Below are positions 1-64,000 of a stretch of DNA of 64,000 nucleotides, one piece after another. The position numbers and the translations under genes are program-made. The notes under the pieces are model-generated. The model did not search any database. It was given only the letters and a program-made list of their open reading frames with translations, and had not been told where the DNA came from. Origin of the DNA: Fontisphaera persica (GTDB lineage: Bacteria > Verrucomicrobiota > Verrucomicrobiia > Limisphaerales > Fontisphaeraceae); NCBI RefSeq assembly GCF_024832785.1, contig NZ_CP116615.1:124001-188000 (forward strand), written 5' to 3'. Numbering within the stretch: position 1 is the stretch's first letter; each line of letters starts with the position of its first letter.

Positions 1-1320
1 CCGCTGCTCGCGTTTGATGCGGGCTTGTTCATTGGGGCAATGCGTATAACACCGGGCACAGGCCACACACTGGCCCGGGTCTGGTTCAAAGGAGCACCGG
101 CGGCGGTCAAATTGCACCAAGCTCAATAATTTGACGCCCAAAACCAAGCCTGCCAATGCGCCCCAGAGCATGCCGCCCACGGTGAAACGTTGCCGGATGC
201 GCAGGGCCTGAGCGTACAATTCTTCCGCCGGTTTGCCGGAATCGTGAAACACTTTGCTGGCATCAGTCATTTGCCAGGCCTTGCCGGTGGCTTCGGCGGC
301 TACTTGCTCCGCCAGGGCCACGGTGGGGTTCAATTTGGAGAATGGCACGGCCAATTGCCGCCCCAGCCAGCCACCGCCCAGGACGAGCAGCACTGCCAGG
401 CCGCCAAAGACCAGCCGCCGCTGCCAAAGTTGTTGCGGGGTGGGCGTGGGCAGGAGGCCGGTAGGCTCCCGGATGGCTCCGTAGGGGCAGGCTACATCGC
501 ACAACTGGCAGTGCACGCAGTCGTCCGGCAGCAAGGTGACGTTGTGCCGGGACACCCGGCTGCACAAACTGAGCAGCGCGCCGTAGGGACAGAGGAAGCG
601 GCAGTAGGGCCGGCCAATCATGGTGCCCAATAACAGAAACACCCCGCCCAGCGCCACCATGGCGAAAGCTCCGCTCCGGCGGTACAACGAAACAAAGGGG
701 TCGTATTGACAGAACAAAAAGGCGCTGCCGGTGGCGGCAAAGAGGATGCCCGCGCCCAGATAAATAAAGGGAATGACGCTCAGGCCATGCTCCAGCCATG
801 GGGGCAGGGTCCTGGGCTTGACCACTACCAATTCCTGGATGGCGCCCAGGGGACAGACGGCCGCGCAAAACACCCGCCCGAAAAACAGGGCAAACACCAG
901 CGGCAGCAGGAAAAACGCCAGGACCGACCAGGGCAGGGTGTAGTGGGAGTTGAACAAAGCCAGGGCGACATCCTGGGTTGAACCCACGCTGCAGATGCAG
1001 CCCTTGCGATAAAAGCCGAAATAGGCTACCGAAAAGACGGTAAGCCAGAACACGTGCTTGCGGGAGCGCAGTTTTAATACGAAATACGCCGCCAGGGCCA
1101 GGGCCGCCAGCAACACGGCCACATCCACATACTGCATCAAGTCCGCCCGCGGCGGCGGCGCGGTGGTGGGGGGGAAGGTGTAACCTGATTCAAAATCCGG
1201 CGGGGGGAAACGTTCCACGGCCCAGAGCAGGCCACCCGCCAACAAGACAGCCGCTCCCGTTGCCAGGGCCAGCCGCCAGATTCCTGATATTGCCCCGTGC
1301 CTTGCCACCCTTGACCTCAT
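1..1320 (-). CDS. Membrane polyferredoxin, NapH/NosR-like (partial at left edge)
   Basis: The frame is open for 440 codons from an ATG at 1320 and runs off the window without a stop. It reads as a multi-pass membrane protein with hydrophobic segments near residues 12-32, 65-90, 130-150 and 180-240. Two membrane-proximal C-x3-CP signatures (FCAAVCPLGA, YCRFLCPYGA) are typical of the NapH/NosR/RdxA polyferredoxins. They are followed by ferredoxin-type clusters CVHCQLCDVACP and, near the C-terminus, CVACARCYTHCP. Members of this family pass electrons from quinol to periplasmic partners. The start overlaps the stop of the upstream Fe-S gene as ATGA, so the two are probably translationally coupled. 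The electron acceptor is not visible and may lie beyond position 1. Confidence 0.85.
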   Translation of the reverse strand, partial: MRSRVARHGAISGIWRLALATGAAVLLAGGLLWAVERFPPPDFESGYTFPPTTAPPPRADLMQYVDVAVLLAALALAAYFVLKLRSRKHVFWLTVFSVAYFGFYRKGCICSVGSTQDVALALFNSHYTLPWSVLAFFLLPLVFALFFGRVFCAAVCPLGAIQELVVVKPRTLPPWLEHGLSVIPFIYLGAGILFAATGSAFLFCQYDPFVSLYRRSGAFAMVALGGVFLLLGTMIGRPYCRFLCPYGALLSLCSRVSRHNVTLLPDDCVHCQLCDVACPYGAIREPTGLLPTPTPQQLWQRRLVFGGLAVLLVLGGGWLGRQLAVPFSKLNPTVALAEQVAAEATGKAWQMTDASKVFHDSGKPAEELYAQALRIRQRFTVGGMLWGALAGLVLGVKLLSLVQFDRRRCSFEPDPGQCVACARCYTHCPNEQARIKREQR

Positions 1321-1910
1321 GCGTGATGTTCCCTGGATTTAAATTTGTAAGGCTGGTCGGCGGGCACGCGGGAGATGGCCTGCGCGGGACAAACTACCGC
1401 AATCGAGCACTCATTGCAGTTCACGCAACGGTCATGACGGATTTGCAGGTGGAAGGAACCATTGCCAAAAAGCGTGCAGCCTTTGACGCATTTGGCGCAA
1501 CCGATGCACAGCTCTTCCTCGATGGAATACTCGAAATACGGGTCTTCCAGCGCGCGGCGTTTGATGGCGCCGGTGGGGCAGAGCTGGTTTTCCGCCGCGG
1601 TGTTGAGGGCATTAGGCTCCGGCTCGAAGTACCCCGTGCACAGCTTGCAGTAGCCGCACATGGGATAGATTTGCACGCATTTGACGGCGGAGGGTTGCAG
1701 GACGCAGGCGGTGGCGCAGAGACCGCACCAGGAGCATTTATACGGGTCAATCTGCCAGACGGTGTGGGAGGCGCCGGTCTTCAAAGCGATGCCCCCCACC
1801 AGCACTCCCAAGCCGGCCATGGCTGCCGTGCGGGCGGTTTCCCGCAAAAATTGACGCCGGGCTACGCCTGGGGGCGGAGAAGCAGGTGACGTTTTGGCGG
1901 GACAGCTCAT
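1317..1910 (-). CDS. Tat-exported 4Fe-4S ferredoxin-type protein (NapG/NapF-like)
   Basis: A 197-residue protein that opens with a Tat signal (ARRQFLRE at about residues 18-25, then a hydrophobic Ala/Gly/Leu stretch). The rest is cysteine-rich, with CSWCGLCATAC, CGYCKLC, CIGCAKCVKGC and CVNCNECS groups, enough for several 4Fe-4S clusters. This is the layout of periplasmic ferredoxins that work with a NapH-type membrane polyferredoxin, and that partner is encoded immediately downstream with a 4-nt overlap. I infer a two-protein quinol-oxidising relay. The substrate reduced by the relay is unknown. Confidence 0.8.
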   Translation of the reverse strand: MSCPAKTSPASPPPGVARRQFLRETARTAAMAGLGVLVGGIALKTGASHTVWQIDPYKCSWCGLCATACVLQPSAVKCVQIYPMCGYCKLCTGYFEPEPNALNTAAENQLCPTGAIKRRALEDPYFEYSIEEELCIGCAKCVKGCTLFGNGSFHLQIRHDRCVNCNECSIAVVCPAQAISRVPADQPYKFKSREHHA

Positions 1911-1916
1911 ACCTTC

Positions 1917-2963
1917 TTACGTTGTGGCTGCCGGTTTTTTGGGGACCATGATGCGCAAGGTGTTGCTTGCCTGGTCCAGCACCAGCACGCGGCCCTGGCG
2001 GTCCGTGGCGGCGTCCACCCCGGCCATCGAGCCATCCCATTTATTGAACACCGCGCCGGTGCGCAGTCCCTCCGGGAAGGATTCCGGTCCGACCACCACG
2101 CCTTCAAACTCGCCTTTGGCGCTGTAACGTTTTACCCGCGGGATGCCTTTCTCGCAGGTAATGCATCGGCCATCCGAGAGCATGGCGATATTGATGGGGT
2201 TGCAGCAGCCACAGAAGCCCTCCACGCCCATGCTGGTTTTGCCCCACGAACCAACCAAACTGCCGTCAAAGGTGTAGGTTTCCACCAAATGCCGCCCCGG
2301 ATTGGTCACCCGCAGCAGGCCGTCGGGGGCCACTTCGACATCCAGGAAGGGACTGGGCACGATGAGGCCGGGGATTTTTCGGCTGGTGTCTTTTTCGCCG
2401 AGGCGCCCCAGCAGCCGCCCGGATTTGTCATAGCGCAACACCACGCGGTTGCGGGCATCGGCCGCAAAAACGTCCTTTTCTGCGACTGCAATGCCGGTGA
2501 ACCAGGTGTTGGCGGCGGGGATGTTCCATGGCTCGCGTCGGCGGCCTTGGGGATCAAAAACTTCCACGTGGTCTTTGACGGCCACATACACGGTGCCGTC
2601 GGCGTCCACCGCCAGGGCGCGGATGACATCCAAGGCCTGGATTTCCCGCAATTTTTCCAACCCGGAGGTGAAGATGAGCAAGGTTTTGCCGGCACTGACC
2701 CAAATTTGATTCTCAGGCCCTACGGCGACGCGCCGACCATCTGAAACGGGCAGGCGGAGCGTGCCGTGGGTGTCGTACAAGAGATGCTTGGGGTCGGTTT
2801 TGAACAGATGGTCCACCTTGTACTCGTAGGGATTGCTGCGGGACGGTGGGGCCGGCGCGGCGCCCACGGTGGCGGTGGCGGCGCTCCCCGCCAGAGCGCC
2901 CAGGAATCCCCGGCGGGTGAGGGCAATGGCGGACTCATGGGGCTGAGGAGGTGGCTGTTTCAT
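1917..2963 (-). CDS. Tat-exported NHL-repeat beta-propeller protein
   Basis: 348 residues with a Tat motif (TRRGFLGALAG, about residues 16-26) and an Ala/Pro-rich post-signal region. The mature part has repeated propeller-like strands (for example GPENQIWVSAG, DADGTVYVAVKD, AEKDVFAADARN, DRQGRVLVLDQ), which fit NHL repeats. NHL propellers are usually binding scaffolds or sometimes lyases; no catalytic residues stand out here. The start overlaps the stop of the preceding small Tat protein (ATGA) and the end is 6 nt from the next gene. It therefore belongs to the same transcription unit as the two Fe-S proteins. Its role in that module is inferred, not known. Confidence 0.75.
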   Translation of the reverse strand: MKQPPPQPHESAIALTRRGFLGALAGSAATATVGAAPAPPSRSNPYEYKVDHLFKTDPKHLLYDTHGTLRLPVSDGRRVAVGPENQIWVSAGKTLLIFTSGLEKLREIQALDVIRALAVDADGTVYVAVKDHVEVFDPQGRRREPWNIPAANTWFTGIAVAEKDVFAADARNRVVLRYDKSGRLLGRLGEKDTSRKIPGLIVPSPFLDVEVAPDGLLRVTNPGRHLVETYTFDGSLVGSWGKTSMGVEGFCGCCNPINIAMLSDGRCITCEKGIPRVKRYSAKGEFEGVVVGPESFPEGLRTGAVFNKWDGSMAGVDAATDRQGRVLVLDQASNTLRIMVPKKPAATT

Positions 2964-3181
2964 GGCAGGCGGTTGGGTTGCAGGCGCCGGTAATCATCCG
3001 CCGATGGCAGGGTACATTTCGGCAATAAGGCGCATCCCCCGCAAACGCCGCCTTTGGCGCAGGTCTGCCCGCGCACCACCAGCGTCAGCCCTGCCGCAGT
3101 CAATGCGCCCAGCAACCCCCGGCGCAACCAGCGCTGCAGGAATTGGCGGCGGTCAAGCATGTTAAGGTCCCGGTCGCTCAT
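2960..3181 (-). CDS. Small Tat-signal cysteine-rich protein
   Basis: A 73-residue ORF with a Tat-like motif (DRRQFLQRW) and a hydrophobic stretch, followed by a short cysteine-rich tail CAKGGVCGGCALLPKC. Translation could start at 3181 or at an internal ATG at 3160 that sits closer to the twin arginines; neither has a clear ribosome-binding site. It is the first visible gene of the minus-strand Tat/Fe-S/NHL unit and overlaps the NHL gene by 4 nt. The four closely spaced cysteines could bind a metal or a cluster. No family was recognised. Confidence 0.6.
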   Translation of the reverse strand: MSDRDLNMLDRRQFLQRWLRRGLLGALTAAGLTLVVRGQTCAKGGVCGGCALLPKCTLPSADDYRRLQPNRLP

Positions 3182-3387
3182 GGCAGTTTGCCATATCGGC
3201 GCCAGTTTACTTCAAAGATACTATAAATTACCAGCACATTAGACGCCAGCCCACTGGCGAATCATCAATTTTTGCTCCAGGTCAAAAAGCACGTACGGCC
3301 CTCTATGCTCGGCTCCGGCATCGGCTCATGCTTCTCCGAGATATTTTGTGTTTTTTCAGGGCACGGTTTTTGGCAGACTGAAGCGGC

Positions 3388-3999
3388 ATGGGCATCAAAC
3401 CCGAACAACTCTCCCGCATGATGGAGCGTCTCCAGCGGCCTCGGAAAAAACCGGAGCCGGTGGTGGCGGCCACGGTGGCGGCCCCGCGCAGCCGTGAGGG
3501 GTTGGTGGTGTTGGGGGTTGACCCGTCCCTGCGCGGCACGGGTTATGGCATAGTGCGGAGTGGTAAAAACGGCCCGGCCATGGTGGCCCATGGCACCATC
3601 CGTTGCGGGGCGGCATGGCCGATGACCCGCTGCCTGGGGCACATAGCGCAAACCCTGCGGCAGGTGGTGGAAGAGACCCGGCCGGCGGTGGGGGTGGTGG
3701 AGGGCTTGTTTTACGCCCAGAATCTGCGCACCGCCATCGTCATGGGCCAGGCGCGCGGGGCCAGTCTGGCCGTGATGGCCGAGGCGGGGCTGGAGGTGTA
3801 CGAAATGGCGCCGCGCAAGGTGAAGCAGGCCATTGTGGGATATGGCGCCGCGCAAAAGGAAGCGGTGGCTCGCATGGTGCAGCGCATGTTGCGGCTGGCC
3901 GAGCTGCCCGCGCCCGATGCCGCCGATGCCCTGGCGCTGGCGCTGGCCTATTTGCAGGAGACTGGCCGTTATCTGGTCGCCGGCCCGAAACAGATTTGA
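3388..3999 (+). CDS. ruvC: Crossover junction endodeoxyribonuclease RuvC
   Basis: 203 residues. The RuvC/RNase H-like fold starts near residue 42 with LGVDPSLRGTGYG, whose Asp is the first catalytic carboxylate. It continues with VVEGLFYAQN (catalytic Glu) and ends with PAPDAADALALALAY, which carries the last acidic pair. RuvC resolves Holliday junctions with RuvAB. About 40 extra basic residues precede the usual start (MGIKPEQLSRMMERLQRPRK), longer than typical RuvC. An internal start would have to lie inside that stretch. ruvA follows after 2 nt, the classic arrangement. Confidence 0.95.
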   Translation: MGIKPEQLSRMMERLQRPRKKPEPVVAATVAAPRSREGLVVLGVDPSLRGTGYGIVRSGKNGPAMVAHGTIRCGAAWPMTRCLGHIAQTLRQVVEETRPAVGVVEGLFYAQNLRTAIVMGQARGASLAVMAEAGLEVYEMAPRKVKQAIVGYGAAQKEAVARMVQRMLRLAELPAPDAADALALALAYLQETGRYLVAGPKQI

Positions 4000-4001
4000 G
4001 T

Positions 4002-4604
4002 ATGATTACCTTTTTACGTGGCACGCTGGTGGAATCCCTGCCCACGCAGGCGATTGTGGAGGTGCAGGGGGTGGGTTATGAGGTCTTAATCCCGCTCTCC
4101 TCCTACGACAAACTGCCGCCGCCGGGAAAGGAAGTGAAACTGTTGACGCATCTGCTGGTGCGCGAGGATGCGCATGTGCTCTACGGTTTCATGACCATCG
4201 CCGAGCGGGAGCTGTTTCGCCTGTTGATAGAGACGGTGAGCGGCATCGGCCCCAAGACCGCCTTGAATGTGCTGAGCGGGATGAGCGTGGCTGCCTTCCG
4301 GGGCGCGGTGGCCAATGGGGACATCAAGGCCCTGGCGCAAATCAGCGGCGTGGGCAAGAAAACCGCCGAGCGCATCGTGGTGGAATTGCGGGACAAGGTG
4401 GGCGCGGCCGGCGCCTGGGAGGCGAGCAGCGAAGCGCGGGGCCTCTCGCCGGAGGACCAGCGGGTGAATGACGCTGTGTTGGCGCTGCTGGCGCTGGGAT
4501 TCAAACAAATCGAGGCCCATGACGCCGTGCGGGCCGCGCAAGCCATGCTGGGCACTTCGGCCACGGTGGAGGAGCTGGTGCGCGCCTGTTTGAAAAAAGG
4601 TTGA
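4002..4604 (+). CDS. ruvA: Holliday junction branch migration protein RuvA
   Basis: 200 residues, the usual RuvA length. The N-terminal OB-fold is visible (MITFLRGTLVES, VQGVGYEVLIP), followed by two helix-hairpin-helix elements (SGIGPKTALNVLSG and SGVGKKTAERIVVELRD), and a C-terminal domain III (EDQRVNDAVLALLALGF) that binds RuvB. The ATG at 4002 lies just after the ruvC stop. RuvA tetramers hold the Holliday junction for RuvB; ruvB itself is not in the window. The stop overlaps the next gene by 4 nt. Confidence 0.96.
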   Translation: MITFLRGTLVESLPTQAIVEVQGVGYEVLIPLSSYDKLPPPGKEVKLLTHLLVREDAHVLYGFMTIAERELFRLLIETVSGIGPKTALNVLSGMSVAAFRGAVANGDIKALAQISGVGKKTAERIVVELRDKVGAAGAWEASSEARGLSPEDQRVNDAVLALLALGFKQIEAHDAVRAAQAMLGTSATVEELVRACLKKG

Positions 4605-5314
4605 GTTCCTTGGCCACTTTTCGACAACGCCCGCTGCGTTCAGGAGTGGTGGTTCCGCACACTGTGGAATGGCATGGGCGGCTTGGCGCCCGATTGCTAT
4701 TCTGGCTGGTGCAGGGATGCGGCGCCACCTGGCGGGTGGAGGCCGAGGACCGCTCGGGGTTGTTGCGCATGGCGGGAGGAGCGCGGCCGCCGGTGATATT
4801 TTGCCTTTGGCATAATCGCCTCGCGGTGGCGTTGCGCATGCAGCAGGTCATTTTGGAGCGGCGGGGCCTGGCCAAGCCCATGGCGGCCATGGTCAGCGCG
4901 AGCAAGGACGGCGGCCTGCTGGCACGCGTGCTGGAACTGGCCGGCATTCAGCCGGTCCGCGGCTCCAGCAGTCGGCGGGGGCCGCAGGCGCTGCTGGAAC
5001 TGAAAACGTGGGCGGAGCGCGGCTATGATTTGGCCATAACGCCTGATGGCCCCCGCGGTCCGCGGTGTGTGGTGCAGGATGGCGCGGTTGCGCTGGGCCA
5101 AATCACCGGCCTGCCCATCATTCCGGTTAATGTGCTGGTGGGGTGGAAGTGGACGGTGAACAGTTGGGACCGTTTTCAAGTACCCCTGCCCTTTTCCCGC
5201 TGCCATGTGCGTTTGGGCGAGCCGGTGGTTGTACCGGAAGACGCGAGTGATGCCCTGCGCGAGGAATTGCGGCAGACCCTTGAGAAACGCCTGCGGGAGT
5301 TGGCGCCGGATTGA
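4601..5314 (+). CDS. DUF374 lysophospholipid acyltransferase-like protein
   Basis: 237 residues read from a TTG at 4601 that overlaps the ruvA stop; a later GTG or TTG is possible. The core matches DUF374 membrane acyltransferases: FCLWHNRLAVAL holds the H-x-x-R/N catalytic-type motif, followed by MVSASKDGGLLARVLE, then GSSSRRGPQALLEL and ITPDGPRGPR, typical of the phospholipid/lipid A acyltransferase fold. It is likely to acylate a lipid in the inner membrane, but the substrate is unknown. It ends 3 nt from the convergent last gene of the BMC operon. Confidence 0.8.
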   Translation: MSSLATFRQRPLRSGVVVPHTVEWHGRLGARLLFWLVQGCGATWRVEAEDRSGLLRMAGGARPPVIFCLWHNRLAVALRMQQVILERRGLAKPMAAMVSASKDGGLLARVLELAGIQPVRGSSSRRGPQALLELKTWAERGYDLAITPDGPRGPRCVVQDGAVALGQITGLPIIPVNVLVGWKWTVNSWDRFQVPLPFSRCHVRLGEPVVVPEDASDALREELRQTLEKRLRELAPD

Positions 5315-5317
5315 GAT

Positions 5318-6595
5318 TTACCCGAAGCGGCGCGTCAACCGCCATTGGTGGTAGGCGCGGCGCTGGGCGGGCGACATGGCTTCAAAGTTGGGCGCGCCGT
5401 TGGGGAAAGTGGGCCATGCCGTGGGACTGGCCTGCGGGGCAGGGGAGGAGGCGGGGGCGGTGGCGCTGCTGGCCAGGGGATTATTTTGGATGGGAACGGT
5501 GGCGCGGCGGGCGGCGGTGCCATCGTATTGCATGCTCTGGTCGGTCAGCTCGAGGTCTTTTTCCAGCGGCAGTTTGGGTTTGATGCCCTTCGCCTGCAAC
5601 ACCCCATGATACGCTCGCACGGCTTCCTCCGGGGAAATGCGCCCATCGGTAATCAGCCGGAGCATTTCAATGAAGGCGAGCTGATGTTCGGCGTTGTTGA
5701 TTTTGCGTCCAAACAAGGCCACCCGCGCCCCGTATTTTTGGGCGTCATGAATCAGCTTGAAAGCATCATAGGTGGTGCCGGCGCTGCCGCCCAGAATGCC
5801 AATCACCAGATTGGGGTCATACTGGGCCAGCTCCTCCAAGGCCCGCGGTCCGTGATAGACGATTTTCAAAAAGAGCGGGCGCCCGGCTTCGGTGACCCCC
5901 GCCAAAGTGCGCAGTATTTGGTCATTGATGAATTCGCCCAGTTTTTCCGGGGGGATGCCGCTGGCGACGTTGGGGTCGAAAACCTCGAGGAAATAGCGGA
6001 ATTTTTTGCGTTCGGCCTCCTCGCGGAAGGCCTTGAACCAGAGCAGTGTTTCGCGGTCCTGTTCCAGATTGTTGACGAAGGTCAGGGAATACAGTCCTAA
6101 ATTGGCGCCGGGGAACTCGGAAACGCCGTCCCGTTCGCATTCAATTTTGCCGCATTGGATGTGGTCAATGGTGGCGCTGCGAAAGGGCTGGGCCGGTTCA
6201 CGGGTATAACAGCCATGGCGCACCACCCAGATATCCGTGGTGTCATTGGCCCGCGCCGCGGGGGTGACGGTGGAGTTTTTGAAGAGGCCTTCCTTGATGG
6301 TAAGCTGCTCGTTGACGTAGGCGCTCATGAGCATGATGTCCACCACGCCCTGGTGCACCACTTCGCGGATGACATCCAGAAACTCCGGCAGGTTGCGGTA
6401 TCCGAATTCCTCGCGGGTCCAGACTTCCGGGGAAAACCGTGCCGGGCGTTCACCGCGGGCGCTCAAATAGTAGCGGGGCCCGGGCGCGCGCACGCCGAAG
6501 GCCATATCGGCGTCCTTGGCATCGGCCAGGATGAAGGCCCGGGAGCGGGGGTTGGCCTTGATTTCAGCCAGTTTGGCGTCGAGCGAGCGCATCAT
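5318..6595 (-). CDS. TIM-barrel aldolase-like protein of the BMC operon
   Basis: 425 residues from the ATG at 6595, which overlaps the stop of the class II aldolase (ATGA); a longer open frame upstream is only an overlap artefact. The body looks like a DhnA/LacD-type TIM barrel: LEVFDPNVASG, RPLFLKIVYHGPRALEEL and VIGILGGSAGTTYDAFKLI, then YGARVALFGRKINNAEHQLA. After the barrel comes a Pro/Ala/Ser-rich linker of roughly 40 residues and a short positively charged tail (SPAQRRAYHQWRLTRRFG). A catalytic core, flexible linker and short helix is the plan of many cargo proteins with encapsulation peptides. The reaction is unknown; an aldolase or sugar-phosphate role is a guess from fold and context. 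Confidence 0.7.
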   Translation of the reverse strand: MMRSLDAKLAEIKANPRSRAFILADAKDADMAFGVRAPGPRYYLSARGERPARFSPEVWTREEFGYRNLPEFLDVIREVVHQGVVDIMLMSAYVNEQLTIKEGLFKNSTVTPAARANDTTDIWVVRHGCYTREPAQPFRSATIDHIQCGKIECERDGVSEFPGANLGLYSLTFVNNLEQDRETLLWFKAFREEAERKKFRYFLEVFDPNVASGIPPEKLGEFINDQILRTLAGVTEAGRPLFLKIVYHGPRALEELAQYDPNLVIGILGGSAGTTYDAFKLIHDAQKYGARVALFGRKINNAEHQLAFIEMLRLITDGRISPEEAVRAYHGVLQAKGIKPKLPLEKDLELTDQSMQYDGTAARRATVPIQNNPLASSATAPASSPAPQASPTAWPTFPNGAPNFEAMSPAQRRAYHQWRLTRRFG

Positions 6596-7656
6596 TTCAA
6601 CTGGCTCATGATTTGGTCGGTAATGGCCTGGACCAGGGCCTCGGCCTGGGGGTCGGGGGCGGGGCCGGCGGCGTCGGCCTTGGGGGGGACCATGCAGGTC
6701 ACGCCGGGCCGCCATTCGCTGTTGTCGCAAAGCTCACACTCTTTCAAGCCCACGCGGGCATCGGGAATGCCGAGGGTGGATTTGATTTTCAAAATGTCCT
6801 GCAGGTACTTCGGCTCGAAGGTTTTCAACGGCACGCCCAGGTGGGTGCCGATGACGATGGTGTTGCAATAGGCTTCGAGGATTTCCATTTTGAAATAGGC
6901 GTCTTCCACATCCACATGGCTCCAGGAGACGGCGCCATGGTTGCCCATTAAAATGGTGTTGTGTTGGTCCACCAGGTCCGCCACGAGCTTGCCCATTTCC
7001 GGCGTGCCTGGGGTGCGGTACTCGGCCACCGGCACGGTGCCAATCATGACCTCGATTTCCGGAATCATGCAGGTGGGCGGGGAGAGGTTGGCGACGGCAA
7101 ACGCCGTGGCGGCGGGCGGGTGGCAGTGCACGGTGGCCACGGCGCGGGGCTGGCGTTTCATGATTTGCAGATGCATCAGGATTTCGCTGGTGCGCTTCTT
7201 CTCCCCCAGGAGCTGGTTGCCCTCCAAATCCACCAGGCAGATATCGGAGGGTTTCATGAAACCCTTGGAGACGAGGGTGGGGGTGCACAAGGCAATGTCT
7301 TCGCCGACGCGAATGGCAATGTTGCCGCCGTTGCCGTCCACATAATTGCGCTGCCACATGCGCCGCCCGATGTCGCAAATCTTCTCCTTGAGCGCGTGAA
7401 TTTCGGGCGAGTTGAAAAAGGCCTCCAGTTCGGCCTTGGGGCTTTTGGAGGTGGGCGGTTTGGCGGGAGCTGCCGGACGGGCGGGGGAGGTGCTGCCGCC
7501 AGCGGCCGGGGCTTTGCGCAGGCCGCCGTTGTCTTCCAGGTCGCGCAGGAAATCGCGGGCGGAGGGCGTCAGGATGACATCGGGAGGCAGTTGGGTCGGG
7601 TCCTGGCCCCGGCGCAGCATTTCTTCAAGGTCACGGACGCTGATGACGTTTTTCAT
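6592..7656 (-). CDS. Class II aldolase (fuculose/rhamnulose-1-phosphate aldolase type) of the BMC
   Basis: 354 residues. Residues about 85-320 form a class II aldolase/adducin domain with metal-site histidines in TVHCHPPAATAFA and the motif GNHGAVSWSHVD. The family cleaves L-fuculose-1-P or L-rhamnulose-1-P into DHAP and L-lactaldehyde, the feed for this BMC type. The N-terminus carries an extra helical segment (VRDLEEMLRRGQDP) before an Ala/Pro linker. The C-terminus ends in a second amphipathic helix (EALVQAITDQIMSQLK) that resembles the aldehyde dehydrogenase tag. Either could be an encapsulation peptide. It lies between BMC-P and the TIM-barrel gene in one operon. Confidence 0.88.
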   Translation of the reverse strand: MKNVISVRDLEEMLRRGQDPTQLPPDVILTPSARDFLRDLEDNGGLRKAPAAGGSTSPARPAAPAKPPTSKSPKAELEAFFNSPEIHALKEKICDIGRRMWQRNYVDGNGGNIAIRVGEDIALCTPTLVSKGFMKPSDICLVDLEGNQLLGEKKRTSEILMHLQIMKRQPRAVATVHCHPPAATAFAVANLSPPTCMIPEIEVMIGTVPVAEYRTPGTPEMGKLVADLVDQHNTILMGNHGAVSWSHVDVEDAYFKMEILEAYCNTIVIGTHLGVPLKTFEPKYLQDILKIKSTLGIPDARVGLKECELCDNSEWRPGVTCMVPPKADAAGPAPDPQAEALVQAITDQIMSQLK

Positions 7657-7668
7657 AAAGGGTTCCGG

Positions 7669-7992
7669 CTAGACTTTCGGTGCTTCCGGCGTTTCCGCCG
7701 GGTGATAAAACATTTTGTCCACCAGGGCGGCGCAGATGGCGTCAATGGGAGTGGGCTGGGGAAACGGTACTGCGGCTTCGCGGCCCTCGACAAAGCCAAT
7801 GACCTGTCCCACGCCGCCGCCCAGGGCGTCATAAGCCACGAGGCTGGGTTCTTTGCTCAGGGTGATGTCGGCCTCCAAACCCTGGCGATACTGCTCCCGC
7901 CCCAAGGGGTTCACAATCAGCCAGCGCGCGCCGGTCAGGCTGGGCACCGCCTGGCTGAGCGTGACTCGTCCGATGACACGTCCCAATCTCAT
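7669..7992 (-). CDS. BMC-P vertex pentamer protein (EutN/CcmL family), copy 1
   Basis: 107 residues beginning MRLGRVIGRVTLSQAV, the standard N-terminus of EutN/CcmL pentamers, with the conserved AYDALGGGVGQVIGFVEG segment and a C-terminal AICAALVD strand. Pentamers of this family cap the twelve vertices of a microcompartment. The ATG overlaps the stop of BMC-P copy 2, so the two are coupled. Compared with copies 2 and 3 it has a longer, Pro/Glu-rich C-terminus (YHPAETPEAPKV). Confidence 0.93.
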   Translation of the reverse strand: MRLGRVIGRVTLSQAVPSLTGARWLIVNPLGREQYRQGLEADITLSKEPSLVAYDALGGGVGQVIGFVEGREAAVPFPQPTPIDAICAALVDKMFYHPAETPEAPKV

Positions 7993-8267
7993 GTGTTCAA
8001 GGTCAATTCCGGTTCGTCCACAATGCCGATAATCATCCAGCGGGCGGGGCTGTTTTCATCGCCCACCGCCACGCGGGCGGCGGCGCCATCGGAGGAGATG
8101 ATGACCCGCTGATGCATGCCCGCGCCCCAGGGGTCCAGGGCGATTTGGGGCACGCCCTCTGGCTGTCCGTGGGCGTCAATGGGCTGGCAAATCATCAGCC
8201 GCCATCCCTCGAAACTGGGATGTTTGCGCACGGCAATCACACTGCCTTCTATGCGGGCGAGGAGCAT
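7989..8267 (-). CDS. BMC-P vertex pentamer protein (EutN/CcmL family), copy 2
   Basis: 92 residues from the ATG at 8267. That start was chosen because the family begins MLLARIEGSV; the 62 residues that can be read further upstream are not pentamer-like. The chain contains LMICQPIDAHG, the conserved DPWGAGMHQRVIISSDG region and IIGIVDEPEL at the end. It is the second of three different vertex proteins in the operon. Multiple BMC-P genes are usual in Planctomycetes-Verrucomicrobia type compartments. It sits between the aldehyde dehydrogenase and copy 1. Confidence 0.9.
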   Translation of the reverse strand: MLLARIEGSVIAVRKHPSFEGWRLMICQPIDAHGQPEGVPQIALDPWGAGMHQRVIISSDGAAARVAVGDENSPARWMIIGIVDEPELTLNT

Positions 8268-8386
8268 GAAACAACGGCCGTTAATCGTATCCACGAAACA
8301 CGCGCTTCCACCCCCTTCATGGCGTGGCCCAAGCATTGGCTGGTTATGGAATATTCCCTGCGCATGGGAGGGTGGGGAGGTGGGAT

Positions 8387-9919
8387 TTAGAAAATCCGCA
8401 ATTTGTCCACCATGACACAGCGGCGCACGCGGGTGAAGGTGCGCGGGTTGCAAATGCCTTCGCCCGTGGTGGTGGCGATGCTGAAATTCGGATAGCCTTC
8501 GCCGCCCGCGCCCAGCCCGGCCAGGCAGGAGCCGTTTTTGACGAAAAGCGTCGTTTCCAGCGCTTTGGCCATGGCGGTCATGTGAGCCACGTCGTGCGAA
8601 TGAATCATGGCGGAGTGCTTGTAACCGCGCTCGGCTTTTTTCGAGAGTTCGATGCCTTCCTCGACGGTTTTGACGCGGACCACGGGGAGGAAGGGCATCA
8701 TTTGCTCCTCGATGACAAATAGATGGTCCGGGCTGGTTTCCGCAAATAGCAGTTGAGTGCCTTTGGGGATGCTGATGCCGGCCACCTGCGCCAGGACTTC
8801 GGGGTCTTTGCCGACCAAATCGCGGCTCAGCACGGGATGGCCGCAGCCGGCGCCCTGGCCGGGAATGGTGAAGGCGGCTTTGGTCAACCGCTCGACTTGC
8901 GCGTCGTTGAGGCGCACGGCGCCGGCTTTTTCCAGCGCCGCCATGAAACGGTCAAAGAACGGCTCCAGCACGAACACCTCTTTTTCGCCGATGCAGAGGA
9001 GGTTGTTATCGTATGACGCACCGTAAACGACATGCTGCGCGGCGCGTTCGAGGCAGGCCGTGCCGTCCACCAATACGGGGGGGTTGCCCGGGCCGGCGCA
9101 GATGGCGCGCTTGCCGGTTTGCATGGCGGCCTTGACCACGCCGGGTCCACCGGTGACGCACAGCAATTTGACCAGCTCGTGCGCGGCAATGGCCTGGAAT
9201 GACTCGAGAGTGGGTTTTTCCACGATGCAGGCCAGGTTTTCGATGCCCAGCTCGCGGTAAATGGCCTCGTTCAAGACGCGGGCGGCCATGACGGCGCATT
9301 TCACGGCACTGGGATGCGCATTGAACACCGCCGCATTGCCTGCAGCCGCCATGCTGATGACGTTGCAGGCCATGGTGGGGATGCTGTGGGTGGAGGGGGT
9401 GACGGCTCCGATGACGCCAAATGGCGCGTACTCCTCCAGAGAGATACCGTGGTCTCCGCTAAAACCCAACGGTGCCAGAAACTCCACGCCCGGCACGGCA
9501 CGGAGTCCCTTGAGCTTCTCAATTTTGTGGTCCAGCCGCCCGATTTTGGTTTCCTGCAATTCGATGAAGCCCCATTCAGCGGCGTTCTGGTTGCAGATGT
9601 CCTTCACCAGTTGCACGACCTTCTGGCGGCCGGCCACGCCTTTGGCGCTGAGCTGCAGGTAGGCCTCGTGGGCGGCCTCGCAGGCCTGCCGGGCGTCCTG
9701 AAACACCCCAAACACGCCCCGCAGCGGCGTTCGCTCGGCGGTTTTGATGACCAGGTTGGGCGGCGTGACGCTGGCGGCGGGCGGCGCAGGCGCCGGTGCG
9801 GGCGCAGGCGCTGGCGGAGCCGTGGTACTGGGCGCGGGGGTGCCGCCCGCCCGGTTCAAACGTCCCAGCACTTCGGCCACCACATCACGAATCAAGGCTT
9901 CATTGACTGGCGCACTCAT
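8387..9919 (-). CDS. CoA-acylating aldehyde dehydrogenase of the BMC (PduP/EutE-like)
   Basis: 510 residues. The first 20 residues (NEALIRDVVAEVLGRL) form a typical encapsulation helix, followed by a long Ala/Pro repeat linker (residues about 27-52) and then the dehydrogenase domain. The catalytic cysteine is Cys309 in DNNLLCIGEKE, the PduP/EutE context rather than hydrolytic ALDH. The domain also carries ICAGPGNPPVLVDG. It should oxidise L-lactaldehyde with NAD+ and CoA to lactyl-CoA inside the shell, supplying PduL. The NADH formed needs a recycling partner, which was not found in the operon. Confidence 0.93.
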   Translation of the reverse strand: MSAPVNEALIRDVVAEVLGRLNRAGGTPAPSTTAPPAPAPAPAPAPPAASVTPPNLVIKTAERTPLRGVFGVFQDARQACEAAHEAYLQLSAKGVAGRQKVVQLVKDICNQNAAEWGFIELQETKIGRLDHKIEKLKGLRAVPGVEFLAPLGFSGDHGISLEEYAPFGVIGAVTPSTHSIPTMACNVISMAAAGNAAVFNAHPSAVKCAVMAARVLNEAIYRELGIENLACIVEKPTLESFQAIAAHELVKLLCVTGGPGVVKAAMQTGKRAICAGPGNPPVLVDGTACLERAAQHVVYGASYDNNLLCIGEKEVFVLEPFFDRFMAALEKAGAVRLNDAQVERLTKAAFTIPGQGAGCGHPVLSRDLVGKDPEVLAQVAGISIPKGTQLLFAETSPDHLFVIEEQMMPFLPVVRVKTVEEGIELSKKAERGYKHSAMIHSHDVAHMTAMAKALETTLFVKNGSCLAGLGAGGEGYPNFSIATTTGEGICNPRTFTRVRRCVMVDKLRIF

Positions 9920-9974
9920 ATCACTTCCTCAGTTTGCGGCTGCCGGGCAGGTGGGGAGGGCAGGAATGCCCCGC

Positions 9975-10295
9975 CTACTTGCCGGCCTGGCGCGCGTTAT
10001 AGATTTCTTTGCCGAGCACATCCACTGTATCCACAATGCCAATGACCACTGCGTCCACCGGCGCATCCTTGAGACTGGGCGCCAGCCGGGCGGAACTGCC
10101 CTGGCAGAAGAGCACCAGCTCGCCTTCGCCCGCGCCGACACTGTCCACGGCGACAATGGTGTTGGCGCCATTGCGGAATTTGGTGGGGTCTTTTTCGTCC
10201 ACCAACTGGGGCCGCAGCAGCAGCAGTTTGCGGCCGCTCATGCTGGGGTCCTTTTTGGTGGACACCACCGCTCCTTCCACCCGAGCCAGAAACAT
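9975..10295 (-). CDS. BMC-P vertex pentamer protein (EutN/CcmL family), copy 3
   Basis: 106 residues starting MFLARVEGAVVSTKKDPSM, close to classical EutN/CcmL, with LLLLRPQLVDE, VAVDSVGAGEGELVLFCQG and VIGIVDTVDV in the expected order. It forms vertex pentamers. The gene is preceded by two strong intercistronic hairpins that separate it from the upstream BMC-H gene. It ends 55 nt before the aldehyde dehydrogenase gene. Confidence 0.93.
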   Translation of the reverse strand: MFLARVEGAVVSTKKDPSMSGRKLLLLRPQLVDEKDPTKFRNGANTIVAVDSVGAGEGELVLFCQGSSARLAPSLKDAPVDAVVIGIVDTVDVLGKEIYNARQAGK

Positions 10296-10313
10296 GGTTG
10301 ACCTCCGGGCTGG

Positions 10314-10360
10314 CGGCGGGCCAAAACCCCGCCGGGCGTGCTCCCGGGAGGGAGACGCCC
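10314..10360 (-). other. Two tandem intercistronic hairpins between BMC-H and BMC-P
   Basis: On the transcript one stem pairs 10355-10360 with 10334-10339 (GGGCGT/ACGCCC) and extends inward through a 4-bp GGAG/CTCC step. The next pairs 10328-10334 with 10314-10320 (7 bp of GGCGGG type) around an 8-base loop. No U-run follows, so an intrinsic terminator is unlikely. Position between an abundant tile gene and a vertex gene suggests RNA processing or stability control of stoichiometry; this is inference. Confidence 0.55.
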
Positions 10361-10382
10361 GCGTAGTTCGGCCCGGCGCAGA

Positions 10383-10667
10383 TTACTTGGCCTTCTTGGG
10401 CAATACCGCCTCCACGTCCGGATGCGGGCGGGCAATGACGTGCACGCTGACCAATTCGCCTTTGATGGCTTTGATGGCCTGTGCGCCGGCATCGGTGGCC
10501 GCCTTGACGGCGGCGACGTCGCCCACCACCACCGCGGTGACGAGGGCATTGCCGACCTGGGTCATCGGGCCGGCCAGTTCCACGTTGGCGGCCTTGAGCA
10601 TGGCGTCGGTCCCTTCCACCAGGGCGACCAGGCCGCGGGTTTCAATCATTCCAATGGCTTGAGGCAT
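10383..10667 (-). CDS. BMC-H shell hexamer protein, copy 1
   Basis: 94 residues with the canonical BMC fold: [20 protein letters not shown], then [28 protein letters not shown] and the HVIARPH strand. Hexamers tile the facets. The loop that lines the central pore reads TQVGNAL, lacking the Lys-Ile-Gly-Ser signature of PduA-like tiles, so this pore should have different selectivity from the other two BMC-H proteins here. It lies directly upstream of the hairpins and BMC-P copy 3. Confidence 0.95.
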   Translation of the reverse strand: MPQAIGMIETRGLVALVEGTDAMLKAANVELAGPMTQVGNALVTAVVVGDVAAVKAATDAGAQAIKAIKGELVSVHVIARPHPDVEAVLPKKAK

Positions 10668-10690
10668 AGTTTATTCGTTGTTTTGTGTTA

Positions 10691-10755
10691 AAAGTGCAAA
10701 GGCAAGGATTTGGTAAATGCAAAAGGCAAAAGGCAAAACTTAAAATGCAAAATCC
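10691..10755. repeat. A-rich imperfect repeat, left flank of the four-helix gene
   Basis: Repeated units of the type AAATGCAAAA / GGCAAAAG, for example at 10715-10726 and 10742-10753. The reverse complement of the unit recurs on the other side of the four-helix-bundle gene (11151-11187), giving degenerate terminal inverted repeats. The low-complexity A-rich text contrasts with the GC-rich BMC genes on both sides. Confidence 0.55.
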
Positions 10756-10764
10756 AAGAGTGGT

Positions 10765-11181
10765 TCATGGTTGACGCCTGTTTTTCGCGGTGACGATGGA
10801 TTTGCCGATGATTTTGCATAGTTCTTCGCTTTCCAGCAGGAGCGTCTCCACCAATTCGGCACGCAAGAGATTGGCCTTGATGATAAGCCGCAACCATAAC
10901 CTGGACTCGCGTAGTTCTTTGAGGGCCACGCTCAATTTATGTATGAAATCTTCCCGGCTTTCGGCAGCCCGGGCTTCCTCATAGTTTGGCGCTGCGGAGG
11001 TACCGGAGCGAATAAGCTGCCCCGCCACATGCCGGCCCAACCGATTGAGCGGCAAAGCGTTGGCCAATCGGGCGCTGCGAACTGCAAAATCCAAAATGCG
11101 CTCGGACAATTCGTCATAGGGCACACGCCCTGGGCGCGAGGGTTTTTTTTCATTTTGCACTATGCATTTTGAATTTTGCAT
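10765..11181 (-). CDS. Four-helix bundle protein (23S rRNA intervening-sequence / Avd-like family)
   Basis: 138 residues with four long helices: LSERILDFAVRSARLANAL, GQLIRSGTSAAPNYEEARAA, FIHKLSVALKELRESRLWLR and LLRAELVETLLLESEELCKI. This is the pattern of the S23/IVP four-helix bundle family. Such genes occur inside 23S rRNA intervening sequences and scattered singly in genomes; their function is poorly known. The first dozen codons lie within the right A-rich repeat. It interrupts the otherwise functional order ackA to BMC-H and has no obvious link to the compartment. I read it as a small inserted cassette. Confidence 0.85.
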   Translation of the reverse strand: MQNSKCIVQNEKKPSRPGRVPYDELSERILDFAVRSARLANALPLNRLGRHVAGQLIRSGTSAAPNYEEARAAESREDFIHKLSVALKELRESRLWLRLIIKANLLRAELVETLLLESEELCKIIGKSIVTAKNRRQP

Positions 11182-11187
11182 TTGCCC
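11151..11187. repeat. A-rich imperfect repeat, right flank of the four-helix gene (inverted)
   Basis: On the plus strand this reads as TTTTGCA/TGCATTTT units, the reverse complement of the left-flank units at 10691-10755. It spans the start codon of the four-helix gene and stops just short of the ackA stop codon region. Together the flanks bracket about 0.5 kb. Confidence 0.55.
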
Positions 11188-11201
11188 TAATTAATCGGAT
11201 T

Positions 11202-12401
11202 TCAGCTTAGGCCCTCCTGCTCCTTGATTAATAATCGCCGGGTTTCGCGTGCCACGACGAGCTCTTCGTTGGTGGGAATGACCATCACCTTGACCCGGGA
11301 ATGCGGAGAGCTGATGACCGCCTCCTGGGCGCGCGTTTGCTGATTCAGGGCGGGGTCCAGCTCAATTCCCAGGTGGTCCAGGTCCCGGCACACCGCCGCC
11401 CGCAAGCCGAAGTCGTTTTCCCCAATCCCGGCGGTGAATACCAGCGCATCGGCGCCGTTCAGTTCCACCAGAAAGGCGCCAATCCAATGCCGGATGGCAT
11501 GCACGAAGTGGTCCAGCGCCAACTGGGCGCGCGCCTCGCCCTGCTGGGCCCGGGCGGTGATGTCCCGCATGTCATTGTAGCCGCCAGAGAGGGCTTTAAG
11601 CCCCGATTCCTTGCAAAGCTGGCGCTCGGCTTCTTCCAGCGTCATTCCGGTTTGGCGGAGCACATGGGGCAGGGCAAAAGCATCCAGGTCGCCCACGCGG
11701 TTATTGTGCGGCAGGCCAGATTGGGGGCTCATTCCCAGGCTGTTGCCCACGGCAATGCCGTCGCGCAGGCCGGTGATGGAGGAGCTGCCGCCCAGATGGC
11801 AGGAAATCACCCGCAGCGCCGGGGAGCGCACTGGCGTGGTGCCGCCGTCCACGTAAAGCTGCCGCACCCGGCGCGCCACATCCTCGCGTCCCAACAACTC
11901 CGCGGAGCGCTCGGCGATGTACTTGTGACTGGCCCCATGGAAACCATAGCGCCGGACGCCCAGGTCATACCAGGACTCCGGCACGGCGTAACGTTGGGCG
12001 GCCGGCGAGGCCCATTGGTAAAAGGCCGTTTCAAACAGCCCCACCAGCGGCACGCCTGGCATGGCCTGCGCAAACAAACGGATGCCGGCAATGTACGGCG
12101 GATTATGGGCCGGGGCGATGCTGTTGAAGGCTTCCATGGCCTGCAGCACGCGCTCGTCCAGCCGCACGCAACCGGTGATGCCCCGCGCCAACACCGTTTT
12201 GAAACCCACCGCCGCCAAATCAGCGGCGTGTTGAATGTGCCCGGCCTGCTGGAGCTGTTCAAGGCACGTGCGGATGGCTTGCGGATAATCCGTGACCCGC
12301 TCCAGCCCGCCCTTGTGCAGCATCTGCTCCTGCTCGCCGACGAAGTGGAACAACCGCCACTTGAGCGAGGTGGAGCCGATATTGGCAACCAGGATTTTCA
12401 T
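11202..12401 (-). CDS. ackA: Acetate kinase-type short-chain acyl kinase of the BMC operon
   Basis: 399 residues, the family length. Landmarks are the N-terminal nucleotide-fold strand ILVANIGSTSLKWRLF, YRYGFHGASHKY-like RRYGFHGASHKYIAER, ISCHLGGSSSI and VFTAGIGENDFGLRAAVC near the end. It should transfer phosphate from lactyl-phosphate (or acetyl-/propionyl-phosphate) to ADP, closing the compartment pathway with ATP. The NIGSTSLKW motif differs from the common NAGSSSLKF, perhaps reflecting a non-acetate substrate. No encapsulation peptide is evident, so it may work outside the shell. Confidence 0.93.
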   Translation of the reverse strand: MKILVANIGSTSLKWRLFHFVGEQEQMLHKGGLERVTDYPQAIRTCLEQLQQAGHIQHAADLAAVGFKTVLARGITGCVRLDERVLQAMEAFNSIAPAHNPPYIAGIRLFAQAMPGVPLVGLFETAFYQWASPAAQRYAVPESWYDLGVRRYGFHGASHKYIAERSAELLGREDVARRVRQLYVDGGTTPVRSPALRVISCHLGGSSSITGLRDGIAVGNSLGMSPQSGLPHNNRVGDLDAFALPHVLRQTGMTLEEAERQLCKESGLKALSGGYNDMRDITARAQQGEARAQLALDHFVHAIRHWIGAFLVELNGADALVFTAGIGENDFGLRAAVCRDLDHLGIELDPALNQQTRAQEAVISSPHSRVKVMVIPTNEELVVARETRRLLIKEQEGLS

Positions 12402-12501
12402 GGTATTACCGGGGCTGCAGGGAAACCGCCGCCCGCCCGGGGGCAGGACAGGGCAAGGGAATGGGTTTCACCATGACCCTGTGCCCCATGCCCGGATGGC
12501 G

Positions 12502-12780
12502 TTATTGCAGCCACTTGCCCAGGCCGGACAACCCTTCGTGTGGGCGGGGGATGACCTGAACAGCGATGACCTGGCCCACCTGCGCGGCTGCGGCGGCCCC
12601 GGCATCGGTGGCCGCTTTGACGGCGGCCACGTCCCCGCGGAAGAAGCCAGTCACGTACCCGCTGCCAATCTTTTCCCAGCCCACCAATTGCACATTGGCG
12701 GCCTTCAGGCCGGCATCGCAGGCTTCGAGCAGGGCGCACAGCCCCTTGGTTTCAATCATGCCAATTGCTTGTTGTGCCAT
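12502..12780 (-). CDS. BMC-H shell hexamer protein, copy 2
   Basis: 92 residues: [20 protein letters not shown], then the pore loop [25 protein letters not shown] and VIPRPHEGL. The KIGSG loop is the classic PduA-type pore. It is placed 34 nt downstream of copy 3 and 100 nt upstream of ackA. The C-terminus (LSGLGKWLQ) is short and hydrophobic. Confidence 0.95.
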
Positions 12781-12814
12781 AATTCAATGCGGTTAAAGAG
12801 GGTTTGGGTTGTCG

Positions 12815-13105
12815 TTATTTGCCGCCCTTGGCCGGTTCGCCAATGAAGGTTTTCACCAGGTCTTCATGCGGGCGGGCCAGGATGTGGGAGCTGATGAGCT
12901 CGCCCACCTTGCCGGCCGCTTTGGCGCCGGCATCCACGGCGGCTTTCACACTGCCCACATCGCCGCGGCACAGGACCGTAATCATGCCGCCGCCAATGGG
13001 GATGGTTTTGACCAGGGTCACATTGGCCGCCTTGACCATTGCATCGCTGGCCTCCACGGCTCCGACGTAGCCCTTGGTTTCGATCATGCCGAGTGCTTCA
13101 CTCAT
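12815..13105 (-). CDS. BMC-H shell hexamer protein, copy 3
   Basis: 96 residues: [20 protein letters not shown], pore loop [30 protein letters not shown] and [13 protein letters not shown]. It is the first tile gene after pduL, so probably the most highly transcribed. The GGG pore sequence differs from the GSG of copy 2 and GNA of copy 1. A cysteine (VLCRGD) lies beside the pore strand. Confidence 0.95.
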
Positions 13106-13166
13106 AGGTTTCCTTTGGGTTGCTTGGGGTTTAATTCAAAGATGCTCAGGTTCAACTTCCGCAAAT

Positions 13167-13844
13167 TCACTTGATTAATTCGCAGGGGGTGTCGGCCTGC
13201 AAATCGCAGGCATTGCCTTCATCGGTGTCAATGTGCACTTCCAGTTTGAAGCTGGGGTCCACCCGGCAGAGCAGCTTTTCCAGCGTCAGGGCGCATGGCC
13301 CGCCAATGCGCAGCTTCATCCAATCCCCCTGCTTTACGCCGTAAAAGGCCGCGTCATCCGGATGCATGTGCACATGCCGCAAGGCCCGGATTACGCCCTC
13401 CTTCATCTCGAAGAATCCCGCCGGCCCCATCAACATGGCCCCGGGCGTTCCCTTGATGTCCCCGGAAAGCCGCAAAGGCAGGTCAAAGCCCAGCGCAATG
13501 CCGTCGGTGTAGGCCAGTTCCACCTGGTTCAAACTTCGGCAAGGTCCCAGAATGCGGAGATTGGAAATCACCCGGCTACGCGGCCCAATCAGGGTCACGG
13601 TTTCTTTCGCCGCAAACTGTCCCTCCTGATACAGCCATTTATAGACTTGGAGTTTGTATCCTTTGCCAAACAACGCCTCCACGGCGTCCTGGGTCAGATG
13701 GCAATGGCGCGCGCTGACGTTGACCACCAAGGGATTCGGGGCCCGCGCCGCCCGTGGCAGGGGCAAACCCAAGCGTTGATACACCGCCTGTCGAACTAAA
13801 TGCTCGACTTCGGCCCGATGAACCGCTGGTGCCGTGACAGCCAT
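13167..13844 (-). CDS. pduL: Phosphotransacylase PduL
   Basis: 225 residues from the ATG at 13844. A further 16 codons are open upstream, but the family start and operator-like DNA upstream favour this one. Residues 9-25 (HRAEVEHLVRQAVYQRL) look like the PduL encapsulation helix. The two beta-barrel PduL domains follow, with the zinc-ligand motifs SARHCHLTQ and HVHMHPDDA and IGPRSRVISNLRILGPCR between them. PduL swaps CoA for phosphate on lactyl-CoA (or other acyl-CoA) and regenerates CoA inside the lumen. It is the first gene of the BMC operon. Confidence 0.95.
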   Translation of the reverse strand: MAVTAPAVHRAEVEHLVRQAVYQRLGLPLPRAARAPNPLVVNVSARHCHLTQDAVEALFGKGYKLQVYKWLYQEGQFAAKETVTLIGPRSRVISNLRILGPCRSLNQVELAYTDGIALGFDLPLRLSGDIKGTPGAMLMGPAGFFEMKEGVIRALRHVHMHPDDAAFYGVKQGDWMKLRIGGPCALTLEKLLCRVDPSFKLEVHIDTDEGNACDLQADTPCELIK

Positions 13845-13953
13845 AAAACGAATATTTGCAGCGAAAAAACCAAAAAGTGGCAGAAATGTCAAATAAAATC
13901 TTGCAAAAAAAATCTGATTCTACCACAATCTATCAAAACCTACCAAATCTATG
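13845..13953. promoter_or_regulatory. Divergent BMC / DeoR control region with a direct repeat
   Basis: An AT-rich gap between pduL and the deoR-type gene. It holds two copies of one element, CTACCACAATCTAT at 13920-13933 and CTACCAAATCTAT at 13940-13952, 20 bp apart (two helical turns). The second copy runs into the regulator's start codon. Read on the minus strand, the first copy contains a TAGAAT hexamer that could serve as a -10 box for pduL. DeoR proteins often bind repeated sites; the match here is visual only. Confidence 0.45.
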
Positions 13954-14781
13954 GCTCATTTGCCGCCAGAAGAACGTCAGCGCCGCATCGAGGAGTACCT
14001 CGCCCGGGTGGAGTTTGCCTCTTTGGACGAACTGGCCCAGCACGTGGGGGCTTCCATTTCGACGGTCCGGCGTGATTTAACCGCCTTGCAGGCGCAGGGG
14101 ACGGTCCGCCGCACGCACGGTGGAGGGCGCATTGTTAATCCGCGGTCGGATGAGTTTGTTTTTTCCCAGCGTGATACTCATGAACTGGCGGAAAAAGAGG
14201 CGATTGGGCGCGCCTGTGCGGAATTAATCCGCCCCAATCAAAGTCTGATTATGGATGCGGGGACCACGGTTTTTCACGTGGCGCGGCATTTGGAAAGCAA
14301 AACACCGCAAATTGTGACCAATTCGCTGCCGGTGGCGCAGCTTTTTATGGGGTCCAATCAGGTGGAAGTGCTGCTTTGTGGGGGAGTGCTTTATCCGCGC
14401 ATGGGGGTGCTGGTGGGGCCGCTGGCAGTCAAAACGTTTAATGATTTGCACGTGGATGTGGCCATCATGGGCGCGGGCGGTTTGACGCTGGAGGGCATCA
14501 CCAATTCGCACGCTTTGTTGATTGAGATTCAACATGCCATGATTCGGGCGGCGCAGCGGGTCATTTTCTGTTTGGACCATACCAAGTTTGGCCGACGCTC
14601 GATGTCGTTCCTGTGCGGACTGGAGGCCATTGACACCATTGTCACCGATGCCGCCGCGCCAGCCGGGATGGTGGAGGCCATTCGCGGCCAGGGGGTGGAA
14701 GTTATTTTGGCCCCCCTGTCCACGGAGAATGGAGAGCCACGCGCGGAATCAAGCCATCAAATGTCGGCGCCGTTGCCTTGA
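13951..14781 (+). CDS. DeoR-family transcriptional regulator of the BMC operon
   Basis: 276 residues. The N-terminal winged helix is clear (RRIEEYLARVEFASLDELAQ, ASISTVRRDLTALQAQG, VRRTHGGG). The C-terminal part is the DeoR sugar-phosphate sensor domain with IMDAGTTVFHVARHL, VTNSLPVAQLF, LLCGGVLYPRMGVLVGP and DHTKFGRRS. It is transcribed away from the BMC operon with a 106-bp shared region, the usual arrangement for a local repressor relieved by a sugar phosphate or aldehyde-pathway intermediate. The effector is inferred. Confidence 0.92.
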   Translation: MAHLPPEERQRRIEEYLARVEFASLDELAQHVGASISTVRRDLTALQAQGTVRRTHGGGRIVNPRSDEFVFSQRDTHELAEKEAIGRACAELIRPNQSLIMDAGTTVFHVARHLESKTPQIVTNSLPVAQLFMGSNQVEVLLCGGVLYPRMGVLVGPLAVKTFNDLHVDVAIMGAGGLTLEGITNSHALLIEIQHAMIRAAQRVIFCLDHTKFGRRSMSFLCGLEAIDTIVTDAAAPAGMVEAIRGQGVEVILAPLSTENGEPRAESSHQMSAPLP

Positions 14782-14818
14782 TGTTCTTGCGGGCGGTTGG
14801 GATTTAGCGAAAACTTTT

Positions 14819-16180
14819 TTACGTCAACCCCTGGAGCGGGCCGGTGCTGTCGCCATGCCGTTGAATGGGGGTACCGCCTGCGGCCATCATGGATAAAAAG
14901 AGATTGGCCATGGGCGTGTTGCGGGGGTAGCGGAGATGGCGTCCGGTCTTGAAGGCGCCGCCTGCGCGTCCGGCCAGCAGGACGGGCAAATCATCATGAT
15001 TGTGGCGGTCGCCGTCTGAAATGCCGCTGCCATAGACAATCATGCAATTATCCAGCAGGGTGCCGTTTCCTTCTTTGGTAGATTTGAGCGTTTGCAGGAA
15101 GCGGGCAAAGCGCTCGACATGGAAACGGTTGATTCTGGCAATCATTTCCTGCTTTTGCGCGTTGCGGCCATGATGGGAAAGCTCGTGATGGCCTTCGGAA
15201 ATCCCGAGGTTGCGGTAGCTGCGGTTGCTGCCGTCATGCGCCACCATAAAAGTGATGATGCGGGTGGTGTCCGTTTGAAACGCCAGCGCCATGAGGTCGT
15301 ACATCAAATCCAGGTGGGCCGTGTAATCCTTGGGGATGCCATTGGGTTTTTCTGTAGTGGGCGTGACGGCGCGGGCAAACTTTTCCGCGGCTTCGATGCG
15401 CCGTTCGAGTTCGCGGACGCCGTCCAGGTATTCGTCGAGTTTGCGCTGGTCGGCCAGACCTAGTTGCCCCCGCAGTTGCCGGGCATCTTCCAGGACCAAA
15501 TCCAGAACACTGCGATTTTGCCGGGCGCGGCGGGCTTCAGCTTCAGTGGTGGCGCCCTGCCGTTGCTGGAAAAGGCGCTCGAACACCAGCCGCGGATTCA
15601 CCTCCGGCGGCATGGGCAGGGAGGGTGTTTTCCAGGAGACATTGAAGGAGTAGGCGCAACTGTAGCCGGAGTCGCAATTGCCTGAGGAGCGGCTGTGGTC
15701 ACAGCCCAGCTCCAAAGATGGCAGAGGGGTTTGCTGCCCCCAACGGGCGGCGGCCACTTGATCAATCGAGACCCCCACCTGGATATCCGCCCCGTGGGTT
15801 TTTTTCGCCTGGGCAGCGGTCAGGAACGTGGCGCAAGAACGGGCATGATCGCCGGGGCCATCGCCGTTGGGACGGGCCTTGTCGTGGGTCAAACCGGTGA
15901 GTACCAGCAGGTCTTCGCGGACGGGCGCCAGCGGCTCCAGGATGCGCGGCAATTCAAACGCTGGGCCTTCGGTTTTGGGGGTCCACTCCGGCATGTGCGC
16001 CCCGTTGGGGGTAAAAATAAAGGCCATGCGCAACGGAGCCGCCGACTTGCCCGCCTGGGTAGCGGCAGCGGCCTGGAGGGGACGAGGAATCATGGCTTCC
16101 AGAAGCGGCAGGGCCAGGGAAACTCCCACTCCCCGCAGGAAGGTGCGACGCGAAAGCTGCCAGCGGCGTTGAATAATCAT
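14819..16180 (-). CDS. DUF1552 Tat-exported protein
   Basis: 453 residues with Tat motif LSRRTFLRGVGVSLALPLLE at residues 9-28. The mature part matches the DUF1552 pattern seen across Planctomycetes and Verrucomicrobia: FIFTPNGAHMPEWTP, LTGLTHDKARPNGDGPGDHA, SIDQVAAAR, and near the end MIVYGSGISDGDRHNHDDLP. This fold belongs to an alkaline-phosphatase-like/DUF1501-type superfamily, but the function is unknown. Its gene lies just downstream of the DUF1592-type cytochrome gene, the usual pairing. Confidence 0.88.
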   Translation of the reverse strand: MIIQRRWQLSRRTFLRGVGVSLALPLLEAMIPRPLQAAAATQAGKSAAPLRMAFIFTPNGAHMPEWTPKTEGPAFELPRILEPLAPVREDLLVLTGLTHDKARPNGDGPGDHARSCATFLTAAQAKKTHGADIQVGVSIDQVAAARWGQQTPLPSLELGCDHSRSSGNCDSGYSCAYSFNVSWKTPSLPMPPEVNPRLVFERLFQQRQGATTEAEARRARQNRSVLDLVLEDARQLRGQLGLADQRKLDEYLDGVRELERRIEAAEKFARAVTPTTEKPNGIPKDYTAHLDLMYDLMALAFQTDTTRIITFMVAHDGSNRSYRNLGISEGHHELSHHGRNAQKQEMIARINRFHVERFARFLQTLKSTKEGNGTLLDNCMIVYGSGISDGDRHNHDDLPVLLAGRAGGAFKTGRHLRYPRNTPMANLFLSMMAAGGTPIQRHGDSTGPLQGLT

Positions 16181-16347
16181 GGCTTATTATAAGGTTTATG
16201 TCATCTAAATTATGCCTTTCTTGAACTGTCCGCAAGCGTAAATCAGGTTGAGGCTCATTTTTTTCACGCCCCACCTGAAGCGGGTGGCGTTCCATTTATC
16301 GCAAGCCTTTGATTGGGGCCATGGCTGTAGCTCGAGTGGGTAGCCGG

Positions 16348-18282
16348 TCATTCCTGCTGAGCCACGGCAGCTTCTCCGCGCTGGTTTTGGAAGGGCACAC
16401 TATGGACAATTTCCAAGACCAGCGCAGAGAATTTGTGGCCGCGGCGGGGGAGGTTGGCGGTGATTTTGTCAACGGCGCAGCGGTCATAATACTCCAGCCC
16501 GCGGCCGAGGGCGTAGGTGAGCATTTTTTCGCTGAGGCAGCGCAGGAAATCCTGCTTTTTCTTCTTGCGCAGAATCGCGCGCAATTCCACGGAATTTTTG
16601 AACGCCTCCCCGCTGGTCAACTGGCCGGCGGTGTCGAGGGGGGCCTGGCCGTCGCGGGTGCGCAAGCCGCCGATGGCGTTGAAATTTTCCAGCCCAAAGC
16701 CGATGGGGTCCATGCGCGCGTGGCAGGAAGAACAGAGAGGGTCGGCGCGGTGCTGCTCCAGGCGCTGGCGCAAGGTGCCATGCAGCTCGCCGTGCTCCGG
16801 CAGTTCAGGCACATTGGGCGGGGGTGGGGGAGGTGGGGCGCCCAGCAGGTTGTCTAACACCCACTTGCCCCGTTTAACCGGCGAAGTGCGCGTGGGGTTG
16901 GAGGTGAGGGTCAGGATGCTGGCCTGGGTGAGCAGGCCGCCGCGGGGGGTGCCTTTGAGCGACACTTTGCGGAATTCCGGCCCGGTAACTCCTTTAAGGC
17001 CGTAATGTTTGGCAAGCGTCTCGTTGACAAAGGTGTAATCTGCATCCAGAAACTCCAATACACTGCGGTCTTCGCGCAAAATGGCCCGAAAGAAGGACGA
17101 AGTTTCCATCAGCATGGCGGCCCGCAAATCGTCCGAAAATTCCGGAAAAGTGGCGGGGTCCGGGGTAATTTGGGCCAGCCGACGCAGCTCGAGCCATTGC
17201 TCGGCAAAATTGGCCACCAGGGCGTCGGCCTTGGGGTCTTGCAACATGCGGCGCACCTGGGCCTCCAGGTTTTTACGCAGCGTGCCGCGCTCGGCTTCGG
17301 CAAACAGGGTGTCATCCGGCATGCTGCTCCACAAGAAATAAGAGAGGCGGACGGCGAGGGCGTGTTCATTGAGGGGCACCGCGCGGCTGGGGCTTGCCGG
17401 GGTGGTGGCGGGTGGTTCTCCCCGGAAGAGAAAATGGGGTGAGACGAGGATGGCCTTGAACGCGCTGCGCAAACTTTCAGCGAGTGAGTCGCCGGCTTCC
17501 TGATTGCGTTTCAGCAGCAGGACCAGGTGCTCAACTTCGGTTTGGGTGACCGGACGGCGGTAAGCGCGGCGGGCGAAATGCCGCAACGTTTCTCGGGCCC
17601 CGGCCAGCGAATCGGGTGCTTGCAGGGCGGGCAGGACATAACGGCGCTGGAACCACGTGGGCGGGGCGTTGGTGGCCGCGGAAGCGGCCGGCCACGCAGC
17701 TTCCAGAGCGCGTTCGGCGGCGGCCAGGTACTTTTCCATGAGGGTGGGAGAGAGAAACAGGACGTCGCCGATGTTGTCGAAACCGTAGCCGATATCGTCC
17801 GCCGGGAAATCGTCGGCGGGTCGTACCTGGACGCCGAGGAGGTCGCGGATGGTATTGTTGTATTCCACCCGGTTGAGGCGGCGAAGGGTAACACGGCCGG
17901 GATCGGGATTGTTGCAATCGCATTGAAACACCACGGATTCAATCCACTGAATCATTTTTTCGCGCTCGGCTTCGGTGGGTTTGGGTTTGCCGGCGGGGGG
18001 CATTTCCTGGGTTTGGACCTGTTTGAGGATGTTCTGGAAGAGTTTGCGCTCGCGGACGGCATCGGCATCGGACTTAAACAGCCGCAAATCCAGGTCGGCC
18101 TTGGCTTTTTCGCCGTGGCAATCGTAACAGTATTTGGCGAACAGCGGCTGGATGTCCTTGGGATAATCCGGGGCGGCGGGTTGGTTGTTTTTGCCTTTGA
18201 GAAAATCCAACAGGCCGGCATAGGCCGCCACGGCCATTAACAACAAGAGGGCGATGAGCGCCGCCAGGCGTTTTGCAGGCAT
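16348..18282 (-). CDS. Planctomycete-type multi-domain cytochrome (DUF1587/1595/1592/1588/1585)
   Basis: 644 residues with an N-terminal signal/membrane segment. A c-type heme motif CYDCH lies at residues 52-56 (YCYDCHGEKAKADLDLRLF) and a second CSSCH lies towards the C-terminus (CSSCHARMDPIGFGLENFNA). Between them are the conserved blocks RLNRVEYNNTIRDLLGV, FDNIGDVLFLSPTLMEKYL, RLSYFLWSSMPDDTLF, and RGGLLTQASILTLTSNPTRTSPVKRG. This domain string defines the large cytochromes of Planctomycetes/Verrucomicrobia that accompany DUF1552 proteins. Activity is unknown; electron transfer in the periplasm is likely. Confidence 0.9.
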   Translation of the reverse strand: MPAKRLAALIALLLLMAVAAYAGLLDFLKGKNNQPAAPDYPKDIQPLFAKYCYDCHGEKAKADLDLRLFKSDADAVRERKLFQNILKQVQTQEMPPAGKPKPTEAEREKMIQWIESVVFQCDCNNPDPGRVTLRRLNRVEYNNTIRDLLGVQVRPADDFPADDIGYGFDNIGDVLFLSPTLMEKYLAAAERALEAAWPAASAATNAPPTWFQRRYVLPALQAPDSLAGARETLRHFARRAYRRPVTQTEVEHLVLLLKRNQEAGDSLAESLRSAFKAILVSPHFLFRGEPPATTPASPSRAVPLNEHALAVRLSYFLWSSMPDDTLFAEAERGTLRKNLEAQVRRMLQDPKADALVANFAEQWLELRRLAQITPDPATFPEFSDDLRAAMLMETSSFFRAILREDRSVLEFLDADYTFVNETLAKHYGLKGVTGPEFRKVSLKGTPRGGLLTQASILTLTSNPTRTSPVKRGKWVLDNLLGAPPPPPPPNVPELPEHGELHGTLRQRLEQHRADPLCSSCHARMDPIGFGLENFNAIGGLRTRDGQAPLDTAGQLTSGEAFKNSVELRAILRKKKKQDFLRCLSEKMLTYALGRGLEYYDRCAVDKITANLPRRGHKFSALVLEIVHSVPFQNQRGEAAVAQQE

Positions 18283-18361
18283 AGACTTTACGCTGCCAAT
18301 ATAGCCTGCAATCCGCCGCCCACAAATGGGATTGGTGGTCGGCGGGGGGACGGCTGCCCGC

Positions 18362-19957
18362 TTAACTTTTTACCTCGTAATTTTCATTTCCCTCCACCAC
18401 CGCGCTGGCTTGATTGAGGATGATGCCGGGTTTGGGGCCGAGATGGCGGTTGCCCTTGATGACATTGCCTGCGGCTGGCGCGCCGGCAAGGCGAATGCCA
18501 TTGGAGCGGGTGATGTTGTTGACAATGACGACTCGCCGCACTGGAAACTCGCCGGCTTGTTTGTGGCGGGGAGCGGTGACGTAAATGTCTTGGATGTTGC
18601 CGGGGGTGGAGATGTCGTTGCCCTCGATATGCAGCCCCTCGACGGCGCCCACGTGAAAGAGGGAGAGGTAACTGTTGCCGCGGTTGTTGACCAGGCGGCT
18701 GTCGCGGATGATGGAGTTGCAATGGTCCTCGTGCATCAGACCTTCGCCATCGTTGATGAAGTATTTTTTATCCGAGCACCAGTTGCGGTACACTTCGTAA
18801 TCATTCGACTCCACCACCCAGCGCCAGCCGCGCATTTCCAGGGCGCGGTTGTCGTTGGTGGACGAGCCGTAGCTGGCATGGATGCCGGTGACCGTGGGGC
18901 GGAATTCGTCTTTGGCAAAGCGGATGATATTGCGGGCGCAGACCACGCCGTCGCCACTGAAGCCGATGGCGCAGCGACCGGTGTTATAGACGTAATTATC
19001 GCAAATTACCGTCCCTTTGCGGAAGCCCCAGGGATGGGTTTCCGGAGTGCCGTCGTCGCCGCTGCCGCCTGCGCCGCCGATGCAGTGGTGATTGACGTAG
19101 ATGCCGGGGCGGTTGTCGTAATCAAAGAGCACTGCAAAGAGCATCACCTGTTTTTTGCGGTCCAGCAGGGGGTACTCCTGCATCAGGAAATTGTCGTCCC
19201 CGCTTTTGGGAATCCGGTTGTTGGCCACCAGCGCATTTTCGGCGGCATGGACGCGGATGGCGGAGCGAAACTTGGCTGTGTAGCGCAGCCAGCCTGGTTG
19301 CGAGCCGTCGGGGGCGGGGATGCCCGGCTCGACGCCGGCCGCGTTGCGAATGAGGCAGCCGAAGACAAAGCGGTTGGAGCCGCAACGGTGGCCTTCGGCC
19401 TCGGCGAGGTTGACATAGCCGCGGTTGAGGCTGAGATGGACCACGCCGCAGTTGGCTGCGGTGGCAGGGTCTTCCAGGACGATGCCCTTGAAAGCGGTGG
19501 AGATGGGCGTGCCGTTGCCGGAAAAAAGGGGTTGGTAACGCGGAAATTCCAGCCGCGCCGGCGGCGCAAATTTTTCGTCATGGGCGCGGGTGGCGCCTTC
19601 CGGCGGCGCGCCGCGCAGGATGATGCCGTGGCGAAGGCGGATGTCGGCCTGGAAGCGATATTCGCCGGGGGGGAAGAAAATCACGCCGCCGCCCTGCTGG
19701 GCCAGGCGTGCCTGGGCGGCCTCGAGGCGGGCGTCCCAAAACTCACCCTGGCCGGGGATGCTGGTAATGTCGAGAAGACGGTCCCACGGGAGTTTGGCCG
19801 TCCAACTCAGGTTGAGATGGGCCAGGGGATTATGCGTTGGTGGCGCTGCCCAGCCACGCAGCATCAAGGCGCCGGTGGCGCTCGCGGCCAAGACCTGAAT
19901 GAAATGACGCCGGGAGGTTTGCACGTCAGCAGTCTGCCTCAAGGCAGTATTTTGCAA
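18362..19957 (-). CDS. Tat-exported right-handed beta-helix protein
   Basis: 531 residues. A Tat signal (SRRHFIQVLAASATGALML) starts near residue 15. The mature region has AQQGGGVIFFPPGEYRFQ, the usual opening of pectin-lyase-like parallel beta-helices, and many short N/G-rich rungs (NALVANNRIP, TVICDNYVYNTGR, VVCARNIIRF, LHIEGNDIST, GNVIKGNRHL). This fold is common in polysaccharide lyases and glycosidases. No catalytic triad could be assigned, so the substrate is unknown. Confidence 0.75.
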   Translation of the reverse strand: MQNTALRQTADVQTSRRHFIQVLAASATGALMLRGWAAPPTHNPLAHLNLSWTAKLPWDRLLDITSIPGQGEFWDARLEAAQARLAQQGGGVIFFPPGEYRFQADIRLRHGIILRGAPPEGATRAHDEKFAPPARLEFPRYQPLFSGNGTPISTAFKGIVLEDPATAANCGVVHLSLNRGYVNLAEAEGHRCGSNRFVFGCLIRNAAGVEPGIPAPDGSQPGWLRYTAKFRSAIRVHAAENALVANNRIPKSGDDNFLMQEYPLLDRKKQVMLFAVLFDYDNRPGIYVNHHCIGGAGGSGDDGTPETHPWGFRKGTVICDNYVYNTGRCAIGFSGDGVVCARNIIRFAKDEFRPTVTGIHASYGSSTNDNRALEMRGWRWVVESNDYEVYRNWCSDKKYFINDGEGLMHEDHCNSIIRDSRLVNNRGNSYLSLFHVGAVEGLHIEGNDISTPGNIQDIYVTAPRHKQAGEFPVRRVVIVNNITRSNGIRLAGAPAAGNVIKGNRHLGPKPGIILNQASAVVEGNENYEVKS

Positions 19958-20065
19958 AAGAAATAATTTGGGGTGGGCTGACCTTGCGAGTAATCAACAG
20001 CCGAATGCTACAAGCCTGCCGTCGGGTGGATGGTGTCCAACGTGCACCACGTGGAGGCTGAAGGG

Positions 20066-20992
20066 TCAGCTCATGCGCGGCGGGATGATGGGCGGGGGTT
20101 GCCGCCACAGCGAAAGCGGCAGCAGATGGCGGCAGTGCGGGCAGGTGGCCGTTTCGTAATTGGTCATGCAGTGGGGACAAGTGCCGTCAGTGGCAAAGGT
20201 GTCAAAGGGACGCCCGCAGCGGGCGCACAGCCAGTAAGGTCCGGCGGGGGGCACGGTACCGCAGTCAGGGCAAATGTAATCCACGTGGCGGGGGGCGGCT
20301 TCCACTTTGGCCATCTGGCGGGCTTGAAGCAGAGCGCGCCAGCAGTTCAGCAGAATGAACACGCTCATGATGAAAAACCAGGCCGACCGCATATAGAGGG
20401 CCAGCAGAAAAAGGCCGAAAACACCGACAATGCCGATGGTGCTGGCCACCAGCAGCGCCCGCGCGCGGCCCAGGAGAAACCAGAGCAAAGCCCAGACAAT
20501 TTGCCCGCCGTCCAGCGGATAAACCGGCAGCAGGTTGAAGGCGAGCATGATGCCGTTGATGACAAACAGCACGGTGAGATAACGTCCCAAATCGGTGGTT
20601 TCGGAATGAAACCCGGCGGCGCTGGCCAGCAGCAGCATCCCACCCAGGAGCGGCAGCAAAACCACATTGACCAAAGGGCCGGCTGCGATGCTCCAGAGGG
20701 TGGCCCCCGGCCGTTGGGGCGGCTGCACAAATGCCACGCCGCCAAGGGGCCAGAGGACAATTTGCTCGGCATACCCTCCGGTTTGCCGGCAGGCCAGCGC
20801 GTGGCCGAATTCGTGCATGAGCACGATGGCAAACAGCGAAACGTATTCCAGCACGTTCCAGAGGGGGGAAGCATATTCGCCCAGGCGTGAGCTAATCATG
20901 TAAGCCGCCACCAGGAACCATGTCCAATGGAGGTACACCTGAATGCCCGCCAGTCGAAACAGCCTGAACGAACCTTGCTGCGTAGGCAACAT
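20066..20992 (-). CDS. Site-2 protease (M50) membrane metalloprotease with C-terminal zinc ribbons
   Basis: 308 residues. The zinc-binding HEFGH motif is at residues 60-64 inside a membrane segment (LFAIVLMHEFGHALACR), and the second family motif NLLPVYPLDGGQIVW follows about 110 residues later. The C-terminus adds cysteine pairs CPDC, CARC, CPHC and CPHC, i.e. two probable zinc ribbons absent from simple S2P proteins. The family cleaves transmembrane substrates such as anti-sigma factors. No substrate gene is adjacent. Confidence 0.88.
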   Translation of the reverse strand: MLPTQQGSFRLFRLAGIQVYLHWTWFLVAAYMISSRLGEYASPLWNVLEYVSLFAIVLMHEFGHALACRQTGGYAEQIVLWPLGGVAFVQPPQRPGATLWSIAAGPLVNVVLLPLLGGMLLLASAAGFHSETTDLGRYLTVLFVINGIMLAFNLLPVYPLDGGQIVWALLWFLLGRARALLVASTIGIVGVFGLFLLALYMRSAWFFIMSVFILLNCWRALLQARQMAKVEAAPRHVDYICPDCGTVPPAGPYWLCARCGRPFDTFATDGTCPHCMTNYETATCPHCRHLLPLSLWRQPPPIIPPRMS

Positions 20993-21132
20993 TTACCAGT
21001 CAACCTAACATCATCGCCTGCTCCTCACAAGTGCGGGAAAAGGCAGTCATGGTCGTTTTCCCCCGTTGGCAAGGTGAGGGGACTTCTTGTAAATCCTTTG
21101 GGAAAGCAAGACTTTCCCGGGCTTGGGGATCA

Positions 21133-22587
21133 TTACTCCTCCACTTTGCTGTGGGCCGGGAGCAACTCGGACTGACCGAGCCAGTAACATGCCAACGGGG
21201 CAGGGATTTTGAGAATGCGGGTTTTGGCGGGGGTGTCGTCCAGCGGCAACACACTGAAGTCATCCAAATCGCGCGTGACCACATAGCCCCGCGGAATGTT
21301 TTTCTGGGTGCAGAAAGCCACCAGCCCCTTGAGATCACCTGCGCCCGTATGTTGATGGCTGTATTTGACCTCGAAGGGCACTTGCCGTCCCTGCACCTCA
21401 GCCACAATGTCCACCTCTTCGTTTTTGCGTCCGCGCCAGTAGGAAAAGCCCACGCTGAACTCGTAGTAACGGGTGAACACGTGTTTGAAAAACGCCGTTT
21501 CGACTGCCCGGCTGACGGCGGCTGCATCCTGCAGCATGGCTTTTCCCTTGAGCAGCACGCTGGGAGCAATGGCTGCGTCGGCCAGATAAATCTTGTGCCG
21601 TGCTCGGAGAATCTCTTTGCCATAGCCGTGGGGCGGCAGGCGGTGAATTAAATGGGCTGATTCCAACAGGCCAAGGAAATTTTGCACGGTGGGTTTCTTG
21701 ACTTCGAGGTTTTGACAGAGGCTTGCCACGTCGAGCAGTCCGCCATCGTGCAGGCATAGATAGAGAAAGGTTTGCTCCAGTTCCAGCACCCGCCGCACGC
21801 CGAAGAGAGCCGTCATGTCTCGTTTTAGCACTTTATCCACAATGTCTTCCCGCAAAAGCTTCTGGGCCAGGTCCACACTGGACACCAGGGCGCATTGTGG
21901 AAAACCACCCCGCAGCAGGTACTCATGGAAATGGGCGGTCAGGGGCCGGGCCAGTTCGCTTACCCGGGCGAATTGGGCAGGCGTCCATTCAAAGAGTTTC
22001 AGCAGCGAGGCGATTTCCGGCAATTCGGGCACTGGTAGTTTTTTGATTTGCAGGTACTCAAAAAAGGATAGTGTGGCCAGTTTGATGGTATGCCACCGGC
22101 CCACGCCCGATTCCTGGCCATCCATCACCAGCGGCGCGGCTGAGCCGGTGACGACGATGCGCCGCCGTTTTTCGAAATCCACTTGGTGCTTCAGCCAAGT
22201 CTGCCAGTCACGGGCAAATTGAATTTCATCAAGGAGGAGATACTCCATACCTTCTGCCGGCGGTTCATATTCGCGCCAAAGTTTGACGATGTCATCCAGC
22301 CCGCCAAGTCTCAGCAGGGGATGATCATAGGTGGCATAAAGAATATTTTGTGGCGGCACGCCACTGGCTATCAGTGCCTCAACCGCTTGCAGCAACAGGG
22401 TGGTTTTACCCACCTGCCGGGCACCACTTAAGAGAATGGCTCGATGGACGGGAGGCGTACGTAGCCAGAAATCCAATTCCCGAAAGGCAGCCCTGCGCCA
22501 CTCGGGCAGGTCAGGGATGCGCTGTCTGAACCACCAAGGGTTATAGTGGCGCAAAACGGACATGACTTCCTGCGGAGAGGTAATCAT
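21133..22587 (-). CDS. AAA ATPase with DUF4143 domain
   Basis: 484 residues. Walker A is SGARQVGKTTLLLQ, Walker B is YLLLDEIQFARDWQ, and a sensor-like IVVTGSAAPLVMDG follows. The C-terminal DUF4143 part ends in VPFEVKYSHQHTGAGDLKGL, a nuclease-like FEVK motif, and YVVTRDLDDFSVLPLD. Such proteins are common and widely exchanged between genomes, with no clear role. It is a single gene with an AT-rich upstream region (22588-22877) unlike the surrounding DNA. Confidence 0.9.
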   Translation of the reverse strand: MITSPQEVMSVLRHYNPWWFRQRIPDLPEWRRAAFRELDFWLRTPPVHRAILLSGARQVGKTTLLLQAVEALIASGVPPQNILYATYDHPLLRLGGLDDIVKLWREYEPPAEGMEYLLLDEIQFARDWQTWLKHQVDFEKRRRIVVTGSAAPLVMDGQESGVGRWHTIKLATLSFFEYLQIKKLPVPELPEIASLLKLFEWTPAQFARVSELARPLTAHFHEYLLRGGFPQCALVSSVDLAQKLLREDIVDKVLKRDMTALFGVRRVLELEQTFLYLCLHDGGLLDVASLCQNLEVKKPTVQNFLGLLESAHLIHRLPPHGYGKEILRARHKIYLADAAIAPSVLLKGKAMLQDAAAVSRAVETAFFKHVFTRYYEFSVGFSYWRGRKNEEVDIVAEVQGRQVPFEVKYSHQHTGAGDLKGLVAFCTQKNIPRGYVVTRDLDDFSVLPLDDTPAKTRILKIPAPLACYWLGQSELLPAHSKVEE

Positions 22588-22877
22588 GGTTAAATTATCT
22601 AAAATTAATCAAATAAGTCAAGTATATTTTACTTAAAAGCGTCAATTAAGCAGTTATTTATGAAAAAAGGTCGTTTTGGATTGAATGAGAGTAGAAATGG
22701 AGTTTTTAGACCGCAACACCTAAGCATCCAATGGGTCAAGGTAATCTCGCTCCCTGCACCCTTTTAATTCATAAGCCAATGGTATTCAATTGGATATGAA
22801 TCTGGTCTGGTGGGGTGGTGAGAGTCGGTAGGGTAGAGCACATGGCTTAATGGACGCTTTCGTAAAGTGACGCTACT
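22588..22877. other. AT-rich intergenic region between divergent genes
   Basis: About 290 bp with no supported gene. The first 90 bp upstream of the DUF4143 gene are very AT-rich and could hold its promoter, but no convincing -35/-10 pair was picked. Nothing repeat-like or RNA-like was found. Confidence 0.5.
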
Positions 22878-23885
22878 ATGAGCGCTATGACCTCTGATAC
22901 CAAAACCGGTAAAGGGAATTCCTGCCCTGCGGCACCGTGTTGTGGAGCCCGGGTTGGGCCAGTTGTGGTGTTGGTTCTATTGGCCAGCCTGGGGGTTATT
23001 CTGTTTTATCAACCTGCGCCAGAGGCGCTTCCTGAGGTGGGGCGTTTTTTAGGGCGCCTCCATGTTTTGCTGCTGCATTTTCCGATTGCTTTGCTGGTGG
23101 TGGCGTTGTTGTTGGGTTTAAGCCATTGGCGGCCCATGACTTGTTGTCTGCCACTGACGCCTCCGGCCGTGGTGCTATGGCTTACCGGGGCCGGCGCGTT
23201 GAGCGCGTGGCTGGCCGCCGTGCTTGGCTGGCTGCTGGCGCACAGCGGGGGGTACGAGGGGCAGACGGTACAACGGCATTTTTACGCAGGGGTGGCCTGT
23301 GCGGCGGCGGCATTGATGGCATGGGGGCTGGCGCAGGGATGGGCGCGGCAGGTGGAGTGCCGATTGAGGTATGGGGCGACAGTGGCAGCCCTGGGGATCG
23401 CCAATTTGCTGGTGATTGTGGCGGGACACTTAGGGGGGACATTGACGCATGGCGAGCATTATTTGTGGGAGGCTGCGCCGGGGTGGGTGCGCCAACTGGC
23501 AGGGCACAAGCCAACCCCGCCCAAGCCGCAGGTGAGGGATTTGGCTGGGCAGCCGGTGTATGAGGCGGTGATTGCGCCGCTGCTCAAGCAATACTGTGTG
23601 GAGTGTCACCAGGCGGAGAAAGCCAAAGGGGGATTGCGACTGGATGCTTATGCCGAGACGCTGGAGGTGGTGCGCCCGGGCCAGCCGCGGGACAGCGAGC
23701 TGCTCAAGCGGGTGTTGTTGCCGCTGGAGGATGAGGACCACATGCCGCCACAAGGCAAACCGCAACCCAAGGCGGGCGAGGTGGCGGTGTTGGAATGGTG
23801 GATTGGGGCAGGCGCGCCGGAGAAAGCCACGGTGGGTTCGCTGAATCCTCCCCCTGTGGTGCTGCAGCAATTGGGCATGGAGTAA
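22878..23885 (+). CDS. DUF2231 membrane protein fused to a c-type cytochrome domain
   Basis: 335 residues. The first half has several membrane segments with the DUF2231 signature LHVLLLHFPIALLVVALLLG and later RHFYAGVACAAAALMAWG. The second half is a cytochrome domain of the planctomycete type: PLLKQYCVECHQAEKAKGGL with C240, C243 and H244 as heme ligands, and DEDHMPPQGKPQPKAGEVAV. It is likely an inner-membrane electron-transfer protein with the heme outside. Redox partners are not next to it. Confidence 0.82.
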   Translation: MSAMTSDTKTGKGNSCPAAPCCGARVGPVVVLVLLASLGVILFYQPAPEALPEVGRFLGRLHVLLLHFPIALLVVALLLGLSHWRPMTCCLPLTPPAVVLWLTGAGALSAWLAAVLGWLLAHSGGYEGQTVQRHFYAGVACAAAALMAWGLAQGWARQVECRLRYGATVAALGIANLLVIVAGHLGGTLTHGEHYLWEAAPGWVRQLAGHKPTPPKPQVRDLAGQPVYEAVIAPLLKQYCVECHQAEKAKGGLRLDAYAETLEVVRPGQPRDSELLKRVLLPLEDEDHMPPQGKPQPKAGEVAVLEWWIGAGAPEKATVGSLNPPPVVLQQLGME

Positions 23886-24014
23886 AAGGCATCGCTCTGG
23901 CCGCAGGTGGCCTGGGCAAGGCGCCGGAGTACTGCCGGGGCGGCGGGAGAAACAGCCAACTAAGCATTGACGCAAGGCAGGCCGCAGCATCAAACTGCTG
24001 CTGGTGTTGATGCG

Positions 24015-24605
24015 ATGACAACGGCAAATAAAGTCACCATTTTTCGCATCCTGTTGGTGCCGGCTTTTGTGGTGCAGTTGCTGTACTACTATGAGAGCGG
24101 CAATCCGCGGGATAGGGTGCTGGCGCTGGTTTTCTTTGCGGTGGCGGCGATTTTGGACGGGGTGGATGGATACATTGCGCGGCGGTACAATCAGAAAAGC
24201 CATTTAGGGACGGTGTTGGATCCACTGGCGGACAAGATGTTGTTGTTGTCGGGGATTTGTTTGTTGAGCTTGATCAAGGCGGACTGGCAGGACCGCATGC
24301 CGGTGTGGATTCCCACGTGGGTGACGGCCGTGGTGTTGAGCAAAGATGCGATTTTATTGGTGGGGATGGCGGTGGTGTATTACACGTGCGGGCGGGTGAA
24401 AATTGTGCCGCGCATGACGGGCAAGGTGGCCACGGCATTGCAGTTTTTGCTGGTGGTGTTGGTATTGTTGCAATGGCATGAGTTTGTATGGCATCTCTCG
24501 CTGGTCACGGCCATTTTGACGGGGGTTTCCGGTGTGCAGTACATCCGTGACGGGGTGAAGCAATTGAGCCAAAGCCCGTTGAGCCTGCCGGATCACCGGC
24601 TGTGA
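24015..24605 (+). CDS. pgsA: CDP-diacylglycerol-glycerol-3-phosphate 3-phosphatidyltransferase
   Basis: 196 residues from the ATG at 24015; 16 further codons are open upstream, but the family start is TTANKVTIFRILLVPAF. The CDP-alcohol phosphatidyltransferase motif is intact (DGVDGYIARR, then G-x3-D-x3-D in LGTVLDPLADKML), followed by hydrophobic segments. It makes phosphatidylglycerophosphate at the inner membrane. A related CDP-alcohol transferase cannot be fully excluded, but the N-terminus and order fit PgsA. Confidence 0.88.
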   Translation: MTTANKVTIFRILLVPAFVVQLLYYYESGNPRDRVLALVFFAVAAILDGVDGYIARRYNQKSHLGTVLDPLADKMLLLSGICLLSLIKADWQDRMPVWIPTWVTAVVLSKDAILLVGMAVVYYTCGRVKIVPRMTGKVATALQFLLVVLVLLQWHEFVWHLSLVTAILTGVSGVQYIRDGVKQLSQSPLSLPDHRL

Positions 24606-24854
24606 GGAGGCAACAAAGGGGGCTGCCGCCCACGGGAGACCGGTTCTCGCCGGGAGTTCGACGTGCCAGGAGCATGGAATGACGCGGCGTTTCGGCCTGT
24701 GCAAGGTCTTCATGGACTATAAACGTGCACCAATGATTTTGAGGAGTCCCTTGCCCGCAAAGCCCCGGTGGTATTATAAATTGTCCCCGTGCAATCCAGT
24801 TCTGTAACGGCGAGGGCCTCCGGCAGGCCTTTTTTCCTGGCCCGCAAGTGTCTG

Positions 24855-26153
24855 ATGCGTCTCTTTGCCTTCACCGCCGGACTCCAAAGTGGCTTGGTGG
24901 CCGTGGGGATGTTGCTGGGCAGTGCTGTGTGGGCCCAATGGCCGCAGTTCCGCGGCCCGACGGGCTTGGGATACACCACCGAGACCAACCTGCCGGTGAA
25001 ATGGGGCGGGCCGTCCAATGAGAATGTGCGATGGAAAAGCCCGCTGGTGGGGCAGGGTCATGCCAGTTCCATCGTCGAGAACGGATGCGTGATTGTCTGC
25101 ACGGCACATTGGCCGCCGGAGGTCACGGCGCGGGAGATGGTGATGCCGGAGCATCATGTGCTTTGTTACCGGGCGGAGGATGGGCAGTTGCTCTGGGATA
25201 CCCAGGTGCCTCCCGGCCCCTGGTTGCGCACGGATTTTCGCAGCGGCCCGGGAGGCGGTTATGCGGCGTCCACGCCGGCCACGGATGGGAAACTGATTTA
25301 TTGTGTGTTTGGCAGCTCGGTGATGGCGGCGCTGGATTACACCGGCAAAATCGTTTGGCGACAGGAGATTGTGCCCAGCACGTTTGACGTTACCGTCGGC
25401 AGCAGTCCAGTGCTGTACCGGGACACGGTGATTTTGTTGTGCGCCATGGCGAAAAGCGCGGATTCGCGGGTAGTGGCGCTGGACAAGGCCACAGGGAAAG
25501 TGAAATGGGAGCAGAAATTTCCCGACATGGGTTTTGGGCACAGCACGCCTGTGCTGGTGGAGGCGGGCGGCCAGACGCAGATGCTGGTATTGGCGTCTGG
25601 GGCGCAAATGCATGACCGGGCGCTGCGCAGTCTTAATCCGGCCAACGGCCAAACCTTGTGGTGGTGCCGGGGCAGCGGCGACGCCGCTTCGCCTGCTTTT
25701 GGGGCGGGCGTGATTTATTTTGACAGCGGTCGCGGTGGGATGGGCGTGGCGGTGGCGCCGGGGGGTACGGGCGATGTTTCCCAGACGCACATACGGTGGA
25801 CTGTGGCGCAGGTGCCTGAAGGCATTGGTTCGCCCATCATTGTGGGGAAACATGTTTATCGGCTGCATACGCCGGGGGTGCTGAAGTGTTGGGAGGTGGA
25901 CACCGGCCGGCAGGTGTATGCGGAGCGGCTGGAAGGTATTTCCACCACGTGGGCCAGTCCGATTGCCGATGCGCACGGCCGGCTGTACTACGCCAACGCG
26001 GGCAAGAGTTACGTGCTGCAGGCGGGGCCGGAGTTGCGGGTCTTGGCGGTGAATGATTTGCGGGATGGCAATCATGCCTCGCCAGCCGTGGCGGGGGGAC
26101 GGTTGTATTTGGTGGGATTGAAAAACGTGTACTGCGTGGGCGCCTCTCCCTGA
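24855..26153 (+). CDS. Exported PQQ-like (BamB-type) beta-propeller protein
   Basis: 432 residues from the ATG at 24855, chosen because it opens a signal peptide (MRLFAFTAGLQSGLVAVGML ending AVWAQ); a GTG at 24789 is also in frame. The mature chain begins WPQFRGPTGLG and has repeated propeller blades such as GKLIYCVFGSSVMAALDYTG, DSRVVALDKATGKVKWEQ, NPANGQTLWWCRG and GRLYLVGLKNVYCVG. This class is abundant in Planctomycetes and Verrucomicrobia. No metal or quinone site was recognised, so it is probably a binding scaffold. Confidence 0.85.
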   Translation: MRLFAFTAGLQSGLVAVGMLLGSAVWAQWPQFRGPTGLGYTTETNLPVKWGGPSNENVRWKSPLVGQGHASSIVENGCVIVCTAHWPPEVTAREMVMPEHHVLCYRAEDGQLLWDTQVPPGPWLRTDFRSGPGGGYAASTPATDGKLIYCVFGSSVMAALDYTGKIVWRQEIVPSTFDVTVGSSPVLYRDTVILLCAMAKSADSRVVALDKATGKVKWEQKFPDMGFGHSTPVLVEAGGQTQMLVLASGAQMHDRALRSLNPANGQTLWWCRGSGDAASPAFGAGVIYFDSGRGGMGVAVAPGGTGDVSQTHIRWTVAQVPEGIGSPIIVGKHVYRLHTPGVLKCWEVDTGRQVYAERLEGISTTWASPIADAHGRLYYANAGKSYVLQAGPELRVLAVNDLRDGNHASPAVAGGRLYLVGLKNVYCVGASP

Positions 26154-26211
26154 ACAGGCGGGGGCGTTTTTTGTGAGCGGAAGTGAAACCTGCAACCTGT
26201 GGTTTAAGGAT

Positions 26212-27165
26212 ATGAAAAAATTGTTTGTATTGGGTGTGGTCATTCCGTGGCTGGTGGGCGCGGCGGAATGGGTGAACATTTCCGACCCGGTCACCTCGCA
26301 GGTCAAACCGGGGTACGCCGGTCCCACGGCGGGGGTGGTGGTGGATCGCGCCTCGGGGGCGGTGTTCATGGTGGTGAATGATCAGGGGCTGTGGAAAAGC
26401 ACGGATAAGGGGCTGAGCTTTAAGCGGGTGGACCAGCAGAACATTGGCGGCCGATGCGAAACCGGCTGGGCCTTGCAGGCCGATCCGGCCGGCCAGCGCC
26501 TGTTTTGTTTTATGATTTACGGCAGCAGCGCCATGACCACGGACGGCGGGCAGACGTGGGTGAAGTCCAAGGTCAGTCATCTCGATTTTGGCGCGGTGGA
26601 TTGGGAGGACACCGGCAAGCGCTTGCTGGCGCTGCGTCACGAGGCCGGCGGCATGCTTACCACCAGTGCGGATGGTGGCGCGACCTGGCAGGATTTGGGC
26701 AAGGGCTACAGCGGTTGCGGCGTATTTGACCGGCAGACTTTTGTGGCCACGCGGGAAAAGGAGCCGGGGATTTTCCGGTCGGTGGATGCGGGTCTCACCT
26801 GGACGCAGGTGGCGACCAACACGCCGGCCGCGGCAGTGCCGGTGGTGTTCCGCAAGGTGGGTTATTGGTGCACGGGCAAAGGCATCCTGGTGAGCAAAGA
26901 CAAGGGCGCGACGTGGTCGCCCTTGGGGACGCCGGTGGAGGCGATGTACGGCCCCATGTTTGGGCGGGATGAACGCCATTTTGTGGTGGTGGGCAAAAGC
27001 GGCTTCCAAGAAACCAAAGACGGCGGGCAAACCTGGCAGGTGGTGGCGCCGTTGCCGCCGGGTTTTGGCATTCAGCGGGTGGGCCCCAATTATGCCTGGG
27101 ATTATCAGGCTGATATTTTTTACGCCTCCACGATGACCAAACCGACACTCAAGTATCAGCGCTAG
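26212..27165 (+). CDS. Exported BNR/sialidase-like repeat protein
   Basis: 317 residues from the ATG at 26212, giving a signal peptide (KKLFVLGVVIPWLVGAA); an upstream in-frame start would lack one. Asp-box-type repeats occur: SADGGATWQDLG, SVDAGLTWTQVA, SKDKGATWSPLG and TKDGGQTWQVVA. Such repeats build six- or seven-bladed propellers in sialidases and photosystem-assembly-like proteins. No Arg triad for sialidase was identified. It follows the PQQ-like gene after 58 nt and may be co-transcribed with it. Confidence 0.78.
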   Translation: MKKLFVLGVVIPWLVGAAEWVNISDPVTSQVKPGYAGPTAGVVVDRASGAVFMVVNDQGLWKSTDKGLSFKRVDQQNIGGRCETGWALQADPAGQRLFCFMIYGSSAMTTDGGQTWVKSKVSHLDFGAVDWEDTGKRLLALRHEAGGMLTTSADGGATWQDLGKGYSGCGVFDRQTFVATREKEPGIFRSVDAGLTWTQVATNTPAAAVPVVFRKVGYWCTGKGILVSKDKGATWSPLGTPVEAMYGPMFGRDERHFVVVGKSGFQETKDGGQTWQVVAPLPPGFGIQRVGPNYAWDYQADIFYASTMTKPTLKYQR

Positions 27166-27209
27166 CGCCGGCTGGCGTGGCCGGGGGAGTTTTCTTCGCG
27201 GGGTGAGAT

Positions 27210-29408
27210 TTAATCGGCGCGCGCATTGGCACGCTGGGCGGGTTCATCGGAGGTCAGCGTGCCGGGTTTCCAAGCGCGGGCGATTTCCACATCCGCCCGC
27301 ACTTTTTCCAGCAAGGCGACGCGGTCCACCCAGCCGACGCGGTTGTAGAGCACGCGAGGGGTGTATTGGCGGGCGTAGTTCTGGGCATAGGCATTCCAGT
27401 ACACCACAGCGGATTGTAACTGGCGAATGGCCTCCTGGCGTTGGGCTTCGTCCTGGTTGCGGTCAAAGAGCGCAAGGGCGCAGGCGGCGCGGACTTTCGC
27501 GGCGTAGTAATCGCCGAGGAGCGCGAACATTTCCAGGTCGTTGAGCGTGGCGCGGGCCTCAACGTTGAAGCCCTGCCGGGCGCGCAGGTCGGGCAGCAGT
27601 TGGTGCACGGTGCGGGCGTGGGCGGCGAGCGCATCGGCAATTTGCAAGGGGGTGGTGCCTTGCAGGGTTTCACCGGCGAGGACGGCCTTGCGCCAGGCTT
27701 TGATGCCCAGCACGCCGCTGCCGGGCATGGGGTCGCGCTCGATGAATTCGCGGACGGTAAAAAAGCCGCGGTAGGTGGGGTGACTGAGGCAGGCTTCGGG
27801 AAACCAGCGCAAGTCAATGCTGCCCCAGACCAGGCGGGTAATCAGCGGAAAAATGCGCGAGGCGGAGCGCCAGGCCGTGTCGAGTTTCTCCGCTTCCAGC
27901 CCGGGAAAACGAAAGGCCAGGACACGCCGGAAGAAGTCATCGGGCAGGGTGGGGTCATAAGCCAGGCGGCCCCAGAGCATGAAGGAATACCATTGTTTTT
28001 CGATGACGGTGGGACGGGGCGCGCCGGGGGGCAATTGAGTGAGGAAATCGCGGCCCCAGAGGTAGCCGTCCGGCCCCATGTAGAAGCCGGCCAGTTTGTC
28101 GGCTGGTGGCATGGCGAGCAGGAAATGGCGGGCAAACTCCGGGTCGCCCCAGCGGAAGCTGTAGATGTCATCGTTGCGGACGGTGAGCCAGGTGCGGCGG
28201 CCGTTGCCGAGGCCATTGAGCACTTCGTTGATGAAAGGCGGGTTGGTGATGGAATACATGTGGGCGACGGCGTACTTGTAACTGAGGTCGAAGGGGCCGG
28301 GATAATCCTGCCAGCGTTTGAAGATGGCTTCCGGGCGGGTCATGTGGAGGCGGTGAATGAGGCGGAACTGGCGTTGCGGCTGGGTTTTCAGGGCGTCGCG
28401 GATGCCTTCGCCGTAGGTGTCCCAGAGCCAGGTTTCCTTGTCGCGTCCGCCCATGTCATTGGCCATGTGTTCACCGGCGGTGATGCCGATGCCGGCGAGC
28501 AGGGGGTAGGTGAGAACGGTCTCGCGGACGCTGGCGCGGAAGTAGCGGATGAGGTTGTCGTCCAGTTTGGCACGGCTGAGGCCGTGTTTGCCTTCGGCGC
28601 CGAAGAGGAAGGTGTTCCAGGTGAACCAATAGACAGCGATGCCGCGGTCCTGCGCGTGCTGCATCACAGCGCGCCAGAAGGCGATTTTTTCCTCGATGGT
28701 CATTTTTTTCACCACTTCCGCATCTTTCAGCATGGCCGGTTGAAACATATCCGTGCCGGTATGGCTGAATTTTTCGTGGAAGTGTTCGCGGCGGGCGCGG
28801 AGGACATCCCGGAGGGCCACTTCGGGATATTCCGGGACTTTGATGATGGAGGGGAAGGGATGGAGATTCCAAAGGGTCAGCACGTTGTAGCGATGGCGGG
28901 CCATTTCATCGAGGAAGGTGCGCCAGAAGTCCATGCTCCACATTTCCGGTAGGTTGAGCTGGGCGGCGTCGGAGTTGTCGGAGTAGCTGGGGGTGCGGAC
29001 ATCCAGGGGGATGTTGAACTTGATGCCGCGCTGTTCGATGTAGGGGCGGTGCTCGCCAAGGCGCAACTGCGGGAGCAACCCCAGGCGCAGGGCTTCGGCC
29101 ACTTCGAGTCCGCCGTACATGGCGCCGGTGGCGTCGGCGCCCGCCACCAGAATGGAATCAGGGTTGGGGCGTGAGAGCTGGAAGCTTTGGGGACTGCCCT
29201 GGCCGGTGATTTCCAAGCGGATGGATTTCAAAGCTGGCTGGGGGCGTTCGAGGAGGGCGCGCTGGATTTCTGCGGCGGCGAAGGCGAGCGATGCATTGGT
29301 GGACGGAGAAAGGACGAGGTTGACCTGGGGTGCGGGAGCGCCCCGCAGGATGCCAGCTCCCCAGAAGCCCAGCCAGAGAGAGACCGCAAAGTGCCAGAAA
29401 AATTTCAT
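27210..29408 (-). CDS. Large exported glycosidase-like protein (GH20/GH67-like N-domain plus TIM barrel)
   Basis: 732 residues with a signal peptide (FFWHFAVSLWLGFWGAGIL). Residues about 25-120 resemble the alpha/beta domain that precedes the barrel in GH20/GH67 enzymes (LAFAAAEIQRALLE, ILVAGADATGAMYGGLEVAE). The barrel region follows, with RPYIEQRGIKFNIPLD, MARHRYNVLTLWNLHPFPSI, DRGIAVYWFTWNTFLFG and GIGITAGEHMANDMG. The C-terminal part is helical. It probably acts on a polysaccharide in the periplasm or outside the cell. I could not assign catalytic acids or a GH family. Confidence 0.7.
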   Translation of the reverse strand: MKFFWHFAVSLWLGFWGAGILRGAPAPQVNLVLSPSTNASLAFAAAEIQRALLERPQPALKSIRLEITGQGSPQSFQLSRPNPDSILVAGADATGAMYGGLEVAEALRLGLLPQLRLGEHRPYIEQRGIKFNIPLDVRTPSYSDNSDAAQLNLPEMWSMDFWRTFLDEMARHRYNVLTLWNLHPFPSIIKVPEYPEVALRDVLRARREHFHEKFSHTGTDMFQPAMLKDAEVVKKMTIEEKIAFWRAVMQHAQDRGIAVYWFTWNTFLFGAEGKHGLSRAKLDDNLIRYFRASVRETVLTYPLLAGIGITAGEHMANDMGGRDKETWLWDTYGEGIRDALKTQPQRQFRLIHRLHMTRPEAIFKRWQDYPGPFDLSYKYAVAHMYSITNPPFINEVLNGLGNGRRTWLTVRNDDIYSFRWGDPEFARHFLLAMPPADKLAGFYMGPDGYLWGRDFLTQLPPGAPRPTVIEKQWYSFMLWGRLAYDPTLPDDFFRRVLAFRFPGLEAEKLDTAWRSASRIFPLITRLVWGSIDLRWFPEACLSHPTYRGFFTVREFIERDPMPGSGVLGIKAWRKAVLAGETLQGTTPLQIADALAAHARTVHQLLPDLRARQGFNVEARATLNDLEMFALLGDYYAAKVRAACALALFDRNQDEAQRQEAIRQLQSAVVYWNAYAQNYARQYTPRVLYNRVGWVDRVALLEKVRADVEIARAWKPGTLTSDEPAQRANARAD

Positions 29409-29543
29409 GCCGCGAATTATTTAACGCGCGGGCGGAGTTGGCCAGTCCAACATTTGGTTTTCACCAAAAAGGGTTTACACTTGCGCGGCAAGGCAGCAAG
29501 GGATAGCTTGCGCACAAGATAAATTGCCCTATTCGACATTGAT

Positions 29544-30600
<1,057 letters not shown>

Positions 30601-30608
<8 letters not shown>

Positions 30609-31506
30609 GCGCGGCGGCAGAAAGTTTCTTGACCCGAAGGTTGTCGCCCGCCTGGTGCAGCAGCCGATGGGGACTCGTCTGCCCATGATTGGGTCGGTGG
30701 CGGGGTTGCATCGCAGCCCGCATCGGGGTTCGAGCGTGGAGTTTGCGGAATACCGCAAGTATGCGCCGGGGGATGACATCCGGCGGGTGGACTGGCGGGT
30801 GTACGCGCGCACGGACCGGTTTTACGTGAAGGAGTTTGAGGCGGATACCAACCTGCGCTGTTACCTGGTGCTGGACTGCAGCGGCTCGATGGCGTTTCGG
30901 GGGGAGCAGGGGGATTCCAAACTGGACTATGCGAAGCGGTTGATTGCCACGCTGGCGTATTTGTTCATTCATCAGGGCGATGCAGCGGGGCTGATCTGCC
31001 TGAGCGATCGCATGGTGTGGGATATTCCGCCCAAGCGCAACCCGCGGCATTTGCAGGCGGTGTTTGATGTGTTGGAGGAGGTGGAGGCGCGGGGGGAGAC
31101 GGCCTTGATTCGCTCGCTGCACGACGTGGCGGAGAAGGTGCGGCAGCGGGCGCTGGTCATGGTGTTCAGCGATTTCTTTTGTCCGGTGGAGCCGCTGCTG
31201 GAGTGTTTTCAACACCTGCGTTTTCAGAAGCACGATGTGGTGGCGTTTCATTTGATGGACCGGCTGGAGCTGGAGTTTCCGTTTGACCGGCCGATGCGCT
31301 TTGTGGATTTGGAGTCGCCGGAGACGCTGTTGTCGGAGCCGGCGGTGATACGAGATCAATACCTCAAGGCGGTGCGGGCGCATCTGGAGGCGTTGCGGGA
31401 GGGGTGCCACCGGTTTGCCATCGAGCTGCAATCGGTGGCGACGCATGAGGATTACGAAAGGGTGCTGCGCGCCTTCATGCGCGGGCGGGCGCTCAAGATT
31501 CGATGA
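30601..31506 (+). CDS. DUF58 domain protein (MoxR partner)
   Basis: 301 residues from a GTG at 30601, overlapping the moxR stop by 8 nt. The DUF58 core is clear: HRGSSVEFAEYRKYAPGDDI, RRVDWRVYARTDRFYVKEFE, and a VWA-like strand LVLDCSGSMAFRG. It usually works with MoxR and the Bat-type proteins, in envelope or stress functions. Its own stop overlaps the next start as ATGA. Confidence 0.93.
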
Positions 31507-33488
31507 CCTTCCTGGAGCCATTACTGTTGTGGGGCCTGCCCCTGGCGCTGCTGCCGGTCATCATTCATCTTTTCAACCGGCTGCGGCATCGCTCGATTGA
31601 CTGGGGCGCGATGATGTTTTTGCTGTCGGCCACGCGCAAATCCACGCGCTATGCGCGGTTGCGGCAATGGTTGATTTTGCTGTTGCGGGTGCTGGCTCTG
31701 GTGGGTCTGGTGCTGGCGGTGGCGCGGCCGCTGGCCGGCGGATGGCTGGGATGGATGTTTCAGGCGGCGCCGGATGTGATTGTCATTGTGTTGGACCGCT
31801 CGGCGAGCATGGAGGCGCGGATGCCCGGTGGCAACGTCAGCAAGCGGGCGGAGGCGGCGCGGGTGCTGGCGGAGGCGGCGCAGAGTTACAAGGACACCAG
31901 CCGGTTTGTGTTGTTTGACACGGCCCTGCGAGCCGCGACGGAAGTGGGCGAACCTTCGGCTCTGCCTCAGCTTTCCACTGCCGGGGCCACAGATACGGCG
32001 GCGGACATTCCGGCCACATTACAGGCGGTGGTGGAATGGGCGCAACGGAACAAGGTGGGGCATTTTGAAATCTGGCTGGCCAGCGATTTGCAGGCGAGCA
32101 ACTGGCAGCCGGACAGCGAGCAATGGAAGGTGGTGACGGCGCAAATAGCGGCGTTGCCGCAAACGGTACGGGTGCGTTTGCTGACATTTGAGCAGCCGCC
32201 GGTGACGGAGTCATGGTCGGTGCAAATCACCGAGGTGCTCCGGCGCCCACGGGCTGAGCCGCCGGAGGTGGAGGTGGTCATGATGATTGAGCGCAACAAC
32301 CCCGCGCCGGCCATCATGCCGATTAGCATTGGGGGAGAGGGCACGCGGGCGCAGGTAGATTTGGAATTGAGCGGACCGAGCTACCGGTACCGGCATAAAC
32401 TGCCGGTGGAGAGCGCGATGGCCAGTGGATGGGGCCGGGTGGAATTGCCGGCGGATGACAATCCGCGGGACAATGTGGCTTATTTTGTGTATGGGCCGCC
32501 GGTGTTGCTGCGGGCGTTGGTGGTGACGGATGATCCAGCGGTGGGCCGCATTCTGCAACTGGCGGCGGCACCTTTTGCCAACGATACCAATTTGGTGGCT
32601 GAGGTGGTGCATCCGGACCGGACCGCCGGGGTGGTATGGAATGATTACGCGCTGGTGCTATGGCATGCGGCGCCACCCGGCGGCGCGGTGGCCGCGGCCT
32701 TGCATCAGTATCTGGAGGCGGGCGGCGCGTTGTGGATGTTTGCGCATGGCCAGCCGGGGCAGTTTGAGGGCATTGCCTGGGGAGAGGCGCAGGCGGCCGA
32801 GGAGGGTAAAAGCTGGCCAATTACCCAGTGGCAGCGGCAGGAGGGGCTGTTGGCGAACACGGAAGAAAACCTGGCGCTGCCGCTGAATGATTTGGAGGTG
32901 CGCCGCCGGCAGCCGCTGGGGGGCACAGGCATTGCGCTGGCCAGTTTTGAGGACCGGCTGGCGTTTTTATCGCGACGAGTGGTGGGGCGGGGCGAGCTGG
33001 TGGCGTGCAGTGTGGGGTTGTGGCCGGAATGGAGCAATCTACGGGAGGGGTGGGTGCTGGTGCCGGCGGTGCAACGGTTGTTGCAGACCGGCGGCCGTCG
33101 TTTCACTCAGGCCGGGATGTTGAGTTGCGGGCAGATTGTGCCCACCGGCGGGGGGGAGATATGGACCAGTGTGGAAGGGGCCAAGGATGTTCGGCTGCAT
33201 GCGGGGGTGTATCGGTCGGGGTTGCGGATGGTGGCGGTGAACCGTCCGCCGGCGGAGGCAGCGGTGGAGACGGTGGAGCCGGCCAAGGCCAGGGGGTTGT
33301 TTGGGCCGGTGCCGGTGCAGATGCTCGGTGAGCGCAAGCAGGGTGAGGGCCGGTTGCAGGCGGAATTGTGGCGCATGTTTTTGTTCGCCATGCTGGTGTT
33401 TTTGCTGGTGGAGGCGTTGTTGATTCTGCCGCCCAAGCCGGAAACTGCGCCCGCAGTGAGATTCCAGATGAAGGGAGGGACGCCATGA
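31503..33488 (+). CDS. BatA-like membrane protein with VWA domain
   Basis: 661 residues. The N-terminus has the BatA pattern: hydrophobic LLLWGLPLALLPVIIHLFN, then RHRSIDWGAMMFLLSATRKS and a second membrane segment. A VWA domain follows with a MIDAS-type motif VIVLDRSASMEARM. A final membrane segment lies near the C-terminus (FLFAMLVFLLVEALLI). Coupled by 4-nt overlaps to the genes before and after it, so expression is tightly linked. The exact role of Bat-type proteins is unsettled. Confidence 0.9.
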   Translation: MTFLEPLLLWGLPLALLPVIIHLFNRLRHRSIDWGAMMFLLSATRKSTRYARLRQWLILLLRVLALVGLVLAVARPLAGGWLGWMFQAAPDVIVIVLDRSASMEARMPGGNVSKRAEAARVLAEAAQSYKDTSRFVLFDTALRAATEVGEPSALPQLSTAGATDTAADIPATLQAVVEWAQRNKVGHFEIWLASDLQASNWQPDSEQWKVVTAQIAALPQTVRVRLLTFEQPPVTESWSVQITEVLRRPRAEPPEVEVVMMIERNNPAPAIMPISIGGEGTRAQVDLELSGPSYRYRHKLPVESAMASGWGRVELPADDNPRDNVAYFVYGPPVLLRALVVTDDPAVGRILQLAAAPFANDTNLVAEVVHPDRTAGVVWNDYALVLWHAAPPGGAVAAALHQYLEAGGALWMFAHGQPGQFEGIAWGEAQAAEEGKSWPITQWQRQEGLLANTEENLALPLNDLEVRRRQPLGGTGIALASFEDRLAFLSRRVVGRGELVACSVGLWPEWSNLREGWVLVPAVQRLLQTGGRRFTQAGMLSCGQIVPTGGGEIWTSVEGAKDVRLHAGVYRSGLRMVAVNRPPAEAAVETVEPAKARGLFGPVPVQMLGERKQGEGRLQAELWRMFLFAMLVFLLVEALLILPPKPETAPAVRFQMKGGTP

Positions 33489-35683
33489 TTCATCTGGAAT
33501 TGGAGCGTCCCTGGCCAGTGGTGGTGCTGGCACTGGTATTGTGGGTGGGGGCAGGGTGGTTGTGCTGGCAGAACTGGCGGCGGCGGGGGACGGCGCGGGG
33601 GGTGGGGCTTTTAGAGGGGCTGCGGTTTGTGGTGTTGACCCTGATTGGGTTCACGCTGTTAAAGCCTGAGTTCGTCAAGGAAATCATCGAGACGGAGCCG
33701 CCGGAGGTGGCGGTGTTGCTGGATGCCTCGGCGAGCATGAGCACGCGGGATGTGGCGCTGGACGAGCGCACCATCTGGTCGCGGCAGCAGTGGGTGCAGC
33801 GTCAGCGCACCAATCAGTTTTACAAACCCTGGCAGGCCACGGCCAAAGTGGTGCTGGAGGAGTTTGCGGCGCCGCCGGCGGAGACCAATCTGGCGGCCGG
33901 GGTGGAGGAGGGGACGGATTTGAATGCGGCGCTGGATGCGGTATTGCAGCGGTACAAGCGGCTCAAGGGCGTGCTGGTGATGAGCGATGGGGATTGGAAT
34001 CTGGGGGTGTCTCCCGTGAGTGCCGCGACGCGTTATCGGGCGCGGGGCGTGCCGATTTACGCCGTGGGGGTGGGCAGCGAAAGCTATTTGCCGGATTTGA
34101 ATCTGGTGCAGGTGCAGGCGCCGGCCTATGGGTTGCTGGGGGAGCAGGTGTCCATTCCCTTCAAAATCCAAAGCCATTTGCCGCGGGAGGTGAAGACGAC
34201 GGTGGTTTTGAGCGGGCCAGAGGGCGAGGAAACGCGGCGGGAAATAACGATTCCGGCCTATGGGTTGTACCAGGACACTCTGATATGGTCTCCGCGGGAG
34301 CTGGGTGAGCGCACGCTGCGGCTGGCTTTTCCGGTGGTGGAGGGGGAGGCCCTGGATGACAATAACTCGGCGGAGTTTCGGATTGGGGTGCGGGCGGAGA
34401 AGTTGAAGGTGCTGGTGGTGGAAAGTCTGCCGCGGTGGGAATATCGGTATTTGCGCAATGCGTTGTTTCGGGACCCGGGGGTGGAGGTGCACACCCTGCT
34501 TTATCATCCGGGCATGGCAATGGGGGATGGCACGAATTATCTGAAAACTTTCCCGGAAAGCCGGGAACAACTCTCGCAATATGATGTGGTGTTCCTGGGG
34601 GATATTGGCGTGGGCGACAATGAGCTGACCACCAATCAACTGGCGCTGATTCGCGGGTTGGTGGAGTATCAGGGCAGCGGGCTGGTATTTTTGCCGGGGC
34701 CGCGCGGGCGTCAGTTGACGCTGGTGAACAGCCCGGTGGGGGATTTGCTGCCGATTGTGTACGATGAAGCCAAGCCCAACGGGACCACCCTGCCCAACGA
34801 GTCTCCGCTGAAGCTCACGTTGAATGGGCGGCGGCATTTTTTGACGATGCTGGCCAATGACGAGCTGGCGAATGAAGAGGTTTGGCGGGGGTTGCCGGGA
34901 TTTTTCTGGTGTGCGGGAGTGTTGAAGAGCCGGCCCGGGTCTGAAGTGTTGGCGGTGCATCCTTCGTTGCGGAATGCCAGCGGCAGCCTGCCCTTGCTGG
35001 TGACGCGGCCCTTTGGGGGCGGGGAAACGTTGTTTATGGGGACGGATGGCGCCTGGCGTTGGCGCAAGGGGGTGGAGGACCTGTATCACTACCGGTTTTG
35101 GGGGCAGGTGGTGCGGTGGATGTCGCATAAGCGGCATCTGGCCGCCGGCAAGGGGGTGCGGCTGGTGTACAGCCCGGAGAATCCGCATGCAGGGGATGTG
35201 GTGTATCTCAATGCTACAGTGTTGGATGCGAGCGGTTTTCCCCTGGAGCGGGGGACGGTGTACGCCACCATCGTGGCCCCCAACGGACAGACGGAGCGGC
35301 TGGAGCTGGCGCCTTTGGGGGGCGGGTGGGGGGTGTTCAAAGGCTCGTTTGTGGCCCGGCAGGGGGGACGCTATAAAATTAACATCAGCAGCGAGCGCGC
35401 CGCGCGAGGTTTGGAAACTGAAATCACCGTGGCCCGGGTGCGGCGGGAGGTGGTGGGGCAGCCCATGAACATGGGCATCTTGCGGGAGCTGGCGGAATTG
35501 ACGGGCGGCAAGGCGGGGAGCGTGCATCAATTTGAGGAGTTGGTGGCGCAAATTAACGCCCTGCCCGAGGTCAAGCCGGCGCCGTTGCGCATTCGGTTGT
35601 GGTCGAATCCCTGGTGGGCCGGCGGGATAGTTTTGTTACTGGGAATCTATTGGACGGGTCGCAAGATTGCCGGTATGATATGA
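33485..35683 (+). CDS. Membrane VWA / glutamine-amidotransferase-like protein
   Basis: 732 residues from the ATG at 33485 (ATGA overlap); the frame is open further upstream but only as overlap with the previous gene. Two N-terminal membrane segments are followed by a VWA-like domain (VAVLLDASASMSTRD with the MIDAS serines, GVLVMSDGDWNLG). A later region (DVVFLGDIGVGDNEL, GLVFLPGPRGRQL) resembles the class I glutamine amidotransferase-like fold of such proteins. A last membrane segment ends the chain. It is typical of Planctomycetes/Verrucomicrobia Bat clusters; function unknown. Confidence 0.88.
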   Translation: MIHLELERPWPVVVLALVLWVGAGWLCWQNWRRRGTARGVGLLEGLRFVVLTLIGFTLLKPEFVKEIIETEPPEVAVLLDASASMSTRDVALDERTIWSRQQWVQRQRTNQFYKPWQATAKVVLEEFAAPPAETNLAAGVEEGTDLNAALDAVLQRYKRLKGVLVMSDGDWNLGVSPVSAATRYRARGVPIYAVGVGSESYLPDLNLVQVQAPAYGLLGEQVSIPFKIQSHLPREVKTTVVLSGPEGEETRREITIPAYGLYQDTLIWSPRELGERTLRLAFPVVEGEALDDNNSAEFRIGVRAEKLKVLVVESLPRWEYRYLRNALFRDPGVEVHTLLYHPGMAMGDGTNYLKTFPESREQLSQYDVVFLGDIGVGDNELTTNQLALIRGLVEYQGSGLVFLPGPRGRQLTLVNSPVGDLLPIVYDEAKPNGTTLPNESPLKLTLNGRRHFLTMLANDELANEEVWRGLPGFFWCAGVLKSRPGSEVLAVHPSLRNASGSLPLLVTRPFGGGETLFMGTDGAWRWRKGVEDLYHYRFWGQVVRWMSHKRHLAAGKGVRLVYSPENPHAGDVVYLNATVLDASGFPLERGTVYATIVAPNGQTERLELAPLGGGWGVFKGSFVARQGGRYKINISSERAARGLETEITVARVRREVVGQPMNMGILRELAELTGGKAGSVHQFEELVAQINALPEVKPAPLRIRLWSNPWWAGGIVLLLGIYWTGRKIAGMI

Positions 35684-35860
35684 GTTAATGGGTGGTCAGG
35701 TCATGGGGTGGCCCGGGCGGGGAACATGCCTGAGCAATAAGGGCTTGATGCCGTCTAATGCAGCGGGCGGGTGAAGGAAGCAGGATGGTATGCGAGTGAT
35801 GCAGCCATCTTGGGGGCCGGGGGGCACGGCTGGCTGGTTGTGGGACTGGCGGGGGGAGCA

Positions 35861-35883
35861 GGGCCGCGGGTGAAGCGCGGCCC
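35861..35883 (+). other. Strong hairpin ahead of the 1032-residue gene
   Basis: A perfect 8-bp stem, GGGCCGCG (35861-35868) with CGCGGCCC (35876-35883), around a 7-base loop, ending 17 nt before the ATG at 35901. No U-run follows, so a terminator is unlikely. It may affect ribosome access or protect the transcript 5' end within the 217-bp gap. Confidence 0.5.
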
Positions 35884-35900
35884 ATAATTGAGAGACTGAC

Positions 35901-38900
35901 ATGCAATATCAAGCGGACCATCTGGTGCAACTGCCCCCGCAGTTGCGGACCAAGTTTGACGAGCTGGAGCGCCGGTTGTGGCGGGTGGATACGCTGCTGG
36001 CGGTCACGGGTGCTTTGAGCGGCCTGCTGGTTTCCTATACCCTGGTGTTTATTTCGGACCGGTTTTGGGATACGCCGGTGTGGCTGCGGTTGTTGTTCAC
36101 AGCGCTGGGGATGGCGGTTTTAGTCTATTTCTCCTATGGCTGGCTGCGGTTGTGGGTGTGGCAGCGGCGGGACACGCGGGCCCTGGCGAAAATCGTGCAG
36201 CAGCGTTACAAGCGGCTGGGGGACCGGCTGTTGGGCATCGTGGAGCTGGCCGACCAGGAAAAGCGCCCGGCCAACTTCAGCACGGCGCTTTGCCAGGCGG
36301 CCATTCAACAGGTGTCGGCGGAGGCCTTGAAATATGAATTTCGGCAGGCGGTGGCCACCCGGAAACCGCGCATTTACACGCTGGTGGCGGTGGGGTTGTT
36401 TTTGCTGGTGGCGGCGCCGTGTTTGCTGGTGCCGGAGGCGAGCGCCAATGCCTTTTTGCGCTGGCTGCTGCCGCTGGCGCCGGCGGAGCGCTTTACGTTT
36501 GTGGCGTTGGAGGATGTGCCGGACCGGTTGATTGTGGCGCATGGCGAACCCTTTGCGATTACCTGCGGGGTGCGGGTGCGGTCAGATTTGGTGACACCGG
36601 CGACGGCCAGTTTCCAATATGACCGGCAGCCGGTGGTGCAGGCGCCGGTGGTGAATCGGAAGGTGACCTTCAATGTGCCGGCGCAGACACAGCCCGGCCG
36701 GTTGCGGTTGCGGGTGGGGGACGAGACCAAAACGGTGTGGGTGGAGCCGACGCACCGGCCGGCATTGAAGCAGATGACGGCGTGGATTAAGCGGCCGGAG
36801 TATCTCCAGTATCCGGATACGGTGCAGGAAGTTCGCAATGGGCGATTGACGACGGTGGAAGGGAGCTCGGTGGTGTTGACGGGCAAGACCAGCCGGGTGA
36901 TTGCCCGGGCGCATCAACTCGCGGAGCAATGGAAGCCGCTCAAGGTGCGGGGCGAAGATTTTATCACGGAGTCCCTGCTGGTGCTGGGGGAAACCAAGTT
37001 GATGTTTGTGTGGGAAGACCAGCATGGCCTGTCCAACCGGGTGCCGGCGACGGTGAGCTTGGGGGTGGTGCGGGACAACCCGCCGGTGGTGGAGATGCCG
37101 GAGCTGGGACGGGCGATGGCGGTGTTGGAGGATGAGATTCTGCCGGTGCGCATCAGCAGCACGGATGATTACGGGGTGAAAAACGTGGGGGTGGCGATGG
37201 AAATATCGCTGCCGCAAAAACCGGAGGCGCCGCAGGCCCGAAAGGTGGAAGTGCGGACGGGCGGGCATCAGGAAAAACGGCTGGAGGGGACGTATCAACT
37301 GGCGCCGGCGTTGTTGCGCGCGCCGGCCGGTTCGATGATTGGATTGAAGGCCACTTCGGTGGATTATTACCCCGGCCGGGCGCCGTCGGAGAGCGTGCTG
37401 CATCGGATTTTTGTGATGAGCAAGGAGGAGCATGCCCGGTTGATTCTGGAGGAGCTGGAGAAGTTGCGCGCGGCGATTGAGGAATTGACCCGGCGGCAGG
37501 AGAACCTGCTCAGCGACACGCGGCTGGTGAAAGACATGAAGCCGGAGGAGTTGATGCGGGAGGAGACGAGCAAGCAACTGACTGAGCAGGCGGCCGAGCA
37601 GGCGGAGTATGCGCGGCAGTTGGAGCGGCTGGCGCAGGAGAATTTGAAGACGGCGCGGGAGGCCATGCGCAACAAATCCATCAGCGAGGAGAGCATCAAG
37701 GAGATGCTGGAAAACACGGAAATCATGCAGAGCATCAGCCGGCAGAACATGTCGCCCGCCAGCCAGATGTTGAGCCGGGCGCAACAGAGCCAGAATGCCT
37801 CCCAGCGCGGGGAGCAGGTGCGGCAGGGCGAGCAGCAGGAGCAGCAGGCGTTGGAAAACCTGCAGGATTTGCAAAAGAAAATGGCCGCCATGCAGGACAA
37901 GATGCAGGCCAAGAGCCTGGCGGACCGGCTGCGGGCCATCGGGCAGTTTGAGAAGAGCACGGCGGAGGAATTAAAGAAAGAGCTGCCCAGGACGATTGGT
38001 TTGAGCCGGGACCAACTGCCGCCGGACGTTCGCAAGGAGTTTTTGCGGATGCACGACGAGCAGGCGAAGACGAGCAAACAGGTGATGAAGCTGCGCGAGG
38101 AAATCCAGCGGTTTGCGCAGCGGACTGGTTCGGAGCGGCATGAAGAGGTGGATCAGGAGATGAACGAGGCCAAGGCCTCGGAAAAAGTGGCTCAGATTGG
38201 GGAGCTGATTCGGGAGAATGTCAGTTCGATGGCCATGGCGCAGAGCACGGAAATCGCCGAGAAATTTTTCAGTTGGGCAAAAAAACTGGAAGGCGAACCG
38301 GCGGCGCAGTCCGGCGGGGGCGGGGGCGGGGGCGGCGGACAGCAAATGTCCGAGGAAGATTTGGAAAAGATGCTGGCGTTGCTGCGGATTCGGGAGACCC
38401 AGGAAAACCTGCGTGAGCATGTGCGGCTGGTGGACCGCTTCCGCAAGGGGACGGACTCCTACCCGGAAGACACGCGGAAACTGGCGGGCAAACAAAACGA
38501 GCTGAGCCGGGAATTGGGGCAGCTCAAGAAGGAGCGCATTTTCCAGAAAGCGCGGCCGATGATGGACCACGCCAATGAGGCGATGGACGATGCGGAGGCC
38601 CATTTGAAACGCCCGCGCACGGACGAGCCTACGTACAATGCGCAGACTGACGCGATGAACCTGCTGGATGAAGCCATCCGCTCATTGATGCAGGGCCAGC
38701 AATCGGGGCAGGGCCAGAGCCAGGGGCAGATGGCGATGATGCAGATGATGCAGATGATGGCCATGGGGCTGATGCCACCGCAGCAGGGAGAAAACCAGGG
38801 GGGACAGCAGCCGGGCGGCAACAATTTTGGCGGATTGTCGGACCGCCCCAACGCGCCTTATACGGGCGATGTGCGGGGGCGGGTGGGGCCGTCGCGGACG

Positions 38901-38999
38901 GTGGAGCGGGTGGCGGGCAGCAGCACGCGGCAGATGCCGGCGGAGTTCCGGGAGGCCTTGCAACATTATTTCAATGCGGTGGAACAGTCGAATCCATGA
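35901..38999 (+). CDS. Large membrane protein with coiled coil (DUF4175-like)
   Basis: 1032 residues. Three hydrophobic segments lie in the first 200 residues (LLAVTGALSGLLVSYTLVF, LLFTALGMAVLVYFSYGWL, and IYTLVAVGLFLLVAAPCLLV). A beta-rich part follows, then from about residue 500 a long charged coiled coil (EHARLILEELEKLRAAIEEL, later Gln/Glu-rich). The tail is Gly/Gln/Met-rich (GGGGGGGGQQM, repeated QMMQMMA). This is the plan of DUF4175-type proteins in Bat clusters. No enzymatic motif was found. The stop overlaps the next gene by 4 nt. Confidence 0.78.
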   Translation: MQYQADHLVQLPPQLRTKFDELERRLWRVDTLLAVTGALSGLLVSYTLVFISDRFWDTPVWLRLLFTALGMAVLVYFSYGWLRLWVWQRRDTRALAKIVQQRYKRLGDRLLGIVELADQEKRPANFSTALCQAAIQQVSAEALKYEFRQAVATRKPRIYTLVAVGLFLLVAAPCLLVPEASANAFLRWLLPLAPAERFTFVALEDVPDRLIVAHGEPFAITCGVRVRSDLVTPATASFQYDRQPVVQAPVVNRKVTFNVPAQTQPGRLRLRVGDETKTVWVEPTHRPALKQMTAWIKRPEYLQYPDTVQEVRNGRLTTVEGSSVVLTGKTSRVIARAHQLAEQWKPLKVRGEDFITESLLVLGETKLMFVWEDQHGLSNRVPATVSLGVVRDNPPVVEMPELGRAMAVLEDEILPVRISSTDDYGVKNVGVAMEISLPQKPEAPQARKVEVRTGGHQEKRLEGTYQLAPALLRAPAGSMIGLKATSVDYYPGRAPSESVLHRIFVMSKEEHARLILEELEKLRAAIEELTRRQENLLSDTRLVKDMKPEELMREETSKQLTEQAAEQAEYARQLERLAQENLKTAREAMRNKSISEESIKEMLENTEIMQSISRQNMSPASQMLSRAQQSQNASQRGEQVRQGEQQEQQALENLQDLQKKMAAMQDKMQAKSLADRLRAIGQFEKSTAEELKKELPRTIGLSRDQLPPDVRKEFLRMHDEQAKTSKQVMKLREEIQRFAQRTGSERHEEVDQEMNEAKASEKVAQIGELIRENVSSMAMAQSTEIAEKFFSWAKKLEGEPAAQSGGGGGGGGGQQMSEEDLEKMLALLRIRETQENLREHVRLVDRFRKGTDSYPEDTRKLAGKQNELSRELGQLKKERIFQKARPMMDHANEAMDDAEAHLKRPRTDEPTYNAQTDAMNLLDEAIRSLMQGQQSGQGQSQGQMAMMQMMQMMAMGLMPPQQGENQGGQQPGGNNFGGLSDRPNAPYTGDVRGRVGPSRTVERVAGSSTRQMPAEFREALQHYFNAVEQSNP

Positions 39000-40006
39000 G
39001 CACAGGTAAATGGCATAGATTTTATCTGGGGGGGGTGCTGGCGATGGGGCTGGCCTTGCTGGCCGGGCTGCCGTCCCGGATTTTTGCCCAGGGGGAGGAA
39101 TTTCTGGAGGCGGTGCCGCCGCAGTTGGAGCGGATGTACAAGCGGGGGCTGGACTGGCTGGCGCGGACGCAAACCGAGCAGGGAACGTGGAAAGACAATT
39201 ATGGGCAGCAACCGGCCGTGGTGGGGCTGGCCATCACGGCGATGCTGGCGCACGGGGATGACCCCAATGTGGGGCCTTACGCGGTAAACATCAAACGGGG
39301 GCTGAACTTCATTCTCAGCCAGCAGAATGACCGCAATGGCTACATTGGCAATTCCATGTACAATCATGGGTTTGCGACGCTGGCGCTGGCGGAGAGTTAT
39401 GGGCATGTGCAGGACGCGCGGCTGGGGCCGGCGTTGCAAAAGGCGGTGGATTTGATTTTAACAGCCCAGGCGCGCAATGCCTACGGAGGCTGGCGGTATT
39501 CGCCGGAAACCAGCGATGCGGACACCACGGTGAGCGGGGCGCAGATGGTGGCGTTGTTTGCGGCGCGCAATGCCGGCCTGGCCGTGCCCGAGGAGGCCAT
39601 CAACAAAGGCATCCGGTTTTTCCTTTTGTGCCAGGGGGCGGACGGCGGGGTGGGATATACGGGGCCGGATGCAGGGAATGCGCCGCGCACGGCAATTTTT
39701 GCGCTGGTGCTGGCGCTGGCCAAGCAGAAGAACAGCAAGGCGTTTCTGGCGGCCAGCCGGTTTTTATCCTCGGCGCCGGCGGAACAACACTATTTCCATT
39801 ACTATTTGTACTACGCCTCGCAGGCGTATTTCCACACCTCGCCCAAGGCGTGGCGGGAGTGGAATGCGCTCAACGTCAAATTGCTGGCGCAAACGCAGTC
39901 ACCGGACGGCAATTGGGATGGGAATTTTGGGGCGAGCTTCACCACCGCGGCGAGTTTGTTGTCGCTGGCGTTGAATTACCGGTATTTGCCGATTTACGAG
40001 CGTTAA
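38996..40006 (+). CDS. Exported prenyltransferase/squalene-oxidase-fold repeat protein
   Basis: 336 residues with a signal peptide (FYLGGVLAMGLALLAGLPSR ending FAQ). It has alpha-alpha barrel repeats of the terpene cyclase/prenyltransferase type: RGLDWLARTQTEQGTWKDN, NFILSQQNDRNGYIG, DLILTAQARNAYGGWRYSP, RFFLLCQGADGGVGYTG and LLAQTQSPDGNWDGNFG. Export and lack of an Asp-rich cyclase motif argue against terpene chemistry. It is probably a binding or structural toroid common next to MoxR/VWA genes. Confidence 0.82.
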   Translation: MSTGKWHRFYLGGVLAMGLALLAGLPSRIFAQGEEFLEAVPPQLERMYKRGLDWLARTQTEQGTWKDNYGQQPAVVGLAITAMLAHGDDPNVGPYAVNIKRGLNFILSQQNDRNGYIGNSMYNHGFATLALAESYGHVQDARLGPALQKAVDLILTAQARNAYGGWRYSPETSDADTTVSGAQMVALFAARNAGLAVPEEAINKGIRFFLLCQGADGGVGYTGPDAGNAPRTAIFALVLALAKQKNSKAFLAASRFLSSAPAEQHYFHYYLYYASQAYFHTSPKAWREWNALNVKLLAQTQSPDGNWDGNFGASFTTAASLLSLALNYRYLPIYER

Positions 40007-40039
40007 GGCGGGCGCGCAGCGTTCGTGAGAAAAGGATTT

Positions 40040-41515
40040 ATGAAAAAGTTCATGCGATGGTGGGCGGTAATGGCGCTGGGATGCTGCCTGGCGGCCGCCG
40101 GCCACGGAGCCATTGTCCTGGAGGGCATCAAGGCGGTGCAGCAGATTGAATCGGCCACAGGGGTGCGGCCGGTGACTCCCAAGCCTGCCAATGAAGCGGA
40201 GGAAAAAACCGGGGGTGACCCGGCGTATTCAGACGTCATACGTTTGATGAATGGCGATACCCTGCATGGGAATCTGTTGAGTATTGACCCGCAGCGGGGG
40301 GTGCGCTGGCGCACGCCGGATGCGCAGAGCGAAATCGCCTTCAAACCGGAGCGGGTGGCGCGGATTGTGCTGCCTCGGAAGAGCGCGCCCGCGCCGGTTA
40401 CGAGCAACGCGTGCGTGGTGGTGTTGAGCAATGGCGACGAACTCATGGGGGCGCTGGTAATGGTGGATTCGGAGCGGGTGCAATTGCAGACGGACTACGC
40501 CGGGCTGATGACTTTTCCGCGCAAGCGGGTGGCGGGTTTTCGGATGGTTAAAGGCTCAACAGGGGCCATTTATGAGGGACCGACGGGCATGGAGGGGTGG
40601 CGGTCCCGCAACAGCCGGAACAACTGGCGGTACCAGGACAACAGTTTAATTGCGACGGGCAACGGCTCAATTGGACGGGACATCAAACTGCCGCCCATGG
40701 CGCGGCTGGAGTTTGATCTGGCGTGGCGGGGGCAGTTGCAGTTTTTGATCGGGCTATACACGGATTCCACCGAGGAATACGCCAGCAACGCCTATTTGTT
40801 GCAGATGCAGCCGGGCTACATTTATCTGCAGCGCATGCGGCGCAATGGGGGCAGCAGCCACATGGGGCAGGCGGAATACCCCGGCCTGCATCAGAAGTCC
40901 AAGGTGCGGGTGGAGATTTTGGTGAACAAGGAGGCGCGCACCATCGCGTTGTTGCTGGATGGCTCGCTCATCAAGCAATGGAAGGACAATCTGGACTGGG
41001 GCGGGAGCGGGACGGGGGTGATTTTTGCCAACCAGAACATTGGGATGATTCGCATCAGCAACATCCGGGTGACGGAGTGGGACGGCACCATCCAGGAGCA
41101 GAGCGGCGCCCAGGCCAAGACGCAGCGCGATGTGTTGGAATTGTCCAACAAGGATAAAATCTCCGGGAATTTGGTGGCGTTGAAGGAGGGGGTGGTGGTG
41201 TTTGAAACGGCCTTTGCAAAGATGGATGTTCCGATGGACCGGGTCAACTTTGTGGAGTTTGCCACGGAAAAACTGGAGACGGCGCCGAAAAGTCCGGCGG
41301 ACGTGCGGGCGGTGTTTGCCGACCGGGGGGTGGTGACGTTGACCATTGACCGGTGGGATGGCCTGCAACTGGCGGCCAAAAGCTCCAATTTCGGCGAGGC
41401 CCGCTTCAAGACGGCGGTTTTTCACCAGCTTTTCTTCAATTGGGAACAGCAAAAGGAAGAAGCCAAAGGTCCGAACATGATGACGGGAAGTGACGACGGC
41501 GAGGTGCCGGAGTAG
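40040..41515 (+). CDS. Exported LamG/concanavalin-like domain protein
   Basis: 491 residues from the ATG at 40040, preceded by an AAAGGA ribosome-binding site; a GTG at 40025 is less likely. The signal peptide is FMRWWAVMALGCCLAAAGHG. Repeated short strands of the type VIRLMNGDTLHGNLLSID, VVLSNGDELMGALVMVD and VLELSNKDKISGNLVALK look like three small Sm-like or SH3-like modules. A laminin-G-like jelly roll lies between them (FDLAWRGQLQFLIGLYTD, RVEILVNKEARTIALLLDG). It closes the MoxR/Bat operon. Function unknown. Confidence 0.72.
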   Translation: MKKFMRWWAVMALGCCLAAAGHGAIVLEGIKAVQQIESATGVRPVTPKPANEAEEKTGGDPAYSDVIRLMNGDTLHGNLLSIDPQRGVRWRTPDAQSEIAFKPERVARIVLPRKSAPAPVTSNACVVVLSNGDELMGALVMVDSERVQLQTDYAGLMTFPRKRVAGFRMVKGSTGAIYEGPTGMEGWRSRNSRNNWRYQDNSLIATGNGSIGRDIKLPPMARLEFDLAWRGQLQFLIGLYTDSTEEYASNAYLLQMQPGYIYLQRMRRNGGSSHMGQAEYPGLHQKSKVRVEILVNKEARTIALLLDGSLIKQWKDNLDWGGSGTGVIFANQNIGMIRISNIRVTEWDGTIQEQSGAQAKTQRDVLELSNKDKISGNLVALKEGVVVFETAFAKMDVPMDRVNFVEFATEKLETAPKSPADVRAVFADRGVVTLTIDRWDGLQLAAKSSNFGEARFKTAVFHQLFFNWEQQKEEAKGPNMMTGSDDGEVPE

Positions 41516-41602
41516 AGGCGGTTTGCAGGGACGGGTTGGCGTCTCAGTTTCCGTGGGAGGGGTTGAGCAGCGCCGGCATCGGAGGGTCTGGAAGGCTCTT
41601 TT

Positions 41603-43288
41603 ATGGCAGTGCAACGTTTGCTGATTGTTGGCGGAGTGGCGGGTGGCGCAAGCGCCGCCGCCCGGGCGCGGCGATTGTCGGAAAAAGCCGAAATCATCGT
41701 CTTTGAACGGGGGCCGTACGTTTCCTTTGCCAATTGCGGCCTGCCCTACCATGTGGGGGGCGAAATTCCGGCGCGGGATGATTTGTTGCTGCAGACGCCC
41801 GGCAGTTTGAAGGCGCGATTCAATCTGGACGTGCGGGTGAACGCGGAGGTGACGGCCATCCACCGCACTGCGCGCAAGGTGCAGGTGCGCGATTTGAGCG
41901 ACGGGCGGGAATACGAGGAGAGTTATGACGCGTTGATTCTGGCGCCGGGGGCGGCGCCGTTGCGCCCACCCATTCCCGGCATTGAGCGGGAGGGGCATTT
42001 TGTGGTGCGCAATGTGCCGGATGTGGACGCCATTCAGGCGTGGCTGCGGCCGGGGGTGGCCGAGCGCGCGGTGGTGGTGGGCGGGGGATACATCGGCCTG
42101 GAGATGGCCGAGCAATTGCGGCGGCGGCAGTTGCAGGTCACGGTGGTGGAGGCGCTGCCCCAGGTGATGGCGCCGCTGGACCCGGAGATGGCGGCGTGGT
42201 TGCATTTGGAATTGCAGGCCAACGGTGTGGAGCTGCGGCTGAATGATGCGGTGGCGGCCTTTGAAGCGCCACGCGACGGGGAAAATGCCCGGGCTTCCGT
42301 GGTGGTATTGAAAAGCGGGGCGCGGCTGCCGGCGGATGTGGTGATACTGGGGCTGGGGGTCAAACCGGAAACGGCGCTGGCCCGCGCGGCCGGACTGGAC
42401 ATCGGCCCGCGGGGGGGCATTCGGGTTAATGAACATTTGCAGACCAGTGATCCCGCCATTTACGCGGTGGGGGATGCGATTGAGGTGCGGGACTGGGTGA
42501 CGGGCGCGCCGGCCTTGATTCCGCTGGCCGGCCCGGCCAACCGGCAGGGGCGCGTGGCGGCGGATCATATTTTTGGCCTGCCGGCGCGGTATGAAGGCTC
42601 GCTGGGCACGGCGATACTGCGGCTGTTCCGGCTGGCGGCGGGTTGCACGGGGGCCAATGAGAAGATTTTGCGCCAGGCCGGCATGGCCCATCAGGCGGTG
42701 CATTTGCATCCGGCGTCGCATGCGGGTTATTACCCGGGCGCGCAACCGCTGTCCATCAAGGTGTTGTTTGATCCGGACAACGGGCGGCTGCTGGGTGCGC
42801 AGGTGGTGGGCGTGGACGGAGTGGACAAGCGGCTGGATGTTTTTGCCACCGCGTTGAAGGCGCGGATGACGGTGGATGACCTGGCCGAGCTGGAGCTGGC
42901 CTATGCGCCGCCGTTTGGCTCAGCGAAGGACCCGGTGAATCTGGCCGGCATGGCCGCGCAAAACGTACGCCGGCGGCTGGTGCACCTGGCGCAGTGGAAG
43001 GAGGCGTTGCAACTTGATCCGGCTCGCTCGTTTTTACTGGACGTGCGATCGCCGGAGGAATGCGCGCGCGGCATGATCCCGGGCGCAGTGAACATTCCCC
43101 TGCCGCAATTGCGGCGGCGGCTGGGCGAGTTGCCACGGGACCGGGAAATCATTGTGCACTGCCAGAGCGGGCAGCGCTCGTATTTTGCCTGCCGGCTGTT
43201 GCTCCAGAATGGTTTTCAAGCGCGCAATCTTACCGGTTCTTACCGCACATGGGACGCCGCGGTGCGCGGGGGCGCGGCACGCTTGTGA
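41603..43288 (+). CDS. CoA-disulfide reductase-rhodanese fusion (CoADR-RHD)
   Basis: 561 residues. The N-terminal part is a pyridine nucleotide-disulfide oxidoreductase: FAD motif LLIVGGVAGGASAAARAR, active Cys45 in FANCGLPYHVGG, the NAD motif VVVGGGYIGLEMAE and AIYAVGDAIEV. From about residue 460 a rhodanese domain follows, with Cys520 in VHCQSGQRSYF. Fusions of this kind reduce CoA disulfide, CoA persulfide or polysulfide with NADH and help manage sulfane sulfur or oxidants. The stop overlaps the epimerase start (GTGA). Confidence 0.92.
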   Translation: MAVQRLLIVGGVAGGASAAARARRLSEKAEIIVFERGPYVSFANCGLPYHVGGEIPARDDLLLQTPGSLKARFNLDVRVNAEVTAIHRTARKVQVRDLSDGREYEESYDALILAPGAAPLRPPIPGIEREGHFVVRNVPDVDAIQAWLRPGVAERAVVVGGGYIGLEMAEQLRRRQLQVTVVEALPQVMAPLDPEMAAWLHLELQANGVELRLNDAVAAFEAPRDGENARASVVVLKSGARLPADVVILGLGVKPETALARAAGLDIGPRGGIRVNEHLQTSDPAIYAVGDAIEVRDWVTGAPALIPLAGPANRQGRVAADHIFGLPARYEGSLGTAILRLFRLAAGCTGANEKILRQAGMAHQAVHLHPASHAGYYPGAQPLSIKVLFDPDNGRLLGAQVVGVDGVDKRLDVFATALKARMTVDDLAELELAYAPPFGSAKDPVNLAGMAAQNVRRRLVHLAQWKEALQLDPARSFLLDVRSPEECARGMIPGAVNIPLPQLRRRLGELPRDREIIVHCQSGQRSYFACRLLLQNGFQARNLTGSYRTWDAAVRGGAARL

Positions 43289-44274
43289 GGCCGGGGCGGC
43301 ACATTCTGGTCACGGGCGGGGCGGGGTTTATCGGCTCGCATCTGGTGGATCGCCTGCTGGCAGAGGGCCAGCGGGTGGTGGTGGTGGATGATTTGTCCAC
43401 GGGCCGCCTGGAGAATCTTGCCGCTCACCGGCGTGAGCCGCGGTTGGAGGTGAAGTCGCAGCGGGTCTCCGCCTGTCGCACCCTGCCCAAACTGGCGCGG
43501 GAGGCGCGTCTGATTTTTCATCTGGCGGCGGCGGTGGGGGTGGAGCTGGTGGTGCGCGAGCCGGTGCGGACCATGGAGACGAATGTCCTGGAGACCGAGG
43601 CGTTGCTACGCGCCGCCAGCGCGGCGCGGGCGCCGGTGTTGCTGGCTTCCACCTCCGAGGTTTATGGCAAAAGCCGGAAAGCGTATTTCGCGGAGGAGGA
43701 CGATTTGTGCATTGGGCCGCCGCATTTGGGGCGCTGGGCGTACGCCTGTTCCAAGCTGATGGATGAATTTCTGGCGCTGGGCCATGCGCGGCAGCACGGG
43801 CTGCCGGTCATCATCGCGCGGCTGTTCAACACGGTGGGGCCGCGGCAGACGGGCCGTTATGGGATGGTGCTGCCGCGTTTTGTGCAGGCGGCGCTGGAGG
43901 GGCAACCCTTGCAGGTCTATGGGAGCGGACGCCAGACCCGTTGCTTTTGTCATGTGCGCGACACGGTGGAGGCCTTGTGGCGGCTGGCTCATTGCCCGGC
44001 GGCTTATGGGCAGGTGGTCAATGTGGGGAGCACGCGGGAAATCCGCATTCTGGATTTGGCGCGGCTCGTCAAAAAGCTCTGCCATTCTGAGTCGCCGCTC
44101 GTGCGTGTGCCTTACGCGCAGGCCTATGCGCCGGGCTTTGAGGACATGCAACGGCGGCGGCCGCAAATCCGGCGGCTGGTGCGACTCACCGGTTTTCGTC
44201 CGCGCATCCCGCTGGAACGGGCCATTGAGGAACTGAAGGAAGAACGGGGGGCTGCGCGGCAAGCGCGGGGATGA
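43285..44274 (+). CDS. NAD-dependent sugar-nucleotide epimerase/dehydratase
   Basis: 329 residues from a GTG at 43285 that overlaps the previous stop; open codons upstream belong to the CoADR gene in another frame. The extended SDR features are the Rossmann motif LVTGGAGFIGSHLVD, LLASTSEVYGKS and the catalytic YACSK (Y-x3-K), then ARLFNTVGPRQTGRYGMVLP. The pattern is closest to UDP-glucuronate decarboxylase or 4,6-dehydratase/epimerase enzymes. It makes or modifies a sugar nucleotide; the exact sugar is uncertain. Confidence 0.85.
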   Translation: MRPGRHILVTGGAGFIGSHLVDRLLAEGQRVVVVDDLSTGRLENLAAHRREPRLEVKSQRVSACRTLPKLAREARLIFHLAAAVGVELVVREPVRTMETNVLETEALLRAASAARAPVLLASTSEVYGKSRKAYFAEEDDLCIGPPHLGRWAYACSKLMDEFLALGHARQHGLPVIIARLFNTVGPRQTGRYGMVLPRFVQAALEGQPLQVYGSGRQTRCFCHVRDTVEALWRLAHCPAAYGQVVNVGSTREIRILDLARLVKKLCHSESPLVRVPYAQAYAPGFEDMQRRRPQIRRLVRLTGFRPRIPLERAIEELKEERGAARQARG

Positions 44275-44303
44275 GGTCCGCCGTGGAGCCGCGTCCTTGG
44301 CGG

Positions 44304-44918
44304 TTATTGATACACCACCACCAGGTACATTTGCGCTTCCGCGCGGCCGGTGTTGACGATGGCATGGGGCACGTCAGCGCGGTAGCTGGCGGAGTCGCCG
44401 GGGCGCAGCACTTCCGCATCGCGGCCGGATTCGGCGCGCACTTCGCCGCGAACGACGGTAAGAAACTCGCGGGTGCCCTCGAAGTGCGGGGCGCTGCGCA
44501 AGGCGCCGCCGGGCTGCAGGACCAATTCATAAAATTCGACATCCTTTTCCAGATTCAAGGGGCTGAGCGTGCGGAGCCGGCATAATTTGTCCGAGCGGTA
44601 ATGGTAGGCGCGATCATCGGCCCGAATCACGGCGACGGAGGAACTGATCTCGGGCGATTCGAGAAGGTCCCCCAGGGACATGCCGAAGGCGCGCGCAATG
44701 CGCAGGGTGACCGCCAGGGTGGGGTTGGCCTTCTCACGTTCAATCTGGCTGAGCATGGAGCGACTGACGCCGCTGGCTTGGGCGAGGGCATCCAGGGACC
44801 ATCCGCGGGCGGCGCGCAACTGGCGGACGCGGCGTCCAAGATGGCACGAAATGGCGTCCGGCGCGGGCTCGGTGGCAGACGGAGGAGGTTGCGGGGCGGT
44901 GTTTTTTTTCATGGGCAT
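44304..44918 (-). CDS. HTH-XRE regulator with C-terminal cupin
   Basis: 204 residues. An XRE-type helix-turn-helix occupies residues about 28-85 (RVRQLRAARGWSLDALAQAS, SRSMLSQIEREKANPTLAVT). A cupin domain follows (VLQPGGALRSAPHFEGTREF, VLRPGDSASYRADVPHAIVN). This architecture senses small ligands and controls neighbouring catabolic genes. It is divergent from tdh-kbl with 151 bp between starts, so control of threonine breakdown is likely. Confidence 0.9.
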   Translation of the reverse strand: MPMKKNTAPQPPPSATEPAPDAISCHLGRRVRQLRAARGWSLDALAQASGVSRSMLSQIEREKANPTLAVTLRIARAFGMSLGDLLESPEISSSVAVIRADDRAYHYRSDKLCRLRTLSPLNLEKDVEFYELVLQPGGALRSAPHFEGTREFLTVVRGEVRAESGRDAEVLRPGDSASYRADVPHAIVNTGRAEAQMYLVVVYQ

Positions 44919-45069
44919 GACGTGTTCAATATAATGGAAAAAAATCTTGCATATCGTAAGTCATTGTTTCATATATTGTACAACATGTCCGACATAATGG
45001 AAAGCCGGCGGCGGCCCGATGGGGGCCATGCGCTGCTTCGCCCAGTGCGCCGGACACACACATGATGGC
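44919..45069. promoter_or_regulatory. Divergent control region of HTH-cupin gene and tdh-kbl
   Basis: An AT-rich gap with the 10-mer ATAATGGAAA at 44931-44940 and again at 44994-45003, 63 bp apart (six helical turns). A short palindrome TTGTACAA is at 44976-44983. These are candidate operator sites for the HTH-cupin regulator. No experimental pattern is known to me. Confidence 0.4.
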
Positions 45070-46098
45070 ATGAAAGCCTTGGTAAAACAATATGATCGGC
45101 CGGGACTCTGGCTGACCGATGTGCCGGAGCCGGAGGTGGGGTTGAACGATGTGCTGATTCGCGTGGAGCGGACCGGGATATGCGGGACGGATTTGCACAT
45201 TTACAAGTGGGATGAGTGGGCGCGCCGGACCATACCGGTGCCGATGGTGGTGGGGCATGAATTTGTGGGAGAGGTGGTGGCGGTGGGGGCAAATGTGGTG
45301 GATTTTCGGCCGGGGGACGTGGTCAGCGCTGAAGGGCACGTGGTGTGCGGGCGGTGCCGGAACTGCCTGGCGGGGCGGCGGCACTTGTGCAAGGACACGC
45401 AGGGCATCGGGGTGAATCGGACGGGCGCCTTTGCGGAGTACATTGCGGTGCCCATGACCAATGTGTGGCATCATCAGACGGGGATAGACCGGGAGGTGGC
45501 GGCGATCTTCGATCCGTTTGGCAATGCAGTGCACACCGCCCTGTCGTTTGATGTGCTGGGGGAGGATGTGCTCATCACAGGGGCGGGGCCGATTGGCATC
45601 ATGGCTGCCGCCGTGGTGCGGCATGCGGGGGCGCGGTATGTGGTGGTGACGGATTTGAACGAGTATCGGCTGGAGCTGGCCCGGCGGATGGGGGCGACGC
45701 TGGCCATCAATCCCCAAAAAGAGCGGCTGGCGGAGGTGCAGCGGCGGCTGGGGATGAAGGAGGGGTTTGACGTGGGGCTGGAGATGTCAGGCAGCGAGGC
45801 GGCGTTGCGGGAGATGATAGACAACATGTGCCATGGGGGAAAAATCGCCATGCTGGGCATTCCGCCGGCAGGGATGACGATTGACTGGAACAAGGTGGTG
45901 TTCAACATGCTGACGATCAAGGGCATTTATGGGCGGGAGATGTATGAGACGTGGTACAAGATGACGGTGATGCTCGAGAGCGGGCTGAACATCAAACCGG
46001 TGATTACGCATCGTTTTCATTACACGGAGTTTGAGTGCGGGTTTGAGGTGATGCTGTCGGGCCAGTCCGGCAAGGTGGTATTGTCGTGGAAGGATTAA
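45070..46098 (+). CDS. tdh: L-threonine 3-dehydrogenase
   Basis: 342 residues from the ATG at 45070; the usual length is 341. Zinc ligands are Cys38 ([17 protein letters not shown]), His63 and Glu64 (GHEFVGEVV), and the structural-zinc cysteines are in [15 protein letters not shown]. The Rossmann motif [12 protein letters not shown] is present, as is [16 protein letters not shown]. It oxidises L-threonine to 2-amino-3-ketobutyrate with NAD+. kbl follows after 2 nt, so the unstable product is passed on at once. Confidence 0.96.
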
Positions 46099-46100
46099 GC

Positions 46101-47279
46101 ATGTACGGCGAATTTCAGGCGCATCTGCAAAGGCAACTGGCCGGAGTGGAGGCGGCCGGGTTGACGAAACGCGAGCGGGTCATCACCACGGCGCAGGGGA
46201 CATGGATTCGAGTAAATGAGGGGCCACCGGTGCTCAACCTGTGCGCCAACAACTACCTGGGCCTGGCGCAGCATCCGGAGGTGTTGGCGGCGGCGCGGGC
46301 CGGGCTTGAGCGGTGGGGGTATGGTCTGGCCAGCGTGCGTTTTATTTGTGGAACGCAGGCGGCGCATCGGGAGCTGGAGCGGCGGCTGACGGAGTTTTTG
46401 GGGACGGAGGACACCGTCCTTTACTCTTCCTGTTTTGACGCCAATGGAGGGCTGTTTGAAACCCTGCTGGGCGAGGAGGATGCCGTCATTTCGGATGAAT
46501 TGAATCATGCAAGCATCATTGACGGCATCCGCCTCTGCAAGGCACGGCGTTACCGTTACCGGAATAACGACGTGGCCGATTTGGAGGCAAAATTGCAGGA
46601 GGCGCAAGGGGCGCGCTTCCGGCTCATCGCCACGGACGGCGTGTTTTCGATGGATGGGACGATGGCCAACCTGCCGGTGATATGCGATTTGGCGGAGCGT
46701 TATGGAGCACTGGTGATGGTGGATGATTCCCATGCGGTGGGCTTCATGGGGGCGCGGGGGCGGGGCACGCCGGAGTATTGCGGGGTGATGGGGCGGGTGG
46801 ACATCCTGACGGGGACGCTGGGCAAGGCGCTGGGCGGGGCCAGCGGCGGTTACACCAGCGGGCGGCGCGAAATCATTGAGTACCTGCGGCAGCGGTCGCG
46901 GCCTTATTTGTTTTCCAACACCCTGGCGCCGGTGGTGGTGGCGGGAGCATTGAAGGCGCTGGAGTTGCTGGCGCAATCCACCGAACTGCGGGACAGGCTG
47001 GAGGAAAATACGCGCTATTTCCGCGCGGGGCTGGAACGACTGGGGTATGAGGTGATTCCGGGCGTGCATCCCATTTGTCCCATCATGCTGGGGGATGCCA
47101 GCCGGGCGGTGCGAATGGCGGAGGCGTTGTTGGAGCGGCGGGTGTATGTGGTGGGTTTTTCGTATCCAGTGGTGCCGCAGGGCCGGGCGCGCATTCGCAC
47201 GCAGGTTTCCGCGGCGCACACGCGGGAGGACCTGGCGTTTGCCCTGGAGCAGTTGGCAGCGGTCAAGAGCATGGTATGA
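46101..47279 (+). CDS. kbl: 2-amino-3-ketobutyrate CoA ligase (glycine C-acetyltransferase)
   Basis: 392 residues from the ATG at 46101. The PLP lysine is Lys242 in [19 protein letters not shown]. Other family marks are [31 protein letters not shown] and [16 protein letters not shown]. With CoA it cleaves 2-amino-3-ketobutyrate to glycine and acetyl-CoA. It forms a two-gene operon with tdh, the standard threonine degradation pair. Confidence 0.96.
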
Positions 47280-47374
47280 GAGGCCGCCTCGAGGTGGTGG
47301 GGGGCAGCAGTTTGGGTGGGAAACGTGGAGCGCTTCTCGTTGTCAAGGAGGGGGCGGCTTGGCATAGTGCGGGC

Positions 47375-49783
47375 ATGAAATACGCCCGCGTCTGTCTTGG
47401 CCTGGTTTTGGCAGGGTGTTGGCTGGGTGCGCCGTCCCAAAGCGCCGAGTTGAAGGTGTCCAATCGGGAACCCGTGCCCGGGGAGGTAGGATACCGGCCG
47501 GCAAATGGGAGTGTGTCGCGGCTCAACCCGCCCTCGTTAATCTGGCTGCATGAGCCGGCGGCGGTGAAGTATCTGGTGCAATGGTCAACGCGGGAGGATT
47601 TTCAGCAGGCTGATGGAGCGGCGGGTTTTGTGTGGAACACGTACACGCACCACACGCCTTGGGCGCCGGGCAAGTATTACTGGCGTTATGCTTTCGTCAA
47701 CAAAAGCGGGCAAACGTCCTCGTGGAGTGTGGTGCGTTCGGTAACGGTGCCAGCGGAAGCCAAGCCTTTTCCCATGCCCACCCGCGCCCAGCAACGGGAG
47801 CGCGTGCCCCGGGAGCACCCGCGCTTGTTCATGCGGCCGGAAGATTTGCCGCGTCTGCGCCAACTGGCCCTGGCCGGGCGTGATGCGCAGGGACGGTTGT
47901 CGGCGGAAGCGGAAGAATTTGCGCGATTGCGCGCAGCCGCGGACAAGTACATCGCCGCGGGGCCGACGCCCGAGCCGGACAAGATGGGATCGGCCTTGGA
48001 CAAGGACAACGCCGAGTTGGTGAAGTACTGGTGGCCGAATCGGGAGCAGACCATGCGGGCGTGCCAGGAGGCGGAGACGATCGCCTTTGTCCATCTGATC
48101 ACTCAGGAGAAGAAATACGCCGAGGCGGCGCGGCGGTGGATCATGCATCTGGCCGCGTGGAATCCGGACGGGCCGACGAATTTCCGCACGAATTGCGAGG
48201 CGGCCAAGCCGTTGTTGTATCGGCTGCCGCGGGCGTATGATTGGGCGTATGACGCGTTGTCCCCGGCGGAGCGTGAAACGGTGCGCAAAGTCATGCTACG
48301 GCGGGTGACGGATGCGTGGAATAGCGGGGAGGTGGCGCAGGGCACGGGGCACTTGAACCGGCCTTACAACAGTCACGGCAACCGCACGTGGCACAAGATT
48401 GGCGAGTGCGCCATCGCGATGTTGGGCGAGCTGCCGGAGGCGGAGACGTGGCTGGATTACGCGGTAAACAAGTTTTACGCGTGTTACCCGGTGTGGGCGG
48501 ACGATGATGGGGGCTGGCATGAGGGGCTGAGTTATTGGAGCGGCTATATGAGCAAGGCGGTGTGGTGGCTGCAAGTAGCGCAGTCGGCCTTGAAGATAGA
48601 TGGGTTGCAGAAACCGTTTTTTGACCAGGTGGGGGATTTTGCGCTGTACGTGGCGCCGCCCTTCACGCCCAACAGCGGGTTTGGCGATTTATCCTATCGC
48701 CCGCCCTCCAGCGGGGTGGGGGGCATGATGGAGTACTTCATTCGCGCCCAGGCGGGGCGGCCGGAGGGGCGGAATGCGGGTTACTGGCATTGGTGGGTGG
48801 AGCAGCACAAAATGGGGCGCGAGGGGGGGATTCTGGGTTTTTTGTACCGGGCCAATCTGCCGCCACTGCCGCCAGCGCGGCCGCCCGTGGATGTGCCGAC
48901 TTCCAAAATATTTCATGGAATTGGCGTGGCCAGCCTGCATACGACGTTGCTGGACAGCCGGGAGGACATTCACTTTTTATTCAAGTCGAGTCCATTCGGC
49001 ACGCAGAGCCATGGCCACAATCCGCACAACACGTTTCAACTCAACGCCTTTGGGGAGGAGTTGTTGATGACCTGCGGGTACCGGGACTTGCACGGGAGCC
49101 GCTTTCATTATCAATGGGTTCACAGCACGCGGGCCCACAATGGCGTGCTGGTGGATGGCGAGGGGCAGATTAAACATACGCCGGCGCCACATGGCCGGAT
49201 TGCCGCGGAAAAGTTGACGCCGGCCTGGGATTACCTCATGGGCGATGCCACGCCGGCGTATGGGGGGCGGTTGACGCGGGCGCATCGGCACGTGGCGTTT
49301 TTGAAGCAGGGTCTGATTGTCCTGTACGATGATTTGGTGGCAGTCAAACCGGCGACATATCAGTTTATGTTGCATGCGGCCAGGGAATTTACGGTGGATG
49401 CAGCGCAGAACACCTTGCGGTTGGAGCAGCCGCGGGCGGGAGTGGTGGTGAAGTACCTGCCGCCCATGCCATTGGCTTTTCGGCAATGGGATGGGTACGA
49501 TCCAAAACCGACGCGGGATTTCCCGAATCAATGGCATGTGGAGGCGGGCACACAGGCGCCGTTGCCGGCGTTGGGCATGTTGACAGTGATGGTGCCTTAT
49601 CGCGCCGGGCAGGCGCCGGTGTGGACGGCGGCGCGGCTGGAAAGTGCCACTGCGGCAGGTGTGCGGGTGACCGTGGCAGGGAAACGATATTTGGTGGGTT
49701 TTCGCAAGGCCGGCGTGCCGAATGCAGCGACCCTGGAGAACGTCCAATTTGACGAGCCCGTGTTGGTGCGGGAAGAAAACTAA
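47375..49783 (+). CDS. Heparinase II/III-like polysaccharide lyase with DUF4962 N-terminal domain
   Basis: 802 residues from the ATG at 47375, which gives a signal peptide (MKYARVCLGLVLAGCWLGAP); the frame is open for 100 codons upstream, overlapping kbl. An N-terminal DUF4962-type/FN3-like region (VSRLNPPSLIWLHEP, YYWRYAFVNKSGQTSSWSVV) precedes the (alpha/alpha) toroid (PRLFMRPEDLPRLRQL, RLPRAYDWAYDALSPAERET, YNSHGNRTWHKIGECA, GGWHEGLSYWSGYMSKA). The beta-sheet domain carries SHGHNPHNTFQLNAFGEELL. The His/Tyr set is of heparinase II/III type. Likely substrate is an acidic polysaccharide. Confidence 0.85.
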   Translation: MKYARVCLGLVLAGCWLGAPSQSAELKVSNREPVPGEVGYRPANGSVSRLNPPSLIWLHEPAAVKYLVQWSTREDFQQADGAAGFVWNTYTHHTPWAPGKYYWRYAFVNKSGQTSSWSVVRSVTVPAEAKPFPMPTRAQQRERVPREHPRLFMRPEDLPRLRQLALAGRDAQGRLSAEAEEFARLRAAADKYIAAGPTPEPDKMGSALDKDNAELVKYWWPNREQTMRACQEAETIAFVHLITQEKKYAEAARRWIMHLAAWNPDGPTNFRTNCEAAKPLLYRLPRAYDWAYDALSPAERETVRKVMLRRVTDAWNSGEVAQGTGHLNRPYNSHGNRTWHKIGECAIAMLGELPEAETWLDYAVNKFYACYPVWADDDGGWHEGLSYWSGYMSKAVWWLQVAQSALKIDGLQKPFFDQVGDFALYVAPPFTPNSGFGDLSYRPPSSGVGGMMEYFIRAQAGRPEGRNAGYWHWWVEQHKMGREGGILGFLYRANLPPLPPARPPVDVPTSKIFHGIGVASLHTTLLDSREDIHFLFKSSPFGTQSHGHNPHNTFQLNAFGEELLMTCGYRDLHGSRFHYQWVHSTRAHNGVLVDGEGQIKHTPAPHGRIAAEKLTPAWDYLMGDATPAYGGRLTRAHRHVAFLKQGLIVLYDDLVAVKPATYQFMLHAAREFTVDAAQNTLRLEQPRAGVVVKYLPPMPLAFRQWDGYDPKPTRDFPNQWHVEAGTQAPLPALGMLTVMVPYRAGQAPVWTAARLESATAAGVRVTVAGKRYLVGFRKAGVPNAATLENVQFDEPVLVREEN

Positions 49784-49794
49784 GCAACCGTCGC

Positions 49795-51678
49795 ATGAGA
49801 AAAATGCACATCTTAACTCGCGGCTTCATTGCCAGCTTGGGGGTGGTTTGTCTCCTCTCCACCGCACAAGCTCCGGCTGCGGAACTTATTCCCACTCCCA
49901 AGGCGCAGGAAATTCTGGCACGGCTGAAGCCGGGGCACCCGCGGTTGTTGACCGATGCCGCGGGCTTCGAGCGATTGAAAAAGGAGATTCCCAACCAGCC
50001 GGACTTGCAGCGGTATTTCAACCGGGTGCAGGAGGATGCACGGGGCATGCTGAAGCAGGCGCCTTCACAGTACCAGATTCCCGATGGTTTGCGGCTGCTC
50101 GATACCAGCCGGCGGGTGATGAATCGTGTGTATGCGCTGGCGATGATGTACCGGTTGGAGGGCGATAAGGAATTTGCCGAAAGGGCATGGCAGGAGTTGG
50201 AGACCGCCGCGGGTTTCAAGGATTGGAATCCCCGGCATTTCCTGGACACGGCGGAGATGACCCATGCCTTTGCGATTGGCTATGACTGGCTTTATGACTA
50301 TTGGACGCCGGAGCGGCGGCAGGTCCTGGTGAAGGCGGTGGCGGAGCTGGGCTTCAAGCCGGCATTGGAGATTTACCGGAAAAACACGGGCTGGACGCGG
50401 GCGCGGCATAATTGGAATCAGGTGTGCAACGGGGGCATGGGGATGGGGGCGCTGGCGATGGGCGAGGTGTTGCCGGCCGAGGCCGGGGAAATTCTGGAAG
50501 CGGCATTAAAATCCATTCAACTGCCCATGGCCGAGTACGGCCCGGATGGCGCCTGGGCCGAGGGGCCGGGCTATTGGAATTATGCCACCTCATATAATGT
50601 GGTGTTTTTGGCGGGGCTGGAATCGGCGTTGGGGACGGATTTTGGTTTGTCCCAAATCCCGGGCTTCTCTGAAGCGGGGACCTTTCCCATTTACGCCACC
50701 GGCCCCTCGGGGAGGGCGTTCAACTACGCTGATGCGGGTGAGGGTGGCATTCGGTCGCCCTCGATGTTCTGGCTGGCGCGGAAATTCAACCGCCCGGAAT
50801 ATGCTTGGTATCAGCGGCAGGTGGCCTATGGCAGCGCCCAGGATTTGCTGTGGTACGACGGGCGGGGGCAGAAGCCCACGGCCATGAACCTGCCATTGGA
50901 CAAATATTTCCGCAACGCCGAGGTGGTGACCATGCGCAGCGATTGGGAGGGACGCGAGGCTTTGTGGGTGGGCTTCAAGGCCGGAGATAACAAGGCCAAC
51001 CATAGCAATTTGGATTTGGGCAGTTTTGTGCTGGAGGCGCTGGGCTACCGGTGGGCGGTGGACTTGGGAGCGGACAATTACAATTTGCCGGGCTACTTCG
51101 GCAAACAGCGTTGGACATATTACCGGTTGCGCGCGGAGGCGCACAACACGCTGGTGATTAACCCGGGGGAAGGGCCGGATCAGGTTCCCACGGCTGAAAC
51201 GAAAATCATCAAGTACCAGTCCTCGCCGAATCGGGCAGTGGCAGTGGCGGATTTGACGTCCACGTACGCGCCACAGGCCCAGAGTGTGCAGCGAGGGATG
51301 GCGATGCTGGAGCGGCGGCGGGTGTTGGTGCAGGATGAGGTGAAAGCAGCACAACCTGCTACAGTTTGGTGGTTTATGACGACGCCGGCGCAAATTCGCA
51401 TTGAAAAAGACGGCCGCACGGCGCACCTGACGCAGGGGAAAGCGGAGTTGCGGGTGATGCTATTGTCCCCTGCGGGGGCGCAGTTTACGGTGATGGATGC
51501 CGTGCCGTTGCCGACGTCTCCCCATCCTGAGGGACAACGTAAAAACACGGGCGTTCGTAAATTGACCATTCACTTGAAGGACGTGACGGACCTGCGACTG
51601 GCGGTGTTGCTGGTGCCGGTCAGCGGTGAGCCGGTGCCGCAGGTAATTCCATCGCTTGTCCCGTTGAGCCAGTGGTAG
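49795..51678 (+). CDS. Heparinase II/III family protein
   Basis: 627 residues with a signal peptide (LTRGFIASLGVVCLLSTAQA). The toroid begins HPRLLTDAAGFERLKKEI and includes MTHAFAIGYDWLYDYWTPER, RHNWNQVCNGGMGMGAL and GAWAEGPGYWNYATSYNVVF. The beta domain includes NKANHSNLDLGSFVLEALGY and LRAEAHNTLVINPGEG. The His and Tyr positions match heparinase II/III lyases. It lies 11 nt after the first lyase gene; the pair probably acts on the same glycan. Confidence 0.88.
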   Translation: MRKMHILTRGFIASLGVVCLLSTAQAPAAELIPTPKAQEILARLKPGHPRLLTDAAGFERLKKEIPNQPDLQRYFNRVQEDARGMLKQAPSQYQIPDGLRLLDTSRRVMNRVYALAMMYRLEGDKEFAERAWQELETAAGFKDWNPRHFLDTAEMTHAFAIGYDWLYDYWTPERRQVLVKAVAELGFKPALEIYRKNTGWTRARHNWNQVCNGGMGMGALAMGEVLPAEAGEILEAALKSIQLPMAEYGPDGAWAEGPGYWNYATSYNVVFLAGLESALGTDFGLSQIPGFSEAGTFPIYATGPSGRAFNYADAGEGGIRSPSMFWLARKFNRPEYAWYQRQVAYGSAQDLLWYDGRGQKPTAMNLPLDKYFRNAEVVTMRSDWEGREALWVGFKAGDNKANHSNLDLGSFVLEALGYRWAVDLGADNYNLPGYFGKQRWTYYRLRAEAHNTLVINPGEGPDQVPTAETKIIKYQSSPNRAVAVADLTSTYAPQAQSVQRGMAMLERRRVLVQDEVKAAQPATVWWFMTTPAQIRIEKDGRTAHLTQGKAELRVMLLSPAGAQFTVMDAVPLPTSPHPEGQRKNTGVRKLTIHLKDVTDLRLAVLLVPVSGEPVPQVIPSLVPLSQW

Positions 51679-51683
51679 GGAGG

Positions 51684-52322
51684 CTATTTGAGGTATTTTA
51701 GCAGGATAAAGCCTCCAATTAAGAGGACCATGAAGAGAATGGCCAGGCGGTCGAAGTGTTTTTCAATGAAATCCTTCATGCGCGGGCCAAACCAGTAAAG
51801 CAGACCGGCCACGGCAAAAAACCGCAGACCCCGCCCGACAATGGAGGCGATGAGGAATTGGGCGAGGTCAAATTTGAAGACGCCGGAAGCGATGGTGAAG
51901 ACTTTGTAAGGGATGGGGGTGATGGCTGCGGCCAGGTTGCCCCAGAAGCCATATTCATCATACCAGGTTTTGATTTTGGCCATGACGGCCTCGCCGTGGT
52001 AGGCGCGCACAATGGGTTCGCCGATTAAATCATAGCCCCAGAGGCCGATGGCGTAACCGCCCAAGCCGCCCAGCACTGACCCTACTGTGCATATCAAGGC
52101 GAAGCGGAAGGATTTGGAGGGCGCCCCCACGCACAGGGCGATGAGGAGAACATCGGGGGGGATGGGGAAAAAGGAGGACTCGGCAAAGGCGAGAATAAAC
52201 AAGGCCAATGCGCCATGGGGCCGCTCGGCCCAGCTAATGGTCCAATGGTACAGGCGGCGAATGAGGTGAGGCCGCTGCGTGGCTGTCACTGCGGGTTCGG
52301 TGGCGTTTTGTAAATTGTTCAC
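51684..52322 (-). CDS. DedA/YqaA-type VTT membrane protein
   Basis: 212 residues with several membrane segments. The VTT/DedA marks are FAESSFFPIPPDVLLIALCV, GSVLGGLGGYAIGLWGYDL and NLAAAITPIPYKVFTIASGV followed by FLIASIVGRGLRFF. The family moves lipids or supports membrane homeostasis. It ends 5 nt from the convergent lyase gene. The N-terminus is longer than the minimal DedA and polar. Confidence 0.88.
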   Translation of the reverse strand: MNNLQNATEPAVTATQRPHLIRRLYHWTISWAERPHGALALFILAFAESSFFPIPPDVLLIALCVGAPSKSFRFALICTVGSVLGGLGGYAIGLWGYDLIGEPIVRAYHGEAVMAKIKTWYDEYGFWGNLAAAITPIPYKVFTIASGVFKFDLAQFLIASIVGRGLRFFAVAGLLYWFGPRMKDFIEKHFDRLAILFMVLLIGGFILLKYLK

Positions 52323-52759
52323 TGGGCGAGAGGAGAAAGGAATCGCCCGAGGGTGTCAAGCCGGCGATTGGCGGGCTGGATGGGTTGGCGGATGGCGTTT
52401 GGTGGGGGACAAGCCGTGACTTCCGGGGCGTGGTTGTCGGTGTGGAGGTAAGCATGGCCCCTTGTTCAGGTCTGGCCCTTGCTGAGAGGAGAGAAAAAGG
52501 GCGACAAGGGGTGAAGCGAAAAGGCGGGTGGGTAGATTGCCGCAATAATTCAGCTTGGTGGCATTGAGCCTGCTTTTAGCGGCCATGAGAAAACCTACGT
52601 GAATGGGCCGTTTATTCACCGCATAATAAGATTGCGGCAGATTGGCAGTTTTGCTTAAATTAGACAGGATTTTGCCAAGGGAAGGGCCCGTGGACGTGCG
52701 TTGATTGGGTGAAATGGGCCGCGGACCTTTGGTAGGGCAGGATATTTTAGTTAATCTTT
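52323..52759. other. Non-coding region ahead of the exopolysaccharide operon
   Basis: 437 bp with no convincing gene; short frames on both strands have no family features and lack ribosome-binding sites. The right half is AT-richer and probably holds the promoter of the exopolysaccharide operon, but no confident -35/-10 pair was identified. Confidence 0.5.
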
Positions 52760-53977
52760 ATGATGGTTCAATGGCGGGGAATAATCGCCGGGTTAGCCCT
52801 TTTGACCGGTGGGGTAACGGCCTTTGCTCAGCGGGCGGAGTATTTGCCGTTGGAGCTGCTGGACCCTTCGCGTCCGGAGGGCGGCATCCGGTTGTGGAAA
52901 TTCGACTTGTACCCTAGTGTCTCAGCCGGAGGGGAATACAACGACAACGTCACCTATCTCCGCACGGGGGGGAGCAGTGATTTTGTGTGGTCGCTTTCGC
53001 CTAGCATTACGGCAGTGGCGGGGACGGTCAAACGGTTGAGCCTGACCTACACGCCGAGCGCGCATTTTTACACGCGTAACAGTGATTACACGCGCTTGAA
53101 TCATGGCGCGAGCTTGGGGCTGGCGTGGCCGATGGCCAAGCTGTCGCTCAATTTTGGGGCCACCTACAGCGACACGCTAAGCGCTGATGTGGTGGTGGGC
53201 AGCATGGCACAAAGCCGCAGTTTGTCGCTCACCGTGGGCGCCAGTTATCCTTGGACCGAGAAAATCAGCACCTCGCACAATGTCCGGTTTTCCTTTCAGG
53301 ATTACGGCAATTATTACGGGACGGCGGCGGTGCCGTCGGGTGGTCTGATTGGCTACCTGGACTGGGGGACGGACCATTGGGCGCGATACCGGTATTCAGA
53401 GAAGACCGGTTTCAGTTTGGGGGTTTCGGTGGGGCAGCAAAATGCCCAGCGCAATGGGGTGGATTCGGTTTATGAGCGCGTGCTGGCCAGTGTGGACTAC
53501 AGCATTACCGAGAAACTGAGCGCCACGCTGGCGGTGGGGCCGGAATTTCGGCAGTACAGCGGGGACACGAAGGATTCCCTTGGACTGACGTTCAATGCGT
53601 CTGGTTCCTGGCAGCCCACCGACCGGACGGGTTTTAGCCTGAGTGCCAACCGGTCGCAAACCCCCTCCCCCATCGTGGGCGGCGAGAATTATGTGAATAC
53701 ATCGGTCAGCTTGGGGGTTACGCAGCGGCTGTTTGACCGGATTGGCGCCAATGCGAGCATTGGGTATAGTAATGTCAGTTCGGGCAAAAGCGCTGCTGGC
53801 GCCAGCACCGGCCGCGATGATGATTATATTTTTGGGCGGATTGGCTTTAGCCTGGTGTTTGCCCGGAAGTGGTCGTTCAGCGTGCATTATGAGCGGCGGG
53901 AAAGTCTTTCGGACAATACTGCGAGTTACGCGTTCAGCAACAACCGGGCGGGATTTGATCTCACCTGGCGGTATTAG
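52760..53977 (+). CDS. Outer-membrane beta-barrel protein of the exopolysaccharide locus
   Basis: 405 residues with a signal peptide (WRGIIAGLALLTGGVTAFAQ). The mature chain is a run of alternating amphipathic strands with Tyr/Trp/Phe belts (for example FDLYPSVSAGGEYNDNVTYL, LSLTYTPSAHFYTRNSDYTR, SFSVHYERRE) and ends in an aromatic residue (DLTWRY), as outer-membrane barrels do. Located first in a block with Wza- and Wzc-like genes, it is probably the outer-membrane partner for glycan export. The family was not assigned further. Confidence 0.8.
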   Translation: MMVQWRGIIAGLALLTGGVTAFAQRAEYLPLELLDPSRPEGGIRLWKFDLYPSVSAGGEYNDNVTYLRTGGSSDFVWSLSPSITAVAGTVKRLSLTYTPSAHFYTRNSDYTRLNHGASLGLAWPMAKLSLNFGATYSDTLSADVVVGSMAQSRSLSLTVGASYPWTEKISTSHNVRFSFQDYGNYYGTAAVPSGGLIGYLDWGTDHWARYRYSEKTGFSLGVSVGQQNAQRNGVDSVYERVLASVDYSITEKLSATLAVGPEFRQYSGDTKDSLGLTFNASGSWQPTDRTGFSLSANRSQTPSPIVGGENYVNTSVSLGVTQRLFDRIGANASIGYSNVSSGKSAAGASTGRDDDYIFGRIGFSLVFARKWSFSVHYERRESLSDNTASYAFSNNRAGFDLTWRY

Positions 53978-53990
53978 GCAGGCTGGTTTC

Positions 53991-54677
53991 ATGATGAGTT
54001 CACTTGCTTCGAAGAGTGCATGGCGGCCCCGAATGGTGGTGGGGCTGTTTGTCTTTTGTTTGGCGGTGTTATGGGTTTTGGGCCAGACAACTACAGGCAC
54101 CCGCACCAATGCCGCAGCCAATGCGGGAGGGGCGGGCGGCACCAACGAGCTTTATCGGTTGGGCATTGGGGATATTTTGTCGGTCAAGGTGTACCGCGAG
54201 GAGGATTTGACGGCACAGGTGATGGTCAATCCTGATGGCATGATCAACCTGCAATTGATAGGGCCAGTGAAGGTGGCCGGGATGACCTTGTTGGATGTGA
54301 ACAAGGTGGTGCGGGATTTGTACGCGAAGGACTATTTGGTTAATCCGCATGTGGTGGTGGATATCGTAGAAACCAACCGGCTGCCGGAGAGCGCCATCAC
54401 CAATCAGGTCAATCATTACATCGTCCTGGGCCAGGTCAATCGGCCGGGCACCTATGAAATCCGTGAGGGCGAGACGGTGAATTTGTTGCAGGCCATCGCG
54501 ATTGCCGGCGGCTATACGCGGATTGGCAATCCCAGCAAAATCACCGTAACCCGCCTGGAAGATGGCAAGCCCAATGTCATCAAGCTCGATGCCGAGAAAA
54601 TGTTGCGCGATCGCAGCTCCAAACCGTTTGAAATCAAGCCCGACGATATCATTACCGTTGGGGAGAAAATGTTTTAG
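53991..54677 (+). CDS. Polysaccharide export protein (Wza-like)
   Basis: 228 residues from the ATG at 53991, giving a signal/membrane segment (MVVGLFVFCLAVLWVLGQ); longer frames upstream overlap the barrel gene. It has the Poly_export domain (YRLGIGDILSVKVYREEDL, NPDGMINLQLIGPVKVAGM) and an SLBB domain (VLGQVNRPGTYEIREGETV, AIAGGYTRIGNPSKITVTR). It forms the periplasmic/outer-membrane channel for exopolysaccharide. The lipobox Cys of classic Wza was not seen. The autokinase gene follows after 9 nt. Confidence 0.92.
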   Translation: MMSSLASKSAWRPRMVVGLFVFCLAVLWVLGQTTTGTRTNAAANAGGAGGTNELYRLGIGDILSVKVYREEDLTAQVMVNPDGMINLQLIGPVKVAGMTLLDVNKVVRDLYAKDYLVNPHVVVDIVETNRLPESAITNQVNHYIVLGQVNRPGTYEIREGETVNLLQAIAIAGGYTRIGNPSKITVTRLEDGKPNVIKLDAEKMLRDRSSKPFEIKPDDIITVGEKMF

Positions 54678-54686
54678 CCGTCCTGT

Positions 54687-56927
54687 ATGGTTTCGCCCAA
54701 TCCCCCACCTCCCACGCCGCATTACCTGCCGCCGCCGGACATCACGGCACCGGAAAGCCCCAGTGAACTGCGGACCATCGCCGGCATCCTTGCGGACAAG
54801 GCATGGTTGATCATCTTGTGTGTGGTAATCTCGCTGATGGTGGCCGCCTATCATTTGAAAAATTCCCCCCGTTTGTATCAGGCGGTGGCCACGGTGCAGG
54901 TGGAGCAGGAGGAAAAAAAGGCGGTCAAGGTGGATCCGATTGTGCGGGAAGATTTACGGAGTTCGGAGTCGCTCAACACCATCGTGCAGAAATTCAAGAG
55001 CCGGGCCTTGCTGGAGCGGGTGGTGGAGACCAACCGGCTGGCGCAAAATCCCGCATTTGTGCCGCAGGATGGCTCGGTGACCCGTGATGAGGTCGTTGCC
55101 CGGTTGGGCAATTTGACCAGAGCCGAGCTGCGCCGGGGGACGCGGCTGATTGACATTTTTGCGGTTCACACGGACCCGAAACTGGCAGCCGACATTGCCA
55201 ACGCTCTGGCGGAGCAATACATGGCCTATGACATGCAAACCGTCTCTGCTACGACCAAGGGGGCTTATTCCTATCTGCGCGACGAAACGGAGCGGTTGAA
55301 GAAAAAGCTCGAGGAATCGGAACGCAATCTGCAGAAATACCGCGAGGAGGCGGGGATTGTGTCTTTGCAGCAGAGTCAGGATGTGCTGGCGCCACAGTTG
55401 CGGGAATTGACGGCCAAAGTGGCGCAGGCGCGCAGTGATACGGCGCGTTTGCAGCGGCAATACCAGCGTTTGCTGGCCCAGGCCTCCAATGTCAGCGATT
55501 TGCTGTTGCTGCCGCAGATTGCCGCCATGCCGGAAGTGCAAGGGCTGCGGACGGCGTTGAGCAAAAGCGAGCAGGACTTCAAGATTCTGTCGCTGCGCTA
55601 CAAGGACAAGCATCCCAAGTACATTGATGCGGCGGTGCAGATTGAGGCCATGAAGCGTGACTTGCACCTGGCCGCCACCAACGCCCTGGGCCGGTTGTTG
55701 GAGTCCATCAAGGTGGACATCGAGGACGCCAAAATCAATCAGGAAGGACTGGAGAAGGAATTGAAACAGCTCGAGGCGGACGCGCTGCGGGTCAGCCAGC
55801 ACGCCATTCAATACAGCCTGCTGAGCCGGGAATTGGAGGCCGACCGGGCTTTGTTTGATTCGGTGTTGAATCGCCTGAAGGAAACCAGCCTGGCGGCGGA
55901 GCAACAGCCGGAAAAGTTGCGGTTTATTCAGCCTGCCGTGCCGCCGACCCAGCCGTTTTTGCCCAGGGTTCAGCGCACCTACAGCTTTGCGTTGTTGATT
56001 GGGCTGGCGGTGGGGCTGGCTCTGGCGTTTGGCAGCAACGCGATGGATACCTCGTTCAAGTCGGTGGAGCAGGCCGAGGCTTACTTGCAATTGCCCGTTT
56101 TCACGGCCATTCCCAAGCTGAAGGAAGTGCGCCTGGGCGATACGCGGTTTGTAGCGATTGAGGGCTCTGATTCACGGGGGGCAGAGGCCTTTCGCACGTT
56201 GCGCACCTCGGTGTTGATGCTGGAGCGGGAGGAGGAGCGCAAGGTGTTTTTGTTCACCAGCGCGTTTCCGGGGGAGGGCAAGACTTTCAGTTCCATCAAC
56301 TTTGCCATATCGCTGGCCCAACAGGGCTTGCGGGTGTTGCTGATTGATGCTGATTTACGCAAGCCCAGCGTGGAAAATTATATCACCGGGCAAACGAGCA
56401 AGTTGAGCGGTTTAACTGATGTCCTGGCGGGTAATCGAAGCTTCCATGAGGTCATCCAGACGGTTGAGAAAGTCAAAAACCTGCACTGGATGGCAGGCGG
56501 CAAACCAGCGCCCAACCCGGCAGAACTGCTGGCCACGCCTGCTTTCAGGCAGGTCATCAAACATGCCGTGGACAACTACGACCGGGTGGTGCTGGACACG
56601 GCGCCCATCCACGCGGTCAGCGATACCCTGCTGATTTGCAACCTTGCTGAGACGGCCATTCTGGTGGTCAACAGCACCAAGACGCCACGCAAGCCGGTGG
56701 CACGCTCCATTCAGCTCATCCGCAACGCGGGTGGAAACCCCAGCGGCGTGGTGCTGAATCTGGTGCCCATCCGCCGGGGTGGGGGATATTATTACGACAG
56801 CTTCTACTATTATCACTCCGGCTATTACGACCAGAAGAAAGCCAGGGAATCTTCCGAGGCCAGCACGTCGGATGTGGCTGCGGGCAAGCAATCTAAAGAA
56901 GAAACGACGGCTTCGCCTGCAAAATGA
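54687..56927 (+). CDS. Polysaccharide co-polymerase with bacterial tyrosine autokinase domain (Wzc-like)
   Basis: 746 residues. A Wzz-like N-terminal part has a first membrane segment (LIILCVVISLMVAAYHL), a coiled-coil region (DETERLKKKLEESERNLQKY) and a second membrane segment (FALLIGLAVGLALAFG). The BY-kinase domain has Walker A SAFPGEGKTFSS with Lys532, Walker A' VLLIDADLRKPS and Walker B VVLDTAPIH. The C-terminus is a tyrosine cluster with eight Tyr between 701 and 714 (YYYDSFYYYHSGYY). Phosphorylation of that cluster normally controls polymer length and export. Confidence 0.94.
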   Translation: MVSPNPPPPTPHYLPPPDITAPESPSELRTIAGILADKAWLIILCVVISLMVAAYHLKNSPRLYQAVATVQVEQEEKKAVKVDPIVREDLRSSESLNTIVQKFKSRALLERVVETNRLAQNPAFVPQDGSVTRDEVVARLGNLTRAELRRGTRLIDIFAVHTDPKLAADIANALAEQYMAYDMQTVSATTKGAYSYLRDETERLKKKLEESERNLQKYREEAGIVSLQQSQDVLAPQLRELTAKVAQARSDTARLQRQYQRLLAQASNVSDLLLLPQIAAMPEVQGLRTALSKSEQDFKILSLRYKDKHPKYIDAAVQIEAMKRDLHLAATNALGRLLESIKVDIEDAKINQEGLEKELKQLEADALRVSQHAIQYSLLSRELEADRALFDSVLNRLKETSLAAEQQPEKLRFIQPAVPPTQPFLPRVQRTYSFALLIGLAVGLALAFGSNAMDTSFKSVEQAEAYLQLPVFTAIPKLKEVRLGDTRFVAIEGSDSRGAEAFRTLRTSVLMLEREEERKVFLFTSAFPGEGKTFSSINFAISLAQQGLRVLLIDADLRKPSVENYITGQTSKLSGLTDVLAGNRSFHEVIQTVEKVKNLHWMAGGKPAPNPAELLATPAFRQVIKHAVDNYDRVVLDTAPIHAVSDTLLICNLAETAILVVNSTKTPRKPVARSIQLIRNAGGNPSGVVLNLVPIRRGGGYYYDSFYYYHSGYYDQKKARESSEASTSDVAAGKQSKEETTASPAK

Positions 56928-56998
56928 CCAAAAAAAGATCGTATCAAAGTTTGACGTCCAGGTGCGGACCTTTTAGAAGGTATTTGTCCGAAAAATAA

Positions 56999-57016
56999 GT
57001 AGGACATTTGTCCTAC
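56999..57016. promoter_or_regulatory. Perfect inverted repeat GTAGGACA-TT-TGTCCTAC
   Basis: Two 8-bp arms with a 2-bp spacer, 38 bp before the ATG at 57054. A further ATTTGTCC half-site occurs at 56982-56989. This looks like a protein-binding operator, not a terminator, because no T-run follows. Regulator unknown. Confidence 0.5.
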
Positions 57017-57053
57017 AAACACCGGATGGCCAGCATGGGATACCATCGAAACT

Positions 57054-57962
57054 ATGAATGCGCCTGACCACAAATATGGGGTGTTAATGGCGCTGATTTT
57101 GTTGTGTTGTGCCGGTATTTGGGCGGTGAGACAGCCATCAGCCAACGACCAACGGCCAGGTGAAATGGCGTTGTTGGGGGGTGTGCCTGCACCTGAAATC
57201 CCAACTGTGGCGGTGCGCCGGCTGCAGGAGGTCACACCGGGGAAGCGCCTGACGCTTTTGACGCAGATGTTGCAGGAATTGCAGGACGTGCAGCCAGGGG
57301 CGCTGCCATATTTTGTGGGGGCGGTCAGCCGGCGGTTTCCTGAGGTTGCGCCATGGTTGCTGGTGGAGGCCATTTCTCAGAATCCGGAGCAAACTGTGGC
57401 GTGTGTCCGTGCCGCCAGCGCGGCAGTGCCGGACCAACTGGCCTTGCTCACCAGCGAATGTGTGAGAAACCTGCCGGAGTCTTTCCCTTTGGTGGCGATC
57501 ACCGCTGCCCAGCAGCATCCAGATGCCGCGGAGGCCATCTTGCAGGCCATCGGCAGGGTGTTGCCAGAGGCGCGGACGGCCTTGGAAACGGCCACCCGGC
57601 GGCAGCAGAAGTTTCCGGTGGATGTTTGGGAGGTTTTGGCGGAGGCGGACCGTCTTATTACAAACCGAGGAAACGGCGACAACCCTGGCGAAAAGTCTGA
57701 CGGCCAGACGCAGCCGGCCAGGCAGATGGCAGGCAATAATGGCAATGGCCGAGCTGAAAAATCACCTTTTGCCAGTTTACAACAATTGGCGCGGGCCAGA
57801 CTGGAAAAGGAAAGGCAACAATCTCATCCCGAATCAGACAGCAATGCCACGGCGAAGCCGGTTAGTCCGGCGGCGTTGAGTAAAACCACGGCCCCTTTAT
57901 CCGTGACTGCCCCGGGCGTGGGGAATATCAACAAGACGGCCAGCCAGGTGGAGGTGCGCTAA
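57054..57962 (+). CDS. Single-pass membrane protein of unknown function in the exopolysaccharide locus
   Basis: 302 residues. One N-terminal membrane segment (GVLMALILLCCAGIWAV) is followed by helical repeats from about residue 60 to 190 (RLTLLTQMLQELQDVQPGAL, APWLLVEAISQNPEQTVACV, PLVAITAAQQHPDAAEAILQ). The remainder is low-complexity Asn/Gln/Ser/Ala (from residue about 205). I recognise no family. It lies behind the palindrome and ahead of ydcF-like in the exopolysaccharide region. Confidence 0.7.
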   Translation: MNAPDHKYGVLMALILLCCAGIWAVRQPSANDQRPGEMALLGGVPAPEIPTVAVRRLQEVTPGKRLTLLTQMLQELQDVQPGALPYFVGAVSRRFPEVAPWLLVEAISQNPEQTVACVRAASAAVPDQLALLTSECVRNLPESFPLVAITAAQQHPDAAEAILQAIGRVLPEARTALETATRRQQKFPVDVWEVLAEADRLITNRGNGDNPGEKSDGQTQPARQMAGNNGNGRAEKSPFASLQQLARARLEKERQQSHPESDSNATAKPVSPAALSKTTAPLSVTAPGVGNINKTASQVEVR

Positions 57963-58228
57963 CAAATAATTGGGCAAGCCTCCACTTGAAGCCAGGCGGT
58001 TTTCGCCATAAACTAATGAAGGACATAGCCATACCCGTGTGAGGTATTGCGGTTGATGATGGTGAAAATTGGGTGTGGTGGGTAATGGAATTTGGATTAA
58101 GCATACTCGTGCTAAATCCAAAGGCGGTAGCTTGTTCTCAAAATTGAGGCGGGATAATATCGCAAAAGATGATTGGCCTGCATTACCTTGCTCATTCAGT
58201 CCAATCCCAATTCCAATCAATTGATTAA
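57963..58228. other. Intergenic region before the YdcF-like gene
   Basis: 266 bp with no supported gene. The sequence is AT-richer than its neighbours in the last 150 bp and probably contains a promoter. No repeat or hairpin of note was seen. Confidence 0.45.
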
Positions 58229-58897
58229 ATGTCCGCTGAAAAACAGCACGCATCTGAAAAAAATGCCCGCTCCTCTGGCTCGTTCTGGCGGCGGGCGGGG
58301 GTGTGCTTGGTTTTGGCCATTGGCCTCTTGGCGCTTGCCTACGTTTTTCGTGCACCGCTGTGCCTGGCCTACGCCGACCTGTGGATTGTAAATCAGCCTG
58401 CGCAAAAGGCGGATGCCATTTTTGTGCTGGGAGGAGGTCTCCAATATCGTCCCTTTGTGGCTGCCGATTACTACCACGCCGGGCTGGCGCCGAAAATTTT
58501 GATCAGCCACGCCAAGCCCAGCCCCACCGATGAACTGGGGCTTACTGCGCAGGAAAAAGATGTGATGCGCAAGGTGCTTCTCGCCAAGCGGGTACCCGAG
58601 ACGGCCATTGAGGTCATCGGCTCCAATGTGACGAGCACCTTGGAGGAGACCCTGGCGCTCCGCGACTGGGTGATGCGCCAAAAAGCCCGGCGGGTGCTCA
58701 TCCCCACCGACATTGCCCACAGCCGCCGTGCCAAGTTCATATTTGAACGTCAACTCAAACAGACGGGGGTCGAGGTGCTGGTTACGGCCATTGAGCCACG
58801 CGAATACCAGCGGGCAAATTGGTGGAGAAAGGAGGAGGGCATCATTGCCTTCCAAAATGAGTTAGTTAAATATGCCCTTTACTTGTGGAGATACTAA
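58229..58897 (+). CDS. YdcF-like DUF218 membrane-anchored protein
   Basis: 222 residues with one membrane segment (AGVCLVLAIGLLALAYVF). The DUF218 core follows: DAIFVLGGGLQYRPFVAADY, VTSTLEETLALRDWVMRQ and RRVLIPTDIAHSRRAKFIFE. Proteins of this family are tied to envelope and cell-wall or exopolysaccharide synthesis; the reaction is not settled. Its position in the export locus agrees with that. Confidence 0.88.
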   Translation: MSAEKQHASEKNARSSGSFWRRAGVCLVLAIGLLALAYVFRAPLCLAYADLWIVNQPAQKADAIFVLGGGLQYRPFVAADYYHAGLAPKILISHAKPSPTDELGLTAQEKDVMRKVLLAKRVPETAIEVIGSNVTSTLEETLALRDWVMRQKARRVLIPTDIAHSRRAKFIFERQLKQTGVEVLVTAIEPREYQRANWWRKEEGIIAFQNELVKYALYLWRY

Positions 58898-59037
58898 ACT
58901 TTGCCTGACTTTCGAAGCCACAATGGCTTAACTTTTCTGCCGCAAGCGTGCCAGAAAAGTGGAATGGCGAAAAGAAGGGATAATTGGATATCCCAGCGAG
59001 GGCGAAAAGGCGAAATGGGATTTAGGTTTTTTAGCAC

Positions 59038-60074
59038 ATGAAAAAACTTTTGGTTACGGGATCGTCCGGCTTGATTGGGTCCGAGGTGGTCGAGCATTTT
59101 TGCACGGATGGGTGGGAAGTCCATGGCGTGGACAACAACATGCGCGCGGATTTCTTTGGCCCCGCTGGTGACACGCGGTGGAATCAGCGCCGGTTGAGCG
59201 CCAAGCACCGGAACTTTCACCATCACGAGCTGGACATCCGCAACCGGCAGGGCGTGCTGGATTTGGTGCAGGAACTGCGGCCGGATGCCATTGTGCACAC
59301 GGCGGCCCAGCCTTCGCATGATCTGGCCGCCTCACGGCCCTTTGATGACTTTGACGTTAACGCCAGCGGCACCTTGAATCTCTTGGAGGCGGCGCGCCGA
59401 TTTTGCGCCGAGTCGCCCTTTGTGCACATGAGCACGAACAAGGTTTATGGCGACCGGCCCAACACGATCCGGCTCAAGGAGTTGGAGACCCGGTGGGATT
59501 ACGACGATCCGGCGTTTGCCGACGGCATCGCTGAGGATTTCCCCATAGACCAGAGCAAGCACAGCCTCTTTGGCGCCTCCAAGCTGGCGGCGGATGTTCT
59601 GGTGCAGGAATACGGCCGCTACTTCAACATGCCCACCTGCTGCCTGCGCGGCGGCTGCCTCACCGGCCCCAACCATAGCGGAGTGGAGCTGCATGGGTTT
59701 TGAGTTATCTCATCAAGTGCAACCTGGAGGGCAAAGTCTATCGTATCTTCGGTTACAAAGGGAAACAAGTCCGAGATAACATCCACAGCCATGACGTTGT
59801 CACCTTTATGAAGCATTTCATCGCCGCTCCGCGATGCGGCGAAGTCTATAACATCGGCGGCGGCCGCCAGAACAGCATCTCCATCCTCGAGGCCTTCAAA
59901 CTCATCGAGTCCATCTCCGGCAAACCCATGCAATACGAATATGTGGATCAGCCACGCATAGGTGACCATATTTGTTATGTAACAAACATAAATAAGGCGT
60001 GCAGCCATTATACTAAATGGAGCGTAAGCATTGGATTGCTTAGTATATTCAGCGAAATTGAAAAAATTGGTTGA
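59038..60074 (+). pseudogene. NAD-dependent epimerase, CDP-paratose 2-epimerase-like, with one frame break
   Basis: The first frame (59038-59703) has the Rossmann motif [19 protein letters not shown] and runs to [12 protein letters not shown], then stops. The second frame (from 59700) continues SYLIKCNLEGKVYRIFGYKG and EVYNIGGGRQNSISILEAF. One extra T in the T4 run at 59698-59701 restores a single product of about 345 residues. In place of the usual Y-x3-K the sequence reads SLFGASK, i.e. Phe instead of Tyr. It should modify a nucleotide sugar for the exopolysaccharide. A sequencing error cannot be excluded; if so this is an intact CDS. Confidence 0.85.
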
Positions 60075-60101
60075 GCAGAAAATAAAACAACGCAATTTTG
60101 T

Positions 60102-60781
60102 ATGCAAATTATCAATCAACTACTTATAAAATGCCGAATATATGTTGGGTTTATTTTAAGAAAAACCGGACTTAAGAAAGATCCATTTTATTATCTAAGA
60201 TTCTCTAAAGGTGTAATCCATATAGGTGCCCACAAAGGTCAAGAAGCAGGTCTCTATGCGGAATATAATTTGCCCGTTTTGTGGATTGAGGCAGTTGAGG
60301 AGTATTTTGTTGAATTGCGCAAAAACATTCAACGTTTTCCCAATCAAATCGCTATTAATGCGATGCTAGGAAGTGAAGATGGAAAGGAGCAAGATTTCTA
60401 TATAGGCGACACCTTGTCTTCCATGTATCCGATTGACAGACTCAAGGAACTTTTAAATACGGATGGCGAATTTACACAGCGAGTGTTAAAATCAAAAAAC
60501 TAGATACTGTGCTTGAAAATTGCAGCCAAATATATGATACGATAATTATTGATGTCCAGGGAGCTGAACTTGAGGTTTTAAAAGGGGCGAAAAAGACTTT
60601 GAAGAAAATTAAATACATTATAACTGAAGCTAGTGACTATTCCGCATATAAGGGCTGCTGCACACTGAATGAATTGGCAGACTATTTACGAATGCATGGC
60701 TTTAGAATAAAAACGAAAAGAAAAGTCAGATGGAAACCGGGTGTGGGTGGGGAGTATGATGTCATGTTTGTCAGGAAGTGA
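60102..60781 (+). pseudogene. FkbM-family methyltransferase, with one frame break
   Basis: Frame 1 (60102-60503) has a SAM-binding start SKGVIHIGAHKGQEAGLYA and VLWIEAVEEYFVELRKNI. Frame 2 (to 60781) continues TIIIDVQGAELEVLKGAKK and EYDVMFVRK, the usual FkbM end. Adding one A to the A4 run at 60488-60491 joins them as RVLKIKKLDTVLENC. The family puts methyl groups on sugars or polyketides. This starts the AT-rich part of the locus. The next gene begins within its stop. Confidence 0.85.
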
Positions 60782-61821
60782 AAATATTCGTACATTCAGT
60801 AACTGGGTCAAATGTTGATAGGCGGACCCTATTCAATTTGATTCATGCGTCAAATATAGCCAAACGATATGAAGTAACTGAATCAGCGAGGGAGTCAGAT
60901 TTAATATTGCTGACCGATATAGATCCCATTGACACAATTATCTTTCCTAATCTGTTTAAAAATAAGTACTCTAAATATTATCCGGAAAAAACGTTTGTAA
61001 TATCTGAATGGGACAGATACCCAACCTACTTTAGGGGGTCTTTGCAGTCGCGTCAAAGAAAAATAATACAGCAGGAAGATTTGCCTCCTCAGGTTATTAT
61101 TTAACGCAAAAGCAGTGGGATATTAAAGCAATCGCTAATAGAGGTTACTTATGCGAAAAAGGTTTCTTTATAGTTTCGTTGGCCGTGATGCATGCCGACT
61201 CAGAAATATATTATTTGAAATTCATGAAGAACAAAAATACAGTGATGTAGTAGTGAGAAAAACGCGAGGTACATCAGGATATTATTCTGCAACGGAGGAA
61301 GAGAAAAATAAAATGCGCGAAGACTATTTGGAAATAATGGGAAAATCATTATTCTCACTTTGTCCGCGTGGAGTTGGATTGAGTAGCATTAGACTTTTTG
61401 AAAGCATGGAAATGGGTGTTGCACCAGTTATTATTGCAGATGACTGGCTTCCTTGCTATGGGCCGAAATGGGATTAATTTGCGCTTTTTATCCAGGAAAA
61501 GACATAACTAATATTTATGAAATATTGAAAAACGAAAGGCAAAGAGCAATTCAAATGGGAATTAAGGCGAGAATGGAGTGGGAGAAGTGGTTTTCTGAAG
61601 AACAATATTTTGAATCCATTATATACTCCATACATAGTATTATTAAGCAGTCGAATACAAACGAGAAAAAATACATAAAATATAGGTATATAACTGCTTT
61701 CAGATTGTTGGTGAAATACCTGCTAACAAAGGCGAATGTTAAAACGAAGATGGCTGTAAAAAATATTTTGGGGATTCTATTTATAAAACAATCAAGGATT
61801 TTTACCGATATAGTCGATTAG
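60778..61821 (+). pseudogene. Exostosin (GT47)-like glycosyltransferase, copy A, with three frame breaks
   Basis: The reading frame moves three times. Adding one A to the A5 run 61059-61063, one A to the A5 run 61156-61160 and one T at 61474-61475 gives one product of about 348 residues. It has KRFLYSFVGRDACRL, SLCPRGVGLSSIRLFESMEM and GVAPVIIADDWLPCYGPKW, the exostosin-type donor-binding region. The start is a GTG overlapping the FkbM stop. Copy B downstream aligns along its whole length, including the third-frame stretch FASSGYYLTQKQ, so the breaks are real interruptions of one gene. Confidence 0.8.
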
Positions 61822-61831
61822 TAAGCAAATA

Positions 61832-62841
61832 ATGAATGCAATGAGTCCTATGGGATTAAAAATATTTATTAATTCATGTGAAACGAATAACAACCGAAAA
61901 CATTATGATTTTGAATTGAAATTACTCCTAAGTGATTGCTGGCTTAGTAAGGAAGCGAAGGATTCAGACGTTATAATTAGTTGCGATATAAGTGAGGGCG
62001 ATTATTATAAAAACCTGAGAAAACAAAGCTTATGGTTCAAATATGCACAGAAAACTTTTGCTTATACGGAGACTGATCATCCGCCGCATTTTATGCACGG
62101 AATATACAGTTCGGCGGAGAAATGGAGAAATGGAACAAACAGGTACGCAAGTTGTGGGTACTACATGCATCAGAAGTGTTACCCTAATCCGATGCCACAC
62201 GGACCATTGGGTTATGAACGGGAAAAAAATATTTGTTCTCATTTTTAGGGAGAAACAGCCATAAGACACGCAAAAGGATATTTGAGTTGGGAAGGCAGTG
62301 GAGGAATGCGTTAATACTTGATACTTCGGAATACAATCATTTTACCGACAGCAAAGAGCGAAAGGTGGAATATCAAATCAAGTACTGGAAGGCATCACTT
62401 GAATCTAAGTATGCGCTTTGTCCCCGCGGTGCGGGAACGTCCAGTGTAAGACTCTTTGAAATGATGGAAGCAGGTGTGGCTCCAGTTATCATTTCGGATG
62501 ATTGGATACCATGTTTTGGACCCAAGTGGGAAGACTTTGCAATATTCGTCTCGGAAAATGAAATTCAAAGCCTTCCAGAAATATTGCGAAAACATGAGAA
62601 TGAATATCAGAAACGCGGTGAACTGGCGCGCAAGGCTTGGGAAATGCACTTCAGCCCTGAAAAATATGGAAGATTTCTTGTGGACAGTATTTTAAAAATA
62701 ATGAGAGAACAAAAAGTGTCTGAACGATACTACCGTACAATATATCCAGTTCTTTTAGCCAGTGAAGTCTTGCGCTGCTTTGGCATCCGGATGTCAATAT
62801 ATGCCAAAATACTAGTCAAACGTATGGCAGGTGCAATATGA
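61832..62841 (+). pseudogene. Exostosin (GT47)-like glycosyltransferase, copy B, with one frame break
   Basis: Frame 1 (61832-62248) covers LKIFINSCETNNNRKHYDFE and RYASCGYYMHQKCYPN. Frame 2 (to 62841) covers FSFLGRNSHKTRKRIFELG, YALCPRGAGTSSVRLFEMME and PVIISDDWIPCFGPKWEDF. One more A in the A7 run 62223-62229 gives REKKYLFSFLGR and a protein of about 336 residues. It is a tandem paralogue of copy A. The start could also be the ATG at 61850, which aligns with copy A's first residue. It is likely to add a sugar to the exopolysaccharide repeat unit. Confidence 0.82.
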
Positions 62842-63766
62842 AGAAAGTTCGCATTACATCAATCAATTACAAAGCTCATTTGTGGGAAGACTCTATTATT
62901 GATGACATACTATATTCAGGAAAGCTATCACTCCAAGAGGCTGATGGATTGTTGGCAATCGTGGATCCAACCGAAGAACTGCTAATATTCAAGGGACCGA
63001 AATTATGGTACACATATGAGCCTTCATGGCATTATCACTATCGAGGACACCCGATTGGAAAGAAATTGGTAAGGATATTGAAACCTGATGAATGGGCGTA
63101 TTTTGCAAATAAAGACGAAAGATACAGAGTCCCACATTCCACCCACATTGGAGAATTATCATGTCCTAGAGAAAATAATCAAACAAAAAGCGTTGTAGCT
63201 GTTGTATCAAATTATGGAGGAAGGTTGTGGTTTCTAAGACCACACATTTGGCTAAGAAATATATTCATTCTAAATAAAAATGTAGAGTTGTTTGGAAAGA
63301 TGGAGAAATGGAGTCAGTTTAGGCATTTCCCTTTAATTTGGAAGAAAGGCTTGCCAAGCAATTATAAGGGACCTCCCAGTGCAGGACCCAATGCCGACGA
63401 ATATATATTATTTTGTCGAAATATAAAGTATGTGTATGTCTGGAAAACAGTTGTGAGAAATATTACTTCACAGAGAAGTTTGTTAATGCGGTTCGGGCTG
63501 GTTGTATTCCAATATATCATCCTCATTCATCTGTTAGAAATATATTTCTGAAAGGAGCCCGATGGGTGGACCCAAAAGATTTTAATTATTCACCCAAAAA
63601 AACCATTGCTTTTGCGTTGAGGCAGGATATTAATGAATATCGCAAATATAACGATGCGTGGTTGCGATCGGGCATGCTGGACAAACTTGACCATGCAAAA
63701 GTAATCCCACTATGGCTACATCCGATATTTAAGGAGAAATTTGCAAGAGATGAAAAAAAGAAATAG
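62838..63766 (+). pseudogene. GT10 (fucosyltransferase)-like glycosyltransferase, with one frame break
   Basis: Frame 1 (from the ATG at 62838, overlapping the previous stop) has VVAVVSNYGGRLWFLRPH and FGKMEKWSQFRHFPLIWKKG. Frame 2 (to 63766) has CLENSCEKYYFTEKFVNAVR and AGCIPIYHPHSSVRNIFL, the ENS...TEKF...G-x-I/V-P-I-Y motif of GT10 alpha-1,3-fucosyltransferases. One more T in the T4 run 63411-63414 makes a single product of about 309 residues. Its donor could be GDP-fucose, but this is inferred from the family. It overlaps the rfbA start by 17 nt. Confidence 0.82.
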
Positions 63767-64000
63767 TAGAAAAGGCATCATTCTTGCCGGTGGGGCGGGG
63801 ACGAGGTTGCATCCGGTGACGCTGGTATGCAGCAAGCAGTTGTTGCCGGTTTATGACAAACCGATGATCTATTATCCGCTGGCAGTCTTGATGCTGGCGG
63901 GAATCCGTGAGATATTGGTCATCAGCACGCCGCAGGATTTGCCCAGGTTCAAGGAATTGCTCAAAGCTGGGGAGCAATGGGGACTCCAATTTTCATATGC
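63750..64000 (+). CDS. rfbA: Glucose-1-phosphate thymidylyltransferase (partial at right edge)
   Basis: The first 83 codons are present, from the ATG at 63750 to the window end. The nucleotidyltransferase signature is clear: [20 protein letters not shown], then [20 protein letters not shown]. It makes dTDP-glucose, the first step to dTDP-rhamnose. Composition returns to GC-rich at this gene, unlike the preceding 3.7 kb. rfbB, C and D would be expected beyond 64000. Confidence 0.93.

Follow-up and report, generated by a model that had tools for sequence, protein, structure and literature searches.

The window, by which we mean the whole 64,000-nt stretch of Fontisphaera persica DNA that was analysed, contains a bacterial microcompartment operon in which a small gene flanked by two repeat arrays lies between ackA and a BMC-H shell gene. 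The features of this locus are listed below.

10690..11187, minus strand: complete cassette (IVP gene and its two heptamer arms, inverted to each other); borders approximate, set by eye, at a locus without a close empty site
10765..11181, minus strand: four-helix-bundle (IVP/S23) gene, 138 aa; TIGR02436, PF05635, AlphaFold model
10690..10760, no strand given: arm downstream of the IVP gene, an array of AAATGCA-type heptamers (as read on the plus strand); period 7, score 20
11144..11187, no strand given: arm upstream of the IVP gene, inverted TTTTGCA-type heptamers over the first ~13 codons, start codon included; period 7, score 17; translation
11202..12401, minus strand: ackA, upstream neighbour of the cassette; PF00871, 304 bits
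10383..10667, minus strand: BMC-H shell gene, downstream neighbour of the cassette; PF00936, 78 bits

The cassette and its protein

The open reading frame at the centre of the cassette is a member of the TIGR02436/PF05635 (23S rRNA IVP, S23) family, scoring 78.1 bits against TIGR02436 (curated cut-off 24) and 54.2 bits against PF05635 (curated cut-off 33.8). To our knowledge, no role has been assigned to the genes annotated as 'four helix bundle protein'. An AlphaFold model (AF2, monomer only; pLDDT 92.2) was a four-helix bundle whose nearest solved structures were 2rld (E 6.7e-06) and 2gsc (E 6.3e-04), followed by Avd (4dwl) and the Avd chains of a diversity-generating retroelement reverse transcriptase complex (8ub7, 8ub8, 8ubb, 8ube), with TM scores of 0.57-0.67 by query length and E-values of 0.005-0.03. 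The predicted fold thus resembles that of Avd from diversity-generating retroelements, and homology between PF05635 and Avd has been proposed previously (PMC10053308). The IVP protein was the only product of the cassette with a family match: no transposase, nuclease, integrase or reverse transcriptase is coded by the cassette, and a scan of ten window proteins from around the gene found no reverse transcriptase. The cassette is not located in a 23S rRNA gene, terminal inverted repeats are present around its S23 frame, and an Rfam scan of the window returned no match at gathering scores.

Both arms have a period of exactly 7 (AAATGCA). The left arm reads as the successive units AAATGCA, AAAGGCA, AAAGGCA, AAACTTA, AAATGCA and AAATCCA, and the right arm as TTTTTCA, TTTTGCA, CTATGCA, TTTTGAA and TTTTGCA, the latter coding for the first ~13 codons of the IVP gene (MQNSKCIVQNEKK), start codon included. 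Together they form a 41-nt ungapped inverted pair that is 76% complementary, with a 15-nt core at 93%. The inverted local score of 21 compares with a maximum of 14 among 1500 random pairs drawn from the window with the same geometry (0/1500 reached it), and the period-7 self-match was likewise rare in the null for the left arm (score 20, 0/1500) and the right arm (score 17, 1/1500). GC content was 36% in the left arm and 25% in the right, compared to 59% for the window. In the folded transcript the arms pair, with a stability no better than that of shuffled sequences (z -0.23).

A first-pass annotation made from sequence alone had described A-rich repeats in opposite orientation on both sides of an S23/Avd-like gene, the right repeat covering its first codons, and an insertion that broke neither ackA nor the shell gene. 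All of this held: the orientation is borne out by the inverted score against its null, both arms are AT-rich, the right arm supplies the first codons, and the domain matches of ackA (PF00871) and the shell gene (PF00936) are full-length. The exact 7-bp period had been missed, and we found no evidence for the co-option that the annotation suggested.

Inverted heptamer arms at IVP genes

The genome to which the window belongs contains four TIGR02436 genes. Two of the other three (L001, L002) lie between inverted period-7 arms built from other heptamers (AGTTTCA and GAATGGC types), and the remaining one (L004), a diverged member, is flanked on its 3' side alone by a 9-bp array. In a genome of the same family (G002) there are seven such genes; inspection by eye of the five closer ones found clear 7-bp arms in four (L014, L016-L018) and weaker arms in L015. 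Of the other two, L019 is bordered by 9-bp arms, and L020 shows at most a weak array on one side. In the diverged members L004 and L019, 9-bp GTCCAT-type arrays stand in place of heptamers. The same-genus genome G001 has no TIGR02436 gene. The word AAAATGCAAAA from the window arms occurs exactly at six places in its own genome (reversed-pattern control 2), but dispersal of this repeat could be rejected: the five other places are not arrays, so the window heptamer itself is not dispersed, and ATTTTGCATTTTG had no match in this genome. The search for other copies proposed in the first-pass annotation therefore failed for the A-rich repeat and succeeded for the gene, with three further copies, two of which have inverted heptamer arms of their own.

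The family is present in 184 of 240 sampled genomes of this phylum and in many other phyla. We surveyed a pool made up of the 30 top-scoring loci of the phylum, 11 loci of the window's own family and the 80 best-scoring of the 589 loci that were confirmed in a scan of a genome collection, these 80 representing at least 15 phyla by record titles, including ANME-1 archaea, Cyanobacteria and candidate phyla. These sets consist of best-scoring members and are not a random draw. After removal of one duplicate and six loci with short flanks, 114 IVP loci remained. Inverted arms (score >=15) were found at 93/114 IVP loci versus 10/105 far-flank controls, leaving 21/114 without arms at this threshold, and the best period was 7 or 14 in 174/228 near flanks versus 9/219 far flanks. 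A consensus unit could be read in both arms at 67 of 121 loci. At 53 of these 67 the units of a locus's own two arms were reverse-complementary with at most 1 mismatch in 7, compared to 3.3% of other-locus pairs and to 5/67 in direct orientation. The 67 units fell into 60 rotation classes, such that the heptamer varies between loci but agrees between the arms within a locus. The heptamer thus belongs to the lineage of the element: it moves together with the gene into new places, and the arms stay reverse-complementary as their sequence changes between lineages. C is scarce in upstream units and G in downstream units (12% each), which indicates that the arms have a fixed polarity relative to the gene.

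The flanks of genes for GxxExxY proteins (TIGR04256) provided a comparison. Inverted arms were present at 28/30 of these loci, whereas only 3/60 flanks had a period of 7 or 14 and 31/60 had a period of 8-10 or 16-20 (far control 5/57), showing that the period goes with the protein family. The GxxExxY arrays (L024:4781-5158, L056-L085), of period ~8-10, frequently resemble CACAGAGGA and are similar from genome to genome.

Both neighbours were on the strand of the IVP gene at 58 of 92 loci (longest-ORF heuristic). Comparison across loci showed that insertion is mostly between operon genes, co-directional with them and near stop and start codons, which leaves the neighbours intact. No member of the IVP family was matched in 50,697 phage records, and three 23S marker words were absent from the loci fetched up to that point.

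Occupied, empty and gene-less sites

The clearest comparison of sites came from Nostocales conjugative plasmids, two of which (L171, L175) contain a cassette at a position where six records (H41-H46) match the flanks at 97.5-98% in a gapped alignment. The empty site, read in L172 and L173, is AAAAAGTAATTAACAAAT; the occupied site is AAAAAGTAAT, then AAATCAGAATTCAG ... CTCCTGAGTTCTTCTTT, then GTAATTAACAAAT. The insert measures 422 bp with the second GTAAT excluded, and GTAAT is found on either side. As a 422-bp cassette bounded by GTAAT is missing at sites that are ~98% identical, the cassette behaves like a mobile element whose ends are the arrays. This duplication was clear at this one site only (GTAAT, 5 bp; 5-8 bp are possible, the left copy being imperfect). 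The same plasmid site contains a remnant in Nostoc C052 (L174) and a gene-less array pair in Brasilonema (L177). Elements of this type occupy three different sites at 78-82% identity, arms included, and the similarity ends near the arms; the two other sites are empty in L291-L294 and in L295-L296, respectively, with ambiguous duplications. In L293 a different IVP cassette lies at the next junction, which is without a cassette in L286, L291, L292, L294 and L297. For elements taken from different sites dN/dS was 0.10-0.15, showing that the IVP protein is under purifying selection across sites; the nearly identical L171/L175 pair, at the same site, gave 0.86 from few changes. The near-identical Calothrix plasmid loci L166 and L167 were set aside, one larger duplicated segment being likelier than separate jumps. 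IVP cassettes were also seen in cas operons, between cas6 and cas4 of a type I-D system (L169) and between cas10 and cmr3 of a type III-B system (L287). At the cas6-cas4 position a relative (L290) has other filler where L169 has the cassette.

We also compared the ackA/BMC-H junction of the window with that of its relatives. In G001 this junction contains a different cassette, a GxxExxY gene (TIGR04256, 126 bits, cut-off 35) between inverted ~10-bp repeats, and in G002 a short period-7 array without a gene. Among 28 further relatives, namely those with an ackA match, in 27 the BMC-H gene follows ackA at a distance of 7-159 nt and no gene intervenes; L321 was unresolved. An isolated period-7 array is present in some of these gaps (score 14 in L312 and L314; score 12 in L303, with a tie at lag 4). 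The site of L001 is also empty, in both G001 and G002. The first-pass annotation had proposed looking for an empty junction in relatives and for a target-site duplication, and had held that its idea of a mobile or spreading unit would be refuted if the gene sat at the same place in all relatives and the repeats were absent elsewhere in the genome. That refuting outcome was not met, and comparison supports mobility for the IVP family; the candidate duplication is the GTAAT of the one plasmid site, and at the window locus a duplication cannot be read because the relatives are too diverged.

A genus of the same class as the window genome (g4; 40 genomes) has IVP genes in 31 genomes and offered one intergenic site that could be followed through 30 loci. 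Four of these contain IVP cassettes, of two kinds that differ in their heptamers; eleven are short and empty (67-71 nt with a hairpin) and one more measures 93 nt; two contain gene-less inverted pairs (L211 of CACAGATT type, L214 of ATTGACA type); one has a heptamer pair with another gene (L218); one, of 187 nt, has no arrays; seven have a ~1.2-kb stretch with another gene; and three are incomplete. The ~1.2-kb stretch occurs in L223, L225, L229, L231, L232, L234 and L235. At a second g4 site the cassette is oriented opposite to its flanks in two genomes (L202, L203, around 1250-1970), and the ends there are GATATCGTC stem-loop repeats and not heptamers. One heptamer class, matched as an ATTKACR triple, occurs in 24/40 g4 genomes with up to 242 matches (G244, which has two IVP genes; reversed-pattern control 0), and G007 has 151 matches and no IVP gene. 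In 17 stretches containing 26 gene-less arrays, an inverted partner lay within 400 nt for seven (control 1) and the other 19 were unpaired. More than 100 such matches per genome, mostly in unpaired arrays, were observed in G244, G007, G107 and G264 (L267-L283). In some genomes arrays thus far outnumber IVP genes, occur without them and are mostly unpaired, and can therefore spread or persist without the gene.

Some cassettes lie within other genes. At 11 of 110 loci with enough flank (L027, L028, L031, L088, L037, L039, L109, L151, L162, L002, L090), a second frame runs open across the IVP gene and 250 nt on either side of it, and in 11/11 this is the +2 frame of the same strand. Ten of the eleven hosts resemble DNA methyltransferases by profile, comprising four BREX-1 PglX proteins, five N6_N4_Mtase or related proteins and the weak match of L002 (E 4.8e-06); the eleventh is a hybrid histidine kinase. 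In L031, host residues 3-467 and 619-815 align to residues 522-1000 and 1014-1215 of PglX (8c45), so that the cassette reads as ~150 residues replacing 13 of PglX. By eye, three PglX genes (L027, L031, L088) share an insertion place, as do four methylases (L037, L039, L109, L151). A +2 frame that is stop-free in IVP genes generally was ruled out, because non-nested genes average 5.3 stops in that frame versus a mean of 0 in the nested group, which alone is stop-free. Multiplying the chances of open frames (10^-13) is no independent test, the loci having been chosen for being open. An open minus-strand frame at the GxxExxY locus L057 was regarded as spurious. By inference, cassettes within DNA methylase genes (BREX PglX, N6/N4 methylases) could render these defence genes phase-variable, since the array period is not divisible by three.

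Interpretation, rival explanations and known systems

We consider it likely that the cassette is a small mobile element consisting of one gene for an Avd-like four-helix bundle and two inverted heptamer arrays as its ends. That IVP cassettes are mobile with the arrays as ends is well supported by comparison; movement itself is inferred and none was observed. The mechanism can only be inferred from fold and anatomy. The period-7 design would let the arms pair in any register, and a transcript or single strand would fold into a long hairpin with the IVP gene in its loop. The IVP protein, built like the Avd subunits of the reverse transcriptase complex, would bind this hairpin and pass it on, and enzymes of the host (a reverse transcriptase, or those of replication and repair) would copy it to a new site.

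A bolder reading would make these cassettes a transposase-free mobile class of bacteria and archaea, in which an Avd-like protein mobilises the hairpin RNA or single strand of its own element, lineage-specific self-matching heptamer arrays serve as register-independent ends, and the element enters operons and, in protein-compatible form with the host frame open in +2, coding genes. This class would include the rRNA intervening sequences (IVS) as a branch, and some of the orphan heptamer repeats described in bacteria would be its gene-less offspring. As one joint claim we lean slightly against it. If IVP genes are mobile cassettes, their presence in unrelated operons, cas loci included, would be explained; rRNA intervening sequences, heptameric repeats and the Avd fold would be connected; and the question of how IVS elements spread would receive a testable answer. 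Heptamer-ended IVP cassettes would then represent a widespread, overlooked type of mobile element.

It remains possible that the arrays are themselves the elements, spreading by slippage and recombination like the heptamer repeats known from Xanthomonas, Nostoc and Beggiatoaceae, with IVP genes as captured cargo or as array-binding proteins that profit from them. The abundance of mostly unpaired, IVP-less arrays in some g4 genomes favours this, as do gene-less array pairs at sites that elsewhere hold IVP cassettes. Against it, inverted arms of period 7 go with IVP genes across phyla while GxxExxY arms have another period, the IVP gene is under purifying selection across sites, and gene and arms move as one 422-bp piece. 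We consider it unlikely that IVP genes are ordinary trans-acting genes, such as accessories of CRISPR-Cas operons, with the arms as transcription or processing signals. The cas-operon loci (L169, L287) and the listing of 23S_rRNA_IVP as a cas-linked function (PMC3936711) speak for such a role, and the strand polarity of C-poor upstream and G-poor downstream units would suit RNA signals; however, the neighbours vary by locus, the cassette is absent at orthologous junctions and the end sequences vary from locus to locus. That A-rich repeats surround the IVP gene of this single operon by chance is all but excluded: the low complexity of the window arms is the only point in favour, whereas 0/1500 random pairs reach the window score and the same design recurs at other IVP loci.

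The mobile-cassette reading touches several known systems. The open-licence literature we searched, which leaves out most subscription papers and preprints, held no general account of inverted heptamer arrays at IVP genes, and a prior description of heptamer-ended IVP cassettes cannot be excluded. The cas-linked listing dates from a 2013 survey, and IVP near CRISPR is listed also in PMC10910872. Heptameric repeats of Xanthomonas and Nostoc form intergenic arrays; two Xanthomonas genomes have 70 and 75 convergent inverted pairs, and no general association of the Xanthomonas repeats with mobile elements was stated (PMC4692102); the TAACTGA repeats of Beggiatoaceae are likewise intergenic heptamer arrays (PMC4679880). 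The bearing sections of these two papers make no link to IVP. REP/BIME sequences with their RAYT proteins, and MITEs, are short dispersed repeats, often in inverted pairs and linked to a gene or not; IVP cassettes differ from them in their lineage-specific period-7 arrays and in a protein that is not a tyrosine transposase. GxxExxY (TIGR04256) cassettes resemble IVP cassettes in having inverted arms and, in G001, in occupying the same ackA/BMC-H junction, but their arms have a period of ~8-10, are CACAGAG-like and similar across genomes, and the protein is unrelated. With Avd of diversity-generating retroelements the IVP protein has its fold in common, although the IVP cassette lacks a reverse transcriptase.

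The closest parallel is the intervening sequence of 23S rRNA. In Coxiella burnetii, an IVS that has been termed a selfish element has direct GACAGAT heptamers before the S23p start codon and a 28-bp stem (PMC4990558). A relation between IVP cassettes and rRNA IVS is likely, albeit without direct comparison, and S23-type IVS would in this scheme be the special case of insertion into rRNA. Like the IVP cassette, the 23S rRNA IVS consists of one S23/IVP gene in ~430 nt between stem-forming inverted terminal repeats; unlike it, the IVS lies in rRNA and is excised by RNase III, whereas the cassettes described here lie in protein operons or protein genes.
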